From Streptomyces sp. Ag109_O5-1 (GTDB lineage Bacteria; Actinomycetota; Actinomycetes; Streptomycetales; Streptomycetaceae), in NCBI RefSeq assembly GCF_003814875.1, contig NZ_RKQF01000001.1, positions 6,758,001 through 6,822,000 of the forward strand: a stretch of DNA of 64,000 bases, written 5' to 3'. Position numbers and translations under genes: made by a program. Shown here piece after piece: positions 1 through 64,000 of this stretch; position 1 is the first letter of the stretch; every line of letters starts with the position of its first letter. The notes below the pieces were generated by a model. That model searched no databases, was not told the origin of the DNA, and saw only the letters and a list, made by a program, of their open reading frames with translations.

Positions 1-1057
1 CGTCCAGGACGGCCGTCAGGACCTTGTAGGCGATCCAGGTGGTCTGCACCCCGGCGTCGGCCGGGTCGATCCGGTTGTCGCCGAAGGCCTCCTTGCTGAT
101 GACCTTCTTCATCTCGTCCCAGTGCGAGTCCGAGGCCACCGGGTACCAGCCGGTGATGTACGACCCCTCGTACGGGCCGGACGCACCGCCGGTCGAGTTG
201 ATCACCGTCTGGTCGACGCTGCCGATCTCGGCGGCCGTCTTCACCTTCGCGTAGTCGCTGCGGGCCCGCTGGAAGTTGTCCATGAAGGTGGCCGTGCGGT
301 CCCCGAGCTCGGGCACCACGCAGCCGGTCTTCAGCGAGTTCGAGGTGGCGCTCTCCAGGGCCTTCTGCGACTGCTTGTCGTACTCGGTGAGGTCCTCGGC
401 CGCGAGCTGGTCGATCGACTTGGCGTGGCCGCCCGCCTGCAGGCCCGAGTCGAGCAGCTGGGGCAGCTGGTCGCCGGCGATGCTGTCGGGCCGGACCAGG
501 GTCACCGGGCCGCAGGAGCCGGCCAGCGCCTCCCCGAGCCCGCTCAGCAGGGTGAGCTGGCCGCCGTTGACCGGGTAGGAGACCGGGCTGGTGAACTCCT
601 GGTTCGAGGCCCCGTAGCCGCCTATGTAGGGGATGGCCGCGCCCTCCAGCGGGGCGAAGTAGGAGTCGCCGAACTGGCTGTAGGAGCCGACCACGGCGAC
701 GACGTTCTCGTCGACCGCGCGCTGGGCGCAGCTCGCGGCGCCCACGCTGGTGTTGTGGTCGTTGCAGGTGAGCAGCTTGAGCTTGCGGCCGTGGATGCCG
801 CCCTGGGAGTTGATCCAGCGTACGTAGGCGGACGCCATGGCGGGCATGCCGGGCTTGTTGGTGGCGCTGGTGTCCTGCGGTGCCCACGTCATGATCTTGA
901 TGGTGTCGTCCGCTGAGCCCGACAGTCCTGGGACGGTGCCGCAGCCCGCGGCGAGTGAGGCACAGGCCGCCATGGCCACCGCTGACAGGGCGGTGGCTCT
1001 CGCGGGTCGGTGGGCCGAAGTGGGGAAGGTGCTGCGCTTGGGTCGCCTGCCGGTCAT
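1..1057 (-). CDS. ABC transporter substrate-binding lipoprotein, branched-chain amino acid type (3' end outside window)
   Basis: The reading frame is open from an ATG at 1057 to the window edge, so the C-terminus is missing. The N-terminus is basic (MTGRRPKRS), then hydrophobic, and ends in a lipobox LAAGC with the lipidated Cys at residue 39, so the protein should be anchored outside the membrane. The mature part matches the Peripla_BP_6 (LivJ-like) fold: an early 'YVRWINSQGGIHGRKL' segment, a 'VVGSYSQFGDS' segment and 'GSYITGWYPVASD' further on. A GTG two codons upstream is an alternative start. Ligand is unknown; the family binds amino acids, amides or aromatic acids. No permease gene is visible on this side. 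Confidence 0.85.
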   Translation of the reverse strand, partial: MTGRRPKRSTFPTSAHRPARATALSAVAMAACASLAAGCGTVPGLSGSADDTIKIMTWAPQDTSATNKPGMPAMASAYVRWINSQGGIHGRKLKLLTCNDHNTSVGAASCAQRAVDENVVAVVGSYSQFGDSYFAPLEGAAIPYIGGYGASNQEFTSPVSYPVNGGQLTLLSGLGEALAGSCGPVTLVRPDSIAGDQLPQLLDSGLQAGGHAKSIDQLAAEDLTEYDKQSQKALESATSNSLKTGCVVPELGDRTATFMDNFQRARSDYAKVKTAAEIGSVDQTVINSTGGASGPYEGSYITGWYPVASDSHWDEMKKVISKEAFGDNRIDPADAGVQTTWIAYKVLTAVLD

Positions 1058-1174
1058 GGACACGCACGATTCCGCCACATCTGAAACCCGGGAGTGACCC
1101 ATGGTCAATGAGGGGTGACGCGGAGGTGAATTACGGGGGCCTCTCACAGGCTTGCGGCGAGGAACGTACGATCG

Positions 1175-1675
1175 ATGACCGTGCAAGGTTCGGAGAACTC
1201 TTCCCGTCGTGGCCGTCGCTCCTCCACCATGGGCGACATGCCACTCAATGACATGCCATGGTGGCGCTGGCGCAGCAATGTGCGCTCCGCGCTGCACATG
1301 CTTTCCGACCCGGAGTTCCAGCGGAACGTCTGGCTGGTCGGCACGGACGGCTACGGTGATGTGACCGACGCCGTCTACCGGCTGGTCGAGGACACCTGGC
1401 TGGACAACTGGTCCGCCGAGAAATACGTCGGGACGATATTCCGCGACTCGCAGGAGGCGGCGCTCGTCGACACCGCCGTGCTGCGGGTGCTGCGGATCAT
1501 GCACCAGGTCGGGCCGGACGCCCCCGTCTCCGCGTATCTCGACCACCAGGCGTGGCCGGACGCGGTCCGCGCGGCCCGGGACGCCCACATACGTCTCGCG
1601 ACGAGCGACGGCGACGACCCGGAGGCGCCGCCGCGCAGCCTCGAGGTGCTGCGGATCATGACGCGGGCGGCGTGA
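1175..1675 (+). CDS. Conserved Streptomyces hypothetical protein (SCO4402-like)
   Basis: A 166-residue soluble protein without signal peptide or membrane segment. It is rich in Trp and charged residues (PWWRWRSNV, VEDTWLDNWSAEKYVG) and looks all-helical. GAGGA at 1159-1163 lies 11 bases before the chosen ATG; internal ATGs at 1229 and 1250 would give shorter forms that begin at the conserved-looking DMPWWRW part. I recall this as a family of small proteins found next to purU in Streptomyces, but no function is known to me. It lies 106 bases upstream of purU on the same strand. Confidence 0.7.
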   Translation: MTVQGSENSSRRGRRSSTMGDMPLNDMPWWRWRSNVRSALHMLSDPEFQRNVWLVGTDGYGDVTDAVYRLVEDTWLDNWSAEKYVGTIFRDSQEAALVDTAVLRVLRIMHQVGPDAPVSAYLDHQAWPDAVRAARDAHIRLATSDGDDPEAPPRSLEVLRIMTRAA

Positions 1676-1781
1676 GCCCGAGGACGTCCGGGTAGGCCGT
1701 GCCGGGTCGGCGCTGGTCCGCGCTGGTCCGCGTGGCGGACAGGAGCCGACGGGGGCGGCGGGGCATGAGACCCTGTGGTGC

Positions 1782-2666
1782 ATGACCGATCAGTCCACCC
1801 GAGCCCAGGCCGCCCCGGCCGACCAGTACGTCCTCACCCTTTCCTGCCCGGACAAGCAGGGCATCGTGCACGCCGTGTCGAGCTATCTCTTCATGACCGG
1901 CTGCAACATCGAGGACAGCCAGCAGTTCGGGGACCACGACACGGGTCTGTTCTTCATGCGGGTGCACTTCTCGGCCGAGTCGCCGGTGACGGTCGACAAG
2001 CTGCGGGCGAGCTTCGCGGCGGTCGGTGACTCCTTCCGCATGGAGTGGCAGATCAACCGGGCGGACGACAAGATGCGCATCGTCCTCATGGTCAGCAAGT
2101 TCGGCCACTGCCTGAACGACCTGCTCTTCCGCGCCAGCATCGGCGCGCTGCCGGTGGAGATCGCGGCCGTTGTCTCCAACCACACCGACTTCGCCGAGCT
2201 GGTGGAGTCGTACCACATCCCCTTCCGCCATATCCCGGTGACGAAGGAGACGAAGGCCGACGCCGAGGCCCAACTGCTCGAACTCGTCCGCGAGGAGGAC
2301 GTCGAGCTGGTGGTGCTGGCCCGCTATATGCAGGTCCTCTCGGACGACCTGTGCAAGCAGCTCAGCGGCCGGATCATCAACATCCACCACTCGTTCCTGC
2401 CGAGCTTCAAGGGCGCGAAGCCGTACCACCAGGCGCATGCGCGGGGCGTCAAGCTGATCGGCGCGACGGCGCACTACGTCACGGCGGACCTCGACGAGGG
2501 CCCGATCATCGAGCAGGAGGTCGAGCGGGTGGGCCACGACGTCACCCCGGACCAGCTGGTCGCGATCGGCCGCGACGTGGAGTGCCAGGCGCTGGCGCGG
2601 GCGGTGAAGTGGCACGCGGAGCGCCGCATCCTGCTCAACGGCCGACGGACGGTCGTCTTCGCCTGA
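1782..2666 (+). CDS. purU: Formyltetrahydrofolate deformylase PurU
   Basis: Hydrolyses 10-formyl-THF to THF and formate, balancing the one-carbon pool and supplying formate to purine synthesis. The 294 residues are the normal family length. An N-terminal ACT regulatory domain (about 15-95, starting YVLTLSCPDKQGIVHAVS) is followed by the formyltransferase catalytic domain. The catalytic triad is visible: Asn200 and His202 in NIHHSFLPSF, and Asp238 in DLDEGPII. It stands alone, convergent with the anti-sigma gene; the stops are 31 bases apart. No strong ribosome site precedes the ATG. Confidence 0.96.
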   Translation: MTDQSTRAQAAPADQYVLTLSCPDKQGIVHAVSSYLFMTGCNIEDSQQFGDHDTGLFFMRVHFSAESPVTVDKLRASFAAVGDSFRMEWQINRADDKMRIVLMVSKFGHCLNDLLFRASIGALPVEIAAVVSNHTDFAELVESYHIPFRHIPVTKETKADAEAQLLELVREEDVELVVLARYMQVLSDDLCKQLSGRIINIHHSFLPSFKGAKPYHQAHARGVKLIGATAHYVTADLDEGPIIEQEVERVGHDVTPDQLVAIGRDVECQALARAVKWHAERRILLNGRRTVVFA

Positions 2667-2697
2667 CAGCACGTTTACGCCCCTCGGGCGAACACGC

Positions 2698-3936
2698 CTA
2701 CATCCGGCTCAGGCTCGCCGCCGCGAACAGCACGTCCCTGATCGCGGCCCGGTCCCCGAGCTGACCCGCGGCGGCCTCCTCCGGCGGTACATGTCCCGCG
2801 GCCAGCCTGCAGAACTCCACGTCGTCCAGCGCCACGTGCGCCACCTCGTGGTCCGCCGAGCCCACCGCTCCCGGCGAGTCCAGCGGGATCAGCCACTCGC
2901 CGCCGCCGTTGCCCTCGATCTCCAGCCGCAGGCTTCGGCCGGGCCGTCCCGCAGGGACCAGGTGGGGGGTCTGCCCGGGCGCCGCCAGCCCGGCACGGCG
3001 CCGCTCGGCCAGTACAGCGGGCAGCATGCGGGCCGCGAGGTCGATCATCCGGTGCAGGTGCCTGGGGGCCGGCGGCCCGTAGGGATAGTCCACGGCCTCC
3101 GCGATGTCCTCCGCGTGCACCCAGCACTCGAAGGCGCGGTCCAGCATCGCGTCGTGCAGGGGCAGCGCGAAGTCGCCGTACGACACTCCGAGCCGCCCGG
3201 CGCCGCCGCCGGTGAAGGAGACGGTCTGCACGAGCTGGTGGCTCTGCTCCCGCCAGGGAACCCGCACCGCACGGGTCGGCGGGAAGTGCGAGGCCTGCCA
3301 GAAGGCCTCGGTGCGGCCGGCCGGACCCTGCGCGGGCGCGTCCCCGAGCGGGTCGTCCAGGCCGAGGGCCACCGCCACCAGCCCGTCCACCGACAGCAGG
3401 TGGGCGATGACTCCGGCGACCGTCGTACGGCGGCTCGTCGGCGCCTGGCCGTCGAACCAGCGCAGCCGCACCGGTGTGTGCCACTCCGCGTCGCCGATGT
3501 CCTGGAGGAGCGCGTCCAGGCGGGCGGCCTCGGCGTCGTAGGGTGCCGCCCAGGCGGGGAGCGGGATCCGGGCCGGCCGGCGGTCCAGGCAGCTCTCCAG
3601 GACGCGGGTGCGCAGGCCCGGGTCGAGGTCGAGGCTCTCCGGCTGGTGCAGCAGACCGACCGCCTCGCGCAGCCGCCGCGCCTCGTCCGCGCAGGCCCCG
3701 CAGTCGCCGAGGTGGACCTCGACGGCGAGGCTCTCCGCCGTCGAGCACGCGGCCAACGCCCACGCCCCGAGGAGCGACTTCAGGACGTCGTGCGGCAACT
3801 CCAGCGCTACGGGCGGCGGGTCGGCCGGCTCCGGCAGCGGCTGCCCGCCGTCCTCGACGGAGGACCGGGGCAGCGGTATGCGCGGCGGCAGCCCGGAGTC
3901 GCCGGTGCCGTCGTGCGCCTCGAAGGCGTCGCTCAC
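2698..3936 (-). CDS. Zinc-binding anti-sigma factor fused to a maleylpyruvate-isomerase-like (DinB-fold) domain
   Basis: The N-terminal part carries a ZAS-type zinc motif H-x3-C-x2-C (His75, Cys79, Cys82) as in RsrA-like anti-sigma factors. The remainder, from about residue 130, resembles the MDMPI_N four-helix domain of mycothiol-dependent enzymes, with a conserved 'HLLSVDGLVAVALG' helix and 'FECWVHAEDI' segment. Its ATG overlaps the stop of the upstream ECF sigma gene by 4 bases (3933-3936), so the two are translationally coupled. I infer that it holds the sigma factor and senses redox state or a thiol; there is no membrane segment, so it should be cytoplasmic. The MDMPI part may instead be enzymatic. 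Confidence 0.8.
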   Translation of the reverse strand: MSDAFEAHDGTGDSGLPPRIPLPRSSVEDGGQPLPEPADPPPVALELPHDVLKSLLGAWALAACSTAESLAVEVHLGDCGACADEARRLREAVGLLHQPESLDLDPGLRTRVLESCLDRRPARIPLPAWAAPYDAEAARLDALLQDIGDAEWHTPVRLRWFDGQAPTSRRTTVAGVIAHLLSVDGLVAVALGLDDPLGDAPAQGPAGRTEAFWQASHFPPTRAVRVPWREQSHQLVQTVSFTGGGAGRLGVSYGDFALPLHDAMLDRAFECWVHAEDIAEAVDYPYGPPAPRHLHRMIDLAARMLPAVLAERRRAGLAAPGQTPHLVPAGRPGRSLRLEIEGNGGGEWLIPLDSPGAVGSADHEVAHVALDDVEFCRLAAGHVPPEEAAAGQLGDRAAIRDVLFAAASLSRM

Positions 3937-4523
3937 GCGCCACCCCCGTATCCCGGCGGTGTTCCGGCGTCGTGCGCGGTGGACAGCAGCTGCAGGCCCA
4001 GACGCAGCCGGCGGCGGGCCTCGTCCTCGGTGACGCCGAGGTCCACCGCGGTCTGCCGGTAGTCCCGGCGCTGGAAGTAGGCGAGCTCCAGGGCGGCGCG
4101 CAGCGGGGTCGGCATGGAGTGGACGATGTAGTCCGCGCGGGCGGCGACGGATGCGCGCCGCACCTTGCGCTCCAGCTCCTCCGCGGCCTGGGCGGCCTCG
4201 GCGGAGCCGATGTCGCCCGCCGTGAGCGCGGCGGTCTCGGTGGCACGCAGGCGCTGTACGGCCAGCCGGTGGGTCAGCGCGGCGACCCAGGAGCGCAGCG
4301 GGCCCTGCCGGGGGTCGTAGGCGTCGGGATGCTCCCAGACCTGCGTGAAGACCTCGCGGGTTATGGAGTCAGCGGCGTGCTCGTCCCCGAGGACGCGGTG
4401 GGCGAGGCCGTGCACGAGCGAGGCGAAGCGGTCGTAGAGCTCACCGAGGGCGGCCGCCTCGCCACGCGCGAGCCGCTGCTGCATCTTGCGGTCCCAGCGG
4501 GGCGGTACGTCCTTCTTCGCCAT
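3933..4523 (-). CDS. ECF-type RNA polymerase sigma factor
   Basis: The 196-residue protein has a sigma-2 region (about residues 20-85: LYDRFASLVHGLAHRV ... VFTQVWEHPDAY) and a sigma-4 region with helix-turn-helix (about 135-185: ALELAYFQRRDYRQTA ... DEARRRLRLGL). I chose the ATG at 4523 because GGGAGGGGG lies just upstream; a longer frame to 4634 has no such site and adds non-conserved residues. It is followed without gap by its probable anti-sigma factor and diverges from a STAS anti-anti-sigma gene, forming a local sigma-control module. The signal is unknown. Confidence 0.9.
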   Translation of the reverse strand: MAKKDVPPRWDRKMQQRLARGEAAALGELYDRFASLVHGLAHRVLGDEHAADSITREVFTQVWEHPDAYDPRQGPLRSWVAALTHRLAVQRLRATETAALTAGDIGSAEAAQAAEELERKVRRASVAARADYIVHSMPTPLRAALELAYFQRRDYRQTAVDLGVTEDEARRRLRLGLQLLSTAHDAGTPPGYGGGA

Positions 4524-4855
4524 GCGGCCCCCTCCCCGTGCCCGTGCCCAGCGTGTCTCCACCGTCACCTCGAATGTAGTCGGCACGTCCGACAACGCAC
4601 GCCCCTTTGTGGCAATGCGCGCCCCTCGACGCATCGCGGGTGGTAGAAGGCCCCCTCCTGGTGTTTCTCGTGTTCCCCTCCCGCTCCTGATCGAACAGGA
4701 TCGGAGATGACCGAAACAAGACCCTTCTTGATCGTCTCTCGTTTGTCATCCGGGGTTTCGGGGAACCGCCGCTGGGCAGCCGCGCGAAAAGAAGCGTAGG
4801 AACTGACTCCGTTTCCGGGCGGTTCCGGGAGATCCGGCGAGCGGAGGGCTGAGCC
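4524..4855. promoter_or_regulatory. Divergent intergenic region between ECF sigma and STAS genes
   Basis: The 332 bases hold no plausible gene. They must contain the promoters of both the sigma factor (minus) and the STAS gene (plus). The stretch is locally AT-richer (about 4690-4800). A short inverted repeat TCCTG-N6-CAGGA is present near 4685-4700. GTTTC followed after 14 bases by GGGCAG near 4755 loosely resembles a SigB-type promoter, but this is weak. Confidence 0.4.
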
Positions 4856-5230
4856 GTGGCTTTCAAGGTGACCGGCGTCGAACAGGGCGAGTGGGCTGTT
4901 CTCGGGGTGTCGGGCGAACTGGACCTGGTGACCTCACCGGTGCTGCGTCAGCGGGTGCACGACGTGGTGGCCGAGGGGCATCACTGCCTGGTCCTCGACC
5001 TCTCCGACGTCTTCTTCTGCGACTCCAGCGGCGTCGGCGTCCTCATCGCCGCCCGCCGTCTCATCCGCTCCTGCCGGGGCCGGCTGCGGCTGATACTGCC
5101 CGCCCAGGGCGCGAGTGACGGTTCTCACGTCAACCGGGTCCTCGGCGCCCTCGGCGTACGACGGCTGTTCGACGTGTACGGCGACATCGACAGCGCCACC
5201 GCCGACGAGGAGGACCCGCTGTCCGCCTGA
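4856..5230 (+). CDS. STAS-domain anti-sigma factor antagonist
   Basis: A 124-residue single STAS domain like SpoIIAA/RsbV/BldG. The phosphorylatable site is visible as CDSSGVGVL (Ser57/Ser58), preceded by the LVLDLSDV strand. The GTG start has GGAGGG about 9 bases upstream. Such proteins bind RsbW-like kinase/anti-sigma factors when unphosphorylated. A RsbW-like ATPase gene lies 5 kb away (10194-10688), and a zinc anti-sigma gene is adjacent; which one it serves cannot be told from sequence. Confidence 0.92.
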   Translation: MAFKVTGVEQGEWAVLGVSGELDLVTSPVLRQRVHDVVAEGHHCLVLDLSDVFFCDSSGVGVLIAARRLIRSCRGRLRLILPAQGASDGSHVNRVLGALGVRRLFDVYGDIDSATADEEDPLSA

Positions 5231-5407
5231 GCGGGCTTCACCGGGCTCCTGGAGCGCATAGCCGATGGCGGCGGCAGCGCCACATTGTTGTCGCAGAATT
5301 CCCCCGGTCTTGGCACAACCGTCGTTTTCGTGCTCCGGGGCGGCCGCCCGCGTCGTACGCTCCCTGCTGGATGAACCCCCACGTCAAGTAAGGCGGCCCG
5401 AACACAC

Positions 5408-5920
5408 ATGGTCAGCACCGAGTACGAGCGACGGATCGCCGCCCGGTTCGCAACCTTCGACCAGGACGGCAACGGCTGGATCGACCGCGGAGACTTCAAC
5501 GCGGCGACCAAGGCCCTGCTCACCGAGTTCGGCACCCCCGCCCGCTCGGACCGGGGCCAGGCCCTGTACGCGGGTGCGGAGGCCTTCTGGCAGGGCATGG
5601 CCGGCATGGCGGACCGGGACGGCGACCAGCGCATCACCCGCGAGGAGTTCGTGAGCGGCGCGGTCAAGCGGCTGCACGACAACCCCGACCGGTTCGGCGA
5701 GATCGCCCGCCCCTTCCTGCACGCGGCCCTCGCCCTCGCGGACACCGCGGGCGACGGCACGGCGACCGTCGCCGACACCGCGCGCGTGCTGCGCGTCCTC
5801 GGGGTGCCCGCGGAGATCGCGCAGGCGGTCGCGACCGGCCTCGACGTCGACGGCGACGGCAAGGTCGCGGAGGCCGAGATCGTCCCGGCGTTCGCCCGCT
5901 ACTTCACGATCCCGGACTAG
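5408..5920 (+). CDS. EF-hand calcium-binding protein (calerythrin/CabC-like)
   Basis: A 170-residue cytoplasmic protein with four EF-hand loops: DQDGNGWIDRGD (18-29), DRDGDQRITREE (69-80), a degenerate DTAGDGTATVAD (112-123) and DVDGDGKVAEAE (146-157). Loops 1, 2 and 4 have the Asp/Glu ligands; loop 3 probably binds weakly or not at all. The length and four-hand layout match the Streptomyces sarcoplasmic-type calcium proteins thought to buffer or sense calcium in development. Its TAG stop overlaps the stop of the convergent acyl-CoA ligase gene (5917-5920). Confidence 0.93.
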   Translation: MVSTEYERRIAARFATFDQDGNGWIDRGDFNAATKALLTEFGTPARSDRGQALYAGAEAFWQGMAGMADRDGDQRITREEFVSGAVKRLHDNPDRFGEIARPFLHAALALADTAGDGTATVADTARVLRVLGVPAEIAQAVATGLDVDGDGKVAEAEIVPAFARYFTIPD

Positions 5921-7515
5921 GACTTCCCGGGAGCCTTTGAGCCGGCACTCCCCGGGAGCCCCGAGAACCGCTCGCGCAGCCTGTACTTGAGCACCTTGCG
6001 CAGCGTCTCGTTGCGCGGAAGGGCGTCCACCACCTCCAGCCGCTCCGGCAGCTTGTGCACGGACAGCCCCTTCGCGCGCAGGTACGACACCACCTCCGGG
6101 AGCGTCAACGCAGCGCTCCCCGGCGGCTGTTCGACCACCGCGCACACCAGCTCCCCGCGCTCCGCGTCCGGCAGCCCGACCACCGCGGCGTCGCCGACCG
6201 CCGGATGCGCGGCGAGCAGGTCCTCGATCTCCTTGGCCGAGATGTTCTCGCCCTTGCGGATGATCACGTCCTTGAGGCGTCCGGTGAGGACCAGGTGACC
6301 GGTTCCGGTCACCTGACCCAGGTCACCCGTCCGCAGGAACCCGTCCGCGTCGAAGGCCTCGGCGGTCTGGGCCGGATCCAGATACCCCTGGCACACCGCC
6401 TCTCCCCGCAGCCGCACCTCGCCGCCCTCGGCTATCCGGATCTCCATCCCCTCCGGGGGCCGCCCCTCGGTCGTCGCCAGGTTCTCCGCCGTGTCGTCCG
6501 GCGTCCCCATGGTGATCATCGGCACCTCGGTCATGCCGTACCCGTGCGTCAGCTGCACCCCCATCTCCCGCACCACCGCGTGGTAGACCTCCGGCGGCTT
6601 CGGCGCCCCACCGCCGGCCAGCAGCCGCAGCGAGGGAATCACCGGAACCCCCGGCTGCCTGCGCTGCTCGGCCAGGAACATCGAGTAGAACGCCGTCGAC
6701 CCGCCCGCCACCGTCACCCCGTGCCTGCGGTACTCCGGCAGCGCGTCCGGCAGCGCGAACTGCTCGAACATCACCGCCGGGAAGCCGTACAGCAGCAGCA
6801 TCACCGTGTAGTCCGGGCCGGCGATGTGCGCGTACGGGAACGCCATCGAGCCCACGTCGTCCGCCGTGAGCCGCAGCGCGTGCGCCAGGCACGAACCGCC
6901 CGCGATGAGCGACCGGTCCGTATGCAGAACGCCCTTGGGGTCCGAGGTGGTTCCCGAGGTCCAGTAGATCCACCGGACGGAAGTGCCCTCGGCGGGCGGG
7001 GCGGGCAGCACGGCCGGATCGCCGGCGGGCAGCCCGGCGCCGTCGTACGCCTCGAAGATCCCCTTCGCGCCCAGCCGCCGTGCCATCTCGGTGTGGTCGA
7101 AGCCGCGCCACACGCCCGGCACGGCGAAGAACTCGGCCCTGGACTCGCGCAGCGCGAAGCCGACCTCGCGGTCCCGGTAGAAGGGGATGACGGGGGACTG
7201 GACGGCGCCGAGCCGGGCCAGCGCGAAGGACAGCACGGCCGTCTCGATCCGGGTGGGCAGCTGCCAGGCGACCACCGTGCCCGGGCGCACACCCATGCCG
7301 TACAGACCGGCCGCGACGCGTTCGGCACGCGCGCGCAGCCCGCCGAAGGACAGGGTGCGGTCGCCCTGGAGGAACACCGGGCGGTCGGGGGTGAGCCAGG
7401 CGCGACGGACGACCAGGTCCCAGAGCGTGCGGGAGGCGCCCAGTTCGCGCGCGACGGAGTCCGGATCGTACGAGACGGCGTTCGGATCGTGTGCGGTGGC
7501 GTTCGTGTCGTCCAT
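5917..7515 (-). CDS. AMP-forming acyl-CoA synthetase
   Basis: Activates a carboxylic acid with ATP and CoA. The 532-residue protein shows the class I adenylating motifs in order: YWTSGTTSDPKG (P-loop-like A3), THGYGMTEVP (A5), TGRLKDVIIRKGENIS (A7/A8 hinge) and the catalytic Lys region LPRNETLRKVLKYRL near the C-terminus. It is divergent from two acyl-CoA dehydrogenase genes, and a perfect CTGACG-N3-CGTCAG operator lies 28 bases upstream. That places it in the inferred TetR regulon. Substrate is not readable; it differs in sequence from the FadD3-like ligase at 42581. Confidence 0.93.
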   Translation of the reverse strand: MDDTNATAHDPNAVSYDPDSVARELGASRTLWDLVVRRAWLTPDRPVFLQGDRTLSFGGLRARAERVAAGLYGMGVRPGTVVAWQLPTRIETAVLSFALARLGAVQSPVIPFYRDREVGFALRESRAEFFAVPGVWRGFDHTEMARRLGAKGIFEAYDGAGLPAGDPAVLPAPPAEGTSVRWIYWTSGTTSDPKGVLHTDRSLIAGGSCLAHALRLTADDVGSMAFPYAHIAGPDYTVMLLLYGFPAVMFEQFALPDALPEYRRHGVTVAGGSTAFYSMFLAEQRRQPGVPVIPSLRLLAGGGAPKPPEVYHAVVREMGVQLTHGYGMTEVPMITMGTPDDTAENLATTEGRPPEGMEIRIAEGGEVRLRGEAVCQGYLDPAQTAEAFDADGFLRTGDLGQVTGTGHLVLTGRLKDVIIRKGENISAKEIEDLLAAHPAVGDAAVVGLPDAERGELVCAVVEQPPGSAALTLPEVVSYLRAKGLSVHKLPERLEVVDALPRNETLRKVLKYRLRERFSGLPGSAGSKAPGKS

Positions 7516-7543
7516 GGCCCGGGCCCCCTGCTCGCTCCGTTAG

Positions 7544-7558
7544 CTGACGAGTCGTCAG
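7544..7558. promoter_or_regulatory. TetR-type operator, copy 1
   Basis: CTGACGAGTCGTCAG, both half-sites perfect. Upstream of the acyl-CoA synthetase (minus). Confidence 0.8.
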
Positions 7559-7612
7559 ATCGTAGGTCCTGGCGCCTTGTCGGTCCAGGGGTGCGGGGCT
7601 AGCCTGCGAGAT

Positions 7613-7627
7613 CTGACGAACCATCAG
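7613..7627. promoter_or_regulatory. TetR-type operator, copy 2
   Basis: CTGACGAACCATCAG, one mismatch in the right half. It lies 20 bases before the GTG of the acyl-CoA dehydrogenase at 7648. With copy 1 it covers the divergent promoter region. Confidence 0.75.
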
Positions 7628-7647
7628 TTCCATGGGGGTGTCTGCCG

Positions 7648-8778
7648 GTGGACCTGTCGTACACGCCCGAGGAGGAGGACTTCCGGGCCCGGCTGCGGGA
7701 GTGGCTCGCCAAGGCGCTGCCCGGCCTCCCGCCGAAGCCGAAGCCCGAGGACTGGCCGGGCCGCCGCGCCTACGACCTCGGCTGGCAGCGGATGCTGTAC
7801 GACGCCGGGTACGCCGACGTCCACTGGGACGCGTCCCCCACCGTCCGGCTGATCTTCCTGGAGGAGACCGAGAAGGCCGGCGCGCCCTATGTGGGCGCCA
7901 ACTTCGTGGGCCTTCTGCACGCCGGCCCGACCATCGCCGCCGAGGGCAGCGAGGAGCAGCGGGCGCGCTGGCTGGCGCCGATCCTGCGCGGTGACGAGGT
8001 GTGGTGCCAGGGCTTCAGCGAACCGGGCGCCGGCTCCGACCTGGCCGCGCTCCGTACGCGCGCGTGGCGCGACGGCGACGACTACGTGGTGAGCGGTTCC
8101 AAGATCTGGACCTCGCACGCGGAAGTCGCCGACTGGTGCGAGCTGTTGGTACGCACGGACCCGCAGGCACCCAAGCACAGGGGCATCACCTGGCTCGCCA
8201 TGCCCATGAACGCGCCCGGTGTCACCGTACGGCCGCTGCGCACGCTCGCCGGGTCGGCCGAGTTCGCCGAGGTGTTCCTCGACGAGGTGCGCGTACCCGT
8301 GGCCAACCGGGTGGGCGCCGAGAACGACGGCTGGCGCGTCACCATGGTCACCCTCTCCTTCGAACGCGGCACCGCCTTCGTCGGCGAGGTCGTCGCCTGC
8401 CGCCGGGTGCTCGGCGACCTCGCGCGCGTGGCGTACCGGAACGGCACCTGGGATGACCCGGTGCTGCGCCGCCGCCTAGGCCGGCTGAACGCCGAGTTCC
8501 GGGCGCTGTGGCGGCTCACCCAGTGGAACGTCAGCGAGGCGGAGGGCAAGGGCGTGCCCGGGGTCGGCGGCTCAGTCTTCAAGCTGCGCTACTCGCACGC
8601 GCGGCAGGAGCTGTACGACGCGGCCGCCGAGGTGCTCGGCCCGGACGCCCTCGACCTGGACCGGCCGTGGGCCCTCGACCGGCTCTCCTCCCTCTCGTAC
8701 ACCATCGCGGCCGGAACCTCGCAGATCCAGCGGAACATCGTGGCCGAGCGGATCCTCGGGCTGCCGAAGGGGCGGTGA
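7648..8778 (+). CDS. Acyl-CoA dehydrogenase, alpha-type subunit
   Basis: A 376-residue FadE-family protein. It has the FAD-binding parts QGFSEPGAGSDLA and KIWTSHAEVADW and the C-terminal 'GTSQIQRNIVAERILGLP' segment that wraps the flavin. The catalytic Glu pattern of the partner type (FTWE) is absent. That division is typical of the alpha2beta2 dehydrogenases known from steroid side-chain catabolism, in which two adjacent genes supply complementary halves of the active site. The GTG start has GGGGG 9 bases upstream. The partner gene starts 1 base after the stop. Confidence 0.93.
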   Translation: MDLSYTPEEEDFRARLREWLAKALPGLPPKPKPEDWPGRRAYDLGWQRMLYDAGYADVHWDASPTVRLIFLEETEKAGAPYVGANFVGLLHAGPTIAAEGSEEQRARWLAPILRGDEVWCQGFSEPGAGSDLAALRTRAWRDGDDYVVSGSKIWTSHAEVADWCELLVRTDPQAPKHRGITWLAMPMNAPGVTVRPLRTLAGSAEFAEVFLDEVRVPVANRVGAENDGWRVTMVTLSFERGTAFVGEVVACRRVLGDLARVAYRNGTWDDPVLRRRLGRLNAEFRALWRLTQWNVSEAEGKGVPGVGGSVFKLRYSHARQELYDAAAEVLGPDALDLDRPWALDRLSSLSYTIAAGTSQIQRNIVAERILGLPKGR

Positions 8779-8779
8779 C

Positions 8780-9655
8780 GTGCGCTTTCAACTGACCGAA
8801 GACCAGCGGTCGTTGCGGGACGGTATGCGGGGGCTGCTCGCGCGGCGGTTCGACGGCGAGGCGCTGCGGGCGGCCGTCGGTACGCCCGGCGCTCTCGACC
8901 GGGGCCTGTGGCGGGAGCTGGGAGCGGCCGGGTTCTTCGCGCTGCGGCTGCCGGAGGCCGACGGCGGGGTCGGGCTCGGACTGCCCGAGGCGGTGCTGGT
9001 CTTCGAGGAGGCCGGGCGGGCGCTGCTGACCGGCCCGCTGGTGGCCACCCACCTCGCGGCGGCCGACGTGCCCGGGGCGGCCGCCGGGGAGGCCGTGGTG
9101 GCCCGTGTGGACGGCGGCCTGGTGGAGTGGCTGGCCGAGGCGGACACCGTGACCGGGGACGCGTCGGGGGCCGTAGCGCTGCGCTCCGTGGACCCGTTGA
9201 CGCCCCTGCACCGCGTCCCCGCGGCGGCCTCCGACCCGGCCTCCGACCCGGTGGCCGTACTTCTCACCGCCGCCGAGCAGCTCGGCACGGCCACGCGCGC
9301 GTGCGAGCTCGCCGTGCAACACGCGCGAACGCGCGAACAGTTCGGGCAGCCGATCGGGGCGTTCCAGGCCGTCAAGCACCTGTGCGCCGAGATGCTGGTG
9401 CGCGCCGAGACCGCGCGTGCGGCCGTCTACGCGGCCGCCGTGACCGCCGACACCGTGGACATCGCGGCGGCCCGGCTGCTCGCCGACGAGGCCGCCGTGC
9501 GCGGCGCCCGGGACTGTCTCCAGGTGTACGGCGGGATGGGCTTCACCTGGGAGGCCGAGGTGCATCTGCACCTGAAACGGGCCTGGGTGCGGGCGCAGCG
9601 TGGCGGTGGCAACACGGAGAGTGAGGAGTTGCTCGCCGTCGAGCTGCTCAAATGA
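8780..9655 (+). CDS. Acyl-CoA dehydrogenase, beta-type subunit (short)
   Basis: A 291-residue protein, clearly shorter than a standalone acyl-CoA dehydrogenase (about 380). The middle beta-barrel region is abbreviated and lacks the Trp-Thr FAD-binding segment. It retains 'TREQFGQPIGAFQAVKH' and the catalytic-Glu motif GGMGFTWE near 255. Together with the preceding gene it should form a heterotetramer. GTG start one base after the upstream stop indicates coupling. Under control of operator copy 2. Confidence 0.92.
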   Translation: MRFQLTEDQRSLRDGMRGLLARRFDGEALRAAVGTPGALDRGLWRELGAAGFFALRLPEADGGVGLGLPEAVLVFEEAGRALLTGPLVATHLAAADVPGAAAGEAVVARVDGGLVEWLAEADTVTGDASGAVALRSVDPLTPLHRVPAAASDPASDPVAVLLTAAEQLGTATRACELAVQHARTREQFGQPIGAFQAVKHLCAEMLVRAETARAAVYAAAVTADTVDIAAARLLADEAAVRGARDCLQVYGGMGFTWEAEVHLHLKRAWVRAQRGGGNTESEELLAVELLK

Positions 9656-10193
9656 GCGTTCGAAACGGCTCTGATCTGCGGAATCAGTGGTGCTGGTGGG
9701 TCGGATGTCGCGGATTGTGGCATACCGTAATCACGGAGCGTTGATACCGGGTTGTGTCCAACGCGTGACTCGTCACGGCCTGGAGTCGAGTGTCCTCTCC
9801 GGTACCTTCTGTGGGATGCGAGTGGTTCCGAGGACGAGCCATGCCGGCGGTGCCGTCGAAGCGGCCCCGCGGTTCATGGTGCGTGCCACTGCTTGCAGGG
9901 CGGTAAGGGCTTGCGCCCCCGCTTGTTCGACTCCCCGCCGCGAGCGTCGCACAGTATGCCGTAGGCGTACTCCTTCGCGCTGGAATATGCCCGAAGCGCT
10001 TGTTGGGGTGACTGTACGTCAACCATGCTGTCTCGTAAGGGAATCACGTTCCGTGACCCTTGCTCTGGCCGTTGTTCTGGCCATGCAGAAAATGGCTACG
10101 ATCGTGGCCCTCGTCGCTCCAGTCGTCGCGACCCTCGTCGTGGCGCTGACTCGGCGCGGGTTCATGTGTCCGCCGGTTCGGATGGTGTGAGCG
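9656..10193. other. 538-base intergenic region with short inverted repeats
   Basis: No convincing gene is present on either strand; frames here lack Streptomyces third-position bias and the GC content is lower than around it. It holds several short palindromes: CGTGAC-TC-GTCACG (9764-9777), TGAC-N5-GTCA (10009-10021) and TCACG-TTC-CGTGA (10044-10056). These may be regulator sites for the ATPase gene that follows; none has the N3-spaced form of the main operator. Confidence 0.4.
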
Positions 10194-10688
10194 GTGCAGG
10201 TGCTTCAAGTGCAGCTGGAGATCCGGCCCGACCCCGCGGAGGTGGGGCGGGCCAGAAGGTGGGCCCGCTCGCGCCTCGCGGGGTCCGGTATAGCGGCGGA
10301 CGAACCGCTGGCCGAGATCCTGATCCTGCTCGTCTCCGAACTGGTCACCAACGCCGTGGTGCACACCGGCCGCCCGGCCGTGCTGCGGCTCTCGCTGCCG
10401 GGTGTGGACCGCAGGGACGACGCCGAGGAGTCGGTCACCGTACGGCTGGAGGTTGCCGACACCAGCAACCGCGCGCCGGTGCCGCGCTGTGCCGACGGTG
10501 ACGCGACCGGCGGCCGTGGCCTGGCCCTCGTCGACGGGCTCGCCGACCGCTGGGGCTGGAGTCCCGAGGGTGCGGGCAAGCGCATCTGGTGCGAACTCGA
10601 CCGGTGTTCGGAGACCCGGCAGGGCGCGGCGGTGGCGTACGGGGGTGGGCTGGCCTCGTTCGAGGGGCTGGCGTTCGAGGCGGTGTGA
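10194..10688 (+). CDS. RsbW-like ATP-binding protein (HATPase_c, anti-sigma/kinase type)
   Basis: A 164-residue GHKL ATPase. The N box is LVSELVTNAVVHTG, the G1 box is EVADTSNRAP in variant form, and G2 is GDATGGRGLALVDGLADRWGW. This is the layout of the many small Streptomyces proteins related to RsbW/SpoIIAB, which phosphorylate STAS proteins or sequester sigma factors. The GTG at 10194 has only a weak site; GTG codons at 10200 and 10209 are alternatives. A STAS gene at 4856 is a possible partner (inference). Confidence 0.85.
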   Translation: MQVLQVQLEIRPDPAEVGRARRWARSRLAGSGIAADEPLAEILILLVSELVTNAVVHTGRPAVLRLSLPGVDRRDDAEESVTVRLEVADTSNRAPVPRCADGDATGGRGLALVDGLADRWGWSPEGAGKRIWCELDRCSETRQGAAVAYGGGLASFEGLAFEAV

Positions 10689-10957
10689 TCCCGGCGTGCG
10701 GACCGTGCGCCGGGGGTTGCATCCGTGCGCGCCCATTGTGAACCGGGGCATAAGCCATATAAGCCCGTACGGGTGTTGACGCCTTGTGACCGTTTGAACA
10801 CGCTTGAGGTCTGCGATTCGCCGCGAGGGGACGGCGAGGGGTCCTGGGGACGGGCGCCTCGTCGAGTGTGGGTCGAGTCGGACGGTGGCGCGCGGGACCG
10901 GGCTCGGGGCGGGCCGGCGCGCGCAGCCGTCCGGATTCAGGGGGAATGGGGGAGGGT

Positions 10958-10987
10958 CGGTGTCACGCCGTCTTCGGCGTGACACCG
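10958..10987. terminator. Perfect 13-bp hairpin, probable bidirectional terminator
   Basis: CGGTGTCACGCCG, a TCTT loop, then CGGCGTGACACCG. It lies between the convergent ATPase (ends 10688) and cyclase (ends 11087) genes. No U-tract follows, as is usual in Streptomyces. Confidence 0.65.
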
Positions 10988-10989
10988 AC

Positions 10990-11070
10990 TTCGACTTCGA
11001 TACCGACTTCGATACCGACTTCGATACCGACTTCGACTTCGACCTTGGCTTCGACCTTGACTTGGGCCGC
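10990..11070. repeat. 12-bp tandem repeat tract
   Basis: Three perfect copies of TTCGATACCGAC (10996-11007, 11008-11019, 11020-11031) are flanked by 6-bp variants (GACTTC/GACCTT) to about 11070. The period is a multiple of three, but no gene with expected codon bias includes it. It directly abuts the hairpin at 10958-10987. Confidence 0.8.
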
Positions 11071-11086
11071 GACGCCGACTTCGGCT

Positions 11087-12022
11087 TCAGAAGATCGCCA
11101 CGGGTGCCACCGGAGTGCCCGTCGCCCCGACGAACGGCTCCGGCATCGCCGACAGCAGGAACGCATACCGGCCGGTTTCTCCACAGGCTGTGGACAACTC
11201 TTCGAGATTCCAGTTCTGGCCCTGGAGCATCCCCATCTCGACCAGGTCGAGCGCGTGTACGGGTAGCCACAGGTCCTCGATCTCGGGCGGGAAGATCTCG
11301 AACGTCAGGGTGTCGTTCGCCGCGGCGGCCACATCGCGCGCGTGGAACCACTCCGGGGTGCGTACCGAGAGCCCCGGCGACGGATAGCCGTACCCGTGCT
11401 TGTCCCCGGCGAGATACACCTGCACCTGCCCGGTCCGCACGAGGACGACGTCACCGCTCCGGACCGTCGTCCCGGCGAGCTCCTCGGCCGCGTCGAGGTC
11501 CTCCGGAGTGACCGCGTGGCCGCCCTCCAGCCGGTCCGTGCCGCGCGCGCGTGCCACGTCCAGCAGCACCCCGCGCGAGACGATGTGCCGCGCCGTGGCG
11601 ATCCCGCTGAACTCCGCGCCGCCGTGCGCGGTCACGGTGTCCGCCGGGCGGCCGTTGTACAGCTTCCCCGAGTGCGAGACATGGGTCAGCGCGTCCCAGT
11701 GCGTGCCGGCCTGCAGCCCCATGGTCACGGCGTCGTCGCTGCACGCGACGGTCCCCGGGCCGAAGAGCTCCTGGTTGATCTGCACCATGGCGTGCAGCGG
11801 GTTGACCCGCCCGGGGATCATCCCGGTCTGTATGCCGTCCTCCCGGAGCGGCAGCGCGAGTGGGACGCGGCGGCCGGTGCGGACGGTCGCCGCCGCCTCC
11901 CGCACCACCTCGTCGGTGATCAGGTTCAGTGTGCCGATCTCGTCGTCGGCCCCCCAGCGGCCCCAGTTGTTGACGCGCTCGGCGATGTCGTGAAACGCGG
12001 GATGAAGGGTCGGCAGTGACAT
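11087..12022 (-). CDS. Cyclase-family metal-dependent hydrolase (kynurenine-formamidase fold)
   Basis: A 311-residue member of PF04199. The metal-binding signature is AGTHWDALTHVSH (HxxxD...H type), and a second conserved part is RGVLLDVARARG. Family members hydrolyse amides or cleave C-C/ester bonds of ring-derived intermediates. I take the ATG at 12022 because GGGGAGGA lies about 7 bases upstream; a frame to 12052 is less likely. It is divergent from an MFE-type SDR with an operator between them, so it probably acts on an intermediate of the same catabolic route. Confidence 0.88.
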   Translation of the reverse strand: MSLPTLHPAFHDIAERVNNWGRWGADDEIGTLNLITDEVVREAAATVRTGRRVPLALPLREDGIQTGMIPGRVNPLHAMVQINQELFGPGTVACSDDAVTMGLQAGTHWDALTHVSHSGKLYNGRPADTVTAHGGAEFSGIATARHIVSRGVLLDVARARGTDRLEGGHAVTPEDLDAAEELAGTTVRSGDVVLVRTGQVQVYLAGDKHGYGYPSPGLSVRTPEWFHARDVAAAANDTLTFEIFPPEIEDLWLPVHALDLVEMGMLQGQNWNLEELSTACGETGRYAFLLSAMPEPFVGATGTPVAPVAIF

Positions 12023-12071
12023 CTCGGTCCTCCCCGGGGCTTGTGTCCGCACATCCGACGCGCCATAAAAT

Positions 12072-12086
12072 CTAACGGTCCGTCAG
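12072..12086. promoter_or_regulatory. TetR-type operator, copy 3
   Basis: CTAACGGTCCGTCAG, one left-half mismatch. It is centred between the cyclase (49 bases) and SDR (22 bases) starts. Confidence 0.72.
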
Positions 12087-12108
12087 AAACCGCGGGAAGG
12101 GGCCGGGC

Positions 12109-13023
12109 GTGGGGAACTTCTTGGCAGGCAAGGTCGTCGCCGTGACGGGTGCGGGGCGCGGTATCGGACGGGCGGTCGCGCTGGCGGCGGCGGCCGAGGG
12201 GGCGAAGGTCGTCGTCAACGACTACGGCGTCGCGGTGGACGGCGCGTCGCCCACGAGCGAGGTCGCCGAGGCCGTCGTCAAAGAGATCGGGGCGGCGGGC
12301 GGGGACGCGGTCGCGGTGGCCGACGACATCTCCACGATGGCGGGCGGACAGCGGATGGTGGATGCCGCGCTGTCGTCGTACGGCCGTCTCGACGGGGTCG
12401 TGTGCGTGGCGGGGATCCTGCGCGAGCGGATGCTGTTCAACATGACCGAGGAGGAGTGGGACCCGGTGGTCGCCACTCATCTCAAGGGCACGTTCACGGT
12501 GTTCCGGGCGGCGTCGGCGGTGATGCGGAAGCAGCGCGCCGGCACGCTGATCGGCTTCACCAGCGGCAACCACCAGGGCTCGGTCTCCCAGGCCAACTAC
12601 AGCGCGGCCAAGGGCGGGATCATCTCGCTGGTCCGGAGCGCGGCGCTGGGCCTGCACAAGTACGGGGTGACCGCGAACGCGGTGGCGCCGGTGGCCCGGA
12701 CCCGGATGTCCGCGGGGGTGCCGACGGAGCTGGCGGAGATCGGCGAGCCGGAGGACGTGGCGGCGTTCGTCGTCTACCTCCTCTCGGACGGCGCACGGGA
12801 CGCGGGGATCACCGGGCAGGTGTACACGGTGGCGGGACCGAAGATCGCGGTGTGGGCCCAGCCGAGGGAACTGCGGGCCGCGTACGCGTCGGAAGGGCCC
12901 TGGACCCCGGAGCGCATCGCGGAGGTACTGCCGGGGAGCGTCGGGGTGGATCCGATGCCGATGCTCGCGCAGCTGGCGGCGATGGAGGTCGCTGCGCGGG
13001 CGGGGGAACGGCCGAACGCGTAG
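12109..13023 (+). CDS. Short-chain dehydrogenase, multifunctional-enzyme-type hydroxyacyl-CoA dehydrogenase
   Basis: A 304-residue SDR. The NAD(P) motif is TGAGRGIG (13-20), followed by VVVNDYG as in peroxisomal MFE-2/17beta-HSD4 relatives; catalytic Ser152, Tyr164 and Lys168 are present (NYSAAKGG). The C-terminal 50 residues extend beyond a minimal SDR. It should oxidise a 3-hydroxyacyl-CoA in a beta-oxidation step. GTG start with GGGAAGGGG about 7 bases upstream. Controlled by operator copy 3. Confidence 0.9.
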   Translation: MGNFLAGKVVAVTGAGRGIGRAVALAAAAEGAKVVVNDYGVAVDGASPTSEVAEAVVKEIGAAGGDAVAVADDISTMAGGQRMVDAALSSYGRLDGVVCVAGILRERMLFNMTEEEWDPVVATHLKGTFTVFRAASAVMRKQRAGTLIGFTSGNHQGSVSQANYSAAKGGIISLVRSAALGLHKYGVTANAVAPVARTRMSAGVPTELAEIGEPEDVAAFVVYLLSDGARDAGITGQVYTVAGPKIAVWAQPRELRAAYASEGPWTPERIAEVLPGSVGVDPMPMLAQLAAMEVAARAGERPNA

Positions 13024-13104
13024 GGGAGGTGGGCCGCGTGGGGGTGGGAGCCGGGCGCCTGCTCGCCGTTGGGGGTGCGGTGTGATGGCGAGTGCCGCGC
13101 CGTC

Positions 13105-13135
13105 GTGGTTGCTCGCGCAGTTCCCCGCGCCCCTG
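13105..13135. repeat. Streptomyces interspersed repeat, intact copy
   Basis: A GTGGTTGCTCGCGCAGTT... ...CCGCGCCCCTG element after the SDR stop. I recognise it as a sequence frequent in Streptomyces 3' regions. A related, interrupted copy is at 57061-57120. Confidence 0.6.
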
Positions 13136-13180
13136 GGTCGGCTGCCCGCCCCGCCGTTGAAAGGCACCGCCCCCGGACCA

Positions 13181-13280
13181 CCCACCCACTCAACCGCCGC
13201 CCGCCCACTCACCTGCCGCCCCCGCCCACTTACCCCCGGGCCCACTCACCGTCCCCCCGCCCACTCAACCGTCGCCCGCC
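13181..13280. repeat. C-rich low-complexity repeat
   Basis: Irregular repeats built from CCCACTCA and CCGCCCGCC. No gene is visible between the SDR stop and the next start (13024-13421). The remainder of the gap holds only a pyrimidine tract (13325-13342) and the promoter of the following gene. Confidence 0.6.
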
Positions 13281-13421
13281 AGCCACCTGCTCCACCCGCT
13301 TTCGCTGTCCGTACGCGCTGTCCGCCCCTCTTCTTTTTTCCGCCGCGACGGCGGTCAGCCCCGACGGCGGTGTCCGGCGGATTCGTACGGCCGTAACCCC
13401 GACGCACTTCTGGAGGTCACC

Positions 13422-14576
13422 GTGGAGTTCGGCTTCGCGCCGGAGGACGAGGCGTTTCGCCGGGAAGCCCGGGCCTGGCTCGGAGCGCACGCCAAAGCCG
13501 GTGTGGACCGGCGCAGTTGGGAGCGCACGCTGGGCGCCGCCGGGTGGATCGGGCTCGGCTGGCCGGAGGGCGGGTACGGGAACCGGACCGCCACCCTCAC
13601 CCAGCAGGTCGCCTGGGCCGAGGAGTACGCGCGGTCGGCCGCGCCGCCGCGTTCCGGGCACATCGGGGAGAACCTGCTCGCCCCCACGCTCATCGCGCAC
13701 GGCGACAGTGAGCAGAAGGCGCGCTTTCTGCCGCCCGTCGCCGCCGGCGAGGAGCTGTGGTGCCAGGGGTACAGCGAGCCGGGCGCCGGGTCGGACCTCG
13801 CAGGCGTGCGGACCGCGGCCGTCCGGGAGGCGGACGGCTACCGCGTCAGCGGGCAGAAGATCTGGACCTCGCTGGCGCACGAGGCGGACTGGTGCTTCGT
13901 ACTCGCACGCACCGAGCCCGGCTCACGACGTCACCACGGCCTGAGTTTCCTGCTCGTGCCCATGGACCAGCCGGGCCGTATCGAGGTCCGGCCCATCCGC
14001 CAGATGACCGGCACCAGCGACTTCAACGAGGTCTTCTTCGACGGGGCGCACGCGCGCGTGGAGCACGTCGTCGGCGGTGAGGGCAACGGCTGGCGCGTGG
14101 CCATGAGCCTGCTCGGCTTCGAGCGGGGGGTGTCGACCCTCGCCCAGCAGATCGGGTTCGCCGAGGAGCTGGGGCGGGTGGTGCGGGACGCCGTGGAGAC
14201 CGGCGCCGCCGGCGATCCCGTCGTACGGGAACGACTCGTGCGCCAGTGGGCAGAGTTGCGGGTCATGCGGTGGAACGCCCTGCGCACGCTGGGGAATTCG
14301 GCCGCAGAACCGGGCGCGCCCAGCGTGGCCAAGCTGCTGTGGGCCGGCTGGCACCAGCGGCTCGGGGAGCTCGCCGTGCTGGTGCGGGGCGCGACCGCGA
14401 GCGTCGGCCCGGCCGACTGGTCGGCCTCCGCACCGTACGAACTGGCCGCCGTCCAGCACCTGTTCCTCTTCTCCCGGGCCGACACCGTCTACGGCGGCTC
14501 GGACCAGGTCCAGCGCACGATCATCGCCGAGCGGGTGCTCGGTCTGCCGAGGGAACCCAAGGGGGTCGAGTCGTGA
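13422..14576 (+). CDS. Acyl-CoA dehydrogenase, alpha-type subunit
   Basis: 384 residues with QGYSEPGAGSDLA, KIWTSLAHEADW and the C-terminal GGSDQVQRTIIAERVLGLPR segment. It is of the same alpha type as the gene at 7648, but no beta-type gene follows. The next gene, a zinc alcohol dehydrogenase, overlaps its stop (TGATG). The only unpaired beta-type subunit in the window is at 34111. GGAGG lies 5 bases before the GTG. No operator of the CTGACG type is seen directly upstream. Confidence 0.92.
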   Translation: MEFGFAPEDEAFRREARAWLGAHAKAGVDRRSWERTLGAAGWIGLGWPEGGYGNRTATLTQQVAWAEEYARSAAPPRSGHIGENLLAPTLIAHGDSEQKARFLPPVAAGEELWCQGYSEPGAGSDLAGVRTAAVREADGYRVSGQKIWTSLAHEADWCFVLARTEPGSRRHHGLSFLLVPMDQPGRIEVRPIRQMTGTSDFNEVFFDGAHARVEHVVGGEGNGWRVAMSLLGFERGVSTLAQQIGFAEELGRVVRDAVETGAAGDPVVRERLVRQWAELRVMRWNALRTLGNSAAEPGAPSVAKLLWAGWHQRLGELAVLVRGATASVGPADWSASAPYELAAVQHLFLFSRADTVYGGSDQVQRTIIAERVLGLPREPKGVES

Positions 14577-15625
14577 TGCGTGGTGTTGTGTTCGACGGCA
14601 AACAGGTGCAGGTCGTCGACGACCTGGACGTACGGGAACCGGGACCCGGGGAGGTGCTCGTCGCCGTCACGGCGGCCGGACTCTGCCACAGCGATCTGTC
14701 CGTGGTGGACGGGACCATACCCTTCCCCGTTCCTGTGGTGCTGGGCCATGAGGGCGCCGGTGTGGTGGAGGCCGTGGGTGTGGGCGTCAGCCATGTGGCG
14801 CCGGGGGACCATGTAGCGCTGTCCACGCTCGCCAACTGCGGTGCGTGCGCCGATTGCGACCGGGGCAGGCCGACCATGTGCCGCAAGGCCATAGGGCGCC
14901 CGCAGAAGCCGTTCACGCGCGGCGGCCGGGCGATTTATCAGTTCGCGTGCAACTCGGCCTTCGCGGAACGGACGGTCGTCAAGGCCGTGCAGGCGGTGCG
15001 GATCCCGAAGGACGTGCCGTTGACGTCGGCCGCGTTGATCGGCTGCGGGGTGCTGACCGGGGTGGGCGCCGTACTGAACCGCGCCCGTGTCGACCGCGGC
15101 GACACCGTACTGGTCATCGGCACCGGCGGGATCGGGCTGAACGTCATCCAGGGGGCGCGGATCGCGGGCGCGCTGCGGATCGTGGCCGTGGACGCCAATC
15201 CGGCCAAGGAGGAGGTGGCCCGGCAGTTCGGGGCGACCGACTTCCTGACCTCGACGGACGGGGTCAAGGACCTGCTGCCGACCGGAGTGGACCACGCGTT
15301 CGAGTGCGTCGGCCGGGTCGAACTGGTCCGCCAGGCCGTCGACCTCCTCGACCGGCACGGTCAGGCCGTCCTCCTCGGCATGCCCGCCGCCACCGCCGAG
15401 GCGTCCTTCGTCGTCGCCTCCATGTTCCTCGACAAGTCCATCCTGGGCTGCCGCTACGGCTCCTCGCGCCCCCAGCGGGACATCGCCCTGTACGCCGAGC
15501 TGTACCGCCAGGACCGCCTGATGCTCGACGAGTTGGTGACCGAGACCTACCCGGTGGAGGACTTCGAGAAGGCCCGGGCCGACGCGGAGGCGGGGCGGGT
15601 GGCGCGGGGCGTGCTCACGTTCTAG
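14576..15625 (+). CDS. Zinc-dependent alcohol dehydrogenase (MDR family)
   Basis: A 349-residue medium-chain dehydrogenase. Catalytic zinc ligands are Cys37 (GLCHSD), His58 and Glu59 (GHEGAG). The structural zinc cluster is Cys88, 91, 94 and 102. The Rossmann motif is VIGTGGIGLNVIQ. It resembles NAD-linked class III/aryl-alcohol dehydrogenases. Start overlaps the acyl-CoA dehydrogenase stop by one base, so the two are cotranscribed; a role in oxidising an alcohol intermediate of the same pathway is inference. Confidence 0.92.
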   Translation: MRGVVFDGKQVQVVDDLDVREPGPGEVLVAVTAAGLCHSDLSVVDGTIPFPVPVVLGHEGAGVVEAVGVGVSHVAPGDHVALSTLANCGACADCDRGRPTMCRKAIGRPQKPFTRGGRAIYQFACNSAFAERTVVKAVQAVRIPKDVPLTSAALIGCGVLTGVGAVLNRARVDRGDTVLVIGTGGIGLNVIQGARIAGALRIVAVDANPAKEEVARQFGATDFLTSTDGVKDLLPTGVDHAFECVGRVELVRQAVDLLDRHGQAVLLGMPAATAEASFVVASMFLDKSILGCRYGSSRPQRDIALYAELYRQDRLMLDELVTETYPVEDFEKARADAEAGRVARGVLTF

Positions 15626-15628
15626 GAG

Positions 15629-15676
15629 GTGTGCGTGAGTGGCGTGTGTGCGAGTGGGGTGTGTGCGCGAGGGGTG
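15629..15676. repeat. GT-rich tandem repeat (about 16 bp x 3)
   Basis: Three degenerate copies of a GTGTGTGCGAGTGGGG-like unit follow the alcohol dehydrogenase stop. They lie before the probable start of the next gene and are probably not translated. Confidence 0.55.
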
Positions 15677-15745
15677 TCGGCGGGTTGTCCACAGGGCCCG
15701 GGAAAACCGCTCGGCGTTGTCGGCGCACCGCCCTACCGTCGTCCC

Positions 15746-17002
15746 ATGCCCTACCGCGACGTCGTGTCCAAGCAGGTCCTGATCTGGGCCTGTACCGCCG
15801 TGGGCGCCCGGATGCCGGTCGCCATGGCCCCGTTGGCGCTGGTGTTCCTGGTGCGCGAGCGGCCCGGCGGGTACGCGCTGGGCGCGGTGGTCGCGACGGC
15901 CTATGTGATCGGCGAGATCCTGGGTGCGCCCGTGCTCGGGATGCGGCTGCGTCCGGAGCACGCCCGTGCGCAGCTGGCCGTGGGGCTCGCGACCGGGGCC
16001 GCCGCGTTCGCCGCGCTCGGCGGTCTTCCGGACGCGCACCCGGGCCTCCTCGCCGGGTTCGCGTTCGTCGCCGGTGCCGCACCGGCCGCCGCCACCGGGG
16101 GCCTGCGGACCCTGCTCACCACACTCGTCCCGGAGCGGTCGGCGGCCCAGGCACTGTCCGTCGAGTCGGTCCTGACGGCCGCCGTGTGGGCCGCCTCCCC
16201 GGCCGCGGTGGCCGGTCTGGCCCTCGGCGTCGCGCCCGGCGTCCCGTTGCTCCTCGCGGCCGCCCTCATGGCCTCGTCGGTGGCCGGGCTGTGGCTCCTC
16301 CCGGCAGCCTGGGGCGTGGGAGAGCGAGCGGACGCGCCCCTCGCGCGCGTGCTCGCCGGTGCCTGGCCGGTGTACGTCACGGGTGCGGCCAGTCTGACCC
16401 TGCTCGGGCTGTCCGAACTCGTCCTGCCCGCCCTGCTCGAACAGCGCGGGATCGGCGTCGGCTGGTCCGGTCCGCTGCTGGCCGGGATGGCGGTGGGCGG
16501 CGGGCTCGGCGGGTTCCTGCACGGCCTGCGCGCCTGGCCGGGCCGGCTGCGCACCCACAGCGTGCTGCTGATGACCGGCACGGCGGTCTGTACGACGCTC
16601 GCGGCGCTGATACCGCACACCGCCGGGATCGCGCTCGCGCTCGTCGTGGGAGGCATGCTCCAGTCGGCCGCGATGCTCACCCGCAACCTGGCGCTGCGCG
16701 CGGCGCTCCCGGCCCGTGCCCACGCCGCCGGGTACTCCGTCATGTACGCGGCCGCGGGAGCCGGTTACGCGGCGACCGGCTCCCTCGCCGGTGCACTGCT
16801 GCGAGTGGTGGCGCCGTCCACCGCCGTCCTGGCCGGGGTGGGGGTGACCCTGGCGCTCAGCGCGCTCGGCTGGTGGGGCGAGGTACGGCGGGCCGGGAGG
16901 TCAGCGCGGGGTGCCGGCGGTGCCGTGGCTCTCGCCGGTGCCCGCCCCGGTGCGGAAGGTCCGGCGATAGGCGGTCGGGGTGACACCGAGCGCTGCCTGT
17001 AG
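15746..17002 (+). CDS. MFS-like membrane transporter
   Basis: A 418-residue, highly hydrophobic protein with about 12 predicted membrane segments (Ala/Val/Leu-rich, e.g. ALALVVGGMLQSAAMLT). I chose the ATG at 15746 (MPYRDVVSKQ) because the upstream in-frame part is low-complexity. It has no clear substrate motif. Its 3' end runs 102 bases into the convergent AraC-type gene, an unusually long tail overlap, so the last 30 residues may be a non-conserved extension. Confidence 0.8.
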   Translation: MPYRDVVSKQVLIWACTAVGARMPVAMAPLALVFLVRERPGGYALGAVVATAYVIGEILGAPVLGMRLRPEHARAQLAVGLATGAAAFAALGGLPDAHPGLLAGFAFVAGAAPAAATGGLRTLLTTLVPERSAAQALSVESVLTAAVWAASPAAVAGLALGVAPGVPLLLAAALMASSVAGLWLLPAAWGVGERADAPLARVLAGAWPVYVTGAASLTLLGLSELVLPALLEQRGIGVGWSGPLLAGMAVGGGLGGFLHGLRAWPGRLRTHSVLLMTGTAVCTTLAALIPHTAGIALALVVGGMLQSAAMLTRNLALRAALPARAHAAGYSVMYAAAGAGYAATGSLAGALLRVVAPSTAVLAGVGVTLALSALGWWGEVRRAGRSARGAGGAVALAGARPGAEGPAIGGRGDTERCL

Positions 17003-17929
17003 GTGCTGCCGCATCGACTGGGCCGTGCCGAAGCCGGAGTCCCGGGCCACCTGGTCGACGGAGAGGTCGGTGGACTCCAGGAGGTGGCGGGCGCGTTCGA
17101 CGCGCTGCTGGGTGAGCCACTGGCCGGGGCTGACGCCGGTCTCCTCGCGGAAACGGCGTGTGAAGGTCCGTACCGACATGGCCTCCTGCTCGGCCATGTC
17201 CCGCAGCTGGACGGGCTCGTGGAGGCGGCCCAGGGCCCAGGCGCGGGCGGCCGTGGTCGTGGCCACCTGCGGGTCGGGGACCAGGCGGTGGATGTACTGC
17301 GCCTGGCCGCCGTCCCGGTGCGGGGGGACGATCGTGCTGCGGGCCACGCTGTTGGCGACGGCCGTGCCGTGGTCGCGGCGGACCATGTGCAGGCACAGGT
17401 CGATCCCGGCGGCCACCCCGGCCGAGGTCAGCACGTCGCCGTCGTCGATGAACAGGACGTCCGCGTCCACCTCGATCCGGGGGAACAGCTGCTGGAGATG
17501 GTCCGCGTGGGCCCAGTGCGTGGTCGCCGGGCGGCCGTCGAGGTAGCCGGCGGCGGCGAGGACGTAGACGCCGGTGCAGATGGAGGCGAGCCGGGTGCCG
17601 GGGCGGATGCGGGCCAGGGCGGCGGCCAGCTCGGGGGTGAGGACCCCCTCGTCGAAGACCGGGCCGAGCTCGTACGACGCCGGGACGATCACCGTGTCGG
17701 CGGTGGCCAGCGCCTCCGGGCCGTGCGCCACGTGGATCGCGAAGTCGGCGTCGGTCTCGACCGGGCCCGGCGACCGGATCGAGCAGGTCACGATCTCGTA
17801 CAGCGGCCGGCCCCGCGCGTCCTTGGGACGGCCGAAGATGCGGTGCGGGATGCCCAGCTCGAAGGGGAGCAGACCGTCCAGGGCAAGGACGACGACTCGG
17901 TGCGGGCGGAAGCCGGGGCCACTGCTCAT
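16901..17929 (-). CDS. GlxA-type transcriptional regulator (DJ-1/PfpI domain + AraC HTH)
   Basis: 342 residues. The N-terminal DJ-1/PfpI-like domain (about 10-190) has the nucleophile-elbow segment SICTGVYVLAAAG. The C-terminal AraC domain has two HTH motifs (about 230-325: QLRDMAEQEAMSVRTFTRRF and VDQVARDSGFGTAQSMRQHL). Such regulators commonly control a divergent transporter or catabolic gene; here an MFS gene starts 71 bases away on the other strand. Confidence 0.92.
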   Translation of the reverse strand: MSSGPGFRPHRVVVLALDGLLPFELGIPHRIFGRPKDARGRPLYEIVTCSIRSPGPVETDADFAIHVAHGPEALATADTVIVPASYELGPVFDEGVLTPELAAALARIRPGTRLASICTGVYVLAAAGYLDGRPATTHWAHADHLQQLFPRIEVDADVLFIDDGDVLTSAGVAAGIDLCLHMVRRDHGTAVANSVARSTIVPPHRDGGQAQYIHRLVPDPQVATTTAARAWALGRLHEPVQLRDMAEQEAMSVRTFTRRFREETGVSPGQWLTQQRVERARHLLESTDLSVDQVARDSGFGTAQSMRQHLQAALGVTPTAYRRTFRTGAGTGESHGTAGTPR

Positions 17930-18000
17930 GGCCCGATCCTAACGAATACTGTCCTCCCGGCCACTCGATGGAGTGAATCCACTGACCGAAGCTTTATGGC
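17930..18000. promoter_or_regulatory. Divergent promoter region of AraC-type regulator and MFS gene
   Basis: The 71 bases contain CACTC-N4-GAGTG (17962-17975), which overlaps AGTG-N4-CACT. These are possible regulator sites. Confidence 0.4.
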
Positions 18001-19317
18001 GTGACCCAGACAACCGAACCCGCAGCAGCGCTCCAGGACTCGAAGCCGCCCCGCTCACCGCGTATCCACCGCGCCTGGTTCGTCGCCGCCGTCACCTTCG
18101 TCACGATCATCGGTGCGGCCGCCTTCCGGTCCCTGCCCGGTCTGCTCATCGACCCCCTGCACCAGGACTTCGGCTGGTCGCGCGGCACGATCGGCGCGGC
18201 CGTCTCCGTCAACCTCGCGCTGTACGGGCTCACCGCGCCCTTCGCCGCCGCCCTGATGGACCGTTTCGGCATACGGCGGGTGGTGGCCGTCGCCCTGACC
18301 GTCATCGCGCTCGGGTCCGGTCTGACCGTGTGGATGACGGCGGCCTGGCAGCTGATGCTGTGCTGGGGCCTGCTGGTCGGCCTGGGCTCCGGCTCGATGG
18401 CGCTCGCCTTCGCGGCCACGGTCACCAACCGCTGGTTCACCACCCGGCGCGGCCTGGTCAGCGGCATCCTCACCGCCGCCTCCGCCTCGGGCCAGCTGAT
18501 CTTCCTGCCGCTGCTGTCCTGGATGGTCGAGACGTACGACTGGCGCCCGGCCGCCGTCACCGTCGCCCTCGCCGCCCTCGCGGTCGTCCCCTTCGTCTGG
18601 CTGCTGCTGCGCGACCACCCCGCCGACGTGGGCGTGAAGCCGTACGGCGCCGAGGAGTTCGTACCGAAGCCGGCACCGGTCACCGGCGCGGCGCGCAGAA
18701 CCCTCGGGGTGCTGTCCTCCGCCGTGCGCACCGGTCCCTTCTGGCTGCTCGCCGGCACCTTCGCGATCTGCGGGGCCTCCACCAACGGCCTGGTCCAGAC
18801 CCACTTCGTGCCGGCCGCCCACGACCACGGTCTGCCGGTCACGGCGGCCGCCTCGCTGCTCGCGGTCATCGGCGTCTTCGACGTCGTCGGCACGATCGCC
18901 TCCGGCTGGTTCACCGACCGCTTCGAACCCCGCCGCCTGCTCGCCGTCTACTACGCCCTGCGCGGCATCTCACTGCTGTTCCTGCCGATGCTGCTCGGCC
19001 CGACGATCCACCCCTCGATGGTCTTCTTCATCATCTTCTACGGCCTCGACTGGGTCGCCACCGTGCCGCCCACCCTGGCCCTGTGCCGGGAGCAGTACGG
19101 CGAGGACAGCGCCATCGTCTTCGGCTGGGTCCTCGCCTCCCACCAGGTCGGCGCGGCCCTCGTCGCCTACCTCGGCGGTGTCGCCCGCGATGTCTTCGGC
19201 GCGTACGACATGGTCTGGTACGCCTCCGGCGCCCTGTGCGCGGCGGCGGCCCTGATGGCACTGGTGATCCGACGCCGACCGCTGACCCCGCTGCCCGCGC
19301 CCGCCCTGGCCGGCTAG
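18001..19317 (+). CDS. MFS transporter, oxalate/formate or monocarboxylate type
   Basis: 438 residues and 12 membrane segments. The family loop 'DRFGIRR' after TM2 and 'LVSGILTAASASGQLIFLPLLSW' in TM5 are typical of the OFA/MCP-like branch that moves small carboxylates. GTG start. It diverges from the GlxA-type regulator, which probably controls it. Because it lies among acid-catabolism genes, import of a carboxylic acid is plausible (inference). Confidence 0.88.
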   Translation: MTQTTEPAAALQDSKPPRSPRIHRAWFVAAVTFVTIIGAAAFRSLPGLLIDPLHQDFGWSRGTIGAAVSVNLALYGLTAPFAAALMDRFGIRRVVAVALTVIALGSGLTVWMTAAWQLMLCWGLLVGLGSGSMALAFAATVTNRWFTTRRGLVSGILTAASASGQLIFLPLLSWMVETYDWRPAAVTVALAALAVVPFVWLLLRDHPADVGVKPYGAEEFVPKPAPVTGAARRTLGVLSSAVRTGPFWLLAGTFAICGASTNGLVQTHFVPAAHDHGLPVTAAASLLAVIGVFDVVGTIASGWFTDRFEPRRLLAVYYALRGISLLFLPMLLGPTIHPSMVFFIIFYGLDWVATVPPTLALCREQYGEDSAIVFGWVLASHQVGAALVAYLGGVARDVFGAYDMVWYASGALCAAAALMALVIRRRPLTPLPAPALAG

Positions 19318-19922
19318 CCCTCCAGCCTGGCGAACCGCCCCCGGTGGAACAGCAGTGGCCCGCCGGGGGTCTCGCCCGCTCCCAGGGCGTCCACCCGGCC
19401 GACCACGATCAGGTGGTCGCCGCCCGTGTGCACCGCGTGGATCGTGCAGTCGATCCACGCGGCGGCGCCGGCCAGCCGGGGCGCCCCCGACACCGGGGCC
19501 GCGTCGTACGCCACGCCCGAGAACTTGTCCGCGCCGCTCACCGCGAAGGCACGGCACAGCCCGCCCTGGCCGGCGCCGAGCACGTTGACGCAGAACACGC
19601 CGGCGCGGGCGATGCGCGGCCAGGTCGCCGACGTACGGCCGACCATGAAGCAGATCAGGGGCGGGTCGAGGGAGAGGGAGGAGAAGGACTGGCAGGCGAA
19701 ACCGGCGGGGGAGGGCTCCCCTTCGGCGGCCGGCGCGGTGACCACGGTCACCCCGGTCGCGAAGTTCCCCAGCACCCGTCGGAACTCCGACTGGTCGATG
19801 GGCACCCGCTCGTCCGCGCGTACGCACCGCAGCTCGGGGCGCGGCAGCGGCTCCACGGGCCCCGGTGCGGGCACCGACCTGAGATAACGGACGGCAGCCG
19901 CGGCCGCCCCTGCGTGTCCCAT
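19314..19922 (-). CDS. Flavin reductase (HsaB/HpaC-like) of a two-component monooxygenase
   Basis: About 202 residues. The flavin-binding core starts at FRRVLGNFATGVTVVTA (about 50-66) and continues with FACQSFSSLSLDPPLICFMV and VFCVNVLG, as in NADH:FMN/FAD reductases that feed oxygenases. The ATG at 19922 (or GTG 19925) lies 16 bases from an operator. A GTG at 19805 would give a 163-residue form that fits the usual family start better. It overlaps the convergent MFS stop by 4 bases. It could supply reduced flavin to the luciferase-like proteins at 54096 or 55916. Confidence 0.88.
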   Translation of the reverse strand: MGHAGAAAAAVRYLRSVPAPGPVEPLPRPELRCVRADERVPIDQSEFRRVLGNFATGVTVVTAPAAEGEPSPAGFACQSFSSLSLDPPLICFMVGRTSATWPRIARAGVFCVNVLGAGQGGLCRAFAVSGADKFSGVAYDAAPVSGAPRLAGAAAWIDCTIHAVHTGGDHLIVVGRVDALGAGETPGGPLLFHRGRFARLEG

Positions 19923-19938
19923 CACCCTTCCATTGAAA

Positions 19939-19953
19939 GTGACGGGTCGTCAG
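19939..19953. promoter_or_regulatory. TetR-type operator, copy 4
   Basis: GTGACGGGTCGTCAG, one mismatch, upstream of the flavin reductase. The convergent neighbour (enoyl-CoA hydratase) ends here, so only the reductase can be its target. Confidence 0.75.
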
Positions 19954-20017
19954 ATGGGAAGGGGTGCGGGGGCCGGAATGGGGCGGGTGTCGCCCTCGAC
20001 GGCCCCGGTCGCCGCCG

Positions 20018-20842
20018 TCAACGGCCCCGGAACTCGGGGCTTCTGCGCTCCATGAAGGCCCGCAGGCCCTCCTGAGCGTCCCACGTGGTCATGTTGATCT
20101 CCTGGGCCGCCGCCTCCGCCGCGAACGCGGTGCGGCGGTCGGTGTCCAGGGACGCGTTGACCAGCTGCTTCGTCAGGGCGAGGGCGCGGGTGGGGCCGGC
20201 GGCCAGACGCTCCGCCCACTCCCGTGCCGTCTTCGCCAGCTCCTCGTCCGGTACGACCCGGTTGACCAGCCCCAGGCGCTCGGCCTCCGGTGCGGAGAGC
20301 GCGTCGCCGAAGAACATCAACTCCTTGGCGCGGTGCGGGCCGACCAGGCGGGGCAGGAGATGGGCGCCGCCGCCGTCGGGGACCAGGCCGCGGCGCACGA
20401 ACACCTCGATGAAACGGGCCGATTCGGCGGCCAAAACCAGGTCGCAGGCGAGCGCGAGGTGGACGCCGAGGCCGGCCGCGGTGCCGTTGACCGCCGCGAT
20501 CACCGGCTTCTCGCAGTCGAGGACGGCGGCGACGAGCCGCTGGGCGCCGAGCCGGATGGTGCGGGCCACGTCGCCGGGGACGCGTTCGCCCGTGGCGCCG
20601 CCGCGGAGATCGGCGCCGGCGCAGAAGCCGCGGCCCGTGCCCGTGAGGACCACGGCCCGGACGTCGGGGTCGGCGGAGGCGTCGCCGAGCAGGTGGATGA
20701 TGCGTTCGCGCTGGTCAGGGGTGATGGCGTTGAGGGATTCGGGGCGGTTGAGGGTGATGAGGGCGACCCGGTTGTCAGTGGCGTGCAGTACCAATGACTC
20801 AACGGATTTTTCCGGCTCTTGGGAGGAAACAGGCATGTTCAT
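20018..20842 (-). CDS. Enoyl-CoA hydratase/isomerase family protein
   Basis: A 274-residue crotonase. Oxyanion-hole segments are GTGRGFCAGADLRG and VNGTAAGLGVHLALACD. A Glu in the first catalytic position is not obvious, but 'EVFVRRGLVPDGGGAHLLPRLVG' matches the second. The start lies just after the stop of the NDP-forming acyl-CoA synthetase, so it is translationally coupled to it; ATG at 20836 is an alternative. Hydrates or isomerises the unsaturated CoA ester. Confidence 0.92.
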   Translation of the reverse strand: MNMPVSSQEPEKSVESLVLHATDNRVALITLNRPESLNAITPDQRERIIHLLGDASADPDVRAVVLTGTGRGFCAGADLRGGATGERVPGDVARTIRLGAQRLVAAVLDCEKPVIAAVNGTAAGLGVHLALACDLVLAAESARFIEVFVRRGLVPDGGGAHLLPRLVGPHRAKELMFFGDALSAPEAERLGLVNRVVPDEELAKTAREWAERLAAGPTRALALTKQLVNASLDTDRRTAFAAEAAAQEINMTTWDAQEGLRAFMERRSPEFRGR

Positions 20843-20843
20843 C

Positions 20844-23072
20844 TCAGCTGCACACCGCCAGCGCGTCCAGCGCCACGGCGCCCTGTCCCTGCTCCAGCAC
20901 CATCAGCGGGTTGATGTCGAGCTCGGCGAGCCGGTCCCCGAGTTCCAGGGCCATCCGCTGGACGCGGAGGATCACTTCGACGAGCGCTTCGAGGTCGGCC
21001 GGCGGCCGCCCCCGGACCCCGTCCAGCAGGGCCCGCCCGCGCAGTCCGGCGAGCATGTCCCGGGCCTGCTCCTCACCGAACGGCGGCACCCGCACGGCCG
21101 CGTCGTGCAGCACCTCCACCAGCACCCCGCCCAGCCCCACGGTCACGGTCGGCCCGAACAGGTCGTCGTGGGTGACCCCGACGACCATCTCCACGCCCCG
21201 CTCCACCATCTGGCAGACCAGCACACCGTCCAGGGTGACGCCCTCGTGGCGGGCGATGTCGGTCAGCTCCCGGTAGGCGTCCCGGACCTGGCTGGCCGAG
21301 GTCAGGCCGATCTTCACCAGGCCCAGCTCCGTCTTGTGGGCGATCTGCGCGCCGGACGCCTTCATCACCACCGGGTAGCCGACCAGCCCGGCCGCGCGCA
21401 CGGCGGCCGCCGCGCTGGTCACCAGCTGCTCGCGCGGCACCCGTATGCCGTACGCGCGCAGCAGCTGTTTCGCCGCGTGCTCGCTCAGCTGCTGTCCCGG
21501 CCGCATCAGCGCGAGCGCCTTGCGGTAGGAGGGCGAGGGGGTGCGCGGGGCCTCGTCGAAGGGGGAGCGGTAGGAGCGGACGAAGCGGTGGTGGTCGAGG
21601 TAGGCGCGGACGGCGGTCAGGCAGTTGCCGACCGTGCGGAAGGTGGCCACCCGGGAGGAGCCGAGCAGTACGTCGCGGTAGGCGGCCTCGGTGCCGACCG
21701 GCGAACCCCACACCACGCACACCAGCTTGTCGCTGGCCTCGGCCGCGTCCACCAGGTCTCGCACCAGCCGGTCGCTCAAGGGCGGGAAGGGGCCGGTGAT
21801 CGGGCAGATCAGCACCCCCACCTCCGGGTCGGCGAGGATCGAGTCGATGATCTTCCGGCCGCGCCAGTCGCCCACCGGATGCCCCCCGTTGTCGACCGGG
21901 TTGGCCACGCTCAGATACTCCGGTATCCACTGGTGCAGCTCGGCCTGCCGGGCCTCGGACAGCACCGGCAGCCGCAGCCCCAGGCCGGACGCCAGGTCGG
22001 CCGCGTGCGCGCCCGTGCCACCCGAGATCGAATAGACGACGACCCCGTCGGCGCGCGGGGCCCGGGCCCGGGCCAGTAGCGCCGCGGTGTCCTGGAGTTC
22101 GTCCAGGCCGTCGACGCGGATCACCCCGTACTGGCGCAGCGCCGCGTCGACCACGTCGTCCGCGCCGGTCAGCTTGCCGGTGTGGGAGGCGGCGGTGCGG
22201 GCGCCGGCCTCGGTGCGGCCGACCTTCACGGCGACCACCGGTACCTTGCGGCGGGCCGCGCGGTCGGCGGCCAGCAGGAAGGCGCGGCCGTCCTTGAGTC
22301 CCTCGACATAGCAGGCGATGGCGCCGACCTCGGGGCGCTCGGCGAAGTAGGAGATGAAGTCGGAGGTCTCCAGGTCCGCCTCGTTGCCGGTGGGCGCCCA
22401 GTGCGAGAGGCGGATGCCGAGTTCCTGGGCGGCGAAGACGGGCCGGCCCTGGTGGCCCGACTGGGTGATCAGCGCGATCGCCGGGCCGCCCAGGTCGTCC
22501 CGGAAGCGTTCGAAGGCGTTCAGGTTGGTGTTCGGGCCGAGGAGTCGCAGCCCGGAGCGGCGTACGGCCGCCGCCAGCCGGGTCTGGGCCGCCGCGCCCT
22601 CCTCGCCGGTCTCCGCGAACCCGGAGGCGAAGGCGACGGCGAACTTCACCTTGGCCTCGGCCAGTTCCTCGATCACCGGAAGGGGGTCGGCGACCAGGAG
22701 CACGGCGAGATCGACCTGCTCGGGCAGGTCGGCGACGGAAGGAGCGCAGGCGATGCCGAAGACCGACGGCCGGGTCGGATGCACCGGGTGCACCCGGGCC
22801 CCGACCCGCCCGGCCCAGTCGAGCAGCTGCCGGGTGATACCGGTGTTGGGCCGCCCCTCGGCGTCCGAGGCGCCGATCACGGCGACGGACTCGGGCCGGA
22901 AGAACCGGTCCAGATCCGGTACGTCCGCGTACAGCGGCCGCCCGCTGACGTCCAGTTCGTCCTCGTCGGCCGTCCGGCCGTGGACGGCGGGTCCGGGACG
23001 CTGCTCACCGCAGGCGAGGACCCGGGCCCGGCGGGAGTCGGTGGTGAGGGTGCCGTGGGTTGATCCAAGCAT
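20844..23072 (-). CDS. NDP-forming acyl-CoA synthetase (ACD type, CoA-ligase + ATP-grasp)
   Basis: 742 residues: CoA-binding domain (VAVIGASDAEGRPNTG), succinyl-CoA-ligase-like middle part, and C-terminal ATP-grasp_5 (GYPVVMKASG, HKTELGLVKIGL, DINPLMVL). The conserved phospho-His region reads ASHTGKLTG. I chose the ATG at 23072 over a TTG at 23102, because AGGAG and GGCGGA lie upstream of it. Gives an ADP-dependent, reversible route to CoA esters besides the AMP-forming ligases. In operon with enoyl-CoA hydratase, behind a pair of operators. Confidence 0.9.
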   Translation of the reverse strand: MLGSTHGTLTTDSRRARVLACGEQRPGPAVHGRTADEDELDVSGRPLYADVPDLDRFFRPESVAVIGASDAEGRPNTGITRQLLDWAGRVGARVHPVHPTRPSVFGIACAPSVADLPEQVDLAVLLVADPLPVIEELAEAKVKFAVAFASGFAETGEEGAAAQTRLAAAVRRSGLRLLGPNTNLNAFERFRDDLGGPAIALITQSGHQGRPVFAAQELGIRLSHWAPTGNEADLETSDFISYFAERPEVGAIACYVEGLKDGRAFLLAADRAARRKVPVVAVKVGRTEAGARTAASHTGKLTGADDVVDAALRQYGVIRVDGLDELQDTAALLARARAPRADGVVVYSISGGTGAHAADLASGLGLRLPVLSEARQAELHQWIPEYLSVANPVDNGGHPVGDWRGRKIIDSILADPEVGVLICPITGPFPPLSDRLVRDLVDAAEASDKLVCVVWGSPVGTEAAYRDVLLGSSRVATFRTVGNCLTAVRAYLDHHRFVRSYRSPFDEAPRTPSPSYRKALALMRPGQQLSEHAAKQLLRAYGIRVPREQLVTSAAAAVRAAGLVGYPVVMKASGAQIAHKTELGLVKIGLTSASQVRDAYRELTDIARHEGVTLDGVLVCQMVERGVEMVVGVTHDDLFGPTVTVGLGGVLVEVLHDAAVRVPPFGEEQARDMLAGLRGRALLDGVRGRPPADLEALVEVILRVQRMALELGDRLAELDINPLMVLEQGQGAVALDALAVCS

Positions 23073-23106
23073 CGTTCCGCCCGCTCCTGTGTGACAGCAC
23101 AATTAA

Positions 23107-23121
23107 CTGACGCAGTGTCAG
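23107..23121. promoter_or_regulatory. TetR-type operator, copy 5
   Basis: CTGACGCAGTGTCAG. It is the exact reverse complement of copy 6, 24 bases away. Confidence 0.78.
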
Positions 23122-23130
23122 ATTACTGAA

Positions 23131-23145
23131 CTGACACTGCGTCAG
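23131..23145. promoter_or_regulatory. TetR-type operator, copy 6
   Basis: CTGACACTGCGTCAG. With copy 5 it forms one large inverted repeat around a 9-base spacer, upstream of the NDP-forming synthetase. Confidence 0.78.
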
Positions 23146-23190
23146 GAACTGGTCTGCACGCAAAGTTGAGGCGGGAAACGACCGGCGCCC

Positions 23191-24696
23191 TCAGCCGAGG
23201 GCGGCCAGTACCTCCTTCGCCACCCGCTCGCCCGACCGCACCGCTCCGTCCATGAAGCCCGTCCAGAACGTGGAGGTCTCCGTACCCGCCCAGTGGATCC
23301 CGCCCGCCGGCTCGCGCAGCGCGGCCCCGTACTCGGTCAGCACACCGGGCGGCGCGTAGGCCACCGGGCCACCCCGTGAGAAGCCCTCATTGTCCCAGCG
23401 CTGCAGCACGAAGGAGGAGGGGGATTTGGCCTTGCTGCCGAAGTAGTTGACGTAGTCCGCCAGTACGGCGGTCCTGATGTCGGCCTCGCTCGCCGCGTCG
23501 TACGCCCGCATTTCGTCGGCCTCGATGAAGCCCATCAGCGCCCCGTAGGAGGCGTCCGGCGGGGAGTTGTCGAAGGTCGAGCGGACCACGCCGGAGTCGC
23601 TGACGGCCTGCCCGTTGAGACCGTCGGCCCGCCAGAAGGGGGTGTCGTAGACGGCGATGGCCTTGCCGATCGAACCCATCGGCATCCGCTGGGTGAGCTG
23701 GTCGCGGGCGGCCGGCAGCAGCGGGTCGTAGGTGATGCGGGCGGCCAGCGGGGGCGGCACGGCGACGACGACGCGGGTGGCGTTGACCGTGATGCCGTCC
23801 GCCGTGACGACGTACGAGCTGCCGGACTTGACGATGGACCGGACCGGCGCGCTCAGCACCACCCGGTCGCCGAGGGTCGCAGCGAGCTTGATCGGGACCT
23901 GCTGGGAGCCGCCGACGAAACGGGACTCCTGGGCGCCGCCGGCCGTGTCGGTGAGGCGTTCCAGGGTGCCGGCGTTGGAGGCGTTGCCGGCGGCGGCGAT
24001 GTAGTAGAGGACGTAGAGAAGGGAGAGTTCGCGGGGCTGGGCCGAGAAGATCGAGGTGCAGGCCAGGTCCAGGAGGAACTTGGCGGAGGGCACGATCGCG
24101 TTGGCGTTCAGCCAGCTCTCGAAGGTCTGCTTGTCCCACTCGGCGGCCTTGGCGGCGGTCCAGGGCGCGTCCACCGGCACCTGCGTGGCCATGCTGTCCA
24201 GCTCGGACTGCACGATCGCCGCGTTGGCGAGCCCGGCCGCGTCCACCGGCGGCACCGAGCCGAGCAGACCGCTGGTGTCGTACGGGGTGCGGGCGCCGTT
24301 TTTGTAGAGGAGGTTGTTGCCCGTGTTGTAGGTGGTGAAGGTCGCCACGCCCAGGGAGTCGGCGAGGGCCTTGATGCGGTCCTGGGTGGGGCCGATGAAC
24401 TCGCCGCCGCCCTCGGTGTAACCGCCGTTGGCCAGCTTCAGGTTCACCACCCGGCCGCCGACCCGGTCCCGGGCCTCCAGGACGGCGACCGTCCTGCCGC
24501 CGGCGACCAGGTCCCGGGCCGCGGTGAGCCCGGCGAGGCCGCCGCCGACGATCGCCACGTCGACGGTCCGGGAGGCGGCCGAAGTCGCCGCCGCGGCCGT
24601 CCCGGCGGCGACGGTGGAGACCACGGTGAGGCCGGCGGCCCCGGCGGCGGCACCGCCGAGGAGGGAGCGGCGGGAGAGCTGTCTTTCACGTGCCAC
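23191..24696 (-). CDS. Secreted flavin monoamine oxidase
   Basis: 501 residues. A twin-arginine signal (LSRRSLLGGAAAG) precedes the FAD GxGxxG motif VAIVGGGLAGLTAARDLV. The C-terminal FAD segment is HWAGTETSTFWTGFMDGAVRSG. This matches amine oxidases of the PF01593 family that oxidise amines extracellularly after Tat export. GTG at 24696 is supported by GGAGG 6 bases upstream; the frame extends to 24795 but that part has no signal-peptide logic. It lies outside the operator set. Confidence 0.92.
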   Translation of the reverse strand: MARERQLSRRSLLGGAAAGAAGLTVVSTVAAGTAAAATSAASRTVDVAIVGGGLAGLTAARDLVAGGRTVAVLEARDRVGGRVVNLKLANGGYTEGGGEFIGPTQDRIKALADSLGVATFTTYNTGNNLLYKNGARTPYDTSGLLGSVPPVDAAGLANAAIVQSELDSMATQVPVDAPWTAAKAAEWDKQTFESWLNANAIVPSAKFLLDLACTSIFSAQPRELSLLYVLYYIAAAGNASNAGTLERLTDTAGGAQESRFVGGSQQVPIKLAATLGDRVVLSAPVRSIVKSGSSYVVTADGITVNATRVVVAVPPPLAARITYDPLLPAARDQLTQRMPMGSIGKAIAVYDTPFWRADGLNGQAVSDSGVVRSTFDNSPPDASYGALMGFIEADEMRAYDAASEADIRTAVLADYVNYFGSKAKSPSSFVLQRWDNEGFSRGGPVAYAPPGVLTEYGAALREPAGGIHWAGTETSTFWTGFMDGAVRSGERVAKEVLAALG

Positions 24697-24857
24697 GTGC
24701 GTCCTCCGAGCTGAGCGAGAGGGGTGGAGCCGGAAAGTTGAGCAGGGCTCACATTCTGGCCTCGCGCACGGGCACAGTGCTACCGCCGGTAACAAACAAC
24801 TGTCGTCGCATCGGTCACATGCGTAACAGGTCTTGTGCGGAAGGAGGTTGAGGCTTT

Positions 24858-26015
24858 CTACGCCACCCGCACACGCTTGGCGACCGTCTTCGCGATCTTC
24901 TCCGCGTCGATGGCCATCTCGCGGAACATGCCGCTGATCGGGTTGGTGTAGCCGGTGAAGTAGAGGCCGGGCGCGTCCTTCGGGGTGCGCGGGCCGTGGG
25001 CGACCGGGCGGCCTCTGCCGTCGAGGACGTCGAGGTGGCCGACCAGGCCCTCCAGCGCGCGGACGTACCCGGTCGCGGCGATCACCGCGTCGGGGGAGAC
25101 GCGGGTGCCGTCGGCGAGGGCGACCTTGCCGTCCTCGAAACCGTCGACGGCGGCCACGATCTCGATCTTCCCCCGGCGCACCGCGTCGATGAGACCGACG
25201 TCCAGGACCGGGATGGAGCCCTCCTTGACCCGGCTGTAGAGGCCGGAGGCGGGGCGGGGCAGGCCCTGGGCGGCCAGGTCGGGCACGCTGACCTTGGCCA
25301 TCGTGCGGGCCAGCCGGTCGACGAGGCCGGTCGGCAGTCGTCGTACCAGGATCGAGTTGTACTGGGCGGCCCAGCCGGCCGTGGAGCGGCGCACGATGTG
25401 CGGGACCGTGCGGACGGCGAGCCGCACCCGGGAGGCGCCGCCCTCGACCAGGTCGACGGCTATCTCGGCGCCGGTGTTGCCGACGCCGACGACGAGGACG
25501 TCCAGGCCGGCGAAGGGCTCGGCGTCGCGGTACTCCCCGGCGTGCAGGAACCGGCCGCCGTAGCCGTCCAGGCCGGGCCAGTCGGGGATGCGCGGGGTGT
25601 GGTTGAAGCCGGTGGCGACCACCACCGCGGAGCCGGTCAGCTCACGGCCGCCGGAGGCGTGCAGCAGCCAGCCGTCACCGTCGGGCGCGGGCTCCACCCG
25701 GGAGACCTCGACGCCGGTGACGATCTCCAGTTCATGGTGCTCGGCGTACTTCTCCAGATAGCGCACCACGTCGTCGCGGGAGACCCAGCGGCCGAAGCGG
25801 CGCGGCATGGGCAGACCGGGCAGGGCGGAGAGCCGGCGGGTGGTGTGGAGGTGGAGACGGTCGTAGTGGCGGCGCCAGGACGCGCCGACGTCGTCGGACT
25901 TCTCCAGGATCACGGCACGGACGCCCCGGGCTCGCAGCGCGTACGCGGCGGCGAGACCTCCGGGGCCTGCACCGATGACGTAGACGGGCGAGACGGTGGG
26001 GGGAAATACGGCCAT
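24858..26015 (-). CDS. Flavin-containing monooxygenase (FAD/NAD(P)-binding)
   Basis: 385 residues. FAD motif VYVIGAGPGGLAAAYAL at the N-terminus, NADPH motif VLVVGVGNTGAEIAVDL at about 170, and ATGFNHTPRIPDW typical of FMO/YUCCA-like enzymes. The full BVMO fingerprint FxGxxxHxxxW is not seen in exact form. It hydroxylates or N/S-oxidises a small substrate. ATG 26015 and GTG 26033 are both possible starts; neither has a good ribosome site. Confidence 0.88.
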   Translation of the reverse strand: MAVFPPTVSPVYVIGAGPGGLAAAYALRARGVRAVILEKSDDVGASWRRHYDRLHLHTTRRLSALPGLPMPRRFGRWVSRDDVVRYLEKYAEHHELEIVTGVEVSRVEPAPDGDGWLLHASGGRELTGSAVVVATGFNHTPRIPDWPGLDGYGGRFLHAGEYRDAEPFAGLDVLVVGVGNTGAEIAVDLVEGGASRVRLAVRTVPHIVRRSTAGWAAQYNSILVRRLPTGLVDRLARTMAKVSVPDLAAQGLPRPASGLYSRVKEGSIPVLDVGLIDAVRRGKIEIVAAVDGFEDGKVALADGTRVSPDAVIAATGYVRALEGLVGHLDVLDGRGRPVAHGPRTPKDAPGLYFTGYTNPISGMFREMAIDAEKIAKTVAKRVRVA

Positions 26016-26033
26016 GAGCGGGAGCGTAATCAC

Positions 26034-26343
26034 ACGTCACGTTGATGGGTCTCGGTCAAGACCGGAATTGGTTGCGGATTGATCACACCCGTAGGAGAAG
26101 TGGGTGGGACTTGTGACGTAGCCCACTTGGTCTGTGCGGACAGTCGCGAAAACGGGAGATCTGAAGAAAGGCCGCGCCGTCGGGCCCCGGTGCGCTGGGG
26201 CCCGACGGCGCGGGTGGCGGCGCCCCTTAGACAGACGGGAAAGGGACACCGCGTTCGGGGAGGCTATCGCGGCTTTGTTAGGACCATCACGATTGTGAGA
26301 GCTTCTTACTTCCGCTGATGCCTATTGGTTCTGCGGCGGGCTG
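26034..26343. other. Intergenic region with terminator
   Basis: No gene is seen. Apart from the strong hairpin at 26172-26213, it holds the promoter of the monooxygenase gene at its left end. Confidence 0.5.
26172..26213 (-). terminator. Strong terminator hairpin (17-bp perfect stem)
   Basis: A 17-bp GC-rich stem (26172-26188 with 26197-26213) with an 8-base loop. Read on the minus strand it is followed by CCTTTCTTC. It lies 130 bases past the stop of the tannase-like gene, whose transcript it should end. Confidence 0.8.
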
Positions 26344-27969
26344 TTAATTCCGCTTGCCCTTCTTGCCCTTGCCATGGCCCGTCACCTCGGCGATCCAGGT
26401 GATGAAGTCGCCGGGGTCGGTGTTGGCGCCGTGGCCCTGGTCCCAGTAGTAGAGGTGGTTCACGTCGTCGCCGAGGTTGTCCAGGCGGGCGGCCAGGTTG
26501 GCGGAGATGACGTGCGAGGTGTCCGAGTCGTTGGTGCCGAGGCGGATCCACCAGTGCCTGGAGCGGCGGTCGTTGACCTTCTCCATCAGGTGGTACATCG
26601 GGTTCATCAGGTTCAGCTTCGCGGGGATGTCGGCGGCGACCCGCTTGGTGCCGAGACCGGTGGTGTCGTTCTTCGCGCCGTACGCCGTGAAGTGCCGGTT
26701 CTCGGTCGTCCCCGCGCCGAACTCGTTGTTCTCGCCGGCCGACAGGTCGAAGGCGTCGAAGGCCGGGGTGTCCTTCTTGCGCGCGCCGACGTGGGTGAGG
26801 AAATCGGCCCAGGTGAAGGTGGCCTTGCCGGCGGACCAGGTGATGAAGGTGTTGGCGGCGAGATACGTCTCGCGGTCCGAGTCCGACAGGCCGGTCAAGT
26901 ACCTGGTGGCCGACGGCTGGAGGTACTGCTCGACCAGGTAGTCGTCGTAGTTACGGGCGTTCAGCGGGCCGAAGCCGTCCAGGCCGCGCAGCTTCAGGCC
27001 CGCCTGGTACTCGGCGAACTGCGCCTTCAGGTCCTTCGAGACGGACTGGTCGACCTGCGCGCCCGTGGACAGGTCGTTGGTGCCCCAGTTCCACTCGTAG
27101 GCGCCGTCGGCGTGCTCCAGGTCGGTGATCGGGCACCAGGCGCCGACCGCGAAGATCGCGTCGGAGGCGTCGGCCGCGCCGAGCTCCTTGAGGTACTTCT
27201 CGTAGACCGGGCTGTCGCCGGACGCGCCGAGCAGCGAGGACAGGGCGCCACCGGCGCTCGTACCGGCGGAGACGATCCGCTCGACGTCGCCGGGGATCAG
27301 GCCCTTGTTGGCCCTGATGTACCGGACGGCCGCCTTGAGGTCGACGATCGCGGCGGGGGCGGTGCCGTAGTACTCGCCGCCGGAGTTCTTGAGGGTACGG
27401 CCGCGGGCTCCGGGCTCGATCACGACGTACCCGGCGGCGAGCGCGAGGAGCTGGTTGCTGGAGGTGGCGCCGCCGCTCGCGTTGGTGTTGCCGTTGGCGC
27501 CCGGGGCCGCGCTCGTGGCGGAGCTGGGGGCCGCCCCGCTGGGCGCCGCACCGCCGCCCATGGCCGAACCGCCGCCGCCCACCTCGGTGGCGTCCGCGAC
27601 GGAGGAGGGCATGTAGCCGCCGACGGAGTTGGCGAGCAGGATCGGGGCGTCCGTCGGGTCGACCGTCTTGCCGTCGATCTCGACCGGGGCGCTGACGATC
27701 AGGGACTGGTAGGTCGCGTCCACCGGGTCGGCGACGTAGGTGATCGCCTTCCAGAAGTGGTAGGTCACCTCGTGCTCGGTGCCCTCGGTGTCCGTGATCG
27801 TCTTCGTCAGCTTCGAGTACCCGTCCGGGTCGAACGTCAGGGAGTCCGAGGACGAGGAGGGGTTGCTCGACGCCTGCGCGCTGAGGGCGATGCCGCCGAC
27901 TGCTGCGACTCCGGCCGTGGCGCCGATGCCCATGACGACGGTCCTGCGCTTGAGTGCCCTGTGCTTCAC
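26344..27969 (-). CDS. Secreted alpha/beta-hydrolase, tannase/feruloyl-esterase-like (subtype B)
   Basis: 541 residues with a Tat-like signal (LKRRTVVMGIGATAG...) and the nucleophile elbow GTSAGG. An Ala/Gly/Ser-rich insert (about residues 135-175) looks like a flexible loop. The C-terminus is basic (GKGKKGKRN). The family cleaves gallate or related esters outside the cell. GTG at 27969 has GAGAGGCAGC upstream. The divergent DUF35 gene is under operator copy 7; whether this gene also responds is unclear. Confidence 0.82.
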   Translation of the reverse strand: MKHRALKRRTVVMGIGATAGVAAVGGIALSAQASSNPSSSSDSLTFDPDGYSKLTKTITDTEGTEHEVTYHFWKAITYVADPVDATYQSLIVSAPVEIDGKTVDPTDAPILLANSVGGYMPSSVADATEVGGGGSAMGGGAAPSGAAPSSATSAAPGANGNTNASGGATSSNQLLALAAGYVVIEPGARGRTLKNSGGEYYGTAPAAIVDLKAAVRYIRANKGLIPGDVERIVSAGTSAGGALSSLLGASGDSPVYEKYLKELGAADASDAIFAVGAWCPITDLEHADGAYEWNWGTNDLSTGAQVDQSVSKDLKAQFAEYQAGLKLRGLDGFGPLNARNYDDYLVEQYLQPSATRYLTGLSDSDRETYLAANTFITWSAGKATFTWADFLTHVGARKKDTPAFDAFDLSAGENNEFGAGTTENRHFTAYGAKNDTTGLGTKRVAADIPAKLNLMNPMYHLMEKVNDRRSRHWWIRLGTNDSDTSHVISANLAARLDNLGDDVNHLYYWDQGHGANTDPGDFITWIAEVTGHGKGKKGKRN

Positions 27970-28128
27970 CTTGCTGCCTCTCGTATCCGGCTCCTTGGCC
28001 TTGCGGCTGCGAACGTATTCGACCGCCGACAAAATCGTCAACAATTCGCCGGGATCTCATGGGGGACCCACAGGGCCACGGGAAACGCACAGGTTTTCCC
28101 TGTCCGGGTCTAGGTTGCGCTTCAGGAG

Positions 28129-28143
28129 CTGACGTAACGTCAG
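28129..28143. promoter_or_regulatory. TetR-type operator, copy 7
   Basis: CTGACGTAACGTCAG, perfect halves. It ends 3 bases before the ATG of the DUF35 gene, so it must overlap the core promoter and the mRNA is probably leaderless. Confidence 0.8.
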
Positions 28144-28146
28144 ATT

Positions 28147-28578
28147 ATGGATGCGACACGTTCCGGCGGGATGCACAGCGTTCCGCCGCGATACGACCTC
28201 CCCGAACCGGACGCCTTCACCCGCCCCTACTGGGACGCGGCGGCCGAGGGCCGGCTCCTGCTGCGCCGCTGCCGCCCCTGCGGCCGGGCCCACCACTACC
28301 CGCGGGAGTTCTGCCCGCACTGCTGGAGCGAGGACGTCACCTGGGAGCCCGCGACCGGCCGCGCGACCCTCTACACCTGGTCCGTCGTCCACCGCAACGA
28401 CCTCCCGCCGTTCGGCGACCGCGTCCCGTACGTGCCCGCCGTGGTCGACCTGGCGGAGGGCCCGCGCATGATGACGGAGCTGGTGACCGCCGACCCGGAG
28501 ACCCTGCGCGCCGGACTGGAGCTGGAGGTCACCTTCCGCGAGGGAGCACCGGTGTTCCGCCCGGCGCCGGCGCACTGA
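28147..28578 (+). CDS. DUF35 Zn-ribbon/OB-fold protein (acyl-CoA-binding accessory)
   Basis: 143 residues. The rubredoxin-like zinc ribbon has Cys42, 45, 56 and 59 (CRPCG ... CPHC), followed by an OB fold (TLYTWSVVHRNDLPPF). DUF35 proteins form complexes with thiolase-like LTP enzymes or enoyl-CoA hydratases; the mycobacterial ChsH2 DUF35 part activates the Ltp2 aldolase. Here the gene is alone, without an adjacent LTP gene, but carries a perfect operator; the LTP protein at 32842 has no DUF35 next to it and is a candidate partner. Confidence 0.88.
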   Translation: MDATRSGGMHSVPPRYDLPEPDAFTRPYWDAAAEGRLLLRRCRPCGRAHHYPREFCPHCWSEDVTWEPATGRATLYTWSVVHRNDLPPFGDRVPYVPAVVDLAEGPRMMTELVTADPETLRAGLELEVTFREGAPVFRPAPAH

Positions 28579-28708
28579 GACCGGCCGGTCCGCGCGGAGG
28601 AAACCGCCGCAACGCCGCCCGGCGAGGCAAGGGAACCCGCTGGACAGTTGCCCGGCGACTCATGGAACCCGCTGGGCTGCCGCCTGGTGCGGAGGTTTCA
28701 ATGGGCCC

Positions 28709-29308
28709 ATGGCTCTCACCGACGAACAGCCCGCCGCCCATCGCCCCGACAACGCCCCTTGCGGCCGCGGTCTGCGGCTCGACCGCTGGGACCCGGACGC
28801 GGAGGCGCAGGTCGAGGCGTGGCTGCGGGCCCGTAACGACCCGGACTTCCGTCGCTGGAACACCCCGCTCACCCTGGTGACCGACCTCGCGGGTGCCCGC
28901 GACGTGCTGCGCAGGCAAGCGGCGGACAGCACGTGTGAGCCGTTCCGCATCACGGACGCGGAGAGCGGTGCGACCCTCGGCCACATCGGTATCAACATGA
29001 TCGACCGGACGTTCCGGACGGCCCGGGTCGGCTACTGGACGCTCCCCGAGGCGCGCGGCCGCCGGGTCGCGACCCGTGCCCTGGCCCTGGCGGCGGACTG
29101 GGCCTTCGCCGAACTGGATCTCCACCGCCTGGAGTTGGGGCACGCCCTCGGCCATGAGGCGTCCTGCCGGATAGCCGGGACGTGCGGTTTCGCGTACGAG
29201 GGGACGCTGCGCGGCGCGATGTTCGAGGCGGGCCGCAAGGACGCCTTCCGGGACGTACACCTCCACGCCCGCCTCGCCACGGACCCCGGGGCCGCCGCGG
29301 AGGCCTAA
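28709..29308 (+). CDS. GNAT N-acetyltransferase (RimJ/RimL type)
   Basis: 199 residues with the acetyl-CoA-binding segment VGYWTLPEARGRRVATRAL and 'LHRLELGHALGHEASCRIAG', as in protein or amino-acid acetyltransferases of the Acetyltransf_3 group. GGAGG at 28691-28695 is 13 bases before the ATG, longer than usual. No operator of the regulon precedes it; substrate unknown. Confidence 0.88.
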   Translation: MALTDEQPAAHRPDNAPCGRGLRLDRWDPDAEAQVEAWLRARNDPDFRRWNTPLTLVTDLAGARDVLRRQAADSTCEPFRITDAESGATLGHIGINMIDRTFRTARVGYWTLPEARGRRVATRALALAADWAFAELDLHRLELGHALGHEASCRIAGTCGFAYEGTLRGAMFEAGRKDAFRDVHLHARLATDPGAAAEA

Positions 29309-29348
29309 TTCAGGTGCCGGGCAGGGCGGTCGGACGGGAACATCGACC

Positions 29349-30248
29349 ATGGCACCCGAAACGCACGCATCCGATACGCAAGGATCCGGCTGGCACTTCA
29401 CCTCCGACGTCGGCCAATTCCTCGCCCATTCCAGGGACTTCCTCCACTCGCGCCCCGATCTGCACACCGTCCATCTGACGGTGACGGAGCAGCTGCGGCG
29501 GAGGGGGCCACGGGCCTACGGCGACGCGCCCCCGCTCCTCGGCCACCTGGTCCGGGAGGACGGCAGCGTGGGCGCCGCGTTGCTGCACACCCCGCCGTTC
29601 TCCCTGCGCACCACTCCACTCACGGCCGGCGAGACCGAGACGCTGGTCACCGCTCTCCTCGATCTCGGCCACCCCGTCACCGGCTTCGCCGCCGAGCGCG
29701 CCACGGCGGAGGCGTTCGTGACGGCGTGGGAGCGTCGGACCGGGGTGCCCGCGCGGCTCGGCGAGCGCCAAAGGCTGTACCGGCTGGCCGAGTTGACGGA
29801 CCCGTCGCCGATGCCGGAGGGCCGGGCGAGGGCCGCGGGCGAGGCGGACCGGGAGCTGCTGGTCCGCTGGTACGGCGGGTTCGTCGTGGACGCGGGCGTG
29901 CACGACGGCCGGGACGGCGGGGACTGGGCCGACTTCCGGCTCTCGTACGGCGGCGTCACCCTCTGGGAGACCCCCGACGGCACCCCCGTCTCCATGGCCG
30001 GCGTCACCCCGACGGTCGGCGGCCAGGCCCGGATCGCGCCCGTCTACACCCCGCCGGAGCTGCGCGGCCGGGGTTACGCCGGTGCGGTGACGGCGGAGGT
30101 CGGCCGGGCGGCGCTGGCGGCAGGGGCCGGCGAGCTCCTCCTCTTCACGGACCTCGCCAACCCGACGAGCAACGCCCTGTACCAGCGCATCGGATACCGG
30201 GAGGTGGCTGACTGGGCGGAATACCACTTCGAGGAGCGGCGCATCTGA
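29349..30248 (+). CDS. GNAT N-acetyltransferase, long form
   Basis: 299 residues. The C-terminal GNAT half has the P-loop-like VYTPPELRGRGYAGAVTAEV and the typical ending LFTDLANPTSNALYQRIGYREV. The N-terminal 130 residues are an additional domain, also GNAT-like in length but without a clear CoA motif. It follows the previous acetyltransferase by 40 bases and may be cotranscribed. Substrate unknown. Confidence 0.88.
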   Translation: MAPETHASDTQGSGWHFTSDVGQFLAHSRDFLHSRPDLHTVHLTVTEQLRRRGPRAYGDAPPLLGHLVREDGSVGAALLHTPPFSLRTTPLTAGETETLVTALLDLGHPVTGFAAERATAEAFVTAWERRTGVPARLGERQRLYRLAELTDPSPMPEGRARAAGEADRELLVRWYGGFVVDAGVHDGRDGGDWADFRLSYGGVTLWETPDGTPVSMAGVTPTVGGQARIAPVYTPPELRGRGYAGAVTAEVGRAALAAGAGELLLFTDLANPTSNALYQRIGYREVADWAEYHFEERRI

Positions 30249-30274
30249 GGGTCGGCCATGCCGAGGGCCGGTGC

Positions 30275-30964
30275 TCACGGCCACAGCAGCTCCTTCCGCC
30301 AGCCGCCGTCCGCGCCGCCGTCCGCGCCGGTGTCGGTGACGTACCGCAGCCGCACGTGCCGCCGTTCCGGGTCGCCCTGGAAGAACTCCACCTCCTGCGG
30401 GTGCAGCCGGTAGAGGGTCCAGGTCGGGGAGGGGGCGGCCGGGTCGGTGCGGGCCCGTTCCCAGGCTGCCTCGGACGCCTCCCGCAGCTCCTCCAGCGAG
30501 GACAGGACCCCGCTCTGCAGGCCGGTGAGCGCGGCCGCCAGGGCGCCCGTGGAGCGGGCGTGCAGATCCGCCTGGCTCTCCTGCGACGGGGCCGCGGTGA
30601 CCGGGCCGCGGAGCCGGACCTGGCGGCCCAGCACCGGCCAGTAGAAGGCCAGCGCCGCGTACGGGCGGGCGCTCAGCTCGTGGCCCTTGCGGCTGGTCAC
30701 ATGCGTGCCGAAGGACCAGCCGGCCGCATCCGCGCCGTGCAGCATCACGATCCGGACGTCCGCCCGGCCCTCCTCGTCGGTCGTCGCCAGCGACATCGTG
30801 TGCGGCTCCGCCTGCCCCGCCGCCACCGCCTCCGCGAACCACGTGGTGAAGAGGGGGAGCGGGGCCGCGGGCGCCGCCGCCGGGTCGAAGGGCCGTAGCT
30901 CCGTCGCCCCGGGGGCCCAGACCCGGAGCTGCCCGAGGAGTGCGTGAAGATCCGTTGCTGCCAT
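30275..30964 (-). CDS. Pyridoxamine 5'-phosphate oxidase family protein (PdxH-like)
   Basis: 229 residues. The FMN-binding barrel includes EPHTMSLATTDEEGRADVRIVML, and the C-terminal dimer part ends RLHPQEVEFFQGDPERRHVRLRY...WRKELLWP, which is the PdxH signature region. It may make pyridoxal phosphate or act on an F420/FMN-linked substrate. The ATG at 30964 has no clear ribosome site; a GTG at 30997 adds eleven residues. Confidence 0.85.
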   Translation of the reverse strand: MAATDLHALLGQLRVWAPGATELRPFDPAAAPAAPLPLFTTWFAEAVAAGQAEPHTMSLATTDEEGRADVRIVMLHGADAAGWSFGTHVTSRKGHELSARPYAALAFYWPVLGRQVRLRGPVTAAPSQESQADLHARSTGALAAALTGLQSGVLSSLEELREASEAAWERARTDPAAPSPTWTLYRLHPQEVEFFQGDPERRHVRLRYVTDTGADGGADGGWRKELLWP

Positions 30965-31147
30965 GGGGCGAGTATCACGCGGGCGGCTCCGCGACACCCA
31001 TCACGGACACCCGTCACGCGGCCCGGCCGGGTACGGCAGCCCCTCGCCGTGGCCCTCGCCACAGATGGGCGGCGAAGTCACGCAAACCGCTGCGAACGCG
31101 CGTGCGCTGCCCCCAGACTGTCCGGGTCGAACGACGGCGGAGGGGAC

Positions 31148-31630
31148 ATGAACGCGCAGAGGACCGTGAAAGTGGCCGTCCGCCACATACTCAGCGATGT
31201 GGTCAAGGGCGGTGTCGTCACGCCCCGGACCCGTACCGTCACCTGGGCCTCCGGCCAGTTCCAGCTCAAACGGCCCGCCGAGGGACGGCACAGCGTCGAA
31301 CTGGAGTGCCCCGTCTGCACGGCGTCCATCCTCGCCGAGGTCAGCGACCATACGCGGACCCGGCGGGTGCGGAACATCTGGGCGGTCGTGTCGGCGATCT
31401 CCCTCGTCGTGTTCGTCGCCGCCCTCGGCTACGCCTTCCAGGAGGGCGGCAAGACCCTGCCCGAGGGGCAGTCCCTGCCGGTCCTCTTCCCGGTCAGCGT
31501 GGTCGCCGTCTTCGTGGGCTTCGCCATGGCCCCCACAGCGTGGTTGCGCAGCCGCAACCACGTCGGCGTCACCATGCTGGACGCCCCCAGGCCCCGCCGC
31601 GGCCACCGCATCGTGCCCGTACGCGACTAG
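31148..31630 (+). CDS. Small membrane protein with two transmembrane segments
   Basis: 160 residues. The first 70 are soluble and include a CPVC pair. Two hydrophobic segments follow (about 80-100: VSAISLVVFVAALGYAF; about 115-135: VLFPVSVVAVFVGFAMA). CGGAGGGG sits before the ATG. I do not recognise a family; the Cys pair could bind metal or be redox-active. Confidence 0.7.
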   Translation: MNAQRTVKVAVRHILSDVVKGGVVTPRTRTVTWASGQFQLKRPAEGRHSVELECPVCTASILAEVSDHTRTRRVRNIWAVVSAISLVVFVAALGYAFQEGGKTLPEGQSLPVLFPVSVVAVFVGFAMAPTAWLRSRNHVGVTMLDAPRPRRGHRIVPVRD

Positions 31631-31654
31631 CGCCCGCCTACCGCCCGTGTCCGG

Positions 31655-32662
31655 TCAGTGCCGGGCGAACTGGAGCCCGGTCTGCTGGGCCACGTCCGGC
31701 CGTACCGCGAGCGCGGGCACGGTGAGCTGCTCGCCGTAGATGTCGGTGAGCCGGATCTCGCTTCCGCAGCCGGTGCCCTGCTCGGAGAGGAAGTAGTTGT
31801 ACCCGGTGCGGGTCAGTGCCAGCCAGCCGCCGCTCGTACGGACCTCCAGCCGGGCCAGCGGGTTGCGGTGGCCGATCGCCTGGATACCGCACCAGTACTG
31901 GGTGGAACCGGTCTTGTAGCGGATCGAGATCGTGTCGGAGGTCGCCGGGCTCAGCAGGCTCCAGGTGATCGGGATCCGGCCCGCCGAGAGGGGCGCGAGC
32001 TTCGCGAACGCCTGTCGGCTGAGGTCGAGCTGGCCGACCGCGCAGGGCGCCGGGCACTCGTTGGTGATCCGCACGGTGATGGACTTGCCGCCCGCGTGCA
32101 CGGAGATGTACGCCCCGCAGGCCTTGGCGGTCTCGTAGTCCGCGGTGTTCATCGCCGCGGTCATGACGTCGTCGGTCGGGCCGAACGAGCAGGCGCCGTC
32201 GCCGTTGCCGACGTCGTAGGAGGTGGCGACCCCGTCGTACGTCGTCCCGGGACGGATCCGGCCGGCCGCGGGGGCCGTGGTGGTCGAGGTGCCGGCGGTG
32301 CCGCTCGCCGCCCGGCGGGCGGGGGAGGCGGCCGACGGGGTCGCGGACGCCGACGCCCGGGCGGGGCTGCTCGCCGTGGGCTTCGGTGCCGCCGACGAGG
32401 GCTTCGACGGTGTCTGCGATGCAGAGTCCGTCTCCGTCGCCGTCCCGCTTGGCCCGGCTTCGGACGAGGACGAGGAGGACGACGCGGACACCGCCCGGTC
32501 CGACCCGGTGTCGGACGAGCCGCCGGGGCGGAAGGCCACGACCAGGGTCACGATCAGTGCGACGGCGGCCACGGCGGCGACCGCGAACAACGGCCCGCGG
32601 ACCGGGCGCCATTGGAACTCCCGGTCCGGCTGCGAGCGACGGCGATGAGAGGAGGAGGCCAC
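31655..32662 (-). CDS. Membrane-anchored expansin-like protein (DPBB + cellulose-binding-like domain)
   Basis: 335 residues: short cytoplasmic part, one membrane segment (about 24-46), a Ser/Thr/Pro/Ala-rich linker to about 140, then a double-psi-beta-barrel (GVATSYDVGNGDGACSFG ... ITNECPAPCAVGQLDLS) and a beta-sandwich with aromatic residues (TQYWCGIQAIGHRNPLARLEVR). This is the bacterial EXLX1/expansin arrangement, which loosens polysaccharide without hydrolysis. GTG start. Repeated GAACGTC sequences lie upstream. Confidence 0.88.
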   Translation of the reverse strand: MASSSHRRRSQPDREFQWRPVRGPLFAVAAVAAVALIVTLVVAFRPGGSSDTGSDRAVSASSSSSSSEAGPSGTATETDSASQTPSKPSSAAPKPTASSPARASASATPSAASPARRAASGTAGTSTTTAPAAGRIRPGTTYDGVATSYDVGNGDGACSFGPTDDVMTAAMNTADYETAKACGAYISVHAGGKSITVRITNECPAPCAVGQLDLSRQAFAKLAPLSAGRIPITWSLLSPATSDTISIRYKTGSTQYWCGIQAIGHRNPLARLEVRTSGGWLALTRTGYNYFLSEQGTGCGSEIRLTDIYGEQLTVPALAVRPDVAQQTGLQFARH

Positions 32663-32741
32663 GGAGGGATCCTTACGTGGTTCGGCGGTGTACGTCCTTC
32701 GAACGTCTCCTTCTGAACTACGCAGTTCTGCGACGAAGTTC

Positions 32742-32757
32742 TGAACGTCTGAACGTC
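32742..32757. promoter_or_regulatory. Direct repeat TGAACGTC x2 upstream of expansin-like gene
   Basis: Two adjacent TGAACGTC copies, with further GAACGTC at 32701-32707 and AGTTCTG copies nearby (32724-32742). An 8-base direct repeat of this kind can be bound by OmpR-type regulators, but no factor can be named. Confidence 0.35.
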
Positions 32758-32841
32758 GAAAGCTTCCGGTAGGCAGTCGCCGCCGAAGCCCGGAAGGTTG
32801 CCGCCGTCACCCCGATTTCCGCCGCCCGTACGGAACCCGGG

Positions 32842-34011
32842 TCACCCCCGCCCCAGCACCACCGTCCCCGACGAGCAGAACCAGCCCCCCGTCCCCGACG
32901 CCACCCCCAGCTCCGGCAGCCCCCCGTCCGCCCGCCGCACCTGCCGGTCACCGGCCTCGCCGCGCAACTGCCGTACCGCCTCCACCAGGAGGAACAGGCC
33001 CCGCATCCCGGGGTGCTGGGCCGACAGCCCGCCCCCGTCCGTGTTCACCGGCAGCTCGCCGCCCTCGACCCGCAGCCGGCCCTTCTCCACGAACGCCCCG
33101 CCCTCGCCCTTGGCGCAGAACCCCAGGTCCTCCAGCGTCACCAGCGTCATGTAGGTGAACGCGTCGTAGATCTCCGCGAAGTCGACGTCGGCGGCGGTGA
33201 CCCCGGCTCGCCGGAACGCCAGTCGTCCGCTCACCGCCGCCGGGGAGACCGTGAAGTCCGCCCACTCCGACATCGTCGCGTGGGACACGCACTCGCCCGC
33301 GCCAAGGACCCACACCGGGGAGGTATCGCAATCCCGTACGTACTCCTCGGCCGCCAGCAACACCGCCGCGCCGCCGTCCGAGCGGATGCAGCAGTGGAGT
33401 TTGGTGAAGGGGTCGGCGATCATCGGGCCGGACAGGACCTCGTCGACCGTGATCGTGGTGCGGAACATCGCCTCCGGGTTCAGCGCCGCGTTCGCCCGCG
33501 CCTGGATCGCCACCTCCGCCAACTGCTCGATCGTCGTGCCGTGTTCGATCATGTGGCGGCGGGCCGCCATCGCGTACTTGGCGATGAGGGTGTGGCCGTA
33601 GGGGACCTCGAACTGGAGGGGGCCCCGGGAGCCGAAGGACAGGTTCCCCGTCCGCCGCCCCGCCCTGACGTCGGCGCGGGCCGTCGAGCCGTACACCAGC
33701 AGGACCGCGTTCGCGTGGCCCGCCGCTATCGCGTCCGCCGCGTGCGCCGCCATGACCTCCCACGTGGAGCCGCCGACGGAGGTGGAGTCCATCCAGGTGG
33801 GGCGCAGGCCCAGGTACTCGGCCACCTCCACCGGGGCCAGCGTGCCGAGGCCCGCCGAGGCGAAGCCGTCCACCACCTCCCGGCCGAGGCCCGCGTCGGC
33901 CAGCGCACGGCGGGCCGCCTGGGCGTGCAGGGCGTAGGGGGTGGCTTCGTCCACCCGGCCGCAGTCGGACAGGGCCACGCCGACCACGGCGACCCTGCGG
34001 GGTCCAGTCAT
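32842..34011 (-). CDS. Lipid-transfer-protein thiolase-like enzyme, probable retro-aldolase (LTP type)
   Basis: 389 residues with the thiolase fold (SCP-x branch). The catalytic HDCF motif of SCP-x thiolases is replaced by YDAFTYM (Tyr282), and the N-terminal nucleophile position reads SVGGSTWEV without Cys. The C-terminal loop NTDGGGLSAQHPGMRG is kept. Known Ltp2-type aldolases use Tyr instead of Cys/His and need a DUF35 partner. A retro-aldol cleavage of a branched hydroxyacyl-CoA is therefore more likely than thiolysis (inference). The ATG is 4 bases from operator copy 8. Confidence 0.88.
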   Translation of the reverse strand: MTGPRRVAVVGVALSDCGRVDEATPYALHAQAARRALADAGLGREVVDGFASAGLGTLAPVEVAEYLGLRPTWMDSTSVGGSTWEVMAAHAADAIAAGHANAVLLVYGSTARADVRAGRRTGNLSFGSRGPLQFEVPYGHTLIAKYAMAARRHMIEHGTTIEQLAEVAIQARANAALNPEAMFRTTITVDEVLSGPMIADPFTKLHCCIRSDGGAAVLLAAEEYVRDCDTSPVWVLGAGECVSHATMSEWADFTVSPAAVSGRLAFRRAGVTAADVDFAEIYDAFTYMTLVTLEDLGFCAKGEGGAFVEKGRLRVEGGELPVNTDGGGLSAQHPGMRGLFLLVEAVRQLRGEAGDRQVRRADGGLPELGVASGTGGWFCSSGTVVLGRG

Positions 34012-34015
34012 GAAT

Positions 34016-34030
34016 CTGACGGTACATCAG
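34016..34030. promoter_or_regulatory. TetR-type operator, copy 8
   Basis: CTGACGGTACATCAG, one mismatch. It directly abuts the LTP gene start (minus). Confidence 0.76.
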
Positions 34031-34076
34031 ATCTGCCTCACTCCGCCCCTGTGCATCTGCGTCCGGCGCCCCTAGC

Positions 34077-34091
34077 ATGACGGGCCGTCAG
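34077..34091. promoter_or_regulatory. TetR-type operator, copy 9
   Basis: ATGACGGGCCGTCAG, one outer mismatch. It lies 19 bases before the acyl-CoA dehydrogenase start; an extra half-site CGTCAG follows at 34094-34099. Confidence 0.76.
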
Positions 34092-34110
34092 ATCGTCAGG
34101 AGGTCCGTTC

Positions 34111-35304
34111 ATGGACGCCCGCTTCACCGACGAGCAGGACGAGATCCGGCGCGCCCTGCGTGAACTGCTCCACAAGCGCTGCGGTCCGGAGGACGTACGG
34201 GCCGCCGTCGACCGGGCGGGAGGCCATGACCCCGGCCTCTGGACCGCCCTGAGTGAACAACTGGGCCTGCCCGGGCTCGCGCTCCCCGAGGCGTACGGCG
34301 GGGTCGGCTGTTCCGGCACGGAAGTGGCTCTGGCGGTCGAGGAGTTGGGGCGCTCCCTGGCCCCCACCCCCTTCCTGGCCACCGCCGTCCTCGCGGCCCC
34401 GCTGCTCCTCGCCCTCGGTACCGACGCCCAGCGCGCCGAGCTGCTCCCGAGGATCGCGGCCGGCGGCCTCACCGCCGCCCTCGCCGTCCCCGGTACCCGG
34501 CTCGGCACCGCGCTCGCCCTCACCGGGACGGACGGCGGCGACTGGGCCGGCGGCGGCCGGGCCGGGGGCATCCAGGCCAGGCGCAAGGGGCAGGAGGGCG
34601 GGTGGCGGCTGTACGGGGAGGCCGACCAGGTTCTCGACGGGCACAGCGCCGGACTGCTGCTCGTCCCGGCGCACACCGGGGGGTACGCCCGCTCGCGCGT
34701 CCTGCTCTTCCTGGTGGCGGGGGACGCGGCCGGGGTCGTACGGACCCGGCGGACCGCCCTCGACGCCACCCGGAGCCAGGCCCGGGTGCAACTGCGCGAG
34801 GTGCACGCCGAGTTGCTCGGAGCGGACGAGGACACCGACATCCGTCCCGCGCTTGCCTCCCTCGGCGACTTTGTCGCCGCCGTGCTCGCGGGCGAGGCGG
34901 TCGGGGCCGCCGACCGGGCGCTGGAGCGGACCGTGGAGTACGTGAAGCAGCGCGAGCAGTTCGGACGGGTCATCGGGTCCTTCCAGGCCGTCAAGCACCG
35001 GCTGGCCGATGTGTACGTGGCGGTACGGGCGGCCAGGTCGGCCGCCTACTACGCGGCCTGGGCCACGGCGCACGGGGACCACGTGGGCGGGCTGGCGCTC
35101 GCGCAGGCGCTGGAGGCGCTGCGGACCGCCGCCGGGGAGGGGATCCAGTTGCACGGCGGGATCGGTTTCACCTGGGAGCACGAGGCGCATATGTACTTCA
35201 AGCGTGCGGCAGGGGACGAGTTGTTGTTCGGGCCCGTGCACCGGCTGCGCGGCCACGCGGCCGCCACGGCAGGGCTGTTCGAGCGGGCGGAGGTGACGGT
35301 GTGA
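34111..35304 (+). CDS. Acyl-CoA dehydrogenase, beta-type subunit
   Basis: 397 residues. The catalytic-Glu motif reads GGIGFTWEHEAHMYFKR and 'KQREQFGRVIGSFQAVKH' is present. The middle-domain FAD segments of the alpha type are missing. It has the beta character of alpha2beta2 dehydrogenases but has no alpha partner next to it; the unpaired alpha gene at 13422 is the obvious candidate. AGGAGG precedes the ATG. It overlaps the following gene by 4 bases. Confidence 0.92.
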   Translation: MDARFTDEQDEIRRALRELLHKRCGPEDVRAAVDRAGGHDPGLWTALSEQLGLPGLALPEAYGGVGCSGTEVALAVEELGRSLAPTPFLATAVLAAPLLLALGTDAQRAELLPRIAAGGLTAALAVPGTRLGTALALTGTDGGDWAGGGRAGGIQARRKGQEGGWRLYGEADQVLDGHSAGLLLVPAHTGGYARSRVLLFLVAGDAAGVVRTRRTALDATRSQARVQLREVHAELLGADEDTDIRPALASLGDFVAAVLAGEAVGAADRALERTVEYVKQREQFGRVIGSFQAVKHRLADVYVAVRAARSAAYYAAWATAHGDHVGGLALAQALEALRTAAGEGIQLHGGIGFTWEHEAHMYFKRAAGDELLFGPVHRLRGHAAATAGLFERAEVTV

Positions 35305-35771
35305 TCGGGGAACGGCTGGTGCAGCGGGTCTCCGCCACCCGGGGGTTCGCGAAGGTCGCCCCGCATGTCGTCCCGGCCCTGGACCGGGCCGTCCACCGGC
35401 TCAGCCGGGGCAGGGTGCTGCTCAGCGCACAGATGCTGCCCGGGGTGATCCTGACGTCCACCGGGGCGCGCAGCGGGCAGCTCCGGCGTACCCCGCTCGC
35501 GTGCATGCCGCAGGACGACGGCTGGTTCCTCGTCGGGTCCAACTTCGGCAGGGACGACCACCCCGCCTGGACGTACAACCTGCTCAGGCATCCCGACGCC
35601 GAGATCAGCTGGAAGGGACGGGACGTCCCGGTCACCGCCCGGCTGCTGGAGGGGGAGGAGCGGGCGGCCGCCTGGCGGGAGCTGCTGACGTTCTGGCCGC
35701 CGTACGCGGCGTACCAGGAACGGGTGGCGCGGGAGCTGCGGGTCTTCCGGCTCACCCGCAGGCAGGCATAA
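35301..35771 (+). CDS. Deazaflavin (F420)-dependent nitroreductase-family protein
   Basis: 156 residues of the Ddn/DUF385 type: GVILTSTGARSGQLRRTPLA, 'GWFLVGSNFGRDDHPAWTYNLLRHP' and a VTARLLEGEER strand. Such proteins bind F420 and reduce unsaturated carbonyl or quinone compounds. GTGA overlap with the acyl-CoA dehydrogenase places it in the same operon behind operator copy 9. A second member of the family is at 61101. Confidence 0.9.
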   Translation: MIGERLVQRVSATRGFAKVAPHVVPALDRAVHRLSRGRVLLSAQMLPGVILTSTGARSGQLRRTPLACMPQDDGWFLVGSNFGRDDHPAWTYNLLRHPDAEISWKGRDVPVTARLLEGEERAAAWRELLTFWPPYAAYQERVARELRVFRLTRRQA

Positions 35772-35849
35772 CGCAGGCAGGCATAGCGCGACAGGCGATG
35801 GCCCACCTCGGGTGAACCACCGCCTGCCAGACAGGACCCAGGGCGCGGG

Positions 35850-36497
35850 TTACTTCGTGGGCTTCTTCCCGGTCACGCCCAGGTGCACCAACAGCGCGAG
35901 GTTCGGCTTGAGTTCGGCCTGCTTCACGCCCCAGGTCTGGAAACCCTTCTGGTGCGCGGCGACGGCCGCGAGCATCGCGACCAGCGAACCGGCCACGGCC
36001 GCCGGGTGCACGTCCTTGTCGACCTTGCCCTTGGACTGCAACTCCGCGATGGAATCGGTCAGGGAGTTGTTCACCGAGTTCAGGATCTTCATACGGATCT
36101 TGTAGAACCGTTTGTCCCCCTCGGCGGCCCCCAGGTCGACCACGCGCAGAATCGCGTCGTTCTTGCGCCAGAACTCCAGGAATCCGTCCACGAGTTCCTG
36201 CGCGGTCGCCCAGCCGGCCTTGCCGACCCAGGAGCGCCCCGCGACCAGTTCCGTCAACTGGCCGCCCTCGGTGGCCATTTGCTCGGCGATCTCCAGGACG
36301 GCGCCCTCGACGTCCGGGAAGTACTGATAGAAGGTCGCGGGCGAAGTCCCCGCTTTCCGGGCGACATCGATGACCTTGACGTCCCGGTAAGGGGAGGAGC
36401 TGAGCATCTCGCTGAGGCAGTCGAGCAGCTTCTGCCGGGTCGCCTGCCCACGCCGGCCGGCCACGCGGCCGTCGACGGTACGCACTTGTCCTGTCAT
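35850..36497 (-). CDS. TetR-family transcriptional regulator, probable master regulator of the operator set
   Basis: 215 residues. The N-terminal HTH is at about 40-60 (VKVIDVARKAGTSPATFYQYF), and the C-terminal all-alpha ligand domain includes 'VDLGAAEGDKRFYKIRMKIL'. It is the only TetR protein in the window, sits in the middle of the 16 CTGACG-N3-CGTCAG sites and has a degenerate copy over its start codon. TetR proteins often bind 15-bp palindromes of this kind, and acyl-CoA esters are common inducers. Binding is inferred. It converges with the F420 protein gene and is followed upstream by the VOC-afsK pair. Confidence 0.93.
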   Translation of the reverse strand: MTGQVRTVDGRVAGRRGQATRQKLLDCLSEMLSSSPYRDVKVIDVARKAGTSPATFYQYFPDVEGAVLEIAEQMATEGGQLTELVAGRSWVGKAGWATAQELVDGFLEFWRKNDAILRVVDLGAAEGDKRFYKIRMKILNSVNNSLTDSIAELQSKGKVDKDVHPAAVAGSLVAMLAAVAAHQKGFQTWGVKQAELKPNLALLVHLGVTGKKPTK

Positions 36498-36505
36498 GCC
36501 GTCAG
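36491..36505. promoter_or_regulatory. Degenerate TetR-type operator over the TetR start codon
   Basis: CTGTCATGCCGTCAG: right half perfect, left half with two changes. It covers the ATG of the regulator, so it may mediate weak autoregulation. Confidence 0.4.
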
Positions 36506-36665
36506 CTTACCGAGGGGTGATCGGAGCGCGATTCGGCCGACTGCAAATGGGGTGCACGAATGTGCGGAGCCGCCGCACCGAAGGGAAACGGCGGCGAAAG
36601 CGCCGGTCACTCCGTCGGGGTGCGGCCGGTCTGCGGGGTGCGGGCCGGGCGGTTACTTTGACGAC

Positions 36666-37388
36666 ATGGCCGAAAACAGGGCATCCGAATACCGGGAGGG
36701 CGTCCCGTGCTGGGTGGACGTGCAGCTTCCCGACGTCGAGGCGGGCAAGCGGTTCTACGGTGAGCTCTTCGGGTGGACCTTCGAGGACACCGACGGCGGC
36801 TCCGCGCTGGCCCGCCTGGGTGGCGCGGACGTCGCCGGGCTGGCCCGCAAGACGGACGGCCGGATGCCCACCGTGTGGACGGTGTACTTCGCGACCCCCG
36901 ACGTGTACGCCTTCACCCGGCGGATCCTCGCGGCCGGCGGCCATGTGCTGCTGGAGCCCGTGCCCGTCCGCGACCTCGGCACCGCCGCCCAGGTCGCCGA
37001 CCCGCAGGGCGCCGTCTTCGGCCTCTGGCAGGCCGCCGCCCGCCGCGGCTTCGGGGTCCGGCACGCCCCCGGCACCTTCGCCTGGGCGCAGCTCTACACC
37101 AGCGACACCGACGCGGCCAACGCCTTCTACTCCCAGCTCTTCACCGACGCCCTGTTCGGCGCCGGTGCCGCCCCGGACTTCGGCCGTGCCCCTGTGACCG
37201 AGGTGTTCGCGGCCGGGATGCCGTCCCAGTTCGTCGTCCACTTCCGGACCGGGGACGTGGAGGCCGCGGTCGGGGCGGTGCAGCAGCTGGGCGGCCGGGT
37301 GCAGGCGCCGCCCTTCAGCACGTCGTACGGAAAAGTCGCCGTCGTGACCGACAATCAAGGGGCGTCCTTCGCGCTGCTGCAACGCTGA
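36666..37388 (+). CDS. VOC-superfamily protein (two glyoxalase/bleomycin-resistance domains)
   Basis: 240 residues in two beta-alpha-beta-beta-beta repeats: CWVDVQLPDVEAGKRFYGELFGWTFE and AWAQLYTSDTDAANAFYSQLF are the two repeat starts. Metal ligands are not complete, so it could be a binding rather than catalytic protein. It directly precedes afsK on the same strand. Confidence 0.88.
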   Translation: MAENRASEYREGVPCWVDVQLPDVEAGKRFYGELFGWTFEDTDGGSALARLGGADVAGLARKTDGRMPTVWTVYFATPDVYAFTRRILAAGGHVLLEPVPVRDLGTAAQVADPQGAVFGLWQAAARRGFGVRHAPGTFAWAQLYTSDTDAANAFYSQLFTDALFGAGAAPDFGRAPVTEVFAAGMPSQFVVHFRTGDVEAAVGAVQQLGGRVQAPPFSTSYGKVAVVTDNQGASFALLQR

Positions 37389-37587
37389 GGCCACAAAAAT
37401 TCGGTACTCGGTGGCTAAATGTCTCACTTTGTCATGAGACACCCCGATTGGTCGCCGGGTTCGCAACCTGTGCCCGGGCCAGGAAGAATCAGGGTGCGTG
37501 CCGCCATGGCGGTGCGGTGGTGAGACGCTGCACAGGGTCGCGTACATATGTGGGTGGACGTGGCCCGTACGGGGAGGTGGCAGGCAA
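37389..37587. promoter_or_regulatory. afsK upstream region
   Basis: Contains TGTCTCA-N8-TGAGACA (37420-37441), a 7-bp inverted repeat, and the palindrome CCGCCATGGCGG (37501-37512). The first may be an operator or the terminator of the VOC gene. Confidence 0.45.
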
Positions 37588-39936
37588 GTGGTGGATCAGC
37601 TGACGCAGCACGATCCGCGCCGGATCGGGCCGTTCGAGGTGCTGGGACGGCTGGGGGCCGGCGGCATGGGGCTGGTCTATCTGGCGCGCTCGGCGTCCGG
37701 CCGGCGCGTGGCGATCAAGACGGTCCGGACCGAACTCGCCGAGGACCAGCTGTTCCGGGTCCGCTTCACCCGCGAGGTGGAGGCGGCCCGCGCGGTCTCC
37801 GGCTTCTACACGGCGGCCGTCGTCGACGCCGACCCGCGCGCCGCGGTGCCGTGGCTCGCGACCGCGTACGTCCCCGCGCCCTCCCTCGAGGAGATAGTGA
37901 ACGACTGCGGGCCGCTCCCGGCCCAGGCGGTGCGCTGGCTCGCGGCGGGCGTCGCCGAGGCGCTCCAGTCGATCCACGGCGCCGGACTGGTCCACCGCGA
38001 CCTCAAGCCGTCCAACGTCCTCGTCGTCGAGGACGGTCCCCGGGTCATCGACTTCGGCATCGCCTCCGGTGTCTCGAACACCCGCCTGACCATGACGAAC
38101 GTCGCGGTCGGCACCCCCGCCTACATGTCCCCCGAGCAGGCCAAGGACTCCCGCAGTGTCACCGGCGCCAGCGACGTCTTCTCCCTCGGCTCCATGCTCG
38201 TCTTCGCCGCCACCGGCCACCCGCCCTTCCACGGCGCCAACCCGGTCGAGACCGTCTTCATGCTGCTCCGCGAGGGCCCGGACCTGGAAGGCCTCCCGGA
38301 CGAGCTGCGCCCGCTCATCGAGTCCTGCATGCAGATGGAGGCCACCGCCCGCCCCAACCCGGCCGACCTCCAGGCCCAGCTGGCGCCCCACCTCTTCGGC
38401 TCCGGCTCCGACGACAGCGGTACGGCGTCCGCCTGGCTGCCCGAGAAGGCGGTCGGGCTGATCGAGTCCCGCCGCGGCGGCCGCCCGGCCGTGAAGTCCT
38501 CCGCGACCCCGTCGGGCGGCCGCAGCGGCGGCCGCCCGATGCTCCCCCCGCCGCCCTCCTACGACCCCGCGATCCCCGCCCCGGTCCCGGTCGGCGGCCC
38601 TTCCCCCGACACCGGCCCGGTGCGCCTGGCCGGCGCCCAGGTGCCCATCGGCCCCGGCCCGCGGGTCTCCGACACCCGCGCCGCCGCCGTCAAGATGCCG
38701 CCGCCCGAGGCCGGCCTGGTGGCCAGCTGGTCCCGCCCGCACCCCGGCGTCAACGGCGCCGACCCGGCCGTACCGGCGGTACCCGCCCAGCTGCCGGAGA
38801 CGGCGTCCGGCTGGCGCCCGTGGCGGTTCCGGATGTCCAACGACGTCTGGGGCACCCCGTCCGTCGAGGGCGACCTCGTCTACGTCACCTCCTTCGAGGT
38901 GCACGCCCTGGACGTGGCCACCGGCCGCCGCCGCTTCAAGACCCGCGACGTCGCCTGGTCCATGGCGGTCGCGGACGGCCGTGTCCACGCCTCCGACGGC
39001 CCCACCCTGTTCGCCCTGGAGGCCCGCGAGGGCGGCGACCTGTGGCGGCTGTCCACCGACGCCTGGGTGTACTCCCTCAAGGCCGACCGCGGCACCCTCG
39101 TCACCGGCACCCGGGGCGGCGGGGTCCAGGCCTGGGAGGCCTCCAACGGGCAGAAACTCTGGGAGCTGTCCGGCGCCCAGACCGACTTCGAGGCCCCCGA
39201 GTCCGGGCCCTCCCTGTACGACGGCACGGTCTACGTCTGGCAGGACGCCAGGCTGCGCGCGCTGGACGCCCGTACCGGCGACGAACGCTGGTCGTACCCC
39301 ATCGGCGACGCGGCCTCCTGCGGCGGGGTCCCGGTCCGCCTCACCCACGCCGACGACGGCTTCGTGTACGCCTCCGCGGGTACCCGCGTCATCGCCCTCG
39401 ACACCGCCACGGGCCGCGTCCGCTGGCACTTCGAGGCCCCCGCCGTCTTCCTCTCCCCGCCGACCTTCGTACCCGGCCCCGCGGTCACCGGCGGCGGCAT
39501 CTACCTCGCCGACTACCTCGGCACGGTCTACGCCCTCGACGCCACCGACGGCCGCGACCGCTGGCGCATCGCGACCGAGGCCCGCGCCTCGATCGAGCCG
39601 GTGCTGGTCGCCGCGGGCCATGTCCACGTCGGCAGCGGCAAGGGCCTCTACACCCTGGACGCGGTCACCGGCACCCCCAAGTGGCGCTTCCAGGCGGGCG
39701 GCGATGTCGTCGGCGCCCCGGCGGTGGCCGAGGGCCGTATCCACTTCGGCTCCACCGACCACCTCCTGTACACGCTGAAGGCCGACGACGGCCGGCTGCG
39801 GTGGAAGCTGGCGACGGGCGGGGAGATCACCGGGTCGCCGGTGGTGAAGGACGGCGTGGTGTACGCGTGCAGCAAGGACCGGTGCGTGTACGCCCTGGAC
39901 GCGGAGAAGGGGACGGGGACGGCTCGCACGGCGTGA
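37588..39936 (+). CDS. afsK: Serine/threonine protein kinase AfsK
   Basis: Phosphorylates AfsR and itself on Ser/Thr, linking a cell signal to antibiotic production; also acts at hyphal tips. 782 residues: an N-terminal Hanks-type kinase (RLGAGGMGLVYLA, Lys44, HRDLKPSN with Asp138, DFG at Asp155), with Thr168 at the place of the known autophosphorylation site. A Pro-rich linker and a C-terminal PQQ/beta-propeller follow, with repeats such as VYALDATDGRDRWRI. GTG at 37588 has GGGGAGG 10 bases upstream and gives the known N-terminus MVDQLTQ. Confidence 0.97.
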   Translation: MVDQLTQHDPRRIGPFEVLGRLGAGGMGLVYLARSASGRRVAIKTVRTELAEDQLFRVRFTREVEAARAVSGFYTAAVVDADPRAAVPWLATAYVPAPSLEEIVNDCGPLPAQAVRWLAAGVAEALQSIHGAGLVHRDLKPSNVLVVEDGPRVIDFGIASGVSNTRLTMTNVAVGTPAYMSPEQAKDSRSVTGASDVFSLGSMLVFAATGHPPFHGANPVETVFMLLREGPDLEGLPDELRPLIESCMQMEATARPNPADLQAQLAPHLFGSGSDDSGTASAWLPEKAVGLIESRRGGRPAVKSSATPSGGRSGGRPMLPPPPSYDPAIPAPVPVGGPSPDTGPVRLAGAQVPIGPGPRVSDTRAAAVKMPPPEAGLVASWSRPHPGVNGADPAVPAVPAQLPETASGWRPWRFRMSNDVWGTPSVEGDLVYVTSFEVHALDVATGRRRFKTRDVAWSMAVADGRVHASDGPTLFALEAREGGDLWRLSTDAWVYSLKADRGTLVTGTRGGGVQAWEASNGQKLWELSGAQTDFEAPESGPSLYDGTVYVWQDARLRALDARTGDERWSYPIGDAASCGGVPVRLTHADDGFVYASAGTRVIALDTATGRVRWHFEAPAVFLSPPTFVPGPAVTGGGIYLADYLGTVYALDATDGRDRWRIATEARASIEPVLVAAGHVHVGSGKGLYTLDAVTGTPKWRFQAGGDVVGAPAVAEGRIHFGSTDHLLYTLKADDGRLRWKLATGGEITGSPVVKDGVVYACSKDRCVYALDAEKGTGTARTA

Positions 39937-39958
39937 GTGCCGGGGGTTGAGCGCCGAA

Positions 39959-40003
39959 GGGGGTGCCGCGATCGGTCGACGGCCGTGCTGCATCGGCACC
40001 CCC
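39959..40003. terminator. Hairpin between convergent afsK and enoyl-CoA hydratase
   Basis: GGGGGTGCCG (39959-39968) pairs with CGGCACCCCC (39994-40003) around a 25-base loop that has internal GACGGCC/GGCCGT pairing. It lies 22 bases after the afsK stop. Confidence 0.65.
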
Positions 40004-40125
40004 GGGACGGCCGTCGTACCGGTTGGTCGCACGGAAGGGTTGTGCACGGCGGCCGTCGCTCGGGGTGGGAGTCGGCTCCCACAGCGAACGGTACGCCGGG
40101 GTGACCCGGGCCGCCACGCGGCGAT

Positions 40126-40899
40126 TCAGCGGATGCGGGGCGGGGTCCGGGGCCGGTCGCGGAAGAGGTCCGTCTGCCGGTCCGCGGGCAGGTTGCCCAG
40201 GGCGATCAGGTGCGGTGCCTGGGCGAACCCCCGCTCCCGCGCCGCCTCCTTCGCCGCCCACAGCGCCCGTACGCTCCCCTGCACCCCCTCCGTCGGATAC
40301 CCGGCGATCACGGTCGCGCAGCGCACCGCCGCCTCCAGCGCCCGCCCGGCGCCGGTCACTTCCGACACCAGCCCCACCTCGTACGCCCTGCGCGCACCCA
40401 TCCGCTCCGCGTTGCCCATGAGCACCATCCGGGCCACCTCCCCGTACGGCATCCGCTGGGCCAGCAGCACGGACTCGTAGGCGCTGACCATGCCGTAGGA
40501 GGTGTGCGGGTCGAAGAACGTGGCGGTCTCGTCGGCGATCACGAAGTCCGCCTCCCCGAGGAGGTAGAAGGCACCCCCGCAGGCCATCCCGGCCACGGCG
40601 GCGACCACCGGCTTCCACAGGTCGTTCGCCTTGGGCCCGATCGCGAGCAGCGGATCGTCCTGGCTGTACGGGGACGAGGGCTGTGGTACGACCGCGTCCC
40701 GGTCCAGCCCGGTGCTGAAGGCACGCCCGCCGGCCCCGGTGAGGACGACGGCCCGTACCGCGTCGTCGAACCGCAACGCCCGCCAGGTGTCGGTGAGTCC
40801 GGCGGCGGTGGTGAGGTCGATGGAGTTCAGTTTCTCCGGCCGGTCGAGGGTGAGGACCGCGACCCCGGTCTCCTTGTCGGTGGTGAGTCGCAGGGTCAC
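40126..40899 (-). CDS. Enoyl-CoA hydratase/isomerase family protein
   Basis: A 257-residue crotonase: LTGAGGRAFSTGLDRD replaces the usual FCAG segment, and VAAVAGMACGGAFYLLGEADFV forms the second part of the oxyanion hole. The changes at the first motif suggest a different reaction or substrate size than for the gene at 20018. GTG start overlaps the DUF35 stop by 4 bases. Third gene of an LTP-DUF35-hydratase operon behind operators 10 and 11. Confidence 0.9.
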   Translation of the reverse strand: MTLRLTTDKETGVAVLTLDRPEKLNSIDLTTAAGLTDTWRALRFDDAVRAVVLTGAGGRAFSTGLDRDAVVPQPSSPYSQDDPLLAIGPKANDLWKPVVAAVAGMACGGAFYLLGEADFVIADETATFFDPHTSYGMVSAYESVLLAQRMPYGEVARMVLMGNAERMGARRAYEVGLVSEVTGAGRALEAAVRCATVIAGYPTEGVQGSVRALWAAKEAARERGFAQAPHLIALGNLPADRQTDLFRDRPRTPPRIR

Positions 40900-41309
40900 G
40901 GCCGCTCCAGGACCCACTGCGGGACGCCGTCCGCGAAGACCGCCTGGACCCGGGCGCCGATCCGGATCCGCTGCGGGGGGAGAGAGCCGAGAGGCGCCCC
41001 GGCCTCGCTGACCATGTTGCCCACGATCCGCACCCGTGGCGCGTCGTCGAGTTCCACGACCACGACGTTGTACGGCGCCTGCGCCGCGTACTCGGGGAGC
41101 AGCGGCGGATGCGGGACGACGTACGACCAGATGCGGCCGCGCCCGTTCGTCGGCCGCCACTCGCTCGCGAACGACTGGCAGTGCGGGCAGCACGGGCGGG
41201 GCGGGAAGCGGGGCTCGTGGCAGTCGGCGCAGGCCTGGACGCGGAGCTCGCCGCGGGCCGCGTACTCCCAGAAGGGGGCGCCGTCGGTGTCGATGGCCGG
41301 TCGCAGCAT
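40896..41309 (-). CDS. DUF35 Zn-ribbon/OB-fold protein
   Basis: 137 residues. The zinc ribbon has Cys27, Cys30, Cys41 and Cys44 (CADC ... CPHC), followed by the OB fold with IWSYVVPHPPLLPEYAAQAPY and a basic C-terminus. It starts one base after the stop of the LTP gene and overlaps the hydratase, so the three should be made in equal amounts. By analogy with Ltp2/ChsH2 it should bind the LTP protein and position the acyl-CoA. Confidence 0.92.
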   Translation of the reverse strand: MLRPAIDTDGAPFWEYAARGELRVQACADCHEPRFPPRPCCPHCQSFASEWRPTNGRGRIWSYVVPHPPLLPEYAAQAPYNVVVVELDDAPRVRIVGNMVSEAGAPLGSLPPQRIRIGARVQAVFADGVPQWVLERP

Positions 41310-41310
41310 C

Positions 41311-42483
41311 TCAGCTCCGGTTGGTGAGGAGGAGGGCGGAGGTCGGGACGCCCTCGCCGGCGGTGACCAGGCAGGTGGCGGCGCCGGGCACCTGGGCGGT
41401 ACTGGTGCCGCGCAGCTGCTTGACGCCCTCGGTGATGAGGTTGAAGCCGTGCACGTAGGCCTCGCTGAGCCCCCCGCCGCCGGTGTTCACGGGCAGCCGC
41501 CCGCCGATCTCCAGGGCGCCCCCCTCGGTGAACGCCCCGCCCTCCCCTCTCCCGCAGAAGCCGTAGCCCTCCAGGGAGAGCGGTATGAGGGCGGTGAAGG
41601 CGTCGTAGATCTGGGCGACGTCGACGTCCTCCGGGGTGATGTCGGCGTGCTTCCAGAGGTGGCGGGCGGCGGTCCAGGCGGGGCCGGTGAGGGGGTCGTC
41701 GTTCCAGTAGTTGACCATGCCGTGGTGCTGGGCGGGGAGGCCCTGGGCGGCGGAGTGGACGTAGACGGGGGTCTTGGCGCAGTCCCGGGCCCGTTCGCGG
41801 GAGACGACCACGCAGGCCAGCGCCCCGTCCGTCTCCAGGCAGTTGTCGAAGAGGCAGAGGGGCTCGCTGATCCACCGGGAGGTCATGTACATCTCGCGGG
41901 TGAGGGGGCGGTCGTACATGACGGCGGCGGGGTTCTGGTTGGCGCGGTTGCGGCAGGCAAGGGCGACGTTGAAGAGGTGGTCGCGGGTGGCGCCGTACTC
42001 GTGCATGTAGCGGCGGGTGAGCATGGCGATCTCGTCGGCCGGCCGGAGCAGGCCGAAGGGGCGGGTCCACTGGGCGGGGGTGGGGAGCTGGACGGTGGTG
42101 TTGGTCCACGGGCGGGGTCCGGAGCCGCGCTTGCGTGACCGCCAGGCGACCCCGACGGAGGCCTGCCCGGAGGCGATGGCCGCGGCGAGGTGCGCGACCG
42201 TGGCGCAGGAGCCGCCGCCCCCGTACCCCACCTTGCTGAAGAAGGTCAGGTCGCCGAGGCCGACCGCCTTGGCCAGCTCCACCTCGTCGGTCTCCTCCAT
42301 GGTGAAGGAGGCGAGCGCATCGACCTCGCCGGGGGCGATGCCGGCGTCGTCGAGGGCGGCGAGGACGGCACGGCAGGCGAGGGTCTTCTCGTCCTCGTCG
42401 AGCCGTTTGGCGAAGGGGGTCTGGCCGATCCCGACGACGGCGGTGGCGTCCTTGAGGCCATGGAGACCTTTGCGATCGGTCAT
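41311..42483 (-). CDS. Lipid-transfer-protein thiolase-like enzyme, probable retro-aldolase
   Basis: 390 residues. It has the thiolase fold with YDAFTALIPLSLEGYGFC (Tyr293) instead of HDCF, the loop PVNTGGGGLSEAYVHGFN and a Cys at 93 (GGGGSCATV) near the usual nucleophile region. The absence of the catalytic His-Asp-Cys-Phe motif argues against thiolysis. The adjacent DUF35 and hydratase genes make a complete cleavage module. Divergent from the FadD3-like ligase, with two operators between. Confidence 0.9.
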   Translation of the reverse strand: MTDRKGLHGLKDATAVVGIGQTPFAKRLDEDEKTLACRAVLAALDDAGIAPGEVDALASFTMEETDEVELAKAVGLGDLTFFSKVGYGGGGSCATVAHLAAAIASGQASVGVAWRSRKRGSGPRPWTNTTVQLPTPAQWTRPFGLLRPADEIAMLTRRYMHEYGATRDHLFNVALACRNRANQNPAAVMYDRPLTREMYMTSRWISEPLCLFDNCLETDGALACVVVSRERARDCAKTPVYVHSAAQGLPAQHHGMVNYWNDDPLTGPAWTAARHLWKHADITPEDVDVAQIYDAFTALIPLSLEGYGFCGRGEGGAFTEGGALEIGGRLPVNTGGGGLSEAYVHGFNLITEGVKQLRGTSTAQVPGAATCLVTAGEGVPTSALLLTNRS

Positions 42484-42515
42484 GGTGCCCGCACCTCCAC
42501 GGCTCTCGCGCTCTG

Positions 42516-42530
42516 CTGACAGGCCGTCAG
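42516..42530. promoter_or_regulatory. TetR-type operator, copy 10
   Basis: CTGACAGGCCGTCAG, one mismatch, 32 bases before the LTP gene start (minus). Confidence 0.76.
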
Positions 42531-42542
42531 GCTACAGCTAAT

Positions 42543-42557
42543 CTGACGGTCAGTCAG
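42543..42557. promoter_or_regulatory. TetR-type operator, copy 11
   Basis: CTGACGGTCAGTCAG, one mismatch, 27 bases from copy 10 and 23 bases before the ligase start. Confidence 0.75.
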
Positions 42558-42580
42558 CTATGCATCCGGGGAGGTCGGTT

Positions 42581-44164
42581 GTGCGCGGTGACATGGGGTG
42601 GGGGACCGTTCCAGGGCTGGTGCGGTCGGCGGCGGAGCGGTACGCGGACGTCGAGGCGGTGGTGGACGGCCGTACCCGGATCACGTACGCGGAGCTGGGC
42701 GCCCGGGTGGAGCGGGCGGCGGCCGCCTGCATCGCCTCCGGCGTCGGGAAGGGCGACCGGGTCGGGATCTGGGCGCCCAACTCCCTGGAGTGGATCGTCG
42801 CGGCGCTGGGCGCGGTGTCGGCGGGCGGGGTGCTGGTCCCGCTGAACACCCGCTTCAAGGGGACGGAGGCGGCGGACGTGCTGCGCAGGAGCGGGGCGCG
42901 GCTGCTGTTCGTGACGGGGACGTTCCTGGGGACGTCGTACGTGGCGTCGTTGCGGAGGGCGGCGCGGGAGGGGGCCTCTGAGGGGGCCTGTGCGGGTCCG
43001 CTTCCGGGGCTGCCGGCTCTGGAGCAGGTGGTGGTGCTGTCGGAGGACGCGCCGGTGGACTTCCGCACCTGGAAGGACTTCCTGGCGGGAGGCGAGGGGG
43101 TGGAGGCCGCGGAAGTCCGGGCGCGGTCGGGTGAGTTGGACGGCTCGTGCCTGTCGGACATCATCTTCACCTCCGGTACGACGGGCCGCCCCAAGGGCGC
43201 GATGATCACCCACGCGCAGACCCTGCGCGCCTACGAGGTCTGGGCCGACCTGGCGGGCCTGCGCAGCGACGACCGCTACCTGATCGTGAACCCCTTCTTC
43301 CACACGTTCGGCTACAAGGCCGGGGTGATCGCCTGCCTGATGCGCGGGGCGACGATGATCCCCCAGCCGGTCTTCAACGTGGAGACGGTCCTGGCGAACG
43401 TGGCGTCGGAACGGGTGTCGGTGCTGCCCGGCCCCCCGACCCTCCACCAGTCGCTCCTCGACCACGCGGCGCGCGATGCGCATGACCTTTCGGCGCTGAG
43501 GCTGGTGGTGACGGGCGCGGCGGTCGTACCCCTGCAGCTGGTGGAACGCCTGCGCGGCGAACTCGGCGTCGAGACGGTCCTGACGGCGTACGGCCTCTCC
43601 GAGGCGAGCGGGATCGTGACCATGTGCCGGCGGGGCGACGACCCGACGGTCATCGCGTCCACGTCGGGCCGGGCGATACCCGGCACGGAGGTGCGCCTGG
43701 ACGAGGCGGGTGAGGTGCTGGTCCGCGGCTTCAACGTGATGCGCGGCTACTACGAGGACGCGGCGGCGACGGCCGAGACGTTCACGGCGGACGGCTGGCT
43801 GCGCACGGGGGACGTCGGCGTCCTGGACGGCGCTGGGAACCTGCGGATCACCGACCGCCTGAAGGACATGTTCATCGTCGGCGGCTTCAACGCCTACCCG
43901 GCGGAGATAGAGCAACTCCTGGGCCTGCACCCGGAGGTCGCCGACGTGGCGGTGATCGGCGTACCGGACGGCCGGCTGGGCGAGGTCGGCAAGGCGTTCG
44001 TGGTGCGCAGAGCGGGCGCGGTGCTCACCGGGGACGACCTGATCGCCTGGGCGCGACGGGAGATGGCGAACTACAAGGTGCCGCGGATGGTGGAGTTCGT
44101 GGCGGAGCTGCCGCGGAACGCCGGCGGGAAGGTGGTGAAGGGGGAGCTGCGGGGGCGGGGCTAG
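42581..44164 (+). CDS. AMP-forming acyl-CoA synthetase (FadD3-like)
   Basis: 527 residues: FTSGTTGRPKGAMITHAQ (A3), LTAYGLSEASG (A5), TGDVGVLD, ITDRLKDMFIVGGFNAYPAEIE (A7/A8) and catalytic Lys in LPRNAGGKVVKGEL. The overall pattern is closest to FadD3, the ligase for the steroid C/D-ring acid, but that assignment rests on my reading only. GTG at 42581 is supported by GGGGAGG 7 bases upstream; an ATG at 42560 lies too close to the operator and has no ribosome site. Confidence 0.92.
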   Translation: MRGDMGWGTVPGLVRSAAERYADVEAVVDGRTRITYAELGARVERAAAACIASGVGKGDRVGIWAPNSLEWIVAALGAVSAGGVLVPLNTRFKGTEAADVLRRSGARLLFVTGTFLGTSYVASLRRAAREGASEGACAGPLPGLPALEQVVVLSEDAPVDFRTWKDFLAGGEGVEAAEVRARSGELDGSCLSDIIFTSGTTGRPKGAMITHAQTLRAYEVWADLAGLRSDDRYLIVNPFFHTFGYKAGVIACLMRGATMIPQPVFNVETVLANVASERVSVLPGPPTLHQSLLDHAARDAHDLSALRLVVTGAAVVPLQLVERLRGELGVETVLTAYGLSEASGIVTMCRRGDDPTVIASTSGRAIPGTEVRLDEAGEVLVRGFNVMRGYYEDAAATAETFTADGWLRTGDVGVLDGAGNLRITDRLKDMFIVGGFNAYPAEIEQLLGLHPEVADVAVIGVPDGRLGEVGKAFVVRRAGAVLTGDDLIAWARREMANYKVPRMVEFVAELPRNAGGKVVKGELRGRG

Positions 44165-44188
44165 TGTGAGGCCTGCCCCCTCCGCACG

Positions 44189-45505
44189 TCATCCGACCAG
44201 CCAGAGGCCGTTCCCCGCGCGCGATATCTCCGGTCCGAGGTCGAGGTCGGTCTCCTTGAACGAGAGCAGCCGGGATCCGCCGCGCCACACCTCGATCCCC
44301 TCTTGGCCGGTGACCACCAGCTCGGCCGGCCTGCGGCCGTCGGTGTCGAGCAGTTCGGCCGAGCCGCCGGGCACGGACCGCGCCCCCTCGGTGGTCAGCC
44401 CTCCGGCGCTCCCTCTCAGCAGGATGACCTCCTCCGGCCCCGTCCTGGGCCGGACCGAGAACGCCACATCGGCGTATCCGTCGCCGTCCAGGTCCCCGAC
44501 CGCCGGCGCGTTGCCGAACGTGCAGGGCATGAAGGGCCCCTTCACCGGCAGGCCCGCGGTCTCCTCGGTGAAGCGTGACGTCTTCAGCGTCCCGCCGTAG
44601 AGGACCATCAGCCGGCTGCCGCCCTCTGGGACCATCGTGTCGCCGAGCATCTCGCAGGGCAGCCCCGCCACCACGTCGGCGTAACCGTCGTGGTTCACGT
44701 CCGCCGTTCTGAGCGTCGAACCGTAGAAGCCGTCCGCCAGCCGCGGGCCCTTGACCAGCTTCCCGTCGGCGGCACCTCGGTACACGACGGTGGCGCGGGC
44801 GACGGGCGCGTAGTCCGCCAGGATGGACCAGCTGACCAGGAGATCGTCCTTGCCGTCCCCCGTGACGTCCCCCAGGGCGGCGGGCACCCCGACGGCGTAG
44901 CGCGGGTCGCTGGGCGTCAGGTCGAGAGGGACGGTACGGCGCGGTGTGCCTTTGCGGCTGAAGGGGCCCAGCAGGACCCGTACGGCGTTGTCCTTTCCCA
45001 TGCCGACGCCCATGCCGACCACGAGATCGGTGTGTCCGTCGCCGTCGACGTCGCCCGCCAGGGGCGCCGAGCCGGTCAGCCGGGCGGCCGCGGCACCGGT
45101 CAGCCCCTTGTCGCTCCCCCAGACGACGAAAATCGTGTTCCGGCCCGCCTGGGTGACGAAGTCGGCCCGCCCGTCACCGTCGAGGTCGGCGGTCACGCTC
45201 GTGCCCGGGCTGCCGAAGTAGCCTCCCTCGCCCGCCTTGCCCAACCCCAGATCGTTCTGGGTGACGACCTGCGGCTTCCCGGTCCGCGGGCCCCGTGCGG
45301 ACCCTCGCAGGACGGCCGCGAATCCGGCGGCGTACTTCCCGTTCACGGTCGCGGTCGTGTCACCGACCACGAGATCGCCGTACCCGTCCCCGTCGAAGTC
45401 GGACCGCACCCCCGGATGACGTGCCGGTCTCTCCTCCGACCCGCCCGACCCGCAGGCCGACAACAGGAGAAGCAGAACGGCACCCGCGCCAAGAGCTCTC
45501 TTCAT
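44189..45505 (-). CDS. FG-GAP repeat lipoprotein (integrin-like beta-propeller)
   Basis: 438 residues. Signal peptide with lipobox LLSAC (Cys18). About seven FG-GAP/VCBS blades follow, each with a calcium-type motif such as DFDGDGYGDLVVG, DLDGDGRADFVT, DVDGDGHTDLVVG, DVTGDGKDDLLVS, DVNHDGYADVV and DLDGDGYADVAF. It should sit outside the membrane; ligand unknown. It lies between the ligase and afsS and is the only non-regulatory gene next to afsS. Confidence 0.9.
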   Translation of the reverse strand: MKRALGAGAVLLLLLSACGSGGSEERPARHPGVRSDFDGDGYGDLVVGDTTATVNGKYAAGFAAVLRGSARGPRTGKPQVVTQNDLGLGKAGEGGYFGSPGTSVTADLDGDGRADFVTQAGRNTIFVVWGSDKGLTGAAAARLTGSAPLAGDVDGDGHTDLVVGMGVGMGKDNAVRVLLGPFSRKGTPRRTVPLDLTPSDPRYAVGVPAALGDVTGDGKDDLLVSWSILADYAPVARATVVYRGAADGKLVKGPRLADGFYGSTLRTADVNHDGYADVVAGLPCEMLGDTMVPEGGSRLMVLYGGTLKTSRFTEETAGLPVKGPFMPCTFGNAPAVGDLDGDGYADVAFSVRPRTGPEEVILLRGSAGGLTTEGARSVPGGSAELLDTDGRRPAELVVTGQEGIEVWRGGSRLLSFKETDLDLGPEISRAGNGLWLVG

Positions 45506-45580
45506 GCCAACTCGGACCGCTGGGAGGGGCCTTGGGTTGCCCACAGACGCGAGGCTATGGAGGCGGCGGCCGGAGCGGTG

Positions 45581-45618
45581 AGCACGGTTCCCGCCGCGGA
45601 TCGGCAAGAACCGTGCTC
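45581..45618. terminator. Hairpin downstream of afsS
   Basis: GAGCACGGTT (45581-45590) pairs with AACCGTGCTC (45609-45618), a 10-bp perfect stem with an 18-base loop. It lies 74 bases after the afsS stop on the minus strand. Confidence 0.65.
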
Positions 45619-45691
45619 TTGACGCACCTCGGCCGCGACGGCTCCCCCTCCGAGCCGCCGCGGCCGTCCCCGTGTGGAGAAGGCTCCGTCG

Positions 45692-45871
45692 TCAGGCCTT
45701 CTCGTCGGTGATGTGGATGTTGGCCGGCGTGACCGTGGCGGTCTCCGTCACGGTCTCCGTCGTGGTGTCCGTGAGCGGCTCGTCGGTGATGTGGATGTTG
45801 GCCGGCGTCACCGTGTCGCCGGCCGGCTCGTCGGTGATGTGGATGTTGCCATTGGTCTTCTCGGCGCTCAT
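45692..45871 (-). CDS. afsS: AfsS, small activator of secondary metabolism
   Basis: 59 residues with three copies of NIHITDE, two preceded by TPA (residues 9-15, 25-31, 51-57). This is the repeat signature of AfsS (AfsR2), the sigma-like small protein transcribed on activation by phosphorylated AfsR that raises antibiotic production. The middle part is Thr/Glu-rich. AGGGGAG lies 6 bases before the ATG. It is immediately downstream of afsR, as in other Streptomyces. At DNA level the repeats are also nearly identical, so copy number could change by slippage. Confidence 0.95.
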   Translation of the reverse strand: MSAEKTNGNIHITDEPAGDTVTPANIHITDEPLTDTTTETVTETATVTPANIHITDEKA

Positions 45872-45909
45872 CGGGTGCTCCCCTGACAGTGTTGGACGTG
45901 GTGGATGGA

Positions 45910-45955
45910 CAAGATCCGTCCGGCAACTCCCCCGCGGGCTGCCGGACGGATCTTG
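45910..45955 (-). promoter_or_regulatory. 16-bp perfect hairpin in the afsS leader
   Basis: 45910-45925 pairs exactly with 45940-45955 around a 14-base loop (key sequence AAGATCCGTCCGGCA). It lies between the AfsR-like box and the afsS start, so it is in the afsS 5' leader or ends the afsR transcript. No U-tract follows. Confidence 0.6.
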
Positions 45956-46040
45956 AGGCCGGATCACCATAAGGGTCTGGCCCGACGCCGTTCCGTCTGC
46001 CCCCCGACGCGACGACCCGACACAGGCGAGAGTGCCGGAC

Positions 46041-46062
46041 CGCGATAAACGAACGATGAACG
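46041..46062 (-). promoter_or_regulatory. Candidate AfsR-binding direct repeat of the afsS promoter
   Basis: On the minus strand CGTTCATCGTT is followed directly by CGTTTATCGCG, an 11-nt direct repeat in the form expected for a SARP site. It lies 170 bases before afsS and 17 bases past the afsR stop. Confidence 0.6.
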
Positions 46063-46078
46063 CCTCCGCCGCGCCTGC

Positions 46079-49030
46079 TCAGGCCACCTGAGTCGGCGTC
46101 AGCAGGCCCCGGGCCTCGTCCGCTTCCGGCGCGCCGAGCGACTCGAAGATGTCGAGGGCCTCGCGCCAGCACACCTGTGCCCGGTCCAGCTGGCCGATGC
46201 CGTTGAGAGCGCGGCCGAGGACGGTGAGGACATTGCCGCGCCGCCACTCCCCGCCGATGCCCCGCAGCAGGGTCAGCGCCGTCTCCGCGTTCGACGCCGC
46301 CTGCGCGGGGCGCCCCGCCGTGACGTCGAGTTCGGCGAGGCGGAAGACCGTCATGCCCTCCCACAGCCGCTGCCGGCTGTCGCGGAACACCACGAGGGCC
46401 TGTTGGAGGCATTCGGTCGCCAGAGTCAGTTTTCCGCTCTGCGCCAGCGCGAGGCCCAGTGCGTACCGCCCGTTGGCGCCCTTCAGGTCGTGCCCCATGT
46501 CGTCGTACATGGCCGTACCCTGTCCGGCCAGGGTCACCGCGCTCTCCGCCCGGCCGGTGGCCAGGTGCACGCGCGACAGGTTGCACAGGGCGCTCGCCTC
46601 GCCCGGCCGGTCGCCGAGCGCGCGGAAGTGCTCGATGGCGCGGGTGAAGTGCGCCTCCGCGTCCTCGTGCCGGTTCTGGTAGGCCGCGATCGCGCCGCCC
46701 ACGTTGGACGACCAGCAGTCGGCCATCGGGTCGTGGGAGGAGTCGGTCAGCTCGCGGGCCCGGCCGGCCTCCTCGTCGGCCAGGTCGAACCGGCCGGTGA
46801 GGCTGTGCGCATAGGCCAGGGTGATCAGCGCCCGGACCTCCGCGCACGGGTCCGCGGCCACCCGCGCCGCCGCGCACAGCGCCACCGCGACCGTCTCGTA
46901 CTCCCGGGAGTTGGCCCCCGACTCGGCCAGGTCGATCGCCGCCCACAGGACGTCGACGGCACGCCGGAGCATCCCGGGGTGCGCGGACTGCCGGACGCAC
47001 GCCAGCAGTGAGACCGCCTCGGAGTACAGCCAGTCCTGTGCCGCGTGCCGGTCGTCGAACGCGAGCCCCGGGTACTCCGGGGCCGCGAGGTGATCGACCA
47101 GCCGGTCTCCCGGCCGTTCGATCAGGTAGACCGCCGCGGCGGTGGCCAGGTAGAAGTCCAGCAGCCGCGACAGTGCCGCCTCGCGCTCGCTCGGCGGCTG
47201 TTCGTCGCGTTCCGCGCACGCACGCGCGTAGAGCCGGACCAGGTCGTGGAAGCGGTAGCGGCCGGGGGCCGCCGACTCCAGGAGCGAGGTGTCCACGAGG
47301 GCCTCCAGGAGGTCCTCCGTGTCCTCCTGCGGGAGGTCCAGCATGGCGGCCGCCGCCGCCAGGGAGATGTCCGGGCCGTCGGCCAGGCCGAGCAGGCGGA
47401 AGGCGCGGGCCTGGGTCGGCTCCAGCTGGCCGTAGCCGAGTTCGAAGGTGGCCTTCACCGCCAGGTCGCCGGCCTGGAGTTCGTCCAGGCGGCGGCGTTC
47501 GTCCGCGAGCTTCGCCGCGAGGACCGAGACGGTCCAGGTGCGTCGGGCCGCGAGACGGGATGCCGCGATGCGGATCGCGAGGGGGAGGAAGCCGCAGGCG
47601 GCGACCACGTCCAGGGCCGCCTCGCGCTCAGTGGCCACCCGCTCCTCGCCGACGATCTTCGTGAAGAGCTGCAGCGCCTCGTCGGGGGACATCACGTCCA
47701 GGTCCACCAGATGGGCCCCGGCCAGGTCGACCATGCGGACGCGGGAGGTGACCAGCGCCGCGCAGCCCTCCGTGCCCGGCAGCAGCGGGCGCACCTGTGC
47801 CGCGTCCTTGGCGTTGTCCAGCAGGACGAGGACGCGGCGGCCGTCCAGGACGGAGCGGTACAGGGCCGCGCGGTCGTCGAGGGAGTCGGGGATGGCCGAG
47901 TCCGGTGTGCCGAGCGCACGCAGGAAGGAGCCCAGCACCGTCTCCGGTTCCGCCGCCCGCGAGCCGGCGCCCTGCAGGTCGACGTACAACTGGCCGTCCG
48001 GGAAGGCGGACCGGGCCTGGTGGGCCACATGGACCGCGAGGGTCGTCTTGCCGACGCCCCCGATGCCCGCCAGCGCCGATACGGCCATCACCCGGCCCTC
48101 CGCCGAGGCCAGCACCTCGCCCAGCTCGGTGACGAAGGCCGAACGGCCGGTGAAGTCGGGCACGGTCGCCGGGAGTTGGGCCGGGCGAACGGGGACGGCC
48201 GCCGGCTCCTCCTCCGGGGAGGAGGGCTCCGCCAGAGCCGGGTCGGCCTGGAGGATGCGCTGCTGCAGCTCGCGCAGGCCCGGTCGCGGGTCGACGCCGA
48301 GTTCCTCGGCGAGGAGGCGGCGGGTGTCGGCGTACACCGCGAGGGCTTCCGCCTGGCGGCCGCTGCGGTACAGGGCGAGCATGAGCAGTTCGCGGAGGCG
48401 TTCGCGGAGGGGGTGGGCGGCCGTCAGAGCCGTCAGCTCCGAGACCGCCTCCGCGTGGCAGCCCTGCTCCAGGTCCATGTCCAGGCGGGTTTCGAGGAGT
48501 TGGAGCCGCCACTCCTCCAGGCGGACCCGCTGGGCGTCGGCGTACGGGCCTGGTACCCCGGCCAGCGGTTCGCCGTCCCACAGCGCCAGCGCCCGGTTCA
48601 GCACGTCACGGGCGTGGCACAGGTCCCCGCCGTTCTTCGCCTTCTCCGCCTCCGCCGCCAGGTCCTGCGCCGCCGCCAGGTCCAGGGCGCCCTCGCCGAG
48701 CCTGCGCACCGCGTATCCGCCCGACTCGCTGACCAGGACCCCGGGGTCCAGGACCTTGCGCAGCCGGGACGCGTAGGTGCGGACCGCCGCCAGCGCCTGC
48801 GAAGGCGGCTCGGGGCCCCACAGCGCGTCGATCAGCTCGGCCGCGGTCGCCGTCCGGCCCTCGCGCAGCAACAGGGCGGCGAGCAGCGCGCGTTGCTGGG
48901 GGGAGCCGGTGTTGAGCGGCTCCTCCCCCCGCCAGGCGCGCACCGGACCGAGCACACTGAAGCGCAACGCCGCCGCCTCCGCAGAGGAGGAGGGGCGCCG
49001 CTGCTCCGGTACCCGCGGTCCACCGTCCAT
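46079..49030 (-). CDS. afsR: AfsR, SARP-type transcriptional activator with NB-ARC ATPase
   Basis: 983 residues: N-terminal OmpR-like DNA-binding and BTAD domains (about 22-265, FSVLGPVRAWRG ... LGVDPRPGLRELQQRIL), an NB-ARC ATPase (Walker A GIGGVGKTT at 322-330, Walker B VLVLLDNAKD) and C-terminal TPR repeats. It is activated by AfsK and other Ser/Thr kinases and switches on afsS. The ATG at 49030 is preceded by AGGGGGA 6 bases upstream; a frame to 49048 is also open. The Streptomyces protein is normally about 990 residues. Confidence 0.96.
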   Translation of the reverse strand: MDGGPRVPEQRRPSSSAEAAALRFSVLGPVRAWRGEEPLNTGSPQQRALLAALLLREGRTATAAELIDALWGPEPPSQALAAVRTYASRLRKVLDPGVLVSESGGYAVRRLGEGALDLAAAQDLAAEAEKAKNGGDLCHARDVLNRALALWDGEPLAGVPGPYADAQRVRLEEWRLQLLETRLDMDLEQGCHAEAVSELTALTAAHPLRERLRELLMLALYRSGRQAEALAVYADTRRLLAEELGVDPRPGLRELQQRILQADPALAEPSSPEEEPAAVPVRPAQLPATVPDFTGRSAFVTELGEVLASAEGRVMAVSALAGIGGVGKTTLAVHVAHQARSAFPDGQLYVDLQGAGSRAAEPETVLGSFLRALGTPDSAIPDSLDDRAALYRSVLDGRRVLVLLDNAKDAAQVRPLLPGTEGCAALVTSRVRMVDLAGAHLVDLDVMSPDEALQLFTKIVGEERVATEREAALDVVAACGFLPLAIRIAASRLAARRTWTVSVLAAKLADERRRLDELQAGDLAVKATFELGYGQLEPTQARAFRLLGLADGPDISLAAAAAMLDLPQEDTEDLLEALVDTSLLESAAPGRYRFHDLVRLYARACAERDEQPPSEREAALSRLLDFYLATAAAVYLIERPGDRLVDHLAAPEYPGLAFDDRHAAQDWLYSEAVSLLACVRQSAHPGMLRRAVDVLWAAIDLAESGANSREYETVAVALCAAARVAADPCAEVRALITLAYAHSLTGRFDLADEEAGRARELTDSSHDPMADCWSSNVGGAIAAYQNRHEDAEAHFTRAIEHFRALGDRPGEASALCNLSRVHLATGRAESAVTLAGQGTAMYDDMGHDLKGANGRYALGLALAQSGKLTLATECLQQALVVFRDSRQRLWEGMTVFRLAELDVTAGRPAQAASNAETALTLLRGIGGEWRRGNVLTVLGRALNGIGQLDRAQVCWREALDIFESLGAPEADEARGLLTPTQVA

Positions 49031-49178
49031 GCCCGTCCCCCTAGACATCCCGATCCACCCCGTCAGTTTGCCTTGTTCACGGGGGTTGCGTCAGCCGGGC
49101 GAGACACCGATCACAGGGCGACACACGGTGGTCCACACACTCTTCACACAGAAGTGGCCTCTGGCGGCAGGACAGTCT

Positions 49179-50435
49179 TCACGCGGAAGCGGCCTCTGCC
49201 AGCAGCGCGAGTTCATGGCGGAACGACTCCGCGAGCAGGTCGGCGTCCTCGGCGCCCGAGTTGGTGCACACGCTCAGGGTGTGGCCGCGGGCGCAGCCGC
49301 CCAGGGCGAAGGTGACCGTGTCGTCCGGCGGCACCATGGGGACCAGGCTGATCCGGCGCAGCGGACGCCCGGCCAGGGTACGGCCGGACTCGCGCAGATG
49401 GACGTAGGTGCAGGCGGCCGGCGCGTAGTCCGGGGCGAACAGGCGGCCGCGGGCGAGCGCCTGAGCCAGTCCCGGCAGGGCGGTGACGGCCGCCTCGAAG
49501 AACTTCTCCGTCCTGCCGAGGGGGCGGGTGACGGTGGTGAGCAGACCGGCGCAGGCCCGGAGCCGGGCGGCCGGGTCGGACAGGGCGACCGGAGCGGGCA
49601 ACCGTACGTTGCAGAACGCGTTGCCGAGGAAGTCGCTGCGGTCGGCGGGCCGTTGGTCGACCGGGACGGACAGCCAGACCGGTCGTCCGGCGGGGTCGGA
49701 GGTGTCAGAGGTGTCCGAGGTCAGCAGGCAGGAGCGCAGTACGCCCGAAACGGCCGCCAGGAAGACCATGTTGGTGGTCGCCCCTGCCCGCCCGCGCGCG
49801 GCCCGCACGAGTTCGGGAGGCAGTCGTACGACCGAGTACGCCGTCCTCCGTTCCCCCTTCCCCGGCAACGGCACCGCCAGACCGGCCGTCAGCAGGCCCG
49901 GTTGGGTGCCGGGCGCGGGGACGCGGCGCAGCTCGCCCGGTCCGGCCGCCGAGGCGTCGGCGTCCACCGGGCCGCAGCCGTCCAGGAGAGCGCGCAGCAG
50001 GGTGGTCAGCGACCGTCCGTCCAGAAGGCTGTGGTGCATCCGGAAGAGGAGGGTGAACTCGCCCTCGGCCGGGCCGCGCAGCAGGTGCAGGTTCCAGGGC
50101 GGTTCGCCGGACGGGAAAGGGGTGTGGAACCAGTCCCGTACGGCCTCCTCCAGGGTCTCCCCGCCCGTGTCCCGTAGCTGCGCGGCCGGGTCGGGACCGG
50201 CTGCCGGGGTCTCCCAGCGGTGCCGGCGCGACCAGCCCGACCGGGCCCGCCGCTCGTCGCGCACCAACTGCCGCCCCAGCCGGGGCAGATCGGCCCAGCG
50301 CCTGCGCACCAGCGTCCGGAGTCGCGCGAGTTCGGGCGGCGCTCCCGCGAAGTCCAGCGCGATCCCGGCATTGGGCGGACCGAACGGCCAGCGGGCCATC
50401 CCCTCCTCCATGAAGGGCAGCTGCGTTCCGGGCAT
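49179..50435 (-). CDS. Wax-ester-synthase/DGAT-like acyltransferase
   Basis: 418 residues with the condensation-type active-site motif HHSLLDG (HHxxxDG) and a C-terminal WS/DGAT region (VPMVPPDDTVTFALGGCARG). Family members esterify acyl-CoA to alcohols or diacylglycerol. The N-terminal substrate part is shorter than in characterised enzymes. AGGAG lies 8 bases before the ATG at 50435. It is separated from the divergent glycosyltransferase by a 23-bp tandem array. Confidence 0.85.
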   Translation of the reverse strand: MPGTQLPFMEEGMARWPFGPPNAGIALDFAGAPPELARLRTLVRRRWADLPRLGRQLVRDERRARSGWSRRHRWETPAAGPDPAAQLRDTGGETLEEAVRDWFHTPFPSGEPPWNLHLLRGPAEGEFTLLFRMHHSLLDGRSLTTLLRALLDGCGPVDADASAAGPGELRRVPAPGTQPGLLTAGLAVPLPGKGERRTAYSVVRLPPELVRAARGRAGATTNMVFLAAVSGVLRSCLLTSDTSDTSDPAGRPVWLSVPVDQRPADRSDFLGNAFCNVRLPAPVALSDPAARLRACAGLLTTVTRPLGRTEKFFEAAVTALPGLAQALARGRLFAPDYAPAACTYVHLRESGRTLAGRPLRRISLVPMVPPDDTVTFALGGCARGHTLSVCTNSGAEDADLLAESFRHELALLAEAASA

Positions 50436-50505
50436 GAGGCGGCTCCTGTCGTGGCGGCTCGTGGCGACTCGTGGCGGCGGTCCTCCACGCCGCCCAACGC
50501 TCGCC

Positions 50506-50667
50506 CACGACCTGCGGTCACGCTCGTCCACGACCTGCGGTCACGCTCGTCCACGACCTGCGGTCACGCTCGTCCACGACCTGCGGTCACGCTCGTCCAC
50601 GCCCTGTGGCCCGCCCTCGTCCACGACCTGTGGCCGCGGCCGCTCACGCCCTGCGGTCACTCCCGTC
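50506..50667. repeat. 23-bp tandem repeat array (about 7 units)
   Basis: Unit starts at 50506, 50529, 50552, 50575, 50598, 50622 and 50645; period 23 (24 once). Each unit holds CACGACCTGCGGTCACG, which includes the inverted repeat GACC-N3-GGTC. The first four are nearly identical, the rest diverged. It fills most of the 403-base divergent gap (50436-50838), where no gene is seen. Confidence 0.85.
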
Positions 50668-50838
50668 TGGTCAACCCGCCGCCCCGCAGGTCACCACGAA
50701 GGGGTTGTCTTCGGTCCGTTGCCAGTCGCGTGACACGGGTCGGTGTCGTTGTACCGATGCCCGTCTCCCCACACCACGGCCCCACACGAACCGACGGGTG
50801 TCCTCCAACGCGCCGTACAGGAACAGGAAACGCCCATC

Positions 50839-52059
50839 GTGCCTGGCACCAGCCCCGCCGCCTCCTCGACCCCGCTTCTCCCGCAGGGACCGGCGCACAT
50901 CGCCGTGGTCAACCTCCCGATGCAGGGGCATGTGAACCCGACCCTGGGCGTGGTGGAGGAGCTGGTGCGCCGGGGCCACCGGGTCACGTACGCCATCACC
51001 GAGGACTTCGCGCCCGCGGTCAAGGCGGCCGGCGCAGAGCCCGTCGTCTACCCCGTGGAGAGCGACGGCTCCGACGCGCCCGAGCGCCTCGCGGAGGGCT
51101 TCGCCCGCGCGGTGCACGTCTCGCTGGGCTCCCTGCCCGCGCTGACCCGGGCGTACGAACACGACCGCCCCGACCTCGTCCTCTACGACGTCTACAGCTT
51201 CGCGGGGCTGCTGCTGGGCGCCCAGTGGGGCGTGCCGACCGTCCTGTGCTCGCCCACCCACATGGCCTACGACGGACTGTTCCCCGAGTTCTTCGACGGC
51301 GCGGACGGTCTCGCCGGCCTCCCCGGGTACGACGACCTGGCCGCCGCCTTCGCCGTGCGCGGTCTCGACCCCGCCCGCATCCACGAGGTCGAGCGGCCCG
51401 ACCGGGCGATCGCCTTCCTGCCCCGTTCCTTCCAGCGCGGTGCGGACACCGTCGCCGCCCGCCGCGTCGCCTACGTCGGGCCCGTCCTCGGCGACCGCTC
51501 CTACCAGGGGTCCTGGCAGCCGCCCCGCCCCGACGTGCCCGTGCTGCTGGTCTCGCTGGGCTCCCAGTTCACCCGGCGCCCGGAGTTCTACCGGGTGTGC
51601 GCCGAGGCCTTCGCGGACCTGCCCCACCATGTGGTGATGGCCGTCGGCCCGGACGTCACCCCGGACCAGCTCGGCCCGCTCCCCGCCCATGTCGAGGTGC
51701 ATGCGCAGGTGCCGCAGCTGGCCGTGCTGGCGCACGCGGACGTCTTCGTGACCCATGCGGGGATGGGCGGCACGATGGAGGCCGTGCAGTACGGGGTGCC
51801 GATGGTGGCGATCCCGCAGATGGCGGAGCAGCGCGTCAACGCGGGCCGGATCGAGGACCTGGGGCTCGGGGTGCACCTGCCGCGCGAGCGGGTCACCGCG
51901 GAGTCGCTGCGGGCGGCCGTGCTGCGGGTCTCGGCGGACCCGGCCGTCCGCGCGGCCGTCGCCGGCCTGCGCGCCGAGATCGACCGGTCGGGCGGCGCGA
52001 GTGCCGCCGCGGACCTGGCCGAGGACGCGCTGGGAGCCGAGCAGGGAGCCGAGCAGTGA
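50839..52059 (+). CDS. mgt: Macrolide-type glycosyltransferase (MGT family)
   Basis: 406 residues, GT1/GT-B fold. Acceptor domain: IAVVNLPMQGHVNPTLGVVEELVRRG. The donor-binding motif is FVTHAGMGGTMEAVQYGVPMVAIPQMAEQ. This is the form of UDP-glucose-dependent macrolide-inactivating transferases (Mgt, OleD) that protect Streptomyces; other acceptors such as flavonoids are known. GTG at 50839 has AGGAAA upstream; the in-frame extension to 50743 lacks conservation signs. GTGA overlap with a thioesterase gene. Confidence 0.92.
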   Translation: MPGTSPAASSTPLLPQGPAHIAVVNLPMQGHVNPTLGVVEELVRRGHRVTYAITEDFAPAVKAAGAEPVVYPVESDGSDAPERLAEGFARAVHVSLGSLPALTRAYEHDRPDLVLYDVYSFAGLLLGAQWGVPTVLCSPTHMAYDGLFPEFFDGADGLAGLPGYDDLAAAFAVRGLDPARIHEVERPDRAIAFLPRSFQRGADTVAARRVAYVGPVLGDRSYQGSWQPPRPDVPVLLVSLGSQFTRRPEFYRVCAEAFADLPHHVVMAVGPDVTPDQLGPLPAHVEVHAQVPQLAVLAHADVFVTHAGMGGTMEAVQYGVPMVAIPQMAEQRVNAGRIEDLGLGVHLPRERVTAESLRAAVLRVSADPAVRAAVAGLRAEIDRSGGASAAADLAEDALGAEQGAEQ

Positions 52060-52547
52060 GCCATGCGACCCTGACGGCGGTCCCCGCCCCGGCCCCCGGG
52101 CCCGCCCCCGTGCCCGCGCAGCAGCAGGCGCACCACCACCGCCCCCACCTCTACAGCCGCCCGGTCCGGATGAGCGATCTGGACCCGATGAACCACGTGA
52201 ACAACGTCCGCCTCCTGGAGATGGTCCAGGACGCCCACGTGGACCTCTTCTACCTCCAGCGCGGCCACCCCGGGCAGGCCGTTCGCGTCCGCGTGATCTA
52301 CGCCCGCCACGAACTCGACTACACCGAGGCGCTCGACCTCCGTCCGGAACCGGCCGTCATCAGCACCACCGTCAGCGCGGTCCGCCGCACCTCCTTCCAG
52401 CTGACCAGCCGGATCACCCGGGGCGACCAGGTGTTCTGCACCTGTGTGAGCACCTGTGTCGCCTACGACCCCGCCGCCCGCCGCACCCGCAGGCTGGAGG
52501 ACGACGAGCTGGCCGTGCTGGCCCGGCACGCGGCCTGCGACTGCTGA
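52056..52547 (+). CDS. Hotdog-fold acyl-CoA thioesterase (4HBT/YbgC-like)
   Basis: 163 residues. After a Pro/Ala-rich N-terminus of about 35 residues comes RPVRMSDLDPMNHVNNVRLLEMVQDA, the 4HBT signature with Asp and His-Val-Asn-Asn. The C-terminus has CTCVSTCVAYDP. Its start overlaps the glycosyltransferase stop (52056-52059). It could hydrolyse acyl-CoA formed by the neighbouring catabolic genes. Confidence 0.9.
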   Translation: MSHATLTAVPAPAPGPAPVPAQQQAHHHRPHLYSRPVRMSDLDPMNHVNNVRLLEMVQDAHVDLFYLQRGHPGQAVRVRVIYARHELDYTEALDLRPEPAVISTTVSAVRRTSFQLTSRITRGDQVFCTCVSTCVAYDPAARRTRRLEDDELAVLARHAACDC

Positions 52548-52566
52548 CGAACCGCCATCCCAGTAG

Positions 52567-52581
52567 CTGACGGTTCGTCAG
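52567..52581. promoter_or_regulatory. TetR-type operator, copy 12
   Basis: CTGACGGTTCGTCAG, both halves perfect, 21 bases before the amidohydrolase ATG. Confidence 0.8.
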
Positions 52582-52602
52582 ATCGGCGCTACCGTGAGCG
52601 CC

Positions 52603-53853
52603 ATGGACACCCAGGACGGCACGTTTCCGCTGATCATCTCCGTCGACGACCACACCGTGGAGCCGCCGGACGTCTGGCAGTCCCGCCTCCCGAAGAAGTA
52701 CCTGGACGTCGGACCGCGCATAGTCCGTGCCCCGCTGAGGGAGATGAGCTTCCTCGGCGGCCGGTTCAGGCCGGTCATGGGGAAGCCCGGGGAGGACGGC
52801 CCGACAGGCGACTGGTGGATCTACGAGGACCTGCACCGTCCCCTCACCCGCCTCGACACCGCCGTGGGCTACTCCCGTGACGAGATCAAGCTCGAAGTGA
52901 TCACGTACGAGCAGATGCGGGCGGGGTCGTACGACGTCCCGCAGCGGCTCGCCGACATGGACGTCAACCACGTCCAGTCCGCCCTCTGCTTCCCGACCTT
53001 CCCGCGCTTCTGCGGGCAGACCTTCACCGAGGCCAAGGACCGCGAACTGGCCCTGCTCTGTGTCCAGGCGTACAACGACTGGATGGTGGAGGAGTGGTGC
53101 GGCCCGCTCGCGCAGGGTCGGCTCATCCCCCTCGCGCTCATCCCCCTGTGGGACGCGGAGCTGGCGGCCGCCGAGGTCCGCCGCAACGCGGCCCGCGGTG
53201 TCCGTGCCGTCGCCTTCTCCGAGATACCCCCGCACCTGGGGCTGCCCTCCGTCCACACCGACGCGTGGGACCCCTTCCTGGCCGCCTGCGACGAGACCGG
53301 CACGGTGGTCGCCATGCACATCGGCTCCAGCAGCAAGATGCCCTCCACCTCGGCGGACGCCCCGCCGGCCGTCGGCTCCACCATCACCTTCGCCAACTGC
53401 TGCTTCTCGGTGGTCGACTGGCTGATGAGCGGCAAGTTCGAACGCTTCCCCGACCTGAAGGTGATGTACGCGGAGGGCCAGATCGGCTGGATCCCCTACA
53501 TCCTCGAACGCGCCGACGTGGTGTGGGAGGAGAACCGGGGCTGGGGCGGAGTCGCCGACAAGGTGCACCGGCCGCCGTCCGAACTCTTCGGGGAGCACGT
53601 CTACGGCTGCTTCTTCGACGACGCGTTCGGTCTGAAGAACCTGGACGCGATCGGTCTCGGCAACGTCCTCTACGAGACCGACTACCCGCACTCCGACTCC
53701 ACCTGGCCGAAGTCACGGGAGGTCGGCGAGGCCCAGATGGGCCACCTGCCCCCGGACGTGGTCGAACGCATCGTCCGAGGCAACGCGATCGACCTCCTGG
53801 GCCTGACCCCCGACGGCCTGTGGCCGGGGCCGGGGGCGGTCACGACCGGCTGA
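52603..53853 (+). CDS. Amidohydrolase-2 family metal-dependent hydrolase
   Basis: 416 residues, TIM-barrel. It starts ISVDDHTVEPPDVWQSRLP, with MHIGSSS in the middle and 'YETDYPHSDSTWPKS' near the end, the metal/active-site Asp region of the ACMSD/amidohydrolase-2 group. Family members decarboxylate or hydrolyse ring-derived acids. The ATG at 52603 or GTG at 52594 follow operator copy 12 so closely that a very short or absent leader is likely. It is therefore a pathway enzyme of the regulon. Confidence 0.9.
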   Translation: MDTQDGTFPLIISVDDHTVEPPDVWQSRLPKKYLDVGPRIVRAPLREMSFLGGRFRPVMGKPGEDGPTGDWWIYEDLHRPLTRLDTAVGYSRDEIKLEVITYEQMRAGSYDVPQRLADMDVNHVQSALCFPTFPRFCGQTFTEAKDRELALLCVQAYNDWMVEEWCGPLAQGRLIPLALIPLWDAELAAAEVRRNAARGVRAVAFSEIPPHLGLPSVHTDAWDPFLAACDETGTVVAMHIGSSSKMPSTSADAPPAVGSTITFANCCFSVVDWLMSGKFERFPDLKVMYAEGQIGWIPYILERADVVWEENRGWGGVADKVHRPPSELFGEHVYGCFFDDAFGLKNLDAIGLGNVLYETDYPHSDSTWPKSREVGEAQMGHLPPDVVERIVRGNAIDLLGLTPDGLWPGPGAVTTG

Positions 53854-53914
53854 GCCCCGCTCCCGCTGCCCTGCCCTGCGGGGCCGTGTCTGGATCAACG
53901 CTCCCGACCCTTGT

Positions 53915-53929
53915 CTGACAGAGCGTCAG
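53915..53929. promoter_or_regulatory. TetR-type operator, copy 13
   Basis: CTGACAGAGCGTCAG, one mismatch. Confidence 0.75.
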
Positions 53930-53957
53930 GCAAGACGATGACTCCGACAGCTCCGAT

Positions 53958-53972
53958 ATGACGGATCGTCAG
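53958..53972. promoter_or_regulatory. TetR-type operator, copy 14
   Basis: ATGACGGATCGTCAG, one outer mismatch, immediately before the 27-bp repeat array and upstream of the F420-type gene. Confidence 0.77.
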
Positions 53973-53976
53973 TTTT

Positions 53977-54084
53977 GGTTCACCGGATACGGCCACCGGA
54001 TTCGGTTCATCGGATACGGCCACCGGATTCGGTTCATCGGATACGTCCACTGGATCCGGCCCATCGGATTCAGTCCATCGCGTT
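53977..54084. repeat. 27-bp tandem repeat array (4 units) between operator and gene start
   Basis: Units at 53977-54003, 54004-54030, 54031-54057 and 54058-54084; the first two differ by one base, the fourth is degenerate. Key sequence: GGATACGGCCACCGGATTC. All lie between operator copy 14 and the GTG of the monooxygenase. The frame stays open through the array (GYGHRIRFI-type peptide), but I consider it untranslated. Confidence 0.88.
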
Positions 54085-54095
54085 CAGGAGGGTGT

Positions 54096-55043
54096 GTGTC
54101 CATCCAAGCCCTGCCGGGCGGGCGGCCGGCGTACGGGATGCAGCTCCCCGTCCAGTCCCAGTCCACCATCTTCGCGGAGCCCTGGGAGGCCGCCGCCGGT
54201 CCGGCGGACCTCGTGGCGATCGCCCGCGCCGCCGAGCATGCCGGCTTCGCCTATCTCGCCGTCTGCGACCACGTGGCGATCCCGCGCCGGCTGGCCCCGG
54301 CCATGAGCACGGTCTGGTACGACCCGGTCGCCACCCTCGCCCACCTGGCCGCCGTGACCGAGCGGGTGCGCCTGCTCAGCCATGTCGCCATCGTGGGCCT
54401 ACGGCACCCCCTCCTCTCCGCCAAGCAGTATGCGACCCTCGACCACCTCTCCGGCGGCCGGCTGATCCTCGGGGTCGGCGCCGGGCACGTGGCGGAGGAG
54501 TTCGAGGTGCTCGGTGTGGACTTCCGGCAGCGGGGAGCGGTGCTGGACGAGGCGATCGACGCGCTGCGGGCGGCTCTCGGGCCGGATGAGTTCCCGTCCC
54601 ATCACGGGAAGTTCTACGACTTCGAGGGGCTCGGGCAGCGTCCCCGGCCCGCCCAGGAGCGGGTGCCGGTGTGGGTCGGCGGGTCGTCGCCGGCCGCCGT
54701 GCGCCGGGCCGCCCTCAAGGGCGACGGCTGGCTGCCCCAGGGCGACCCCAGGGACCGGCTGCCCGCACAGATCGACAGGCTGCTGCGGCTGCGCGAGGAC
54801 GCGGGTGTCGAGGAACCGATCACCGTCGGCGCGATCGCCGAGCCGCTGTACGTCGGCGCGCCTGGGTGGGAGGTGGGCCGCCGCACCCTCAGCGGGAGTC
54901 CCGAGGAACTCGCCGAGTCGCTCAGGGCCTACGGCGAGATGGGCGTGCACCAGATCCAGGTGCGGTTCCGCAGCCGGAGCCGGGCCGAACTCATCGACCA
55001 GATCCACGCGTTCGGGGCCGAGGTCGCGCCCCGCCTGACCTGA
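54096..55043 (+). CDS. Luciferase-like (LLM) F420-dependent oxidoreductase
   Basis: 315 residues: GMQLPVQSQSTIFAEPWE, 'ARAAEHAGFAYLAVCDHVAIP', 'GRLILGVGAGHVAEEFEVLG' and 'VPVWVGGSSPAAVRRAALKGDGWLP', which follow the LLM barrel with an F420/FMN phosphate-binding segment. I chose GTG 54096, just after AGGAGGG (54086-54092); an upstream in-frame ATG at 53958 lies inside the operator. In operon with the SDR at 55052 (8-base gap). Confidence 0.9.
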   Translation: MSIQALPGGRPAYGMQLPVQSQSTIFAEPWEAAAGPADLVAIARAAEHAGFAYLAVCDHVAIPRRLAPAMSTVWYDPVATLAHLAAVTERVRLLSHVAIVGLRHPLLSAKQYATLDHLSGGRLILGVGAGHVAEEFEVLGVDFRQRGAVLDEAIDALRAALGPDEFPSHHGKFYDFEGLGQRPRPAQERVPVWVGGSSPAAVRRAALKGDGWLPQGDPRDRLPAQIDRLLRLREDAGVEEPITVGAIAEPLYVGAPGWEVGRRTLSGSPEELAESLRAYGEMGVHQIQVRFRSRSRAELIDQIHAFGAEVAPRLT

Positions 55044-55051
55044 GGAGCGGT

Positions 55052-55822
55052 ATGGGCAAGCTGGACGGGCGCGTCGTCATCGTCACCGGGGCGGCGCGCG
55101 GGCAGGGCGAACAGGAGGCGCGGCTCTTCGTCGCGGAGGGCGCGCGGGTCGTCGTGGCGGATGTGCTGGACGACCAGGGAGAGGCGCTCGCCAAGGAGAT
55201 AGGGGCGGCCTACGTCCATCTGGACGTGGGTGTGGAGGGGGAGTGGCAGGCCGCCGTGGCCGCCGCGAAGAAGGCGTACGGCCGGCTCGACGGGCTGGTG
55301 AACAACGCGGGCATCCTGCGGTTCAACGCGCTCGTGGACACGCCCCTCGACGAGTTCATGCAGGTCGTACAGGTCAACCAGGTCGGCTGCTTCCTGGGCA
55401 TGAAGACGGTCGCGCCGGAGCTGGCCGACGGCGGGACCATCGTCAACACGGCCTCCTACACGGCGCTGACCGGGATGGCGGCGGTCGGCACGTACGCCGC
55501 GACCAAGCACGCGGTGCTCGGGCTCACCCGGGTCGCCGCGCTGGAACTGGCCGACCGGGGGATACGGGTCAACGCGATCTGCCCCGGCGCCATCGACACC
55601 GCGATGTCCAACCCCGCGCGGCTCGACCCGACCGCCGACCCGGCGGAGATGAGCCGCGCCCTCGACGACCTGTACCGCAAGCTCGTGCCGCTGGGCCGGA
55701 TCGGGCGGGCCGAGGAGGTGGCCAGGCTGGCGCTCTTCCTGACCTCGGACGACTCGTCGTACATCACCGGGCAGCCGTTCGTGATCGACGGGGGGTGGCT
55801 GGCGGGGGTCAGTGTCATCTGA
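55052..55822 (+). CDS. Short-chain dehydrogenase (3alpha/20beta-HSD type)
   Basis: 256 residues: TGAARGQG (12-19), Asp37 after beta2 (VVVAD) indicating NAD preference, NNAG, Ser135, Tyr148 and Lys152 (YAATK). The C-terminus ends SSYITGQPFVIDGGW as in classical SDRs close to bacterial hydroxysteroid dehydrogenases. AGGAG lies 5 bases upstream. Its stop codon overlaps operator copy 15. Acts on a hydroxy/keto intermediate of the pathway (inference). Confidence 0.93.
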   Translation: MGKLDGRVVIVTGAARGQGEQEARLFVAEGARVVVADVLDDQGEALAKEIGAAYVHLDVGVEGEWQAAVAAAKKAYGRLDGLVNNAGILRFNALVDTPLDEFMQVVQVNQVGCFLGMKTVAPELADGGTIVNTASYTALTGMAAVGTYAATKHAVLGLTRVAALELADRGIRVNAICPGAIDTAMSNPARLDPTADPAEMSRALDDLYRKLVPLGRIGRAEEVARLALFLTSDDSSYITGQPFVIDGGWLAGVSVI

Positions 55823-55833
55823 CGGCTCGTCAG
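55819..55833. promoter_or_regulatory. TetR-type operator, copy 15
   Basis: CTGACGGCTCGTCAG, perfect halves, overlaps the stop codon of the SDR gene. Confidence 0.8.
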
Positions 55834-55845
55834 CTATTGACCTTT

Positions 55846-55860
55846 CTGACGCTACGTCAG
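55846..55860. promoter_or_regulatory. TetR-type operator, copy 16
   Basis: CTGACGCTACGTCAG, perfect halves, 27 bases from copy 15 and 55 bases before the next monooxygenase gene. Confidence 0.8.
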
Positions 55861-55915
55861 AAAGTGCGTAGGACTCATAAGGACCACCCACCTGGACTTG
55901 GGACGGTGAACCGCC

Positions 55916-57034
55916 TTGGAATTCGGGCTCTTTGTACAGGGATACGTGGGCAAGCGCGCCGAGACCGACCCGCTGGCCGAGCACAAGGCACTGATGGAGG
56001 AGACCGAGTACGTCATCCAGGCGGACAAGTCGGGGTTCAAGTACGCCTGGGCCTCCGAACACCACTTCCTCGACGAGTACTCGCACCTGTCCGCCAACGA
56101 CGTGTACCTCGGCTATCTGGCCCACGCCACCGAGCGGATCCACCTAGGCTCCGGGATCTTCAACCCCCTCGCCCAGGTCAACCACCCCGTGAAGGTCGCC
56201 GAGAAGGTCGCCATGCTCGACCATCTCAGCGGCAACCGCTTCGAGTTCGGCAGCGGACGCGGCGCCGGCTCCCACGAGATCCTCGGGTTCATCCCTGGTG
56301 TGACCGACATGAACTACACCAAGGAGATCTGGGAGGAGACGATCGCCGAGTTCCCCAAGATGTGGCTCCAGGACGAGTACGTCGGCTTCCAGGGCAAGCA
56401 CTGGCAGCTGCCGCCGAGGAAGGTGCTGCCGAAGCCGTACGGCAAGTCGCACCCCGCGATGTGGTACGCGGCCGGATCCCCGCCGTCGTACGCCATGGCG
56501 GCGAGGAAGGGGCTGGGGGTGCTCGGGTTCAGCATCCAGAAGGTCTCCGACATGGAGTGGGTGCTGGAGCAGTACAAGACGGCGATCGTGAACGCGGAGC
56601 CGGTCGGGGACTTCGTCAACGACAACGTCATGGTGACGACGACGGCGATCTGTGCGCCGACCCACGACGAGGCGATCCGGATCGCGGCGAGCGGCGGGCT
56701 GCACTATCTGCCCTCCCTGGTGTTCCGGTACCACGACACGTTCCCGCGGCCCGAGGGGTTCCCGGTCTGGCCGGAGACGCTGCCGGAGTACACGCCGGAG
56801 TTCGTGGAGCTGCTGGTCGAGGAGGAACTGCTGATCTGCGGGGACCCGGACGAGGTGCTGCGGCAGTGCAAGCGGTGGGAGCAGGCCGGGGCGGACCAGT
56901 TGAGCTTCGGGTTGCCGGTGGGGGTGCCGAAGGAGGAGACGCTGCAGACGATCCGGTTGATCGGGGAGCACGTGATTCCGAAGATCGACACGGATCCTGT
57001 GCATCGGACCACGCGGTTCCGTCAGGGGGCTTGA
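55916..57034 (+). CDS. Luciferase-like (LLM) flavin-dependent monooxygenase
   Basis: 372 residues of the LuxA-like class: MEFGLFVQGYVGKRAETDPL, 'WASEHHFLDEYSHLSAND', 'SGNRFEFGSGRGAGSHEI' and 'GKSHPAMWYAAGSPPSYAMAARKGLG'. Such enzymes use FMNH2 from a reductase, so the flavin reductase at 19314 is a likely partner. TTG start; a weak GGGACGG precedes it. Behind operators 15 and 16. The amidohydrolase and aldehyde dehydrogenase genes that follow may be in the same transcript. Confidence 0.92.
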   Translation: MEFGLFVQGYVGKRAETDPLAEHKALMEETEYVIQADKSGFKYAWASEHHFLDEYSHLSANDVYLGYLAHATERIHLGSGIFNPLAQVNHPVKVAEKVAMLDHLSGNRFEFGSGRGAGSHEILGFIPGVTDMNYTKEIWEETIAEFPKMWLQDEYVGFQGKHWQLPPRKVLPKPYGKSHPAMWYAAGSPPSYAMAARKGLGVLGFSIQKVSDMEWVLEQYKTAIVNAEPVGDFVNDNVMVTTTAICAPTHDEAIRIAASGGLHYLPSLVFRYHDTFPRPEGFPVWPETLPEYTPEFVELLVEEELLICGDPDEVLRQCKRWEQAGADQLSFGLPVGVPKEETLQTIRLIGEHVIPKIDTDPVHRTTRFRQGA

Positions 57035-57060
57035 GCGCGCGTTGGCGGGTGCGGGTGCGT

Positions 57061-57120
57061 TGTGGCTGGTCGCGCAGTTCCTCCCCCAGCCTTCGGCCGG
57101 GGGTACCCCCAGCGCCCCTA
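57061..57120. repeat. Interspersed repeat copy interrupted by a hairpin element
   Basis: TGGTCGCGCAGTTCC (57067-57081) and GCGCCCCTA (57112-57120) are the two ends of the repeat seen intact at 13105-13135. Between them about 30 bases form a hairpin, CCCCCAGCC-TTC-GGCCGGGGG, followed by TACCCCCA. Confidence 0.65.
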
Positions 57121-57156
57121 GGTAGGTAGTCCTGCCGCATACCAGGAGGTGAGCCC

Positions 57157-58887
57157 ATGCTTGATCACGTCATCAAAGGGGCGACGGTTGTCGACGGCAC
57201 CGGCGCGCCCGCTTTCGTCGCCGACGTCGGTATCCGTGACGGTCGTATCGCCGTCATCGGGTCTGTCACCGAGGAGTCCCGTACGGCCGAGGACGGCGGC
57301 GGGCTCGTCCTCGCCCCGGGGTTCGTCGATCCGCACACGCACTACGACGCCCAGCTCTTCTGGGACCCGTACGCGGTCCCTTCGTTGAACCACGGTGTCA
57401 CGACCGTCGCCGCCGGGAACTGCGGGTTCACCCTCGCCCCCCTCAACCCGTCCCGCCCCGCCGACGCCGACTACACCCGCCGCATGATGTCCAAGGTCGA
57501 GGGCATGTCCCTGGTCGCCCTGGAGGAAGGGGCGCCCTGGAGCTGGAACTCCTTCGGGGAGTATCTGGACGCGCTCGAAGGGCGGATCGCCGTCAACGCC
57601 GGGTTCATGGTGGGGCACTGCGCCCTGCGCCGGTACGTGATGGGGCCGGACGCGATCGGCGGGCAGCCCAGTGAGGAGCAACTAGCCGAGATCGTACGGC
57701 TGTTGCACGAGGCCATGGACGCGGGCGCCTGGGGGTTCTCCACCACCCAGTCCAGCACCCACTCCGACGGGGACGGGCAGCCGGTGGCCTCGCGGCACGC
57801 GCTCCCCGCCGAGCTGCTGGCCCTGTCGAAAGCGGTCGGGGAGCACGAGGGGACACAGATCGAGGCGATCGTCGCCGGGTGTCTCGACCAGTTCAGCGAT
57901 GCCGAGATCGAGCTGTTCGCCGAGATGAGCGCGGTGGCCGGGCGGCCGCTGAACTGGAACGTGCTGACCGTCGACGCCGCCGTGCCCGAGCGGGTCCCCC
58001 GGCAGCTCCAGGCCAGCGAGCGGGCCCGGAAGGCGGGCGGCAGGGTCGTGGCGCTGACCATGCCCATCCTCACCCCGATGAACATGTCGCTCGGGACCTT
58101 CTGCGCGCTGAACCTCATCCCCGGGTGGGGGCCGATCCTCGGACTGCCGGTTCCGGAGCGGATCGAGAAGCTGCGCGACCCGGACGTAAGGGCCGAGATG
58201 CTGGCGCGCGCCAACAGCAAGGAAGCCGGGGTCTTCCGGCGGCTGGCGAACTTCGGGCGGTACGTCATCGGGGACACCTACAGCGAGGCCAACGCCGGGC
58301 TCACCGGGCGGGTGGTCAAGGACATCGCCCAGGAGCGCGGCCAGGACCCCTTCCACTGCCTCGTCGAGATCTGCGCCGCCGACGACCTCCGCACCGTCCT
58401 GTGGCCCATGCCCACCGACAACGACCCCGCCTCCTGGGCGCTGCGCGCCGAGACCTGGCAGCACGAGGACGTGATGCTGGGCGGGTCGGACGCGGGGGCG
58501 CATCTGGACCGGATGTGCGGGGCGCCGTACACCACCCGGTTCATCGGGGACTGTCTGCGCGGGCGGAAGCTGCTCGGCCTGGAACAGGCCGTGAAGATGC
58601 TCACCGACGATCCCGCCCGGCTCTTCGGGCTGCGGGAGCGGGGGCGGATCGCGGAGGGCTGGCATGCGGACCTCGTCCTCTTCGACCCGGAGCGGATCGC
58701 CGCCGGCCAGGCCACCCTGGTGCACGACCTGCCGGGAGACAGCCCCCGCCTGGACGCGAAGGCGATCGGCGTGCACGCGGTCTGGGTCAACGGCGTCGAG
58801 GCCATCCGGGACGACGTGGTGAGCGGTGCCGTACCGGGCAGGGTGCTGCGGTCCGGGCGGGACACCAGGACGGTGAGCACCCGGTGA
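57157..58887 (+). CDS. D-aminoacylase/amidohydrolase-type metallohydrolase
   Basis: 576 residues. The metal-binding motif is GFVDPHTHYDAQ, with later His/Asp positions near GFMVGHCALRRYVMG, 'GSDAGAHLDRMCGAPYTTRF' and 'RIAEGWHADLVLFDPE' (amidohydrolase-3 C-terminus). It resembles N-acyl-D-amino-acid deacylases, but many members open cyclic amides, lactones or ring diketones. AGGAGGTGA precedes the ATG. GTGA overlap with the aldehyde dehydrogenase. In its context a ring-opening hydrolase is plausible. Confidence 0.9.
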   Translation: MLDHVIKGATVVDGTGAPAFVADVGIRDGRIAVIGSVTEESRTAEDGGGLVLAPGFVDPHTHYDAQLFWDPYAVPSLNHGVTTVAAGNCGFTLAPLNPSRPADADYTRRMMSKVEGMSLVALEEGAPWSWNSFGEYLDALEGRIAVNAGFMVGHCALRRYVMGPDAIGGQPSEEQLAEIVRLLHEAMDAGAWGFSTTQSSTHSDGDGQPVASRHALPAELLALSKAVGEHEGTQIEAIVAGCLDQFSDAEIELFAEMSAVAGRPLNWNVLTVDAAVPERVPRQLQASERARKAGGRVVALTMPILTPMNMSLGTFCALNLIPGWGPILGLPVPERIEKLRDPDVRAEMLARANSKEAGVFRRLANFGRYVIGDTYSEANAGLTGRVVKDIAQERGQDPFHCLVEICAADDLRTVLWPMPTDNDPASWALRAETWQHEDVMLGGSDAGAHLDRMCGAPYTTRFIGDCLRGRKLLGLEQAVKMLTDDPARLFGLRERGRIAEGWHADLVLFDPERIAAGQATLVHDLPGDSPRLDAKAIGVHAVWVNGVEAIRDDVVSGAVPGRVLRSGRDTRTVSTR

Positions 58888-60344
58888 GTGCCGTGTCCGA
58901 CGGGCAGCGGCTGTTCGTGGGCGGTGCCTGGGTGGCACCGGACGGCGGGCACTACGAGGTCGTCGACCCGGCGACCGAGGAGACCGTCGGCTGGGCCCCC
59001 GAGGCCTCCTCGGAACAGGTCCGGTCCGCGTGCGAGGCCGCCCGGGAGGCCTTCGGCGCCTGGTCGCGGACACCGGCGGGGGAGCGGGCGGCGGTGCTGG
59101 GCCGGGCCGCCGACATCATCCGGGGGCACCTGGGGCCGTACGCCGACCTGGCCCGGGCCGAGACCGGGGCGACCACCGGGACCGCCCGCGCGATGCAGGT
59201 GGGGGTGGCCGTGGCCCGCTTCCGCCGCTACGCCACCGTCGAACCGGCGGAGTGGGCGATCCCGCCGCAGATCAACGAGGCCGGCCCGATGGGCAAGGCC
59301 GGGGTGATGGGCGCGCTGGCCGTGCGCCAGCCGGTCGGTGTGGTCGCCTGCATCACGTCGTACAACAACCCGTGGGCCAACCCGGCGGGCAAGGTCGCAC
59401 CGGCGCTGGCCATGGGCAACACAGTGGTGGTGAAGCCCGCCCCGCAGGATCCTCTCTCCGTCTACCGGATGGCGGAGGCGCTGGAGGCGGCGGGGGCTCC
59501 GGCCGGGGTCGTGAACGTCGTCTCCGGGCGGGACGTGGGGGTGGGCGAGGCCGTCGTCGCGTCACCCGACGTCGACATGGTGAGCTTCACCGGGTCCACG
59601 GCCGTCGGGCAGCGCATCGGCGAGGTGTGCGGGCGGGACATGAAACGCCAGTTGATGGAGCTGGGCGGGAAGGGCGCGGCGGTCGTCTTCGAGGACGCGG
59701 ACGTCGGGTCGGCGGTGGCCGGGATCGGTACGACCTTCTCCTTCTACAGCGGGCAGATCTGCACGGCGCCCACGCGGGTGCTGGTGCAGCGCGGGCTGTA
59801 CGACCGTCTCGTCGAGGAACTGGCGGCCTACGCGGGCAGGTTGAAGGTCGGGGATCCTTCGGAACCCGGCACGGTGGTGGGGCCGTTGATCACCGCCGAG
59901 CACCGGGCGCGCGTCGAGTCGTACGTCGAACTGGCCAGGAAGGAAGGCGCGTCGGTGATAGTCGGCGGTGAACGCCCGTCCCTGGAGCGGGGTTTCTACC
60001 TCACCCCCACCCTCCTCGCCGACTGCACGCACGACATGCGGGCCGTCCGGGAGGAGATCTTCGGCCCGGTCGTCTCCGTCGTCCCCTTCGACGAGGAGGA
60101 AGAGGGCATCGCCCTCGCCAACGACTCCGACTACGGCCTCATCGACTACGTCTGGTCGGGGGACGTGGCCCGGGCCTTCCGGGTGGCGCGGCGGCTGCGG
60201 GCGGGCGGCGTCGGGGTCAACACCGTGGGGCGGAACATGGAAGCGCCCTTCGGAGGGTTCAAGAAGAGCGGGGTGGGACGGGACGTGGGCTCGTACGCGC
60301 TGCACGCCTACAGCGAGGTGCAGGCGATCGTCTGGCCGGGATGA
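58884..60344 (+). CDS. NAD(P)-dependent aldehyde dehydrogenase
   Basis: 486 residues. Asn161/162 (YNNPW), Lys184 (VVKPA), Glu259 (LMELGGKG) and catalytic Cys293 (GQICTAPTR) are all in place. It resembles fatty-aldehyde or aromatic-aldehyde dehydrogenases. GTG start overlaps the preceding stop. It would oxidise the aldehyde released by retro-aldol or hydrolytic cleavage; that link is inference from position. Confidence 0.94.
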   Translation: MSAVSDGQRLFVGGAWVAPDGGHYEVVDPATEETVGWAPEASSEQVRSACEAAREAFGAWSRTPAGERAAVLGRAADIIRGHLGPYADLARAETGATTGTARAMQVGVAVARFRRYATVEPAEWAIPPQINEAGPMGKAGVMGALAVRQPVGVVACITSYNNPWANPAGKVAPALAMGNTVVVKPAPQDPLSVYRMAEALEAAGAPAGVVNVVSGRDVGVGEAVVASPDVDMVSFTGSTAVGQRIGEVCGRDMKRQLMELGGKGAAVVFEDADVGSAVAGIGTTFSFYSGQICTAPTRVLVQRGLYDRLVEELAAYAGRLKVGDPSEPGTVVGPLITAEHRARVESYVELARKEGASVIVGGERPSLERGFYLTPTLLADCTHDMRAVREEIFGPVVSVVPFDEEEEGIALANDSDYGLIDYVWSGDVARAFRVARRLRAGGVGVNTVGRNMEAPFGGFKKSGVGRDVGSYALHAYSEVQAIVWPG

Positions 60345-60543
60345 GGGTGTCAACTCGGTAGGCCCGCTTGCCCTTTGGGGATCCGGGAGGTGTCCCGTGC
60401 GGGCAGAGATCGGGGATCGGGTTCCGAAAGCGGTCATGGATCCGTAGCGTCCGGACGTGACAAGGGGGACGGCCGGTTTCCGGTCTGTCGATGTCCGGCC
60501 GCTTCCTTCCTCCGACACGCACGAAATCCTTGGAGACCACTCC

Positions 60544-61095
60544 ATGAAGCTCGCCAAGAGACTCGCTCTGACCACCACGGCCGTAGCCGCCGCGGCGGCC
60601 GCCACCCTGCTCGGCACGACGGCGGTCCAGGCCGCGTCCACGCAGCCCGCCCGCCTCCCGGCCGTGCACGCCCCCGCCGCGCTGGCGGTGCCCGACGGCA
60701 ACAAGCTGACCGGCGTCTACTCCGCGCACGGCGTGCAGACCTATACCTGCACCGACGGCGCCTGGAAGCTCCTGGAGCCCGCCGCCACCCTCTCCGACAA
60801 GCGGGACCGCGCCCACCGCCCGGTCGCCCTGCACTCCCGCGGCCCGGTCTGGGTCTCCACGGTCGACGGCAGCGCCGTCAACGCCTCCGCGGTCGCCACC
60901 TCCGCCAAGGACGGCGCCGTCCCCGAGCTGCTCCTGAAGGCCACGGCCACCCGTGGCGCCGGGACGTTCGAGGGCGTCACCTACGTCCAGCGCCTGGACA
61001 CGGAGGGCGGCGTGGCCCCGGCCACCGCCTGCACCGGCACCGACCAGATCTCGGTGCCGTACTCGGCGACGTACGCGTTCTACAAGGCGAGCTGA
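60544..61095 (+). CDS. Secreted DUF3455-type protein
   Basis: 183 residues with a Sec signal peptide (MKLAKRLALTTTAVAAAA ... VQA, cleavage near 30). The mature part has GNKLTGVYSAHGVQTYTCTDGAW and a pair of Cys (Cys near 73 and 170) that may form a disulfide. Function unknown; similar proteins occur in many actinomycetes and fungi. GGAGA is 8 bases before the ATG. The 199-base region upstream contains its own promoter but no clear sigma motif. Confidence 0.8.
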   Translation: MKLAKRLALTTTAVAAAAAATLLGTTAVQAASTQPARLPAVHAPAALAVPDGNKLTGVYSAHGVQTYTCTDGAWKLLEPAATLSDKRDRAHRPVALHSRGPVWVSTVDGSAVNASAVATSAKDGAVPELLLKATATRGAGTFEGVTYVQRLDTEGGVAPATACTGTDQISVPYSATYAFYKAS

Positions 61096-61100
61096 CCCGG

Positions 61101-61487
61101 TCAGTCGGTGAGATCGACCCGGATCGTCAGGAGCTGCGTGCCCAGCATCTTCACGGCCGCGCTGTTGCCCTTGGGCAGGGTGCGCAGCCGGGCGACCGGG
61201 TCGTCGTCGGGCAGCAGGTGGGCGGTGCCGTGATGCCACCGCCCGCCGATCCGCACCCGCACCCGCGGATCGGCCTGGATGTTCCGCACGTACTGCGACC
61301 TGACCCCGAACTCCGACACCAGCCAGAAGCAGTCCCCTACCCGCTTCCCCCCGAGCGGCGTCCGCCGTGGCTGCCCGGAGACCCGCCCGGTGGTCTCCAG
61401 CAGCGTCTGGAAGGGCAGCAGCCGGGTCAGCGGGTTGGCGACGTGCCGCTGGAACGCGGTGGTGACACGGAATCTGCGGTCGGACAT
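61101..61487 (-). CDS. Deazaflavin-dependent nitroreductase-family protein (short)
   Basis: 128 residues of the same DUF385/Ddn fold as at 35301: LLETTGRVSGQPRRTPLGGKRVGD and WLVSEFGVRSQYVRNIQADPRVRVRIGG. AGGAGGG lies 4 bases before the ATG. It starts 8 bases after the stop of the DUF1963 gene and is probably its operon partner. Confidence 0.9.
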   Translation of the reverse strand: MSDRRFRVTTAFQRHVANPLTRLLPFQTLLETTGRVSGQPRRTPLGGKRVGDCFWLVSEFGVRSQYVRNIQADPRVRVRIGGRWHHGTAHLLPDDDPVARLRTLPKGNSAAVKMLGTQLLTIRVDLTD

Positions 61488-61495
61488 GGACCCTC

Positions 61496-62353
61496 CTACT
61501 GTGTGAAGTGCGAGGCGGGGTGGCGGGGGTCGGCCGAGCAGACGAACAGACCCGCGTGGCCGCCCCGGCCGATGGTCATGCCCGTCGGTTCCAGCGCGGC
61601 CCAGCAGGCGTCGGTGTGCGGCTCCAGCCCGCGCTCCTCCAGGGGCCAGAAACGGTCGGGCGTACCTTCCGGGCCCCAGCTGCCCAGCCCGTACTCGGAC
61701 GTGTCGAACTGCAGGAACAGCTCCAGCGGCGCCCGGCACGCCTCGCACTCCAGGCGCTCGGGCCGGTCGGTCACACCCCAGGTCATACTGCCGCCCAGCT
61801 TGTAGCCGGGGATCGCCGACACGTCGTCGGGCAGATTCCGTTCGGCGAGCCAGGCCTCGTAGCGCCGCGCCGGTCCGGCCGGGAGCTCCTGGACGCAGGG
61901 GTACTCCGTCAGCCGCTCCGGGTGCAGCACACAGGGGCGCGGGACCATGTCCGGATCGGGGTCCTCGGAGCGCGGCTGCTCGGTGAGGAGGCCGGTCACC
62001 TCGGCTGCCCGGCGCCAGAACAGCCGGCACGCCTGGCCCCAGCCCTCCGGATGCGGCTGGTCGTGCCAGTCCGGGCACCACAGCAGCTGTACGACGTCAG
62101 TGCCGTCCGGGAAGCGGATCTCCGGGAAGTCCGCCGTCGTCAACTGGGCCACCGCGGCCATCGGCTCCTCGTGCTCGCCGCACCGCGGCCACGGCTCGGC
62201 GGCCGGCCACAGCATCGGGCCACCGAGGTGACTGCCCCGTGGCCCGGGGACGCCCCGGCGCGGATGCAGCCGTACGACCGTACGTGCGTACGGCGCCAAC
62301 TCGGGGAAGTCCCGGGCCGGATCGTGGGAGGCGGGCGCGGTGGTGAGACTCAC
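61496..62353 (-). CDS. DUF1963/YwqG-like protein
   Basis: 285 residues with the family-typical SHLGGPMLWPAAEPWPRCGEHEEPMAAVAQ near residue 40 and 'LGGSMTWGVTDRPERLECEACRAPLELFLQFD', which includes a CEAC pair. GTG at 62353 is the likely start; the in-frame extension to 62536 is not conserved in character. Function unknown. Confidence 0.82.
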   Translation of the reverse strand: MSLTTAPASHDPARDFPELAPYARTVVRLHPRRGVPGPRGSHLGGPMLWPAAEPWPRCGEHEEPMAAVAQLTTADFPEIRFPDGTDVVQLLWCPDWHDQPHPEGWGQACRLFWRRAAEVTGLLTEQPRSEDPDPDMVPRPCVLHPERLTEYPCVQELPAGPARRYEAWLAERNLPDDVSAIPGYKLGGSMTWGVTDRPERLECEACRAPLELFLQFDTSEYGLGSWGPEGTPDRFWPLEERGLEPHTDACWAALEPTGMTIGRGGHAGLFVCSADPRHPASHFTQ

Positions 62354-62589
62354 ATGCGCAGTTTCGCAGACGCCTCCGACACCGCACCGGGGGGTTCCAG
62401 CGGCGACCGACGAGATCAGGAACTCGCCCGAGACCATGACGGCCCTGGAAGACGCGCGAGCCGAAGGCGGCGGCGCCGACGCGGGGAAAAATGTTCCAGG
62501 CCGTTGTCGATCCGGTCGTGTCTCGTTCGACGTCATGGTGTGGGGCGGCTTGCCCCGCGACGGTGCGACAGGGTCTGGTGAGGAACGAC

Positions 62590-63240
62590 GTGGATCAGCT
62601 GCTGAAAGTCATGAACTTCAACGTCTCGAGTGACGGGATCGGTGCCGGTCCCGGTGAGGACCAGAGTCTTGAGCGGCCGTTCGGCCTCGACCGGCCCGAG
62701 CGGCTCTTCTCCTGGGCCGGGGCCACGGCGAGCTGGCCCATGCGGACCGAACCCGGCGGGAGCCGGGGGCTCGACGACTACTTCACACGGGAATTCGCGT
62801 GGAACATCGGTGCCGAGATCATGGGCCGCAACAAGTTCGGGCCCCAGCGTGGCCCATGGCAGGACCATGACTGGCTCGGCTGGTGGGGCGACGAGCCCCC
62901 GTTCCACACGCCGGTGTTCGTCATGACCCACCACGAGCGGCCGTCGTTCACGCTCTCCGACACCACCTTCCACTTCGTGGACGGCGACCCGGCCTCGGTC
63001 CTCCGGCAGGCGCGGGAAGCGGCGCAAGGCAAGGACGTCCGGCTCGGCGGCGGGGTCACCACCATCCGGCAGTTCCTCGAAGCCGACCTCGTCGACACCC
63101 TGCACGTGGCGGTCTCGCCGTTCACGCTCGGGTCCGGACTACGGCTGTGGGAGTCCCCCGACGAACTGCTCGACCGCTTCCACCTGGACGTCGTGCCCAG
63201 CCCCAGCGGCGTGACGCACCACCTGTTCTGGCGGAGGTGA
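62590..63240 (+). CDS. Dihydrofolate-reductase-family (RibD C-terminal) protein
   Basis: 216 residues. The segments NIGAEIMGRNKFGP, 'TPVFVMTHHERPSF', 'FVDGDPASVLRQAREAAQGKDVRLGGGVTTIRQFL' and 'LVDTLHVAVSPFTLGSGLRLW' are the RibD_C/DHFR-like core. These proteins are NADPH reductases of unknown substrate. GTG at 62590 has AGGA 5 bases upstream; ATG 62611 begins the conserved part. Divergent from the DUF1963 gene. Confidence 0.88.
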   Translation: MDQLLKVMNFNVSSDGIGAGPGEDQSLERPFGLDRPERLFSWAGATASWPMRTEPGGSRGLDDYFTREFAWNIGAEIMGRNKFGPQRGPWQDHDWLGWWGDEPPFHTPVFVMTHHERPSFTLSDTTFHFVDGDPASVLRQAREAAQGKDVRLGGGVTTIRQFLEADLVDTLHVAVSPFTLGSGLRLWESPDELLDRFHLDVVPSPSGVTHHLFWRR

Positions 63241-63285
63241 GGACCGAGGCGTACTGGCCGCCGGTCGGCCGGTGCGCGGGGCGGA

Positions 63286-63549
63286 TCAGTTGCGCGTGCC
63301 GGCCGGTGGGCCGACGACGGTGGTGAGCCGGAGTCCGGTCTCGTCCTCACTGCCCGGCGCGGCGGTCATGATGACGATCTTGAGCTCGGTGTCGCCGTCG
63401 GGCAGGACATCGCAGTCCACGGTGACCGGGCCCACCGACGGGTGATCGACCGTCGTGCGGACCTCGCGGTTCGCGGTCACCTCTCCCGTCGCCCACAGCT
63501 CGGCATGAACGACGTCCCGTCGGACGGCATCACGGTTTACGGGCCACAC
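63286..63549 (-). pseudogene. C-terminal remnant of an XRE-family regulator (MmyB-like ligand domain)
   Basis: About 80 residues match the end of the MmyB-type sensor domain of Streptomyces XRE regulators: VHAELWATGEVTANREVRTTVDHPSVGPVTVDCDVLP, then VIMTAAPGSEDETGLRLTTV. The helix-turn-helix and the first two thirds are missing; the frame instead runs into the end of the methyltransferase gene (overlap 63530-63549). It has no plausible start. This looks like a gene truncated by a deletion whose other end is the methyltransferase. Confidence 0.7.
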
Positions 63550-64000
63550 CGACGTACAGCGGGACCGGGGAGTGGGGTTTCCGGTCGCCGGGCTCGGGGT
63601 GCCAGTCCGTGGCCACCTGGATGCCGGGTTCCACGAGTTCGAGGCCTTCGAAGAAGCGGGTGAACTCCGCCCGGGAGCGGACCTGCGCGGGCACCCCGCT
63701 CTCGCGGTAGATGCCGACGATCTTCTCCCACGTCTCCGGATCGAAGTCCCCGGTCACGTGTGAGAGCACGAGATGGCTTCCGGAGGGGAGGGAATCGAGG
63801 AGGCTCTCCACAAGGTCGTAGGGCCGGTGCTCGTCGGAGAGGAAGTGGAGGAGGGCGACCATGGACAGGGCGACCGGCTGATCGAGGTCGAGGATCTCCC
63901 CCGCGCCCTCGATTATCTTCTCGGGTTCCCTGGCGTCGGCCTGGATGTACCCGGTCCGCCCCTTGGGAGTGCTGCGCAGGAGCGCCTCCGCGTGCCGCAG
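63530..64000 (-). CDS. SAM-dependent methyltransferase, Methyltransf_19 type (5' end outside window)
   Basis: The visible C-terminal 156 residues include IQADAREPEKIIEG, LDLDQPVALSMVALLHFLSDEHRPYDLVESLLDSLPSGSHLVLSHV and a terminal VGVARKP. This pattern belongs to the PF04672 methyltransferases common in Streptomyces, often next to XRE regulators. The N-terminus and SAM motif I lie beyond 64000. Confidence 0.85.
   Translation of the reverse strand: MRHAEALLRSTPKGRTGYIQADAREPEKIIEGAGEILDLDQPVALSMVALLHFLSDEHRPYDLVESLLDSLPSGSHLVLSHVTGDFDPETWEKIVGIYRESGVPAQVRSRAEFTRFFEGLELVEPGIQVATDWHPEPGDRKPHSPVPLYVGVARKP

Follow-up and report, generated by a model that had tools for sequence, protein, structure and literature searches.

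The window analysed here is a stretch of 64,000 nucleotides from Streptomyces sp. Ag109_O5-1. It contains an oxidoreductase gene ahead of which short tandem repeats lie between an operator and the Shine-Dalgarno sequence. This position raises the question whether the repeats take part in the regulation of the gene, whether they encode a part of its protein, or whether they simply grew within a leader of the usual kind. The features concerned are the following.

53911–53939, forward strand: promoter-like pair TTGTCT (53911–53916), 17-nt spacer and GACGAT (53934–53939), kept in relatives
53914–53929, unstranded: operator 1, TCTGACAGAGCGTCAG, matrix score 20.9, overlapping the promoter-like pair
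53957–53972, unstranded: operator 2, TATGACGGATCGTCAG, matrix score 25.0, within the predicted transcribed leader
53977–54084, forward strand: 27-bp tandem array with a degenerate unit after three good ones, made of 13/14-bp half-units CAYCGGATWCGG
54086–54091, forward strand: Shine-Dalgarno sequence AGGAGG; the segment 54086–54108, AGGAGGGTGTGTGTCCATCCAAG, has 100% identity in genome G091 and is present in the sister locus L056
54096–55043, forward strand: LLM-class (luciferase-like) oxidoreductase gene with a GTG start (Pfam PF00296, 4.5e-57; NCBIfam TIGR03619)

The array has a period of 27 bp and comprises four units, which start at 53977, 54004, 54031 and 54058 and each consist of a 13-bp and a 14-bp half-unit. 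Adjacent units are identical at 26/27, 24/27 and 14/27 positions (counted by eye, ungapped), i.e. the units decay toward the 3′ end and the fourth is degenerate. At a lag of 27 the array matches itself at 64 of 82 positions (0.78). In 5,000 dinucleotide shuffles the self-match, taken over all periods from 9 to 40, never exceeded 0.49. TRF finds a period of 27 with 3.4 copies (53977–54069, score 144) and in addition weaker 13/14-bp sub-periods. By the TRF score and the shuffles these are head-to-tail repeats above chance, as in a minisatellite, and the four units of the preliminary description were thus recovered. Between the end of operator 2 at 53972 and the GTG at 54096 lie 123 bases; subtraction of the 108 bases of the array leaves 15, the distance that had been estimated before, and 14 are found in an array-free sister. 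Elsewhere in the regulon 3–60 bases had been given for the distance from operator to start. This agrees roughly with our values of about 2–55 bases from the start to the nearest operator, which rest on starts from a rough, uncurated map of GC3 and open reading frames.

The product of the LLM gene scores 239.4 bits against TIGR03619 (F420-dependent LLM class oxidoreductase; cut-off 166.9) and is by this family score a TIGR03619-type F420-dependent oxidoreductase, with a predicted cofactor use. The promoter-like pair upstream (TTGYCT-like and GACNAT-like, 17 nt apart) occurs in 75 of the 216 upstream regions of orthologs, that of the window included. In many of the inspected regions without the pair the end of an upstream amidohydrolase gene precedes the LLM gene. 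Because the pair is retained in ten regions in which operator 1 departs from the operator pattern (in L022 by a single base), it appears to matter in its own right. A scan with the sigma-70 consensus found no promoter at the pair. If the pair is a promoter, transcription would start at about 53947, operator 2 would belong to the transcribed leader and the array would be wholly 5′ UTR. The position of operator 2 was counted in the 45 promoter-bearing regions with an operator 40–60 nt past the start of the -35 element, the sole range searched; it starts 44–49 nt past this point in 44 of them and 56 nt past it in one. TGACN5GTCA occurs as an exact match 15 times in the window, where 0.88 occurrences are expected. 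This operator formally fits the BldD box, given as TNAC-N5-GTNA in PMC4151990, but it carries extra conserved bases, and binding of BldD is putative.

A search for the LLM gene covered 61 and later 392 genomes (partly the same, and drawn from a larger genus group), and also 84,980 species genomes, among which 507 relatives were confirmed and the best 80 of the 507 were used. With one genome per species and a part of the orthologs listed, the comparison set amounts to 216 upstream regions of orthologs, all distinct and none longer than 380 bases, with that of the window among them. L216, one of 167 loci, was dropped for lack of the anchor motif, three of the other 166 were duplicates, and 27 of the 80 further loci were already included. 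Among the 216 regions the array is matched only in that of the window. L015 shows a chance match over 13 bases (E 0.28), as does L294 over 16 bases (E 0.86) in a smaller set.

An array-free comparison is offered by the sister locus L056 in genome G299, whose LLM protein is 90% identical and which represents a natural empty site. There operator 2 is followed by 14 bases, ATCCAGGAGGGTGT, which include AGGAGG, and then by GTGTCCATCCAAG; after its array the window continues with the same end as the sister has, CAGGAGGGTGTGTGTCCATCCAAG. In BLAST positions 53895–53972 of the window align to 362091–362168 of G299 and positions 54073–54108 to 362160–362195, so the flanking blocks meet in G299 with a 9-base overlap and no array between them. 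These coordinates of G299 coincide with those of S. hyaluromycini NBRC 110483 (L221). G091, too, is identical to the window over 54086–54108 and keeps the context of Shine-Dalgarno sequence and GTG. Presence and absence between related species at a conserved site, as known from minisatellites, is therefore seen both in the empty site of the sister and in the 215 of 216 regions without a match. This supports the earlier suggestion that repeat expansion lengthened the leader.

How far it was lengthened was estimated with one rule for all regions, which sets the transcription start 36 nt after the start of the -35 element and takes the best in-frame start codon with a Shine-Dalgarno-like sequence. 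By this rule the window has a predicted leader of 149 nt, the longest among the 75 promoter-bearing regions (next 127, median 46), and the array is estimated to make the leader about three times as long as usual. The transcription-start map of S. coelicolor gives a median 5′ UTR of 44 nt, with 15.3% of transcripts above 150 nt (PMC4895711), so that the estimated 149 nt of the window, though long, would be no exception. The difference to the long Streptomyces leaders of that study is that the length here comes from a tandem array, in which we found no structure beyond that of shuffled sequence.

Taken together, we consider it very probable that the array is a lineage-specific minisatellite, grown by slippage in the 5′ leader of the LLM gene, which is probably under the control of the operators. 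A half-unit of 13/14 bp would have been tandemly duplicated by replication slippage, and the resulting 27-bp pair of half-units would have been duplicated next. This growth between operator 2 and the Shine-Dalgarno sequence would have lengthened the predicted leader to about 149 nt (relatives' median about 46) and would have left the promoter-like pair, both operators, the Shine-Dalgarno sequence and the start codon as they are in relatives. Bacterial minisatellites and VNTRs grow by slipped-strand mispairing. The array of the window resembles them in its short GC-rich units, near-identical upstream copies and degenerate end, and also in its restriction to one compared lineage, its location in an intergenic leader and the many arrays in the same genome. 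The effect on the gene is probably near neutral; translation or the stability of the mRNA would be altered mildly at most. Near neutrality is suggested by the absence of the array from relatives, and a young functional element would look alike.

The last point leads to the readings in which the array does something. An additional binding region had been one proposal of the preliminary description. The operator matrix, derived from 100 sites of relatives (median 23.5, 5% quantile 18.9) which were picked by a consensus pattern and thus make it strict, gives a best score of -13.9 in the array and nothing operator-like; a random 112-bp stretch of the window scores at least as high in 79% of cases. 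Extra operators for the same regulator were rejected on this score. A functional 5′ UTR had been proposed as well. RNA folding of 53946–54130 gives a z-score of -0.81, with 40 of 200 shuffles folding at least as well, and for 53974–54095 the z-score is -0.51, a fold that 59 of 200 shuffles equal or surpass; on these values a structured regulatory leader was dropped. A wider proposal is that the array is a functional 5′ UTR or that a second factor, binding DNA or RNA, has a set of sites in it that tune expression, for example at the imperfect palindrome CCGGATNCGG, which recurs each 13/14 bp in the array. The location in the leader speaks for it, as do the regular 13/14-bp spacing, the fact that several half-units are short imperfect palindromes, the occurrence of arrays with similar units at other places in G281 and G030 (less similar in G238), and the terminator-like consensus of operator 2 plus TTTT. 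However, the array is unmatched in the other 215 orthologous regions, its units decay toward the 3′ end, it folds no better than shuffled sequence and it is free of operator-like sites, which together make such a function unlikely. Also quite unlikely, in our judgement, is a recently evolved regulatory leader in which the repeated half-palindromes of CCGGATNCGG would be bound by a second factor or would form alternative RNA pairings, with the copy number tuning translation. If this were true, array copy number would tune an operator-controlled catabolic gene in one species only.

That the array is translated was the remaining suggestion: translation would start at the ATG at 53958 inside operator 2, and the array would encode part of a repetitive N-terminal extension of 46 residues. 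The frame from this ATG is open and in frame with the gene (361 amino acids), just as had been described, and 27 is divisible by three. Among the 45 regions with promoter and operator 2 in the first 163 of the 216 regions, to which the frame and operator tests were applied, the frame of the gene is free of stops from operator 2 to the conserved anchor in 31. Moreover, the ATG lies only about 11 nt past the predicted transcription start, an estimate that may err by a few bases, and this is near the limit of <9 nt used for leaderless mRNAs in PMC4895711; position alone would therefore be compatible with a nearly leaderless start. But while a start codon overlaps operator 2 in 37/45 regions, it is in frame and open in only 8/45 (own included), which is not above the third expected by chance. 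Given the operator sequence NTGAC and the 37 of 45 regions with a start codon at this place, the in-frame ATG follows for the most part from the operator itself. The extension has a third-position GC of 0.67 and the gene one of 0.94, both the sister and G091 conserve the Shine-Dalgarno sequence and the GTG at 54096, and by eye there is no Shine-Dalgarno-like sequence ahead of 53958. The extension was rejected on the 8/45 count and on third-position GC, and we regard it as very unlikely. An assembly artefact, finally, would be conceivable in so far as tandem arrays are prone to mis-assembly, but the units differ among themselves, the contig measures 11.6 Mb in a genome of three contigs, and 108 bp is short relative to usual sequencing reads; we give this explanation hardly any weight.

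Under the preferred reading, a minisatellite grown by slippage, the locus and its array-free sister form a clean comparison provided by nature: repeats lengthen the leader between operator and ribosome-binding site, and the control elements that can be recognised are retained. How much leader length by itself matters in Streptomyces could be tested here on a small scale; otherwise the locus is ordinary. Among the papers listed by a literature search none evidently concerns the array of the window or a regulator with this operator, which is not meant as a claim of absence in print.

Tandem repeats as such are common. A repeat with a TRF score of at least 50 within 160 nt of the G[MI]QLPV anchor was found in 12 of the 216 regions, i.e. 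in the window and in 11 others, whose units are unlike that of the window. Some of the twelve are outside the leader, being located in the N-terminal coding part or ahead of the promoter-like pair. L297 has an 18 bp × 3.2 repeat spanning the upstream gene's stop codon, and L209 a 9 bp × 2.9 repeat in the leader. In the latter (G403, reverse strand) about three tandem 9-bp copies of CTGACGTGA with operator-like half-sites are found in the leader of the same gene; the half-sites are near the expected position of operator 2, and the repeat was possibly made from the operator. In 20 stretches of the own genome (400 kb) TRF gave 28 rows with a score of at least 90, which manual merging reduced to 20 arrays (or 19, with the overlapping pair of L311 joined), about one per 20 kb, with periods from 6 to 264 and coding and non-coding sequence pooled. 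By eye seven or eight of these score at least 144 and so equal or exceed the array of the window. With about one array per 20 kb and repeats near the gene start in 11 other regions, the array of the window is one more member of a common class. A larger 23-bp array (7.4 copies, score 221) lies at 50497–50667 in the window, upstream of a glycosyltransferase-like gene.

As to the origin of the unit, it shows a weak likeness to the operator-2/leader segment of the sister (13/16, all three differences being transitions). With the Shine-Dalgarno sequence included, p is 0.047 (leader shuffled) and 0.079 (array shuffled), and without it 0.068 and 0.126; against the window's own operator regions p is 0.38–0.74. 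There is thus a hint that the unit may derive from a sister-like operator-2/leader segment. A DNA search of the own 12.0-Mb genome found no second copy of the array (next best E 0.65). The pattern of a single half-unit occurs at 115 places in this genome and the reversed pattern at 48. The paired half-unit pattern has hits in 264 of 295 genomes. In both searches the half-unit hits are scattered, many of the listed ones being simple CGGATN repeats, and exceed the reversed-pattern control, which is matched neither for composition nor for reading frame. Two loci, L086 (G281) and L087 (G030), carry arrays elsewhere with units near to that of the window, CCGGATACGGCCCA and, on the other strand, CCGCATCCGGTGG. 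These arrays may reflect either convergence of GC-rich units or a dispersed repeat family; together with the less similar one of G238 we take them as independent of the array in the window.

Operator 2 together with GTTTTGGTTC (53959–53981) is terminator-like by consensus, with a 5-bp stem at 53959–53971 and a 3-base loop; one match to this consensus was found and 0.1 expected. In the sister the TTTT after operator 2 is missing and ATCC takes its place. With such a terminator-like element the leader could be other than passive.

Between 7543 and 55860 of the window palindromic TGACGGNNCGTCA-like operators precede genes for acyl-CoA dehydrogenases, AMP-binding enzymes (one scoring in the FadD3 family) and thiolases, and likewise cyclase-like, SDR, ChsH2-type OB, flavin reductase, Amidohydro_2 and LLM genes. 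Judged from these annotations, the operator-bearing genes probably form a catabolic regulon. Among the 30 open reading frames of the window scanned with Pfam there was no gene for the regulator. Two operator pairs (42515–42557 and 55818–55860) are spaced by exactly 27 bp, the period of the array, and the pair of the LLM gene by 43 bp. Since the array is without an operator-like site, the agreement in 27 bp is probably a coincidence.
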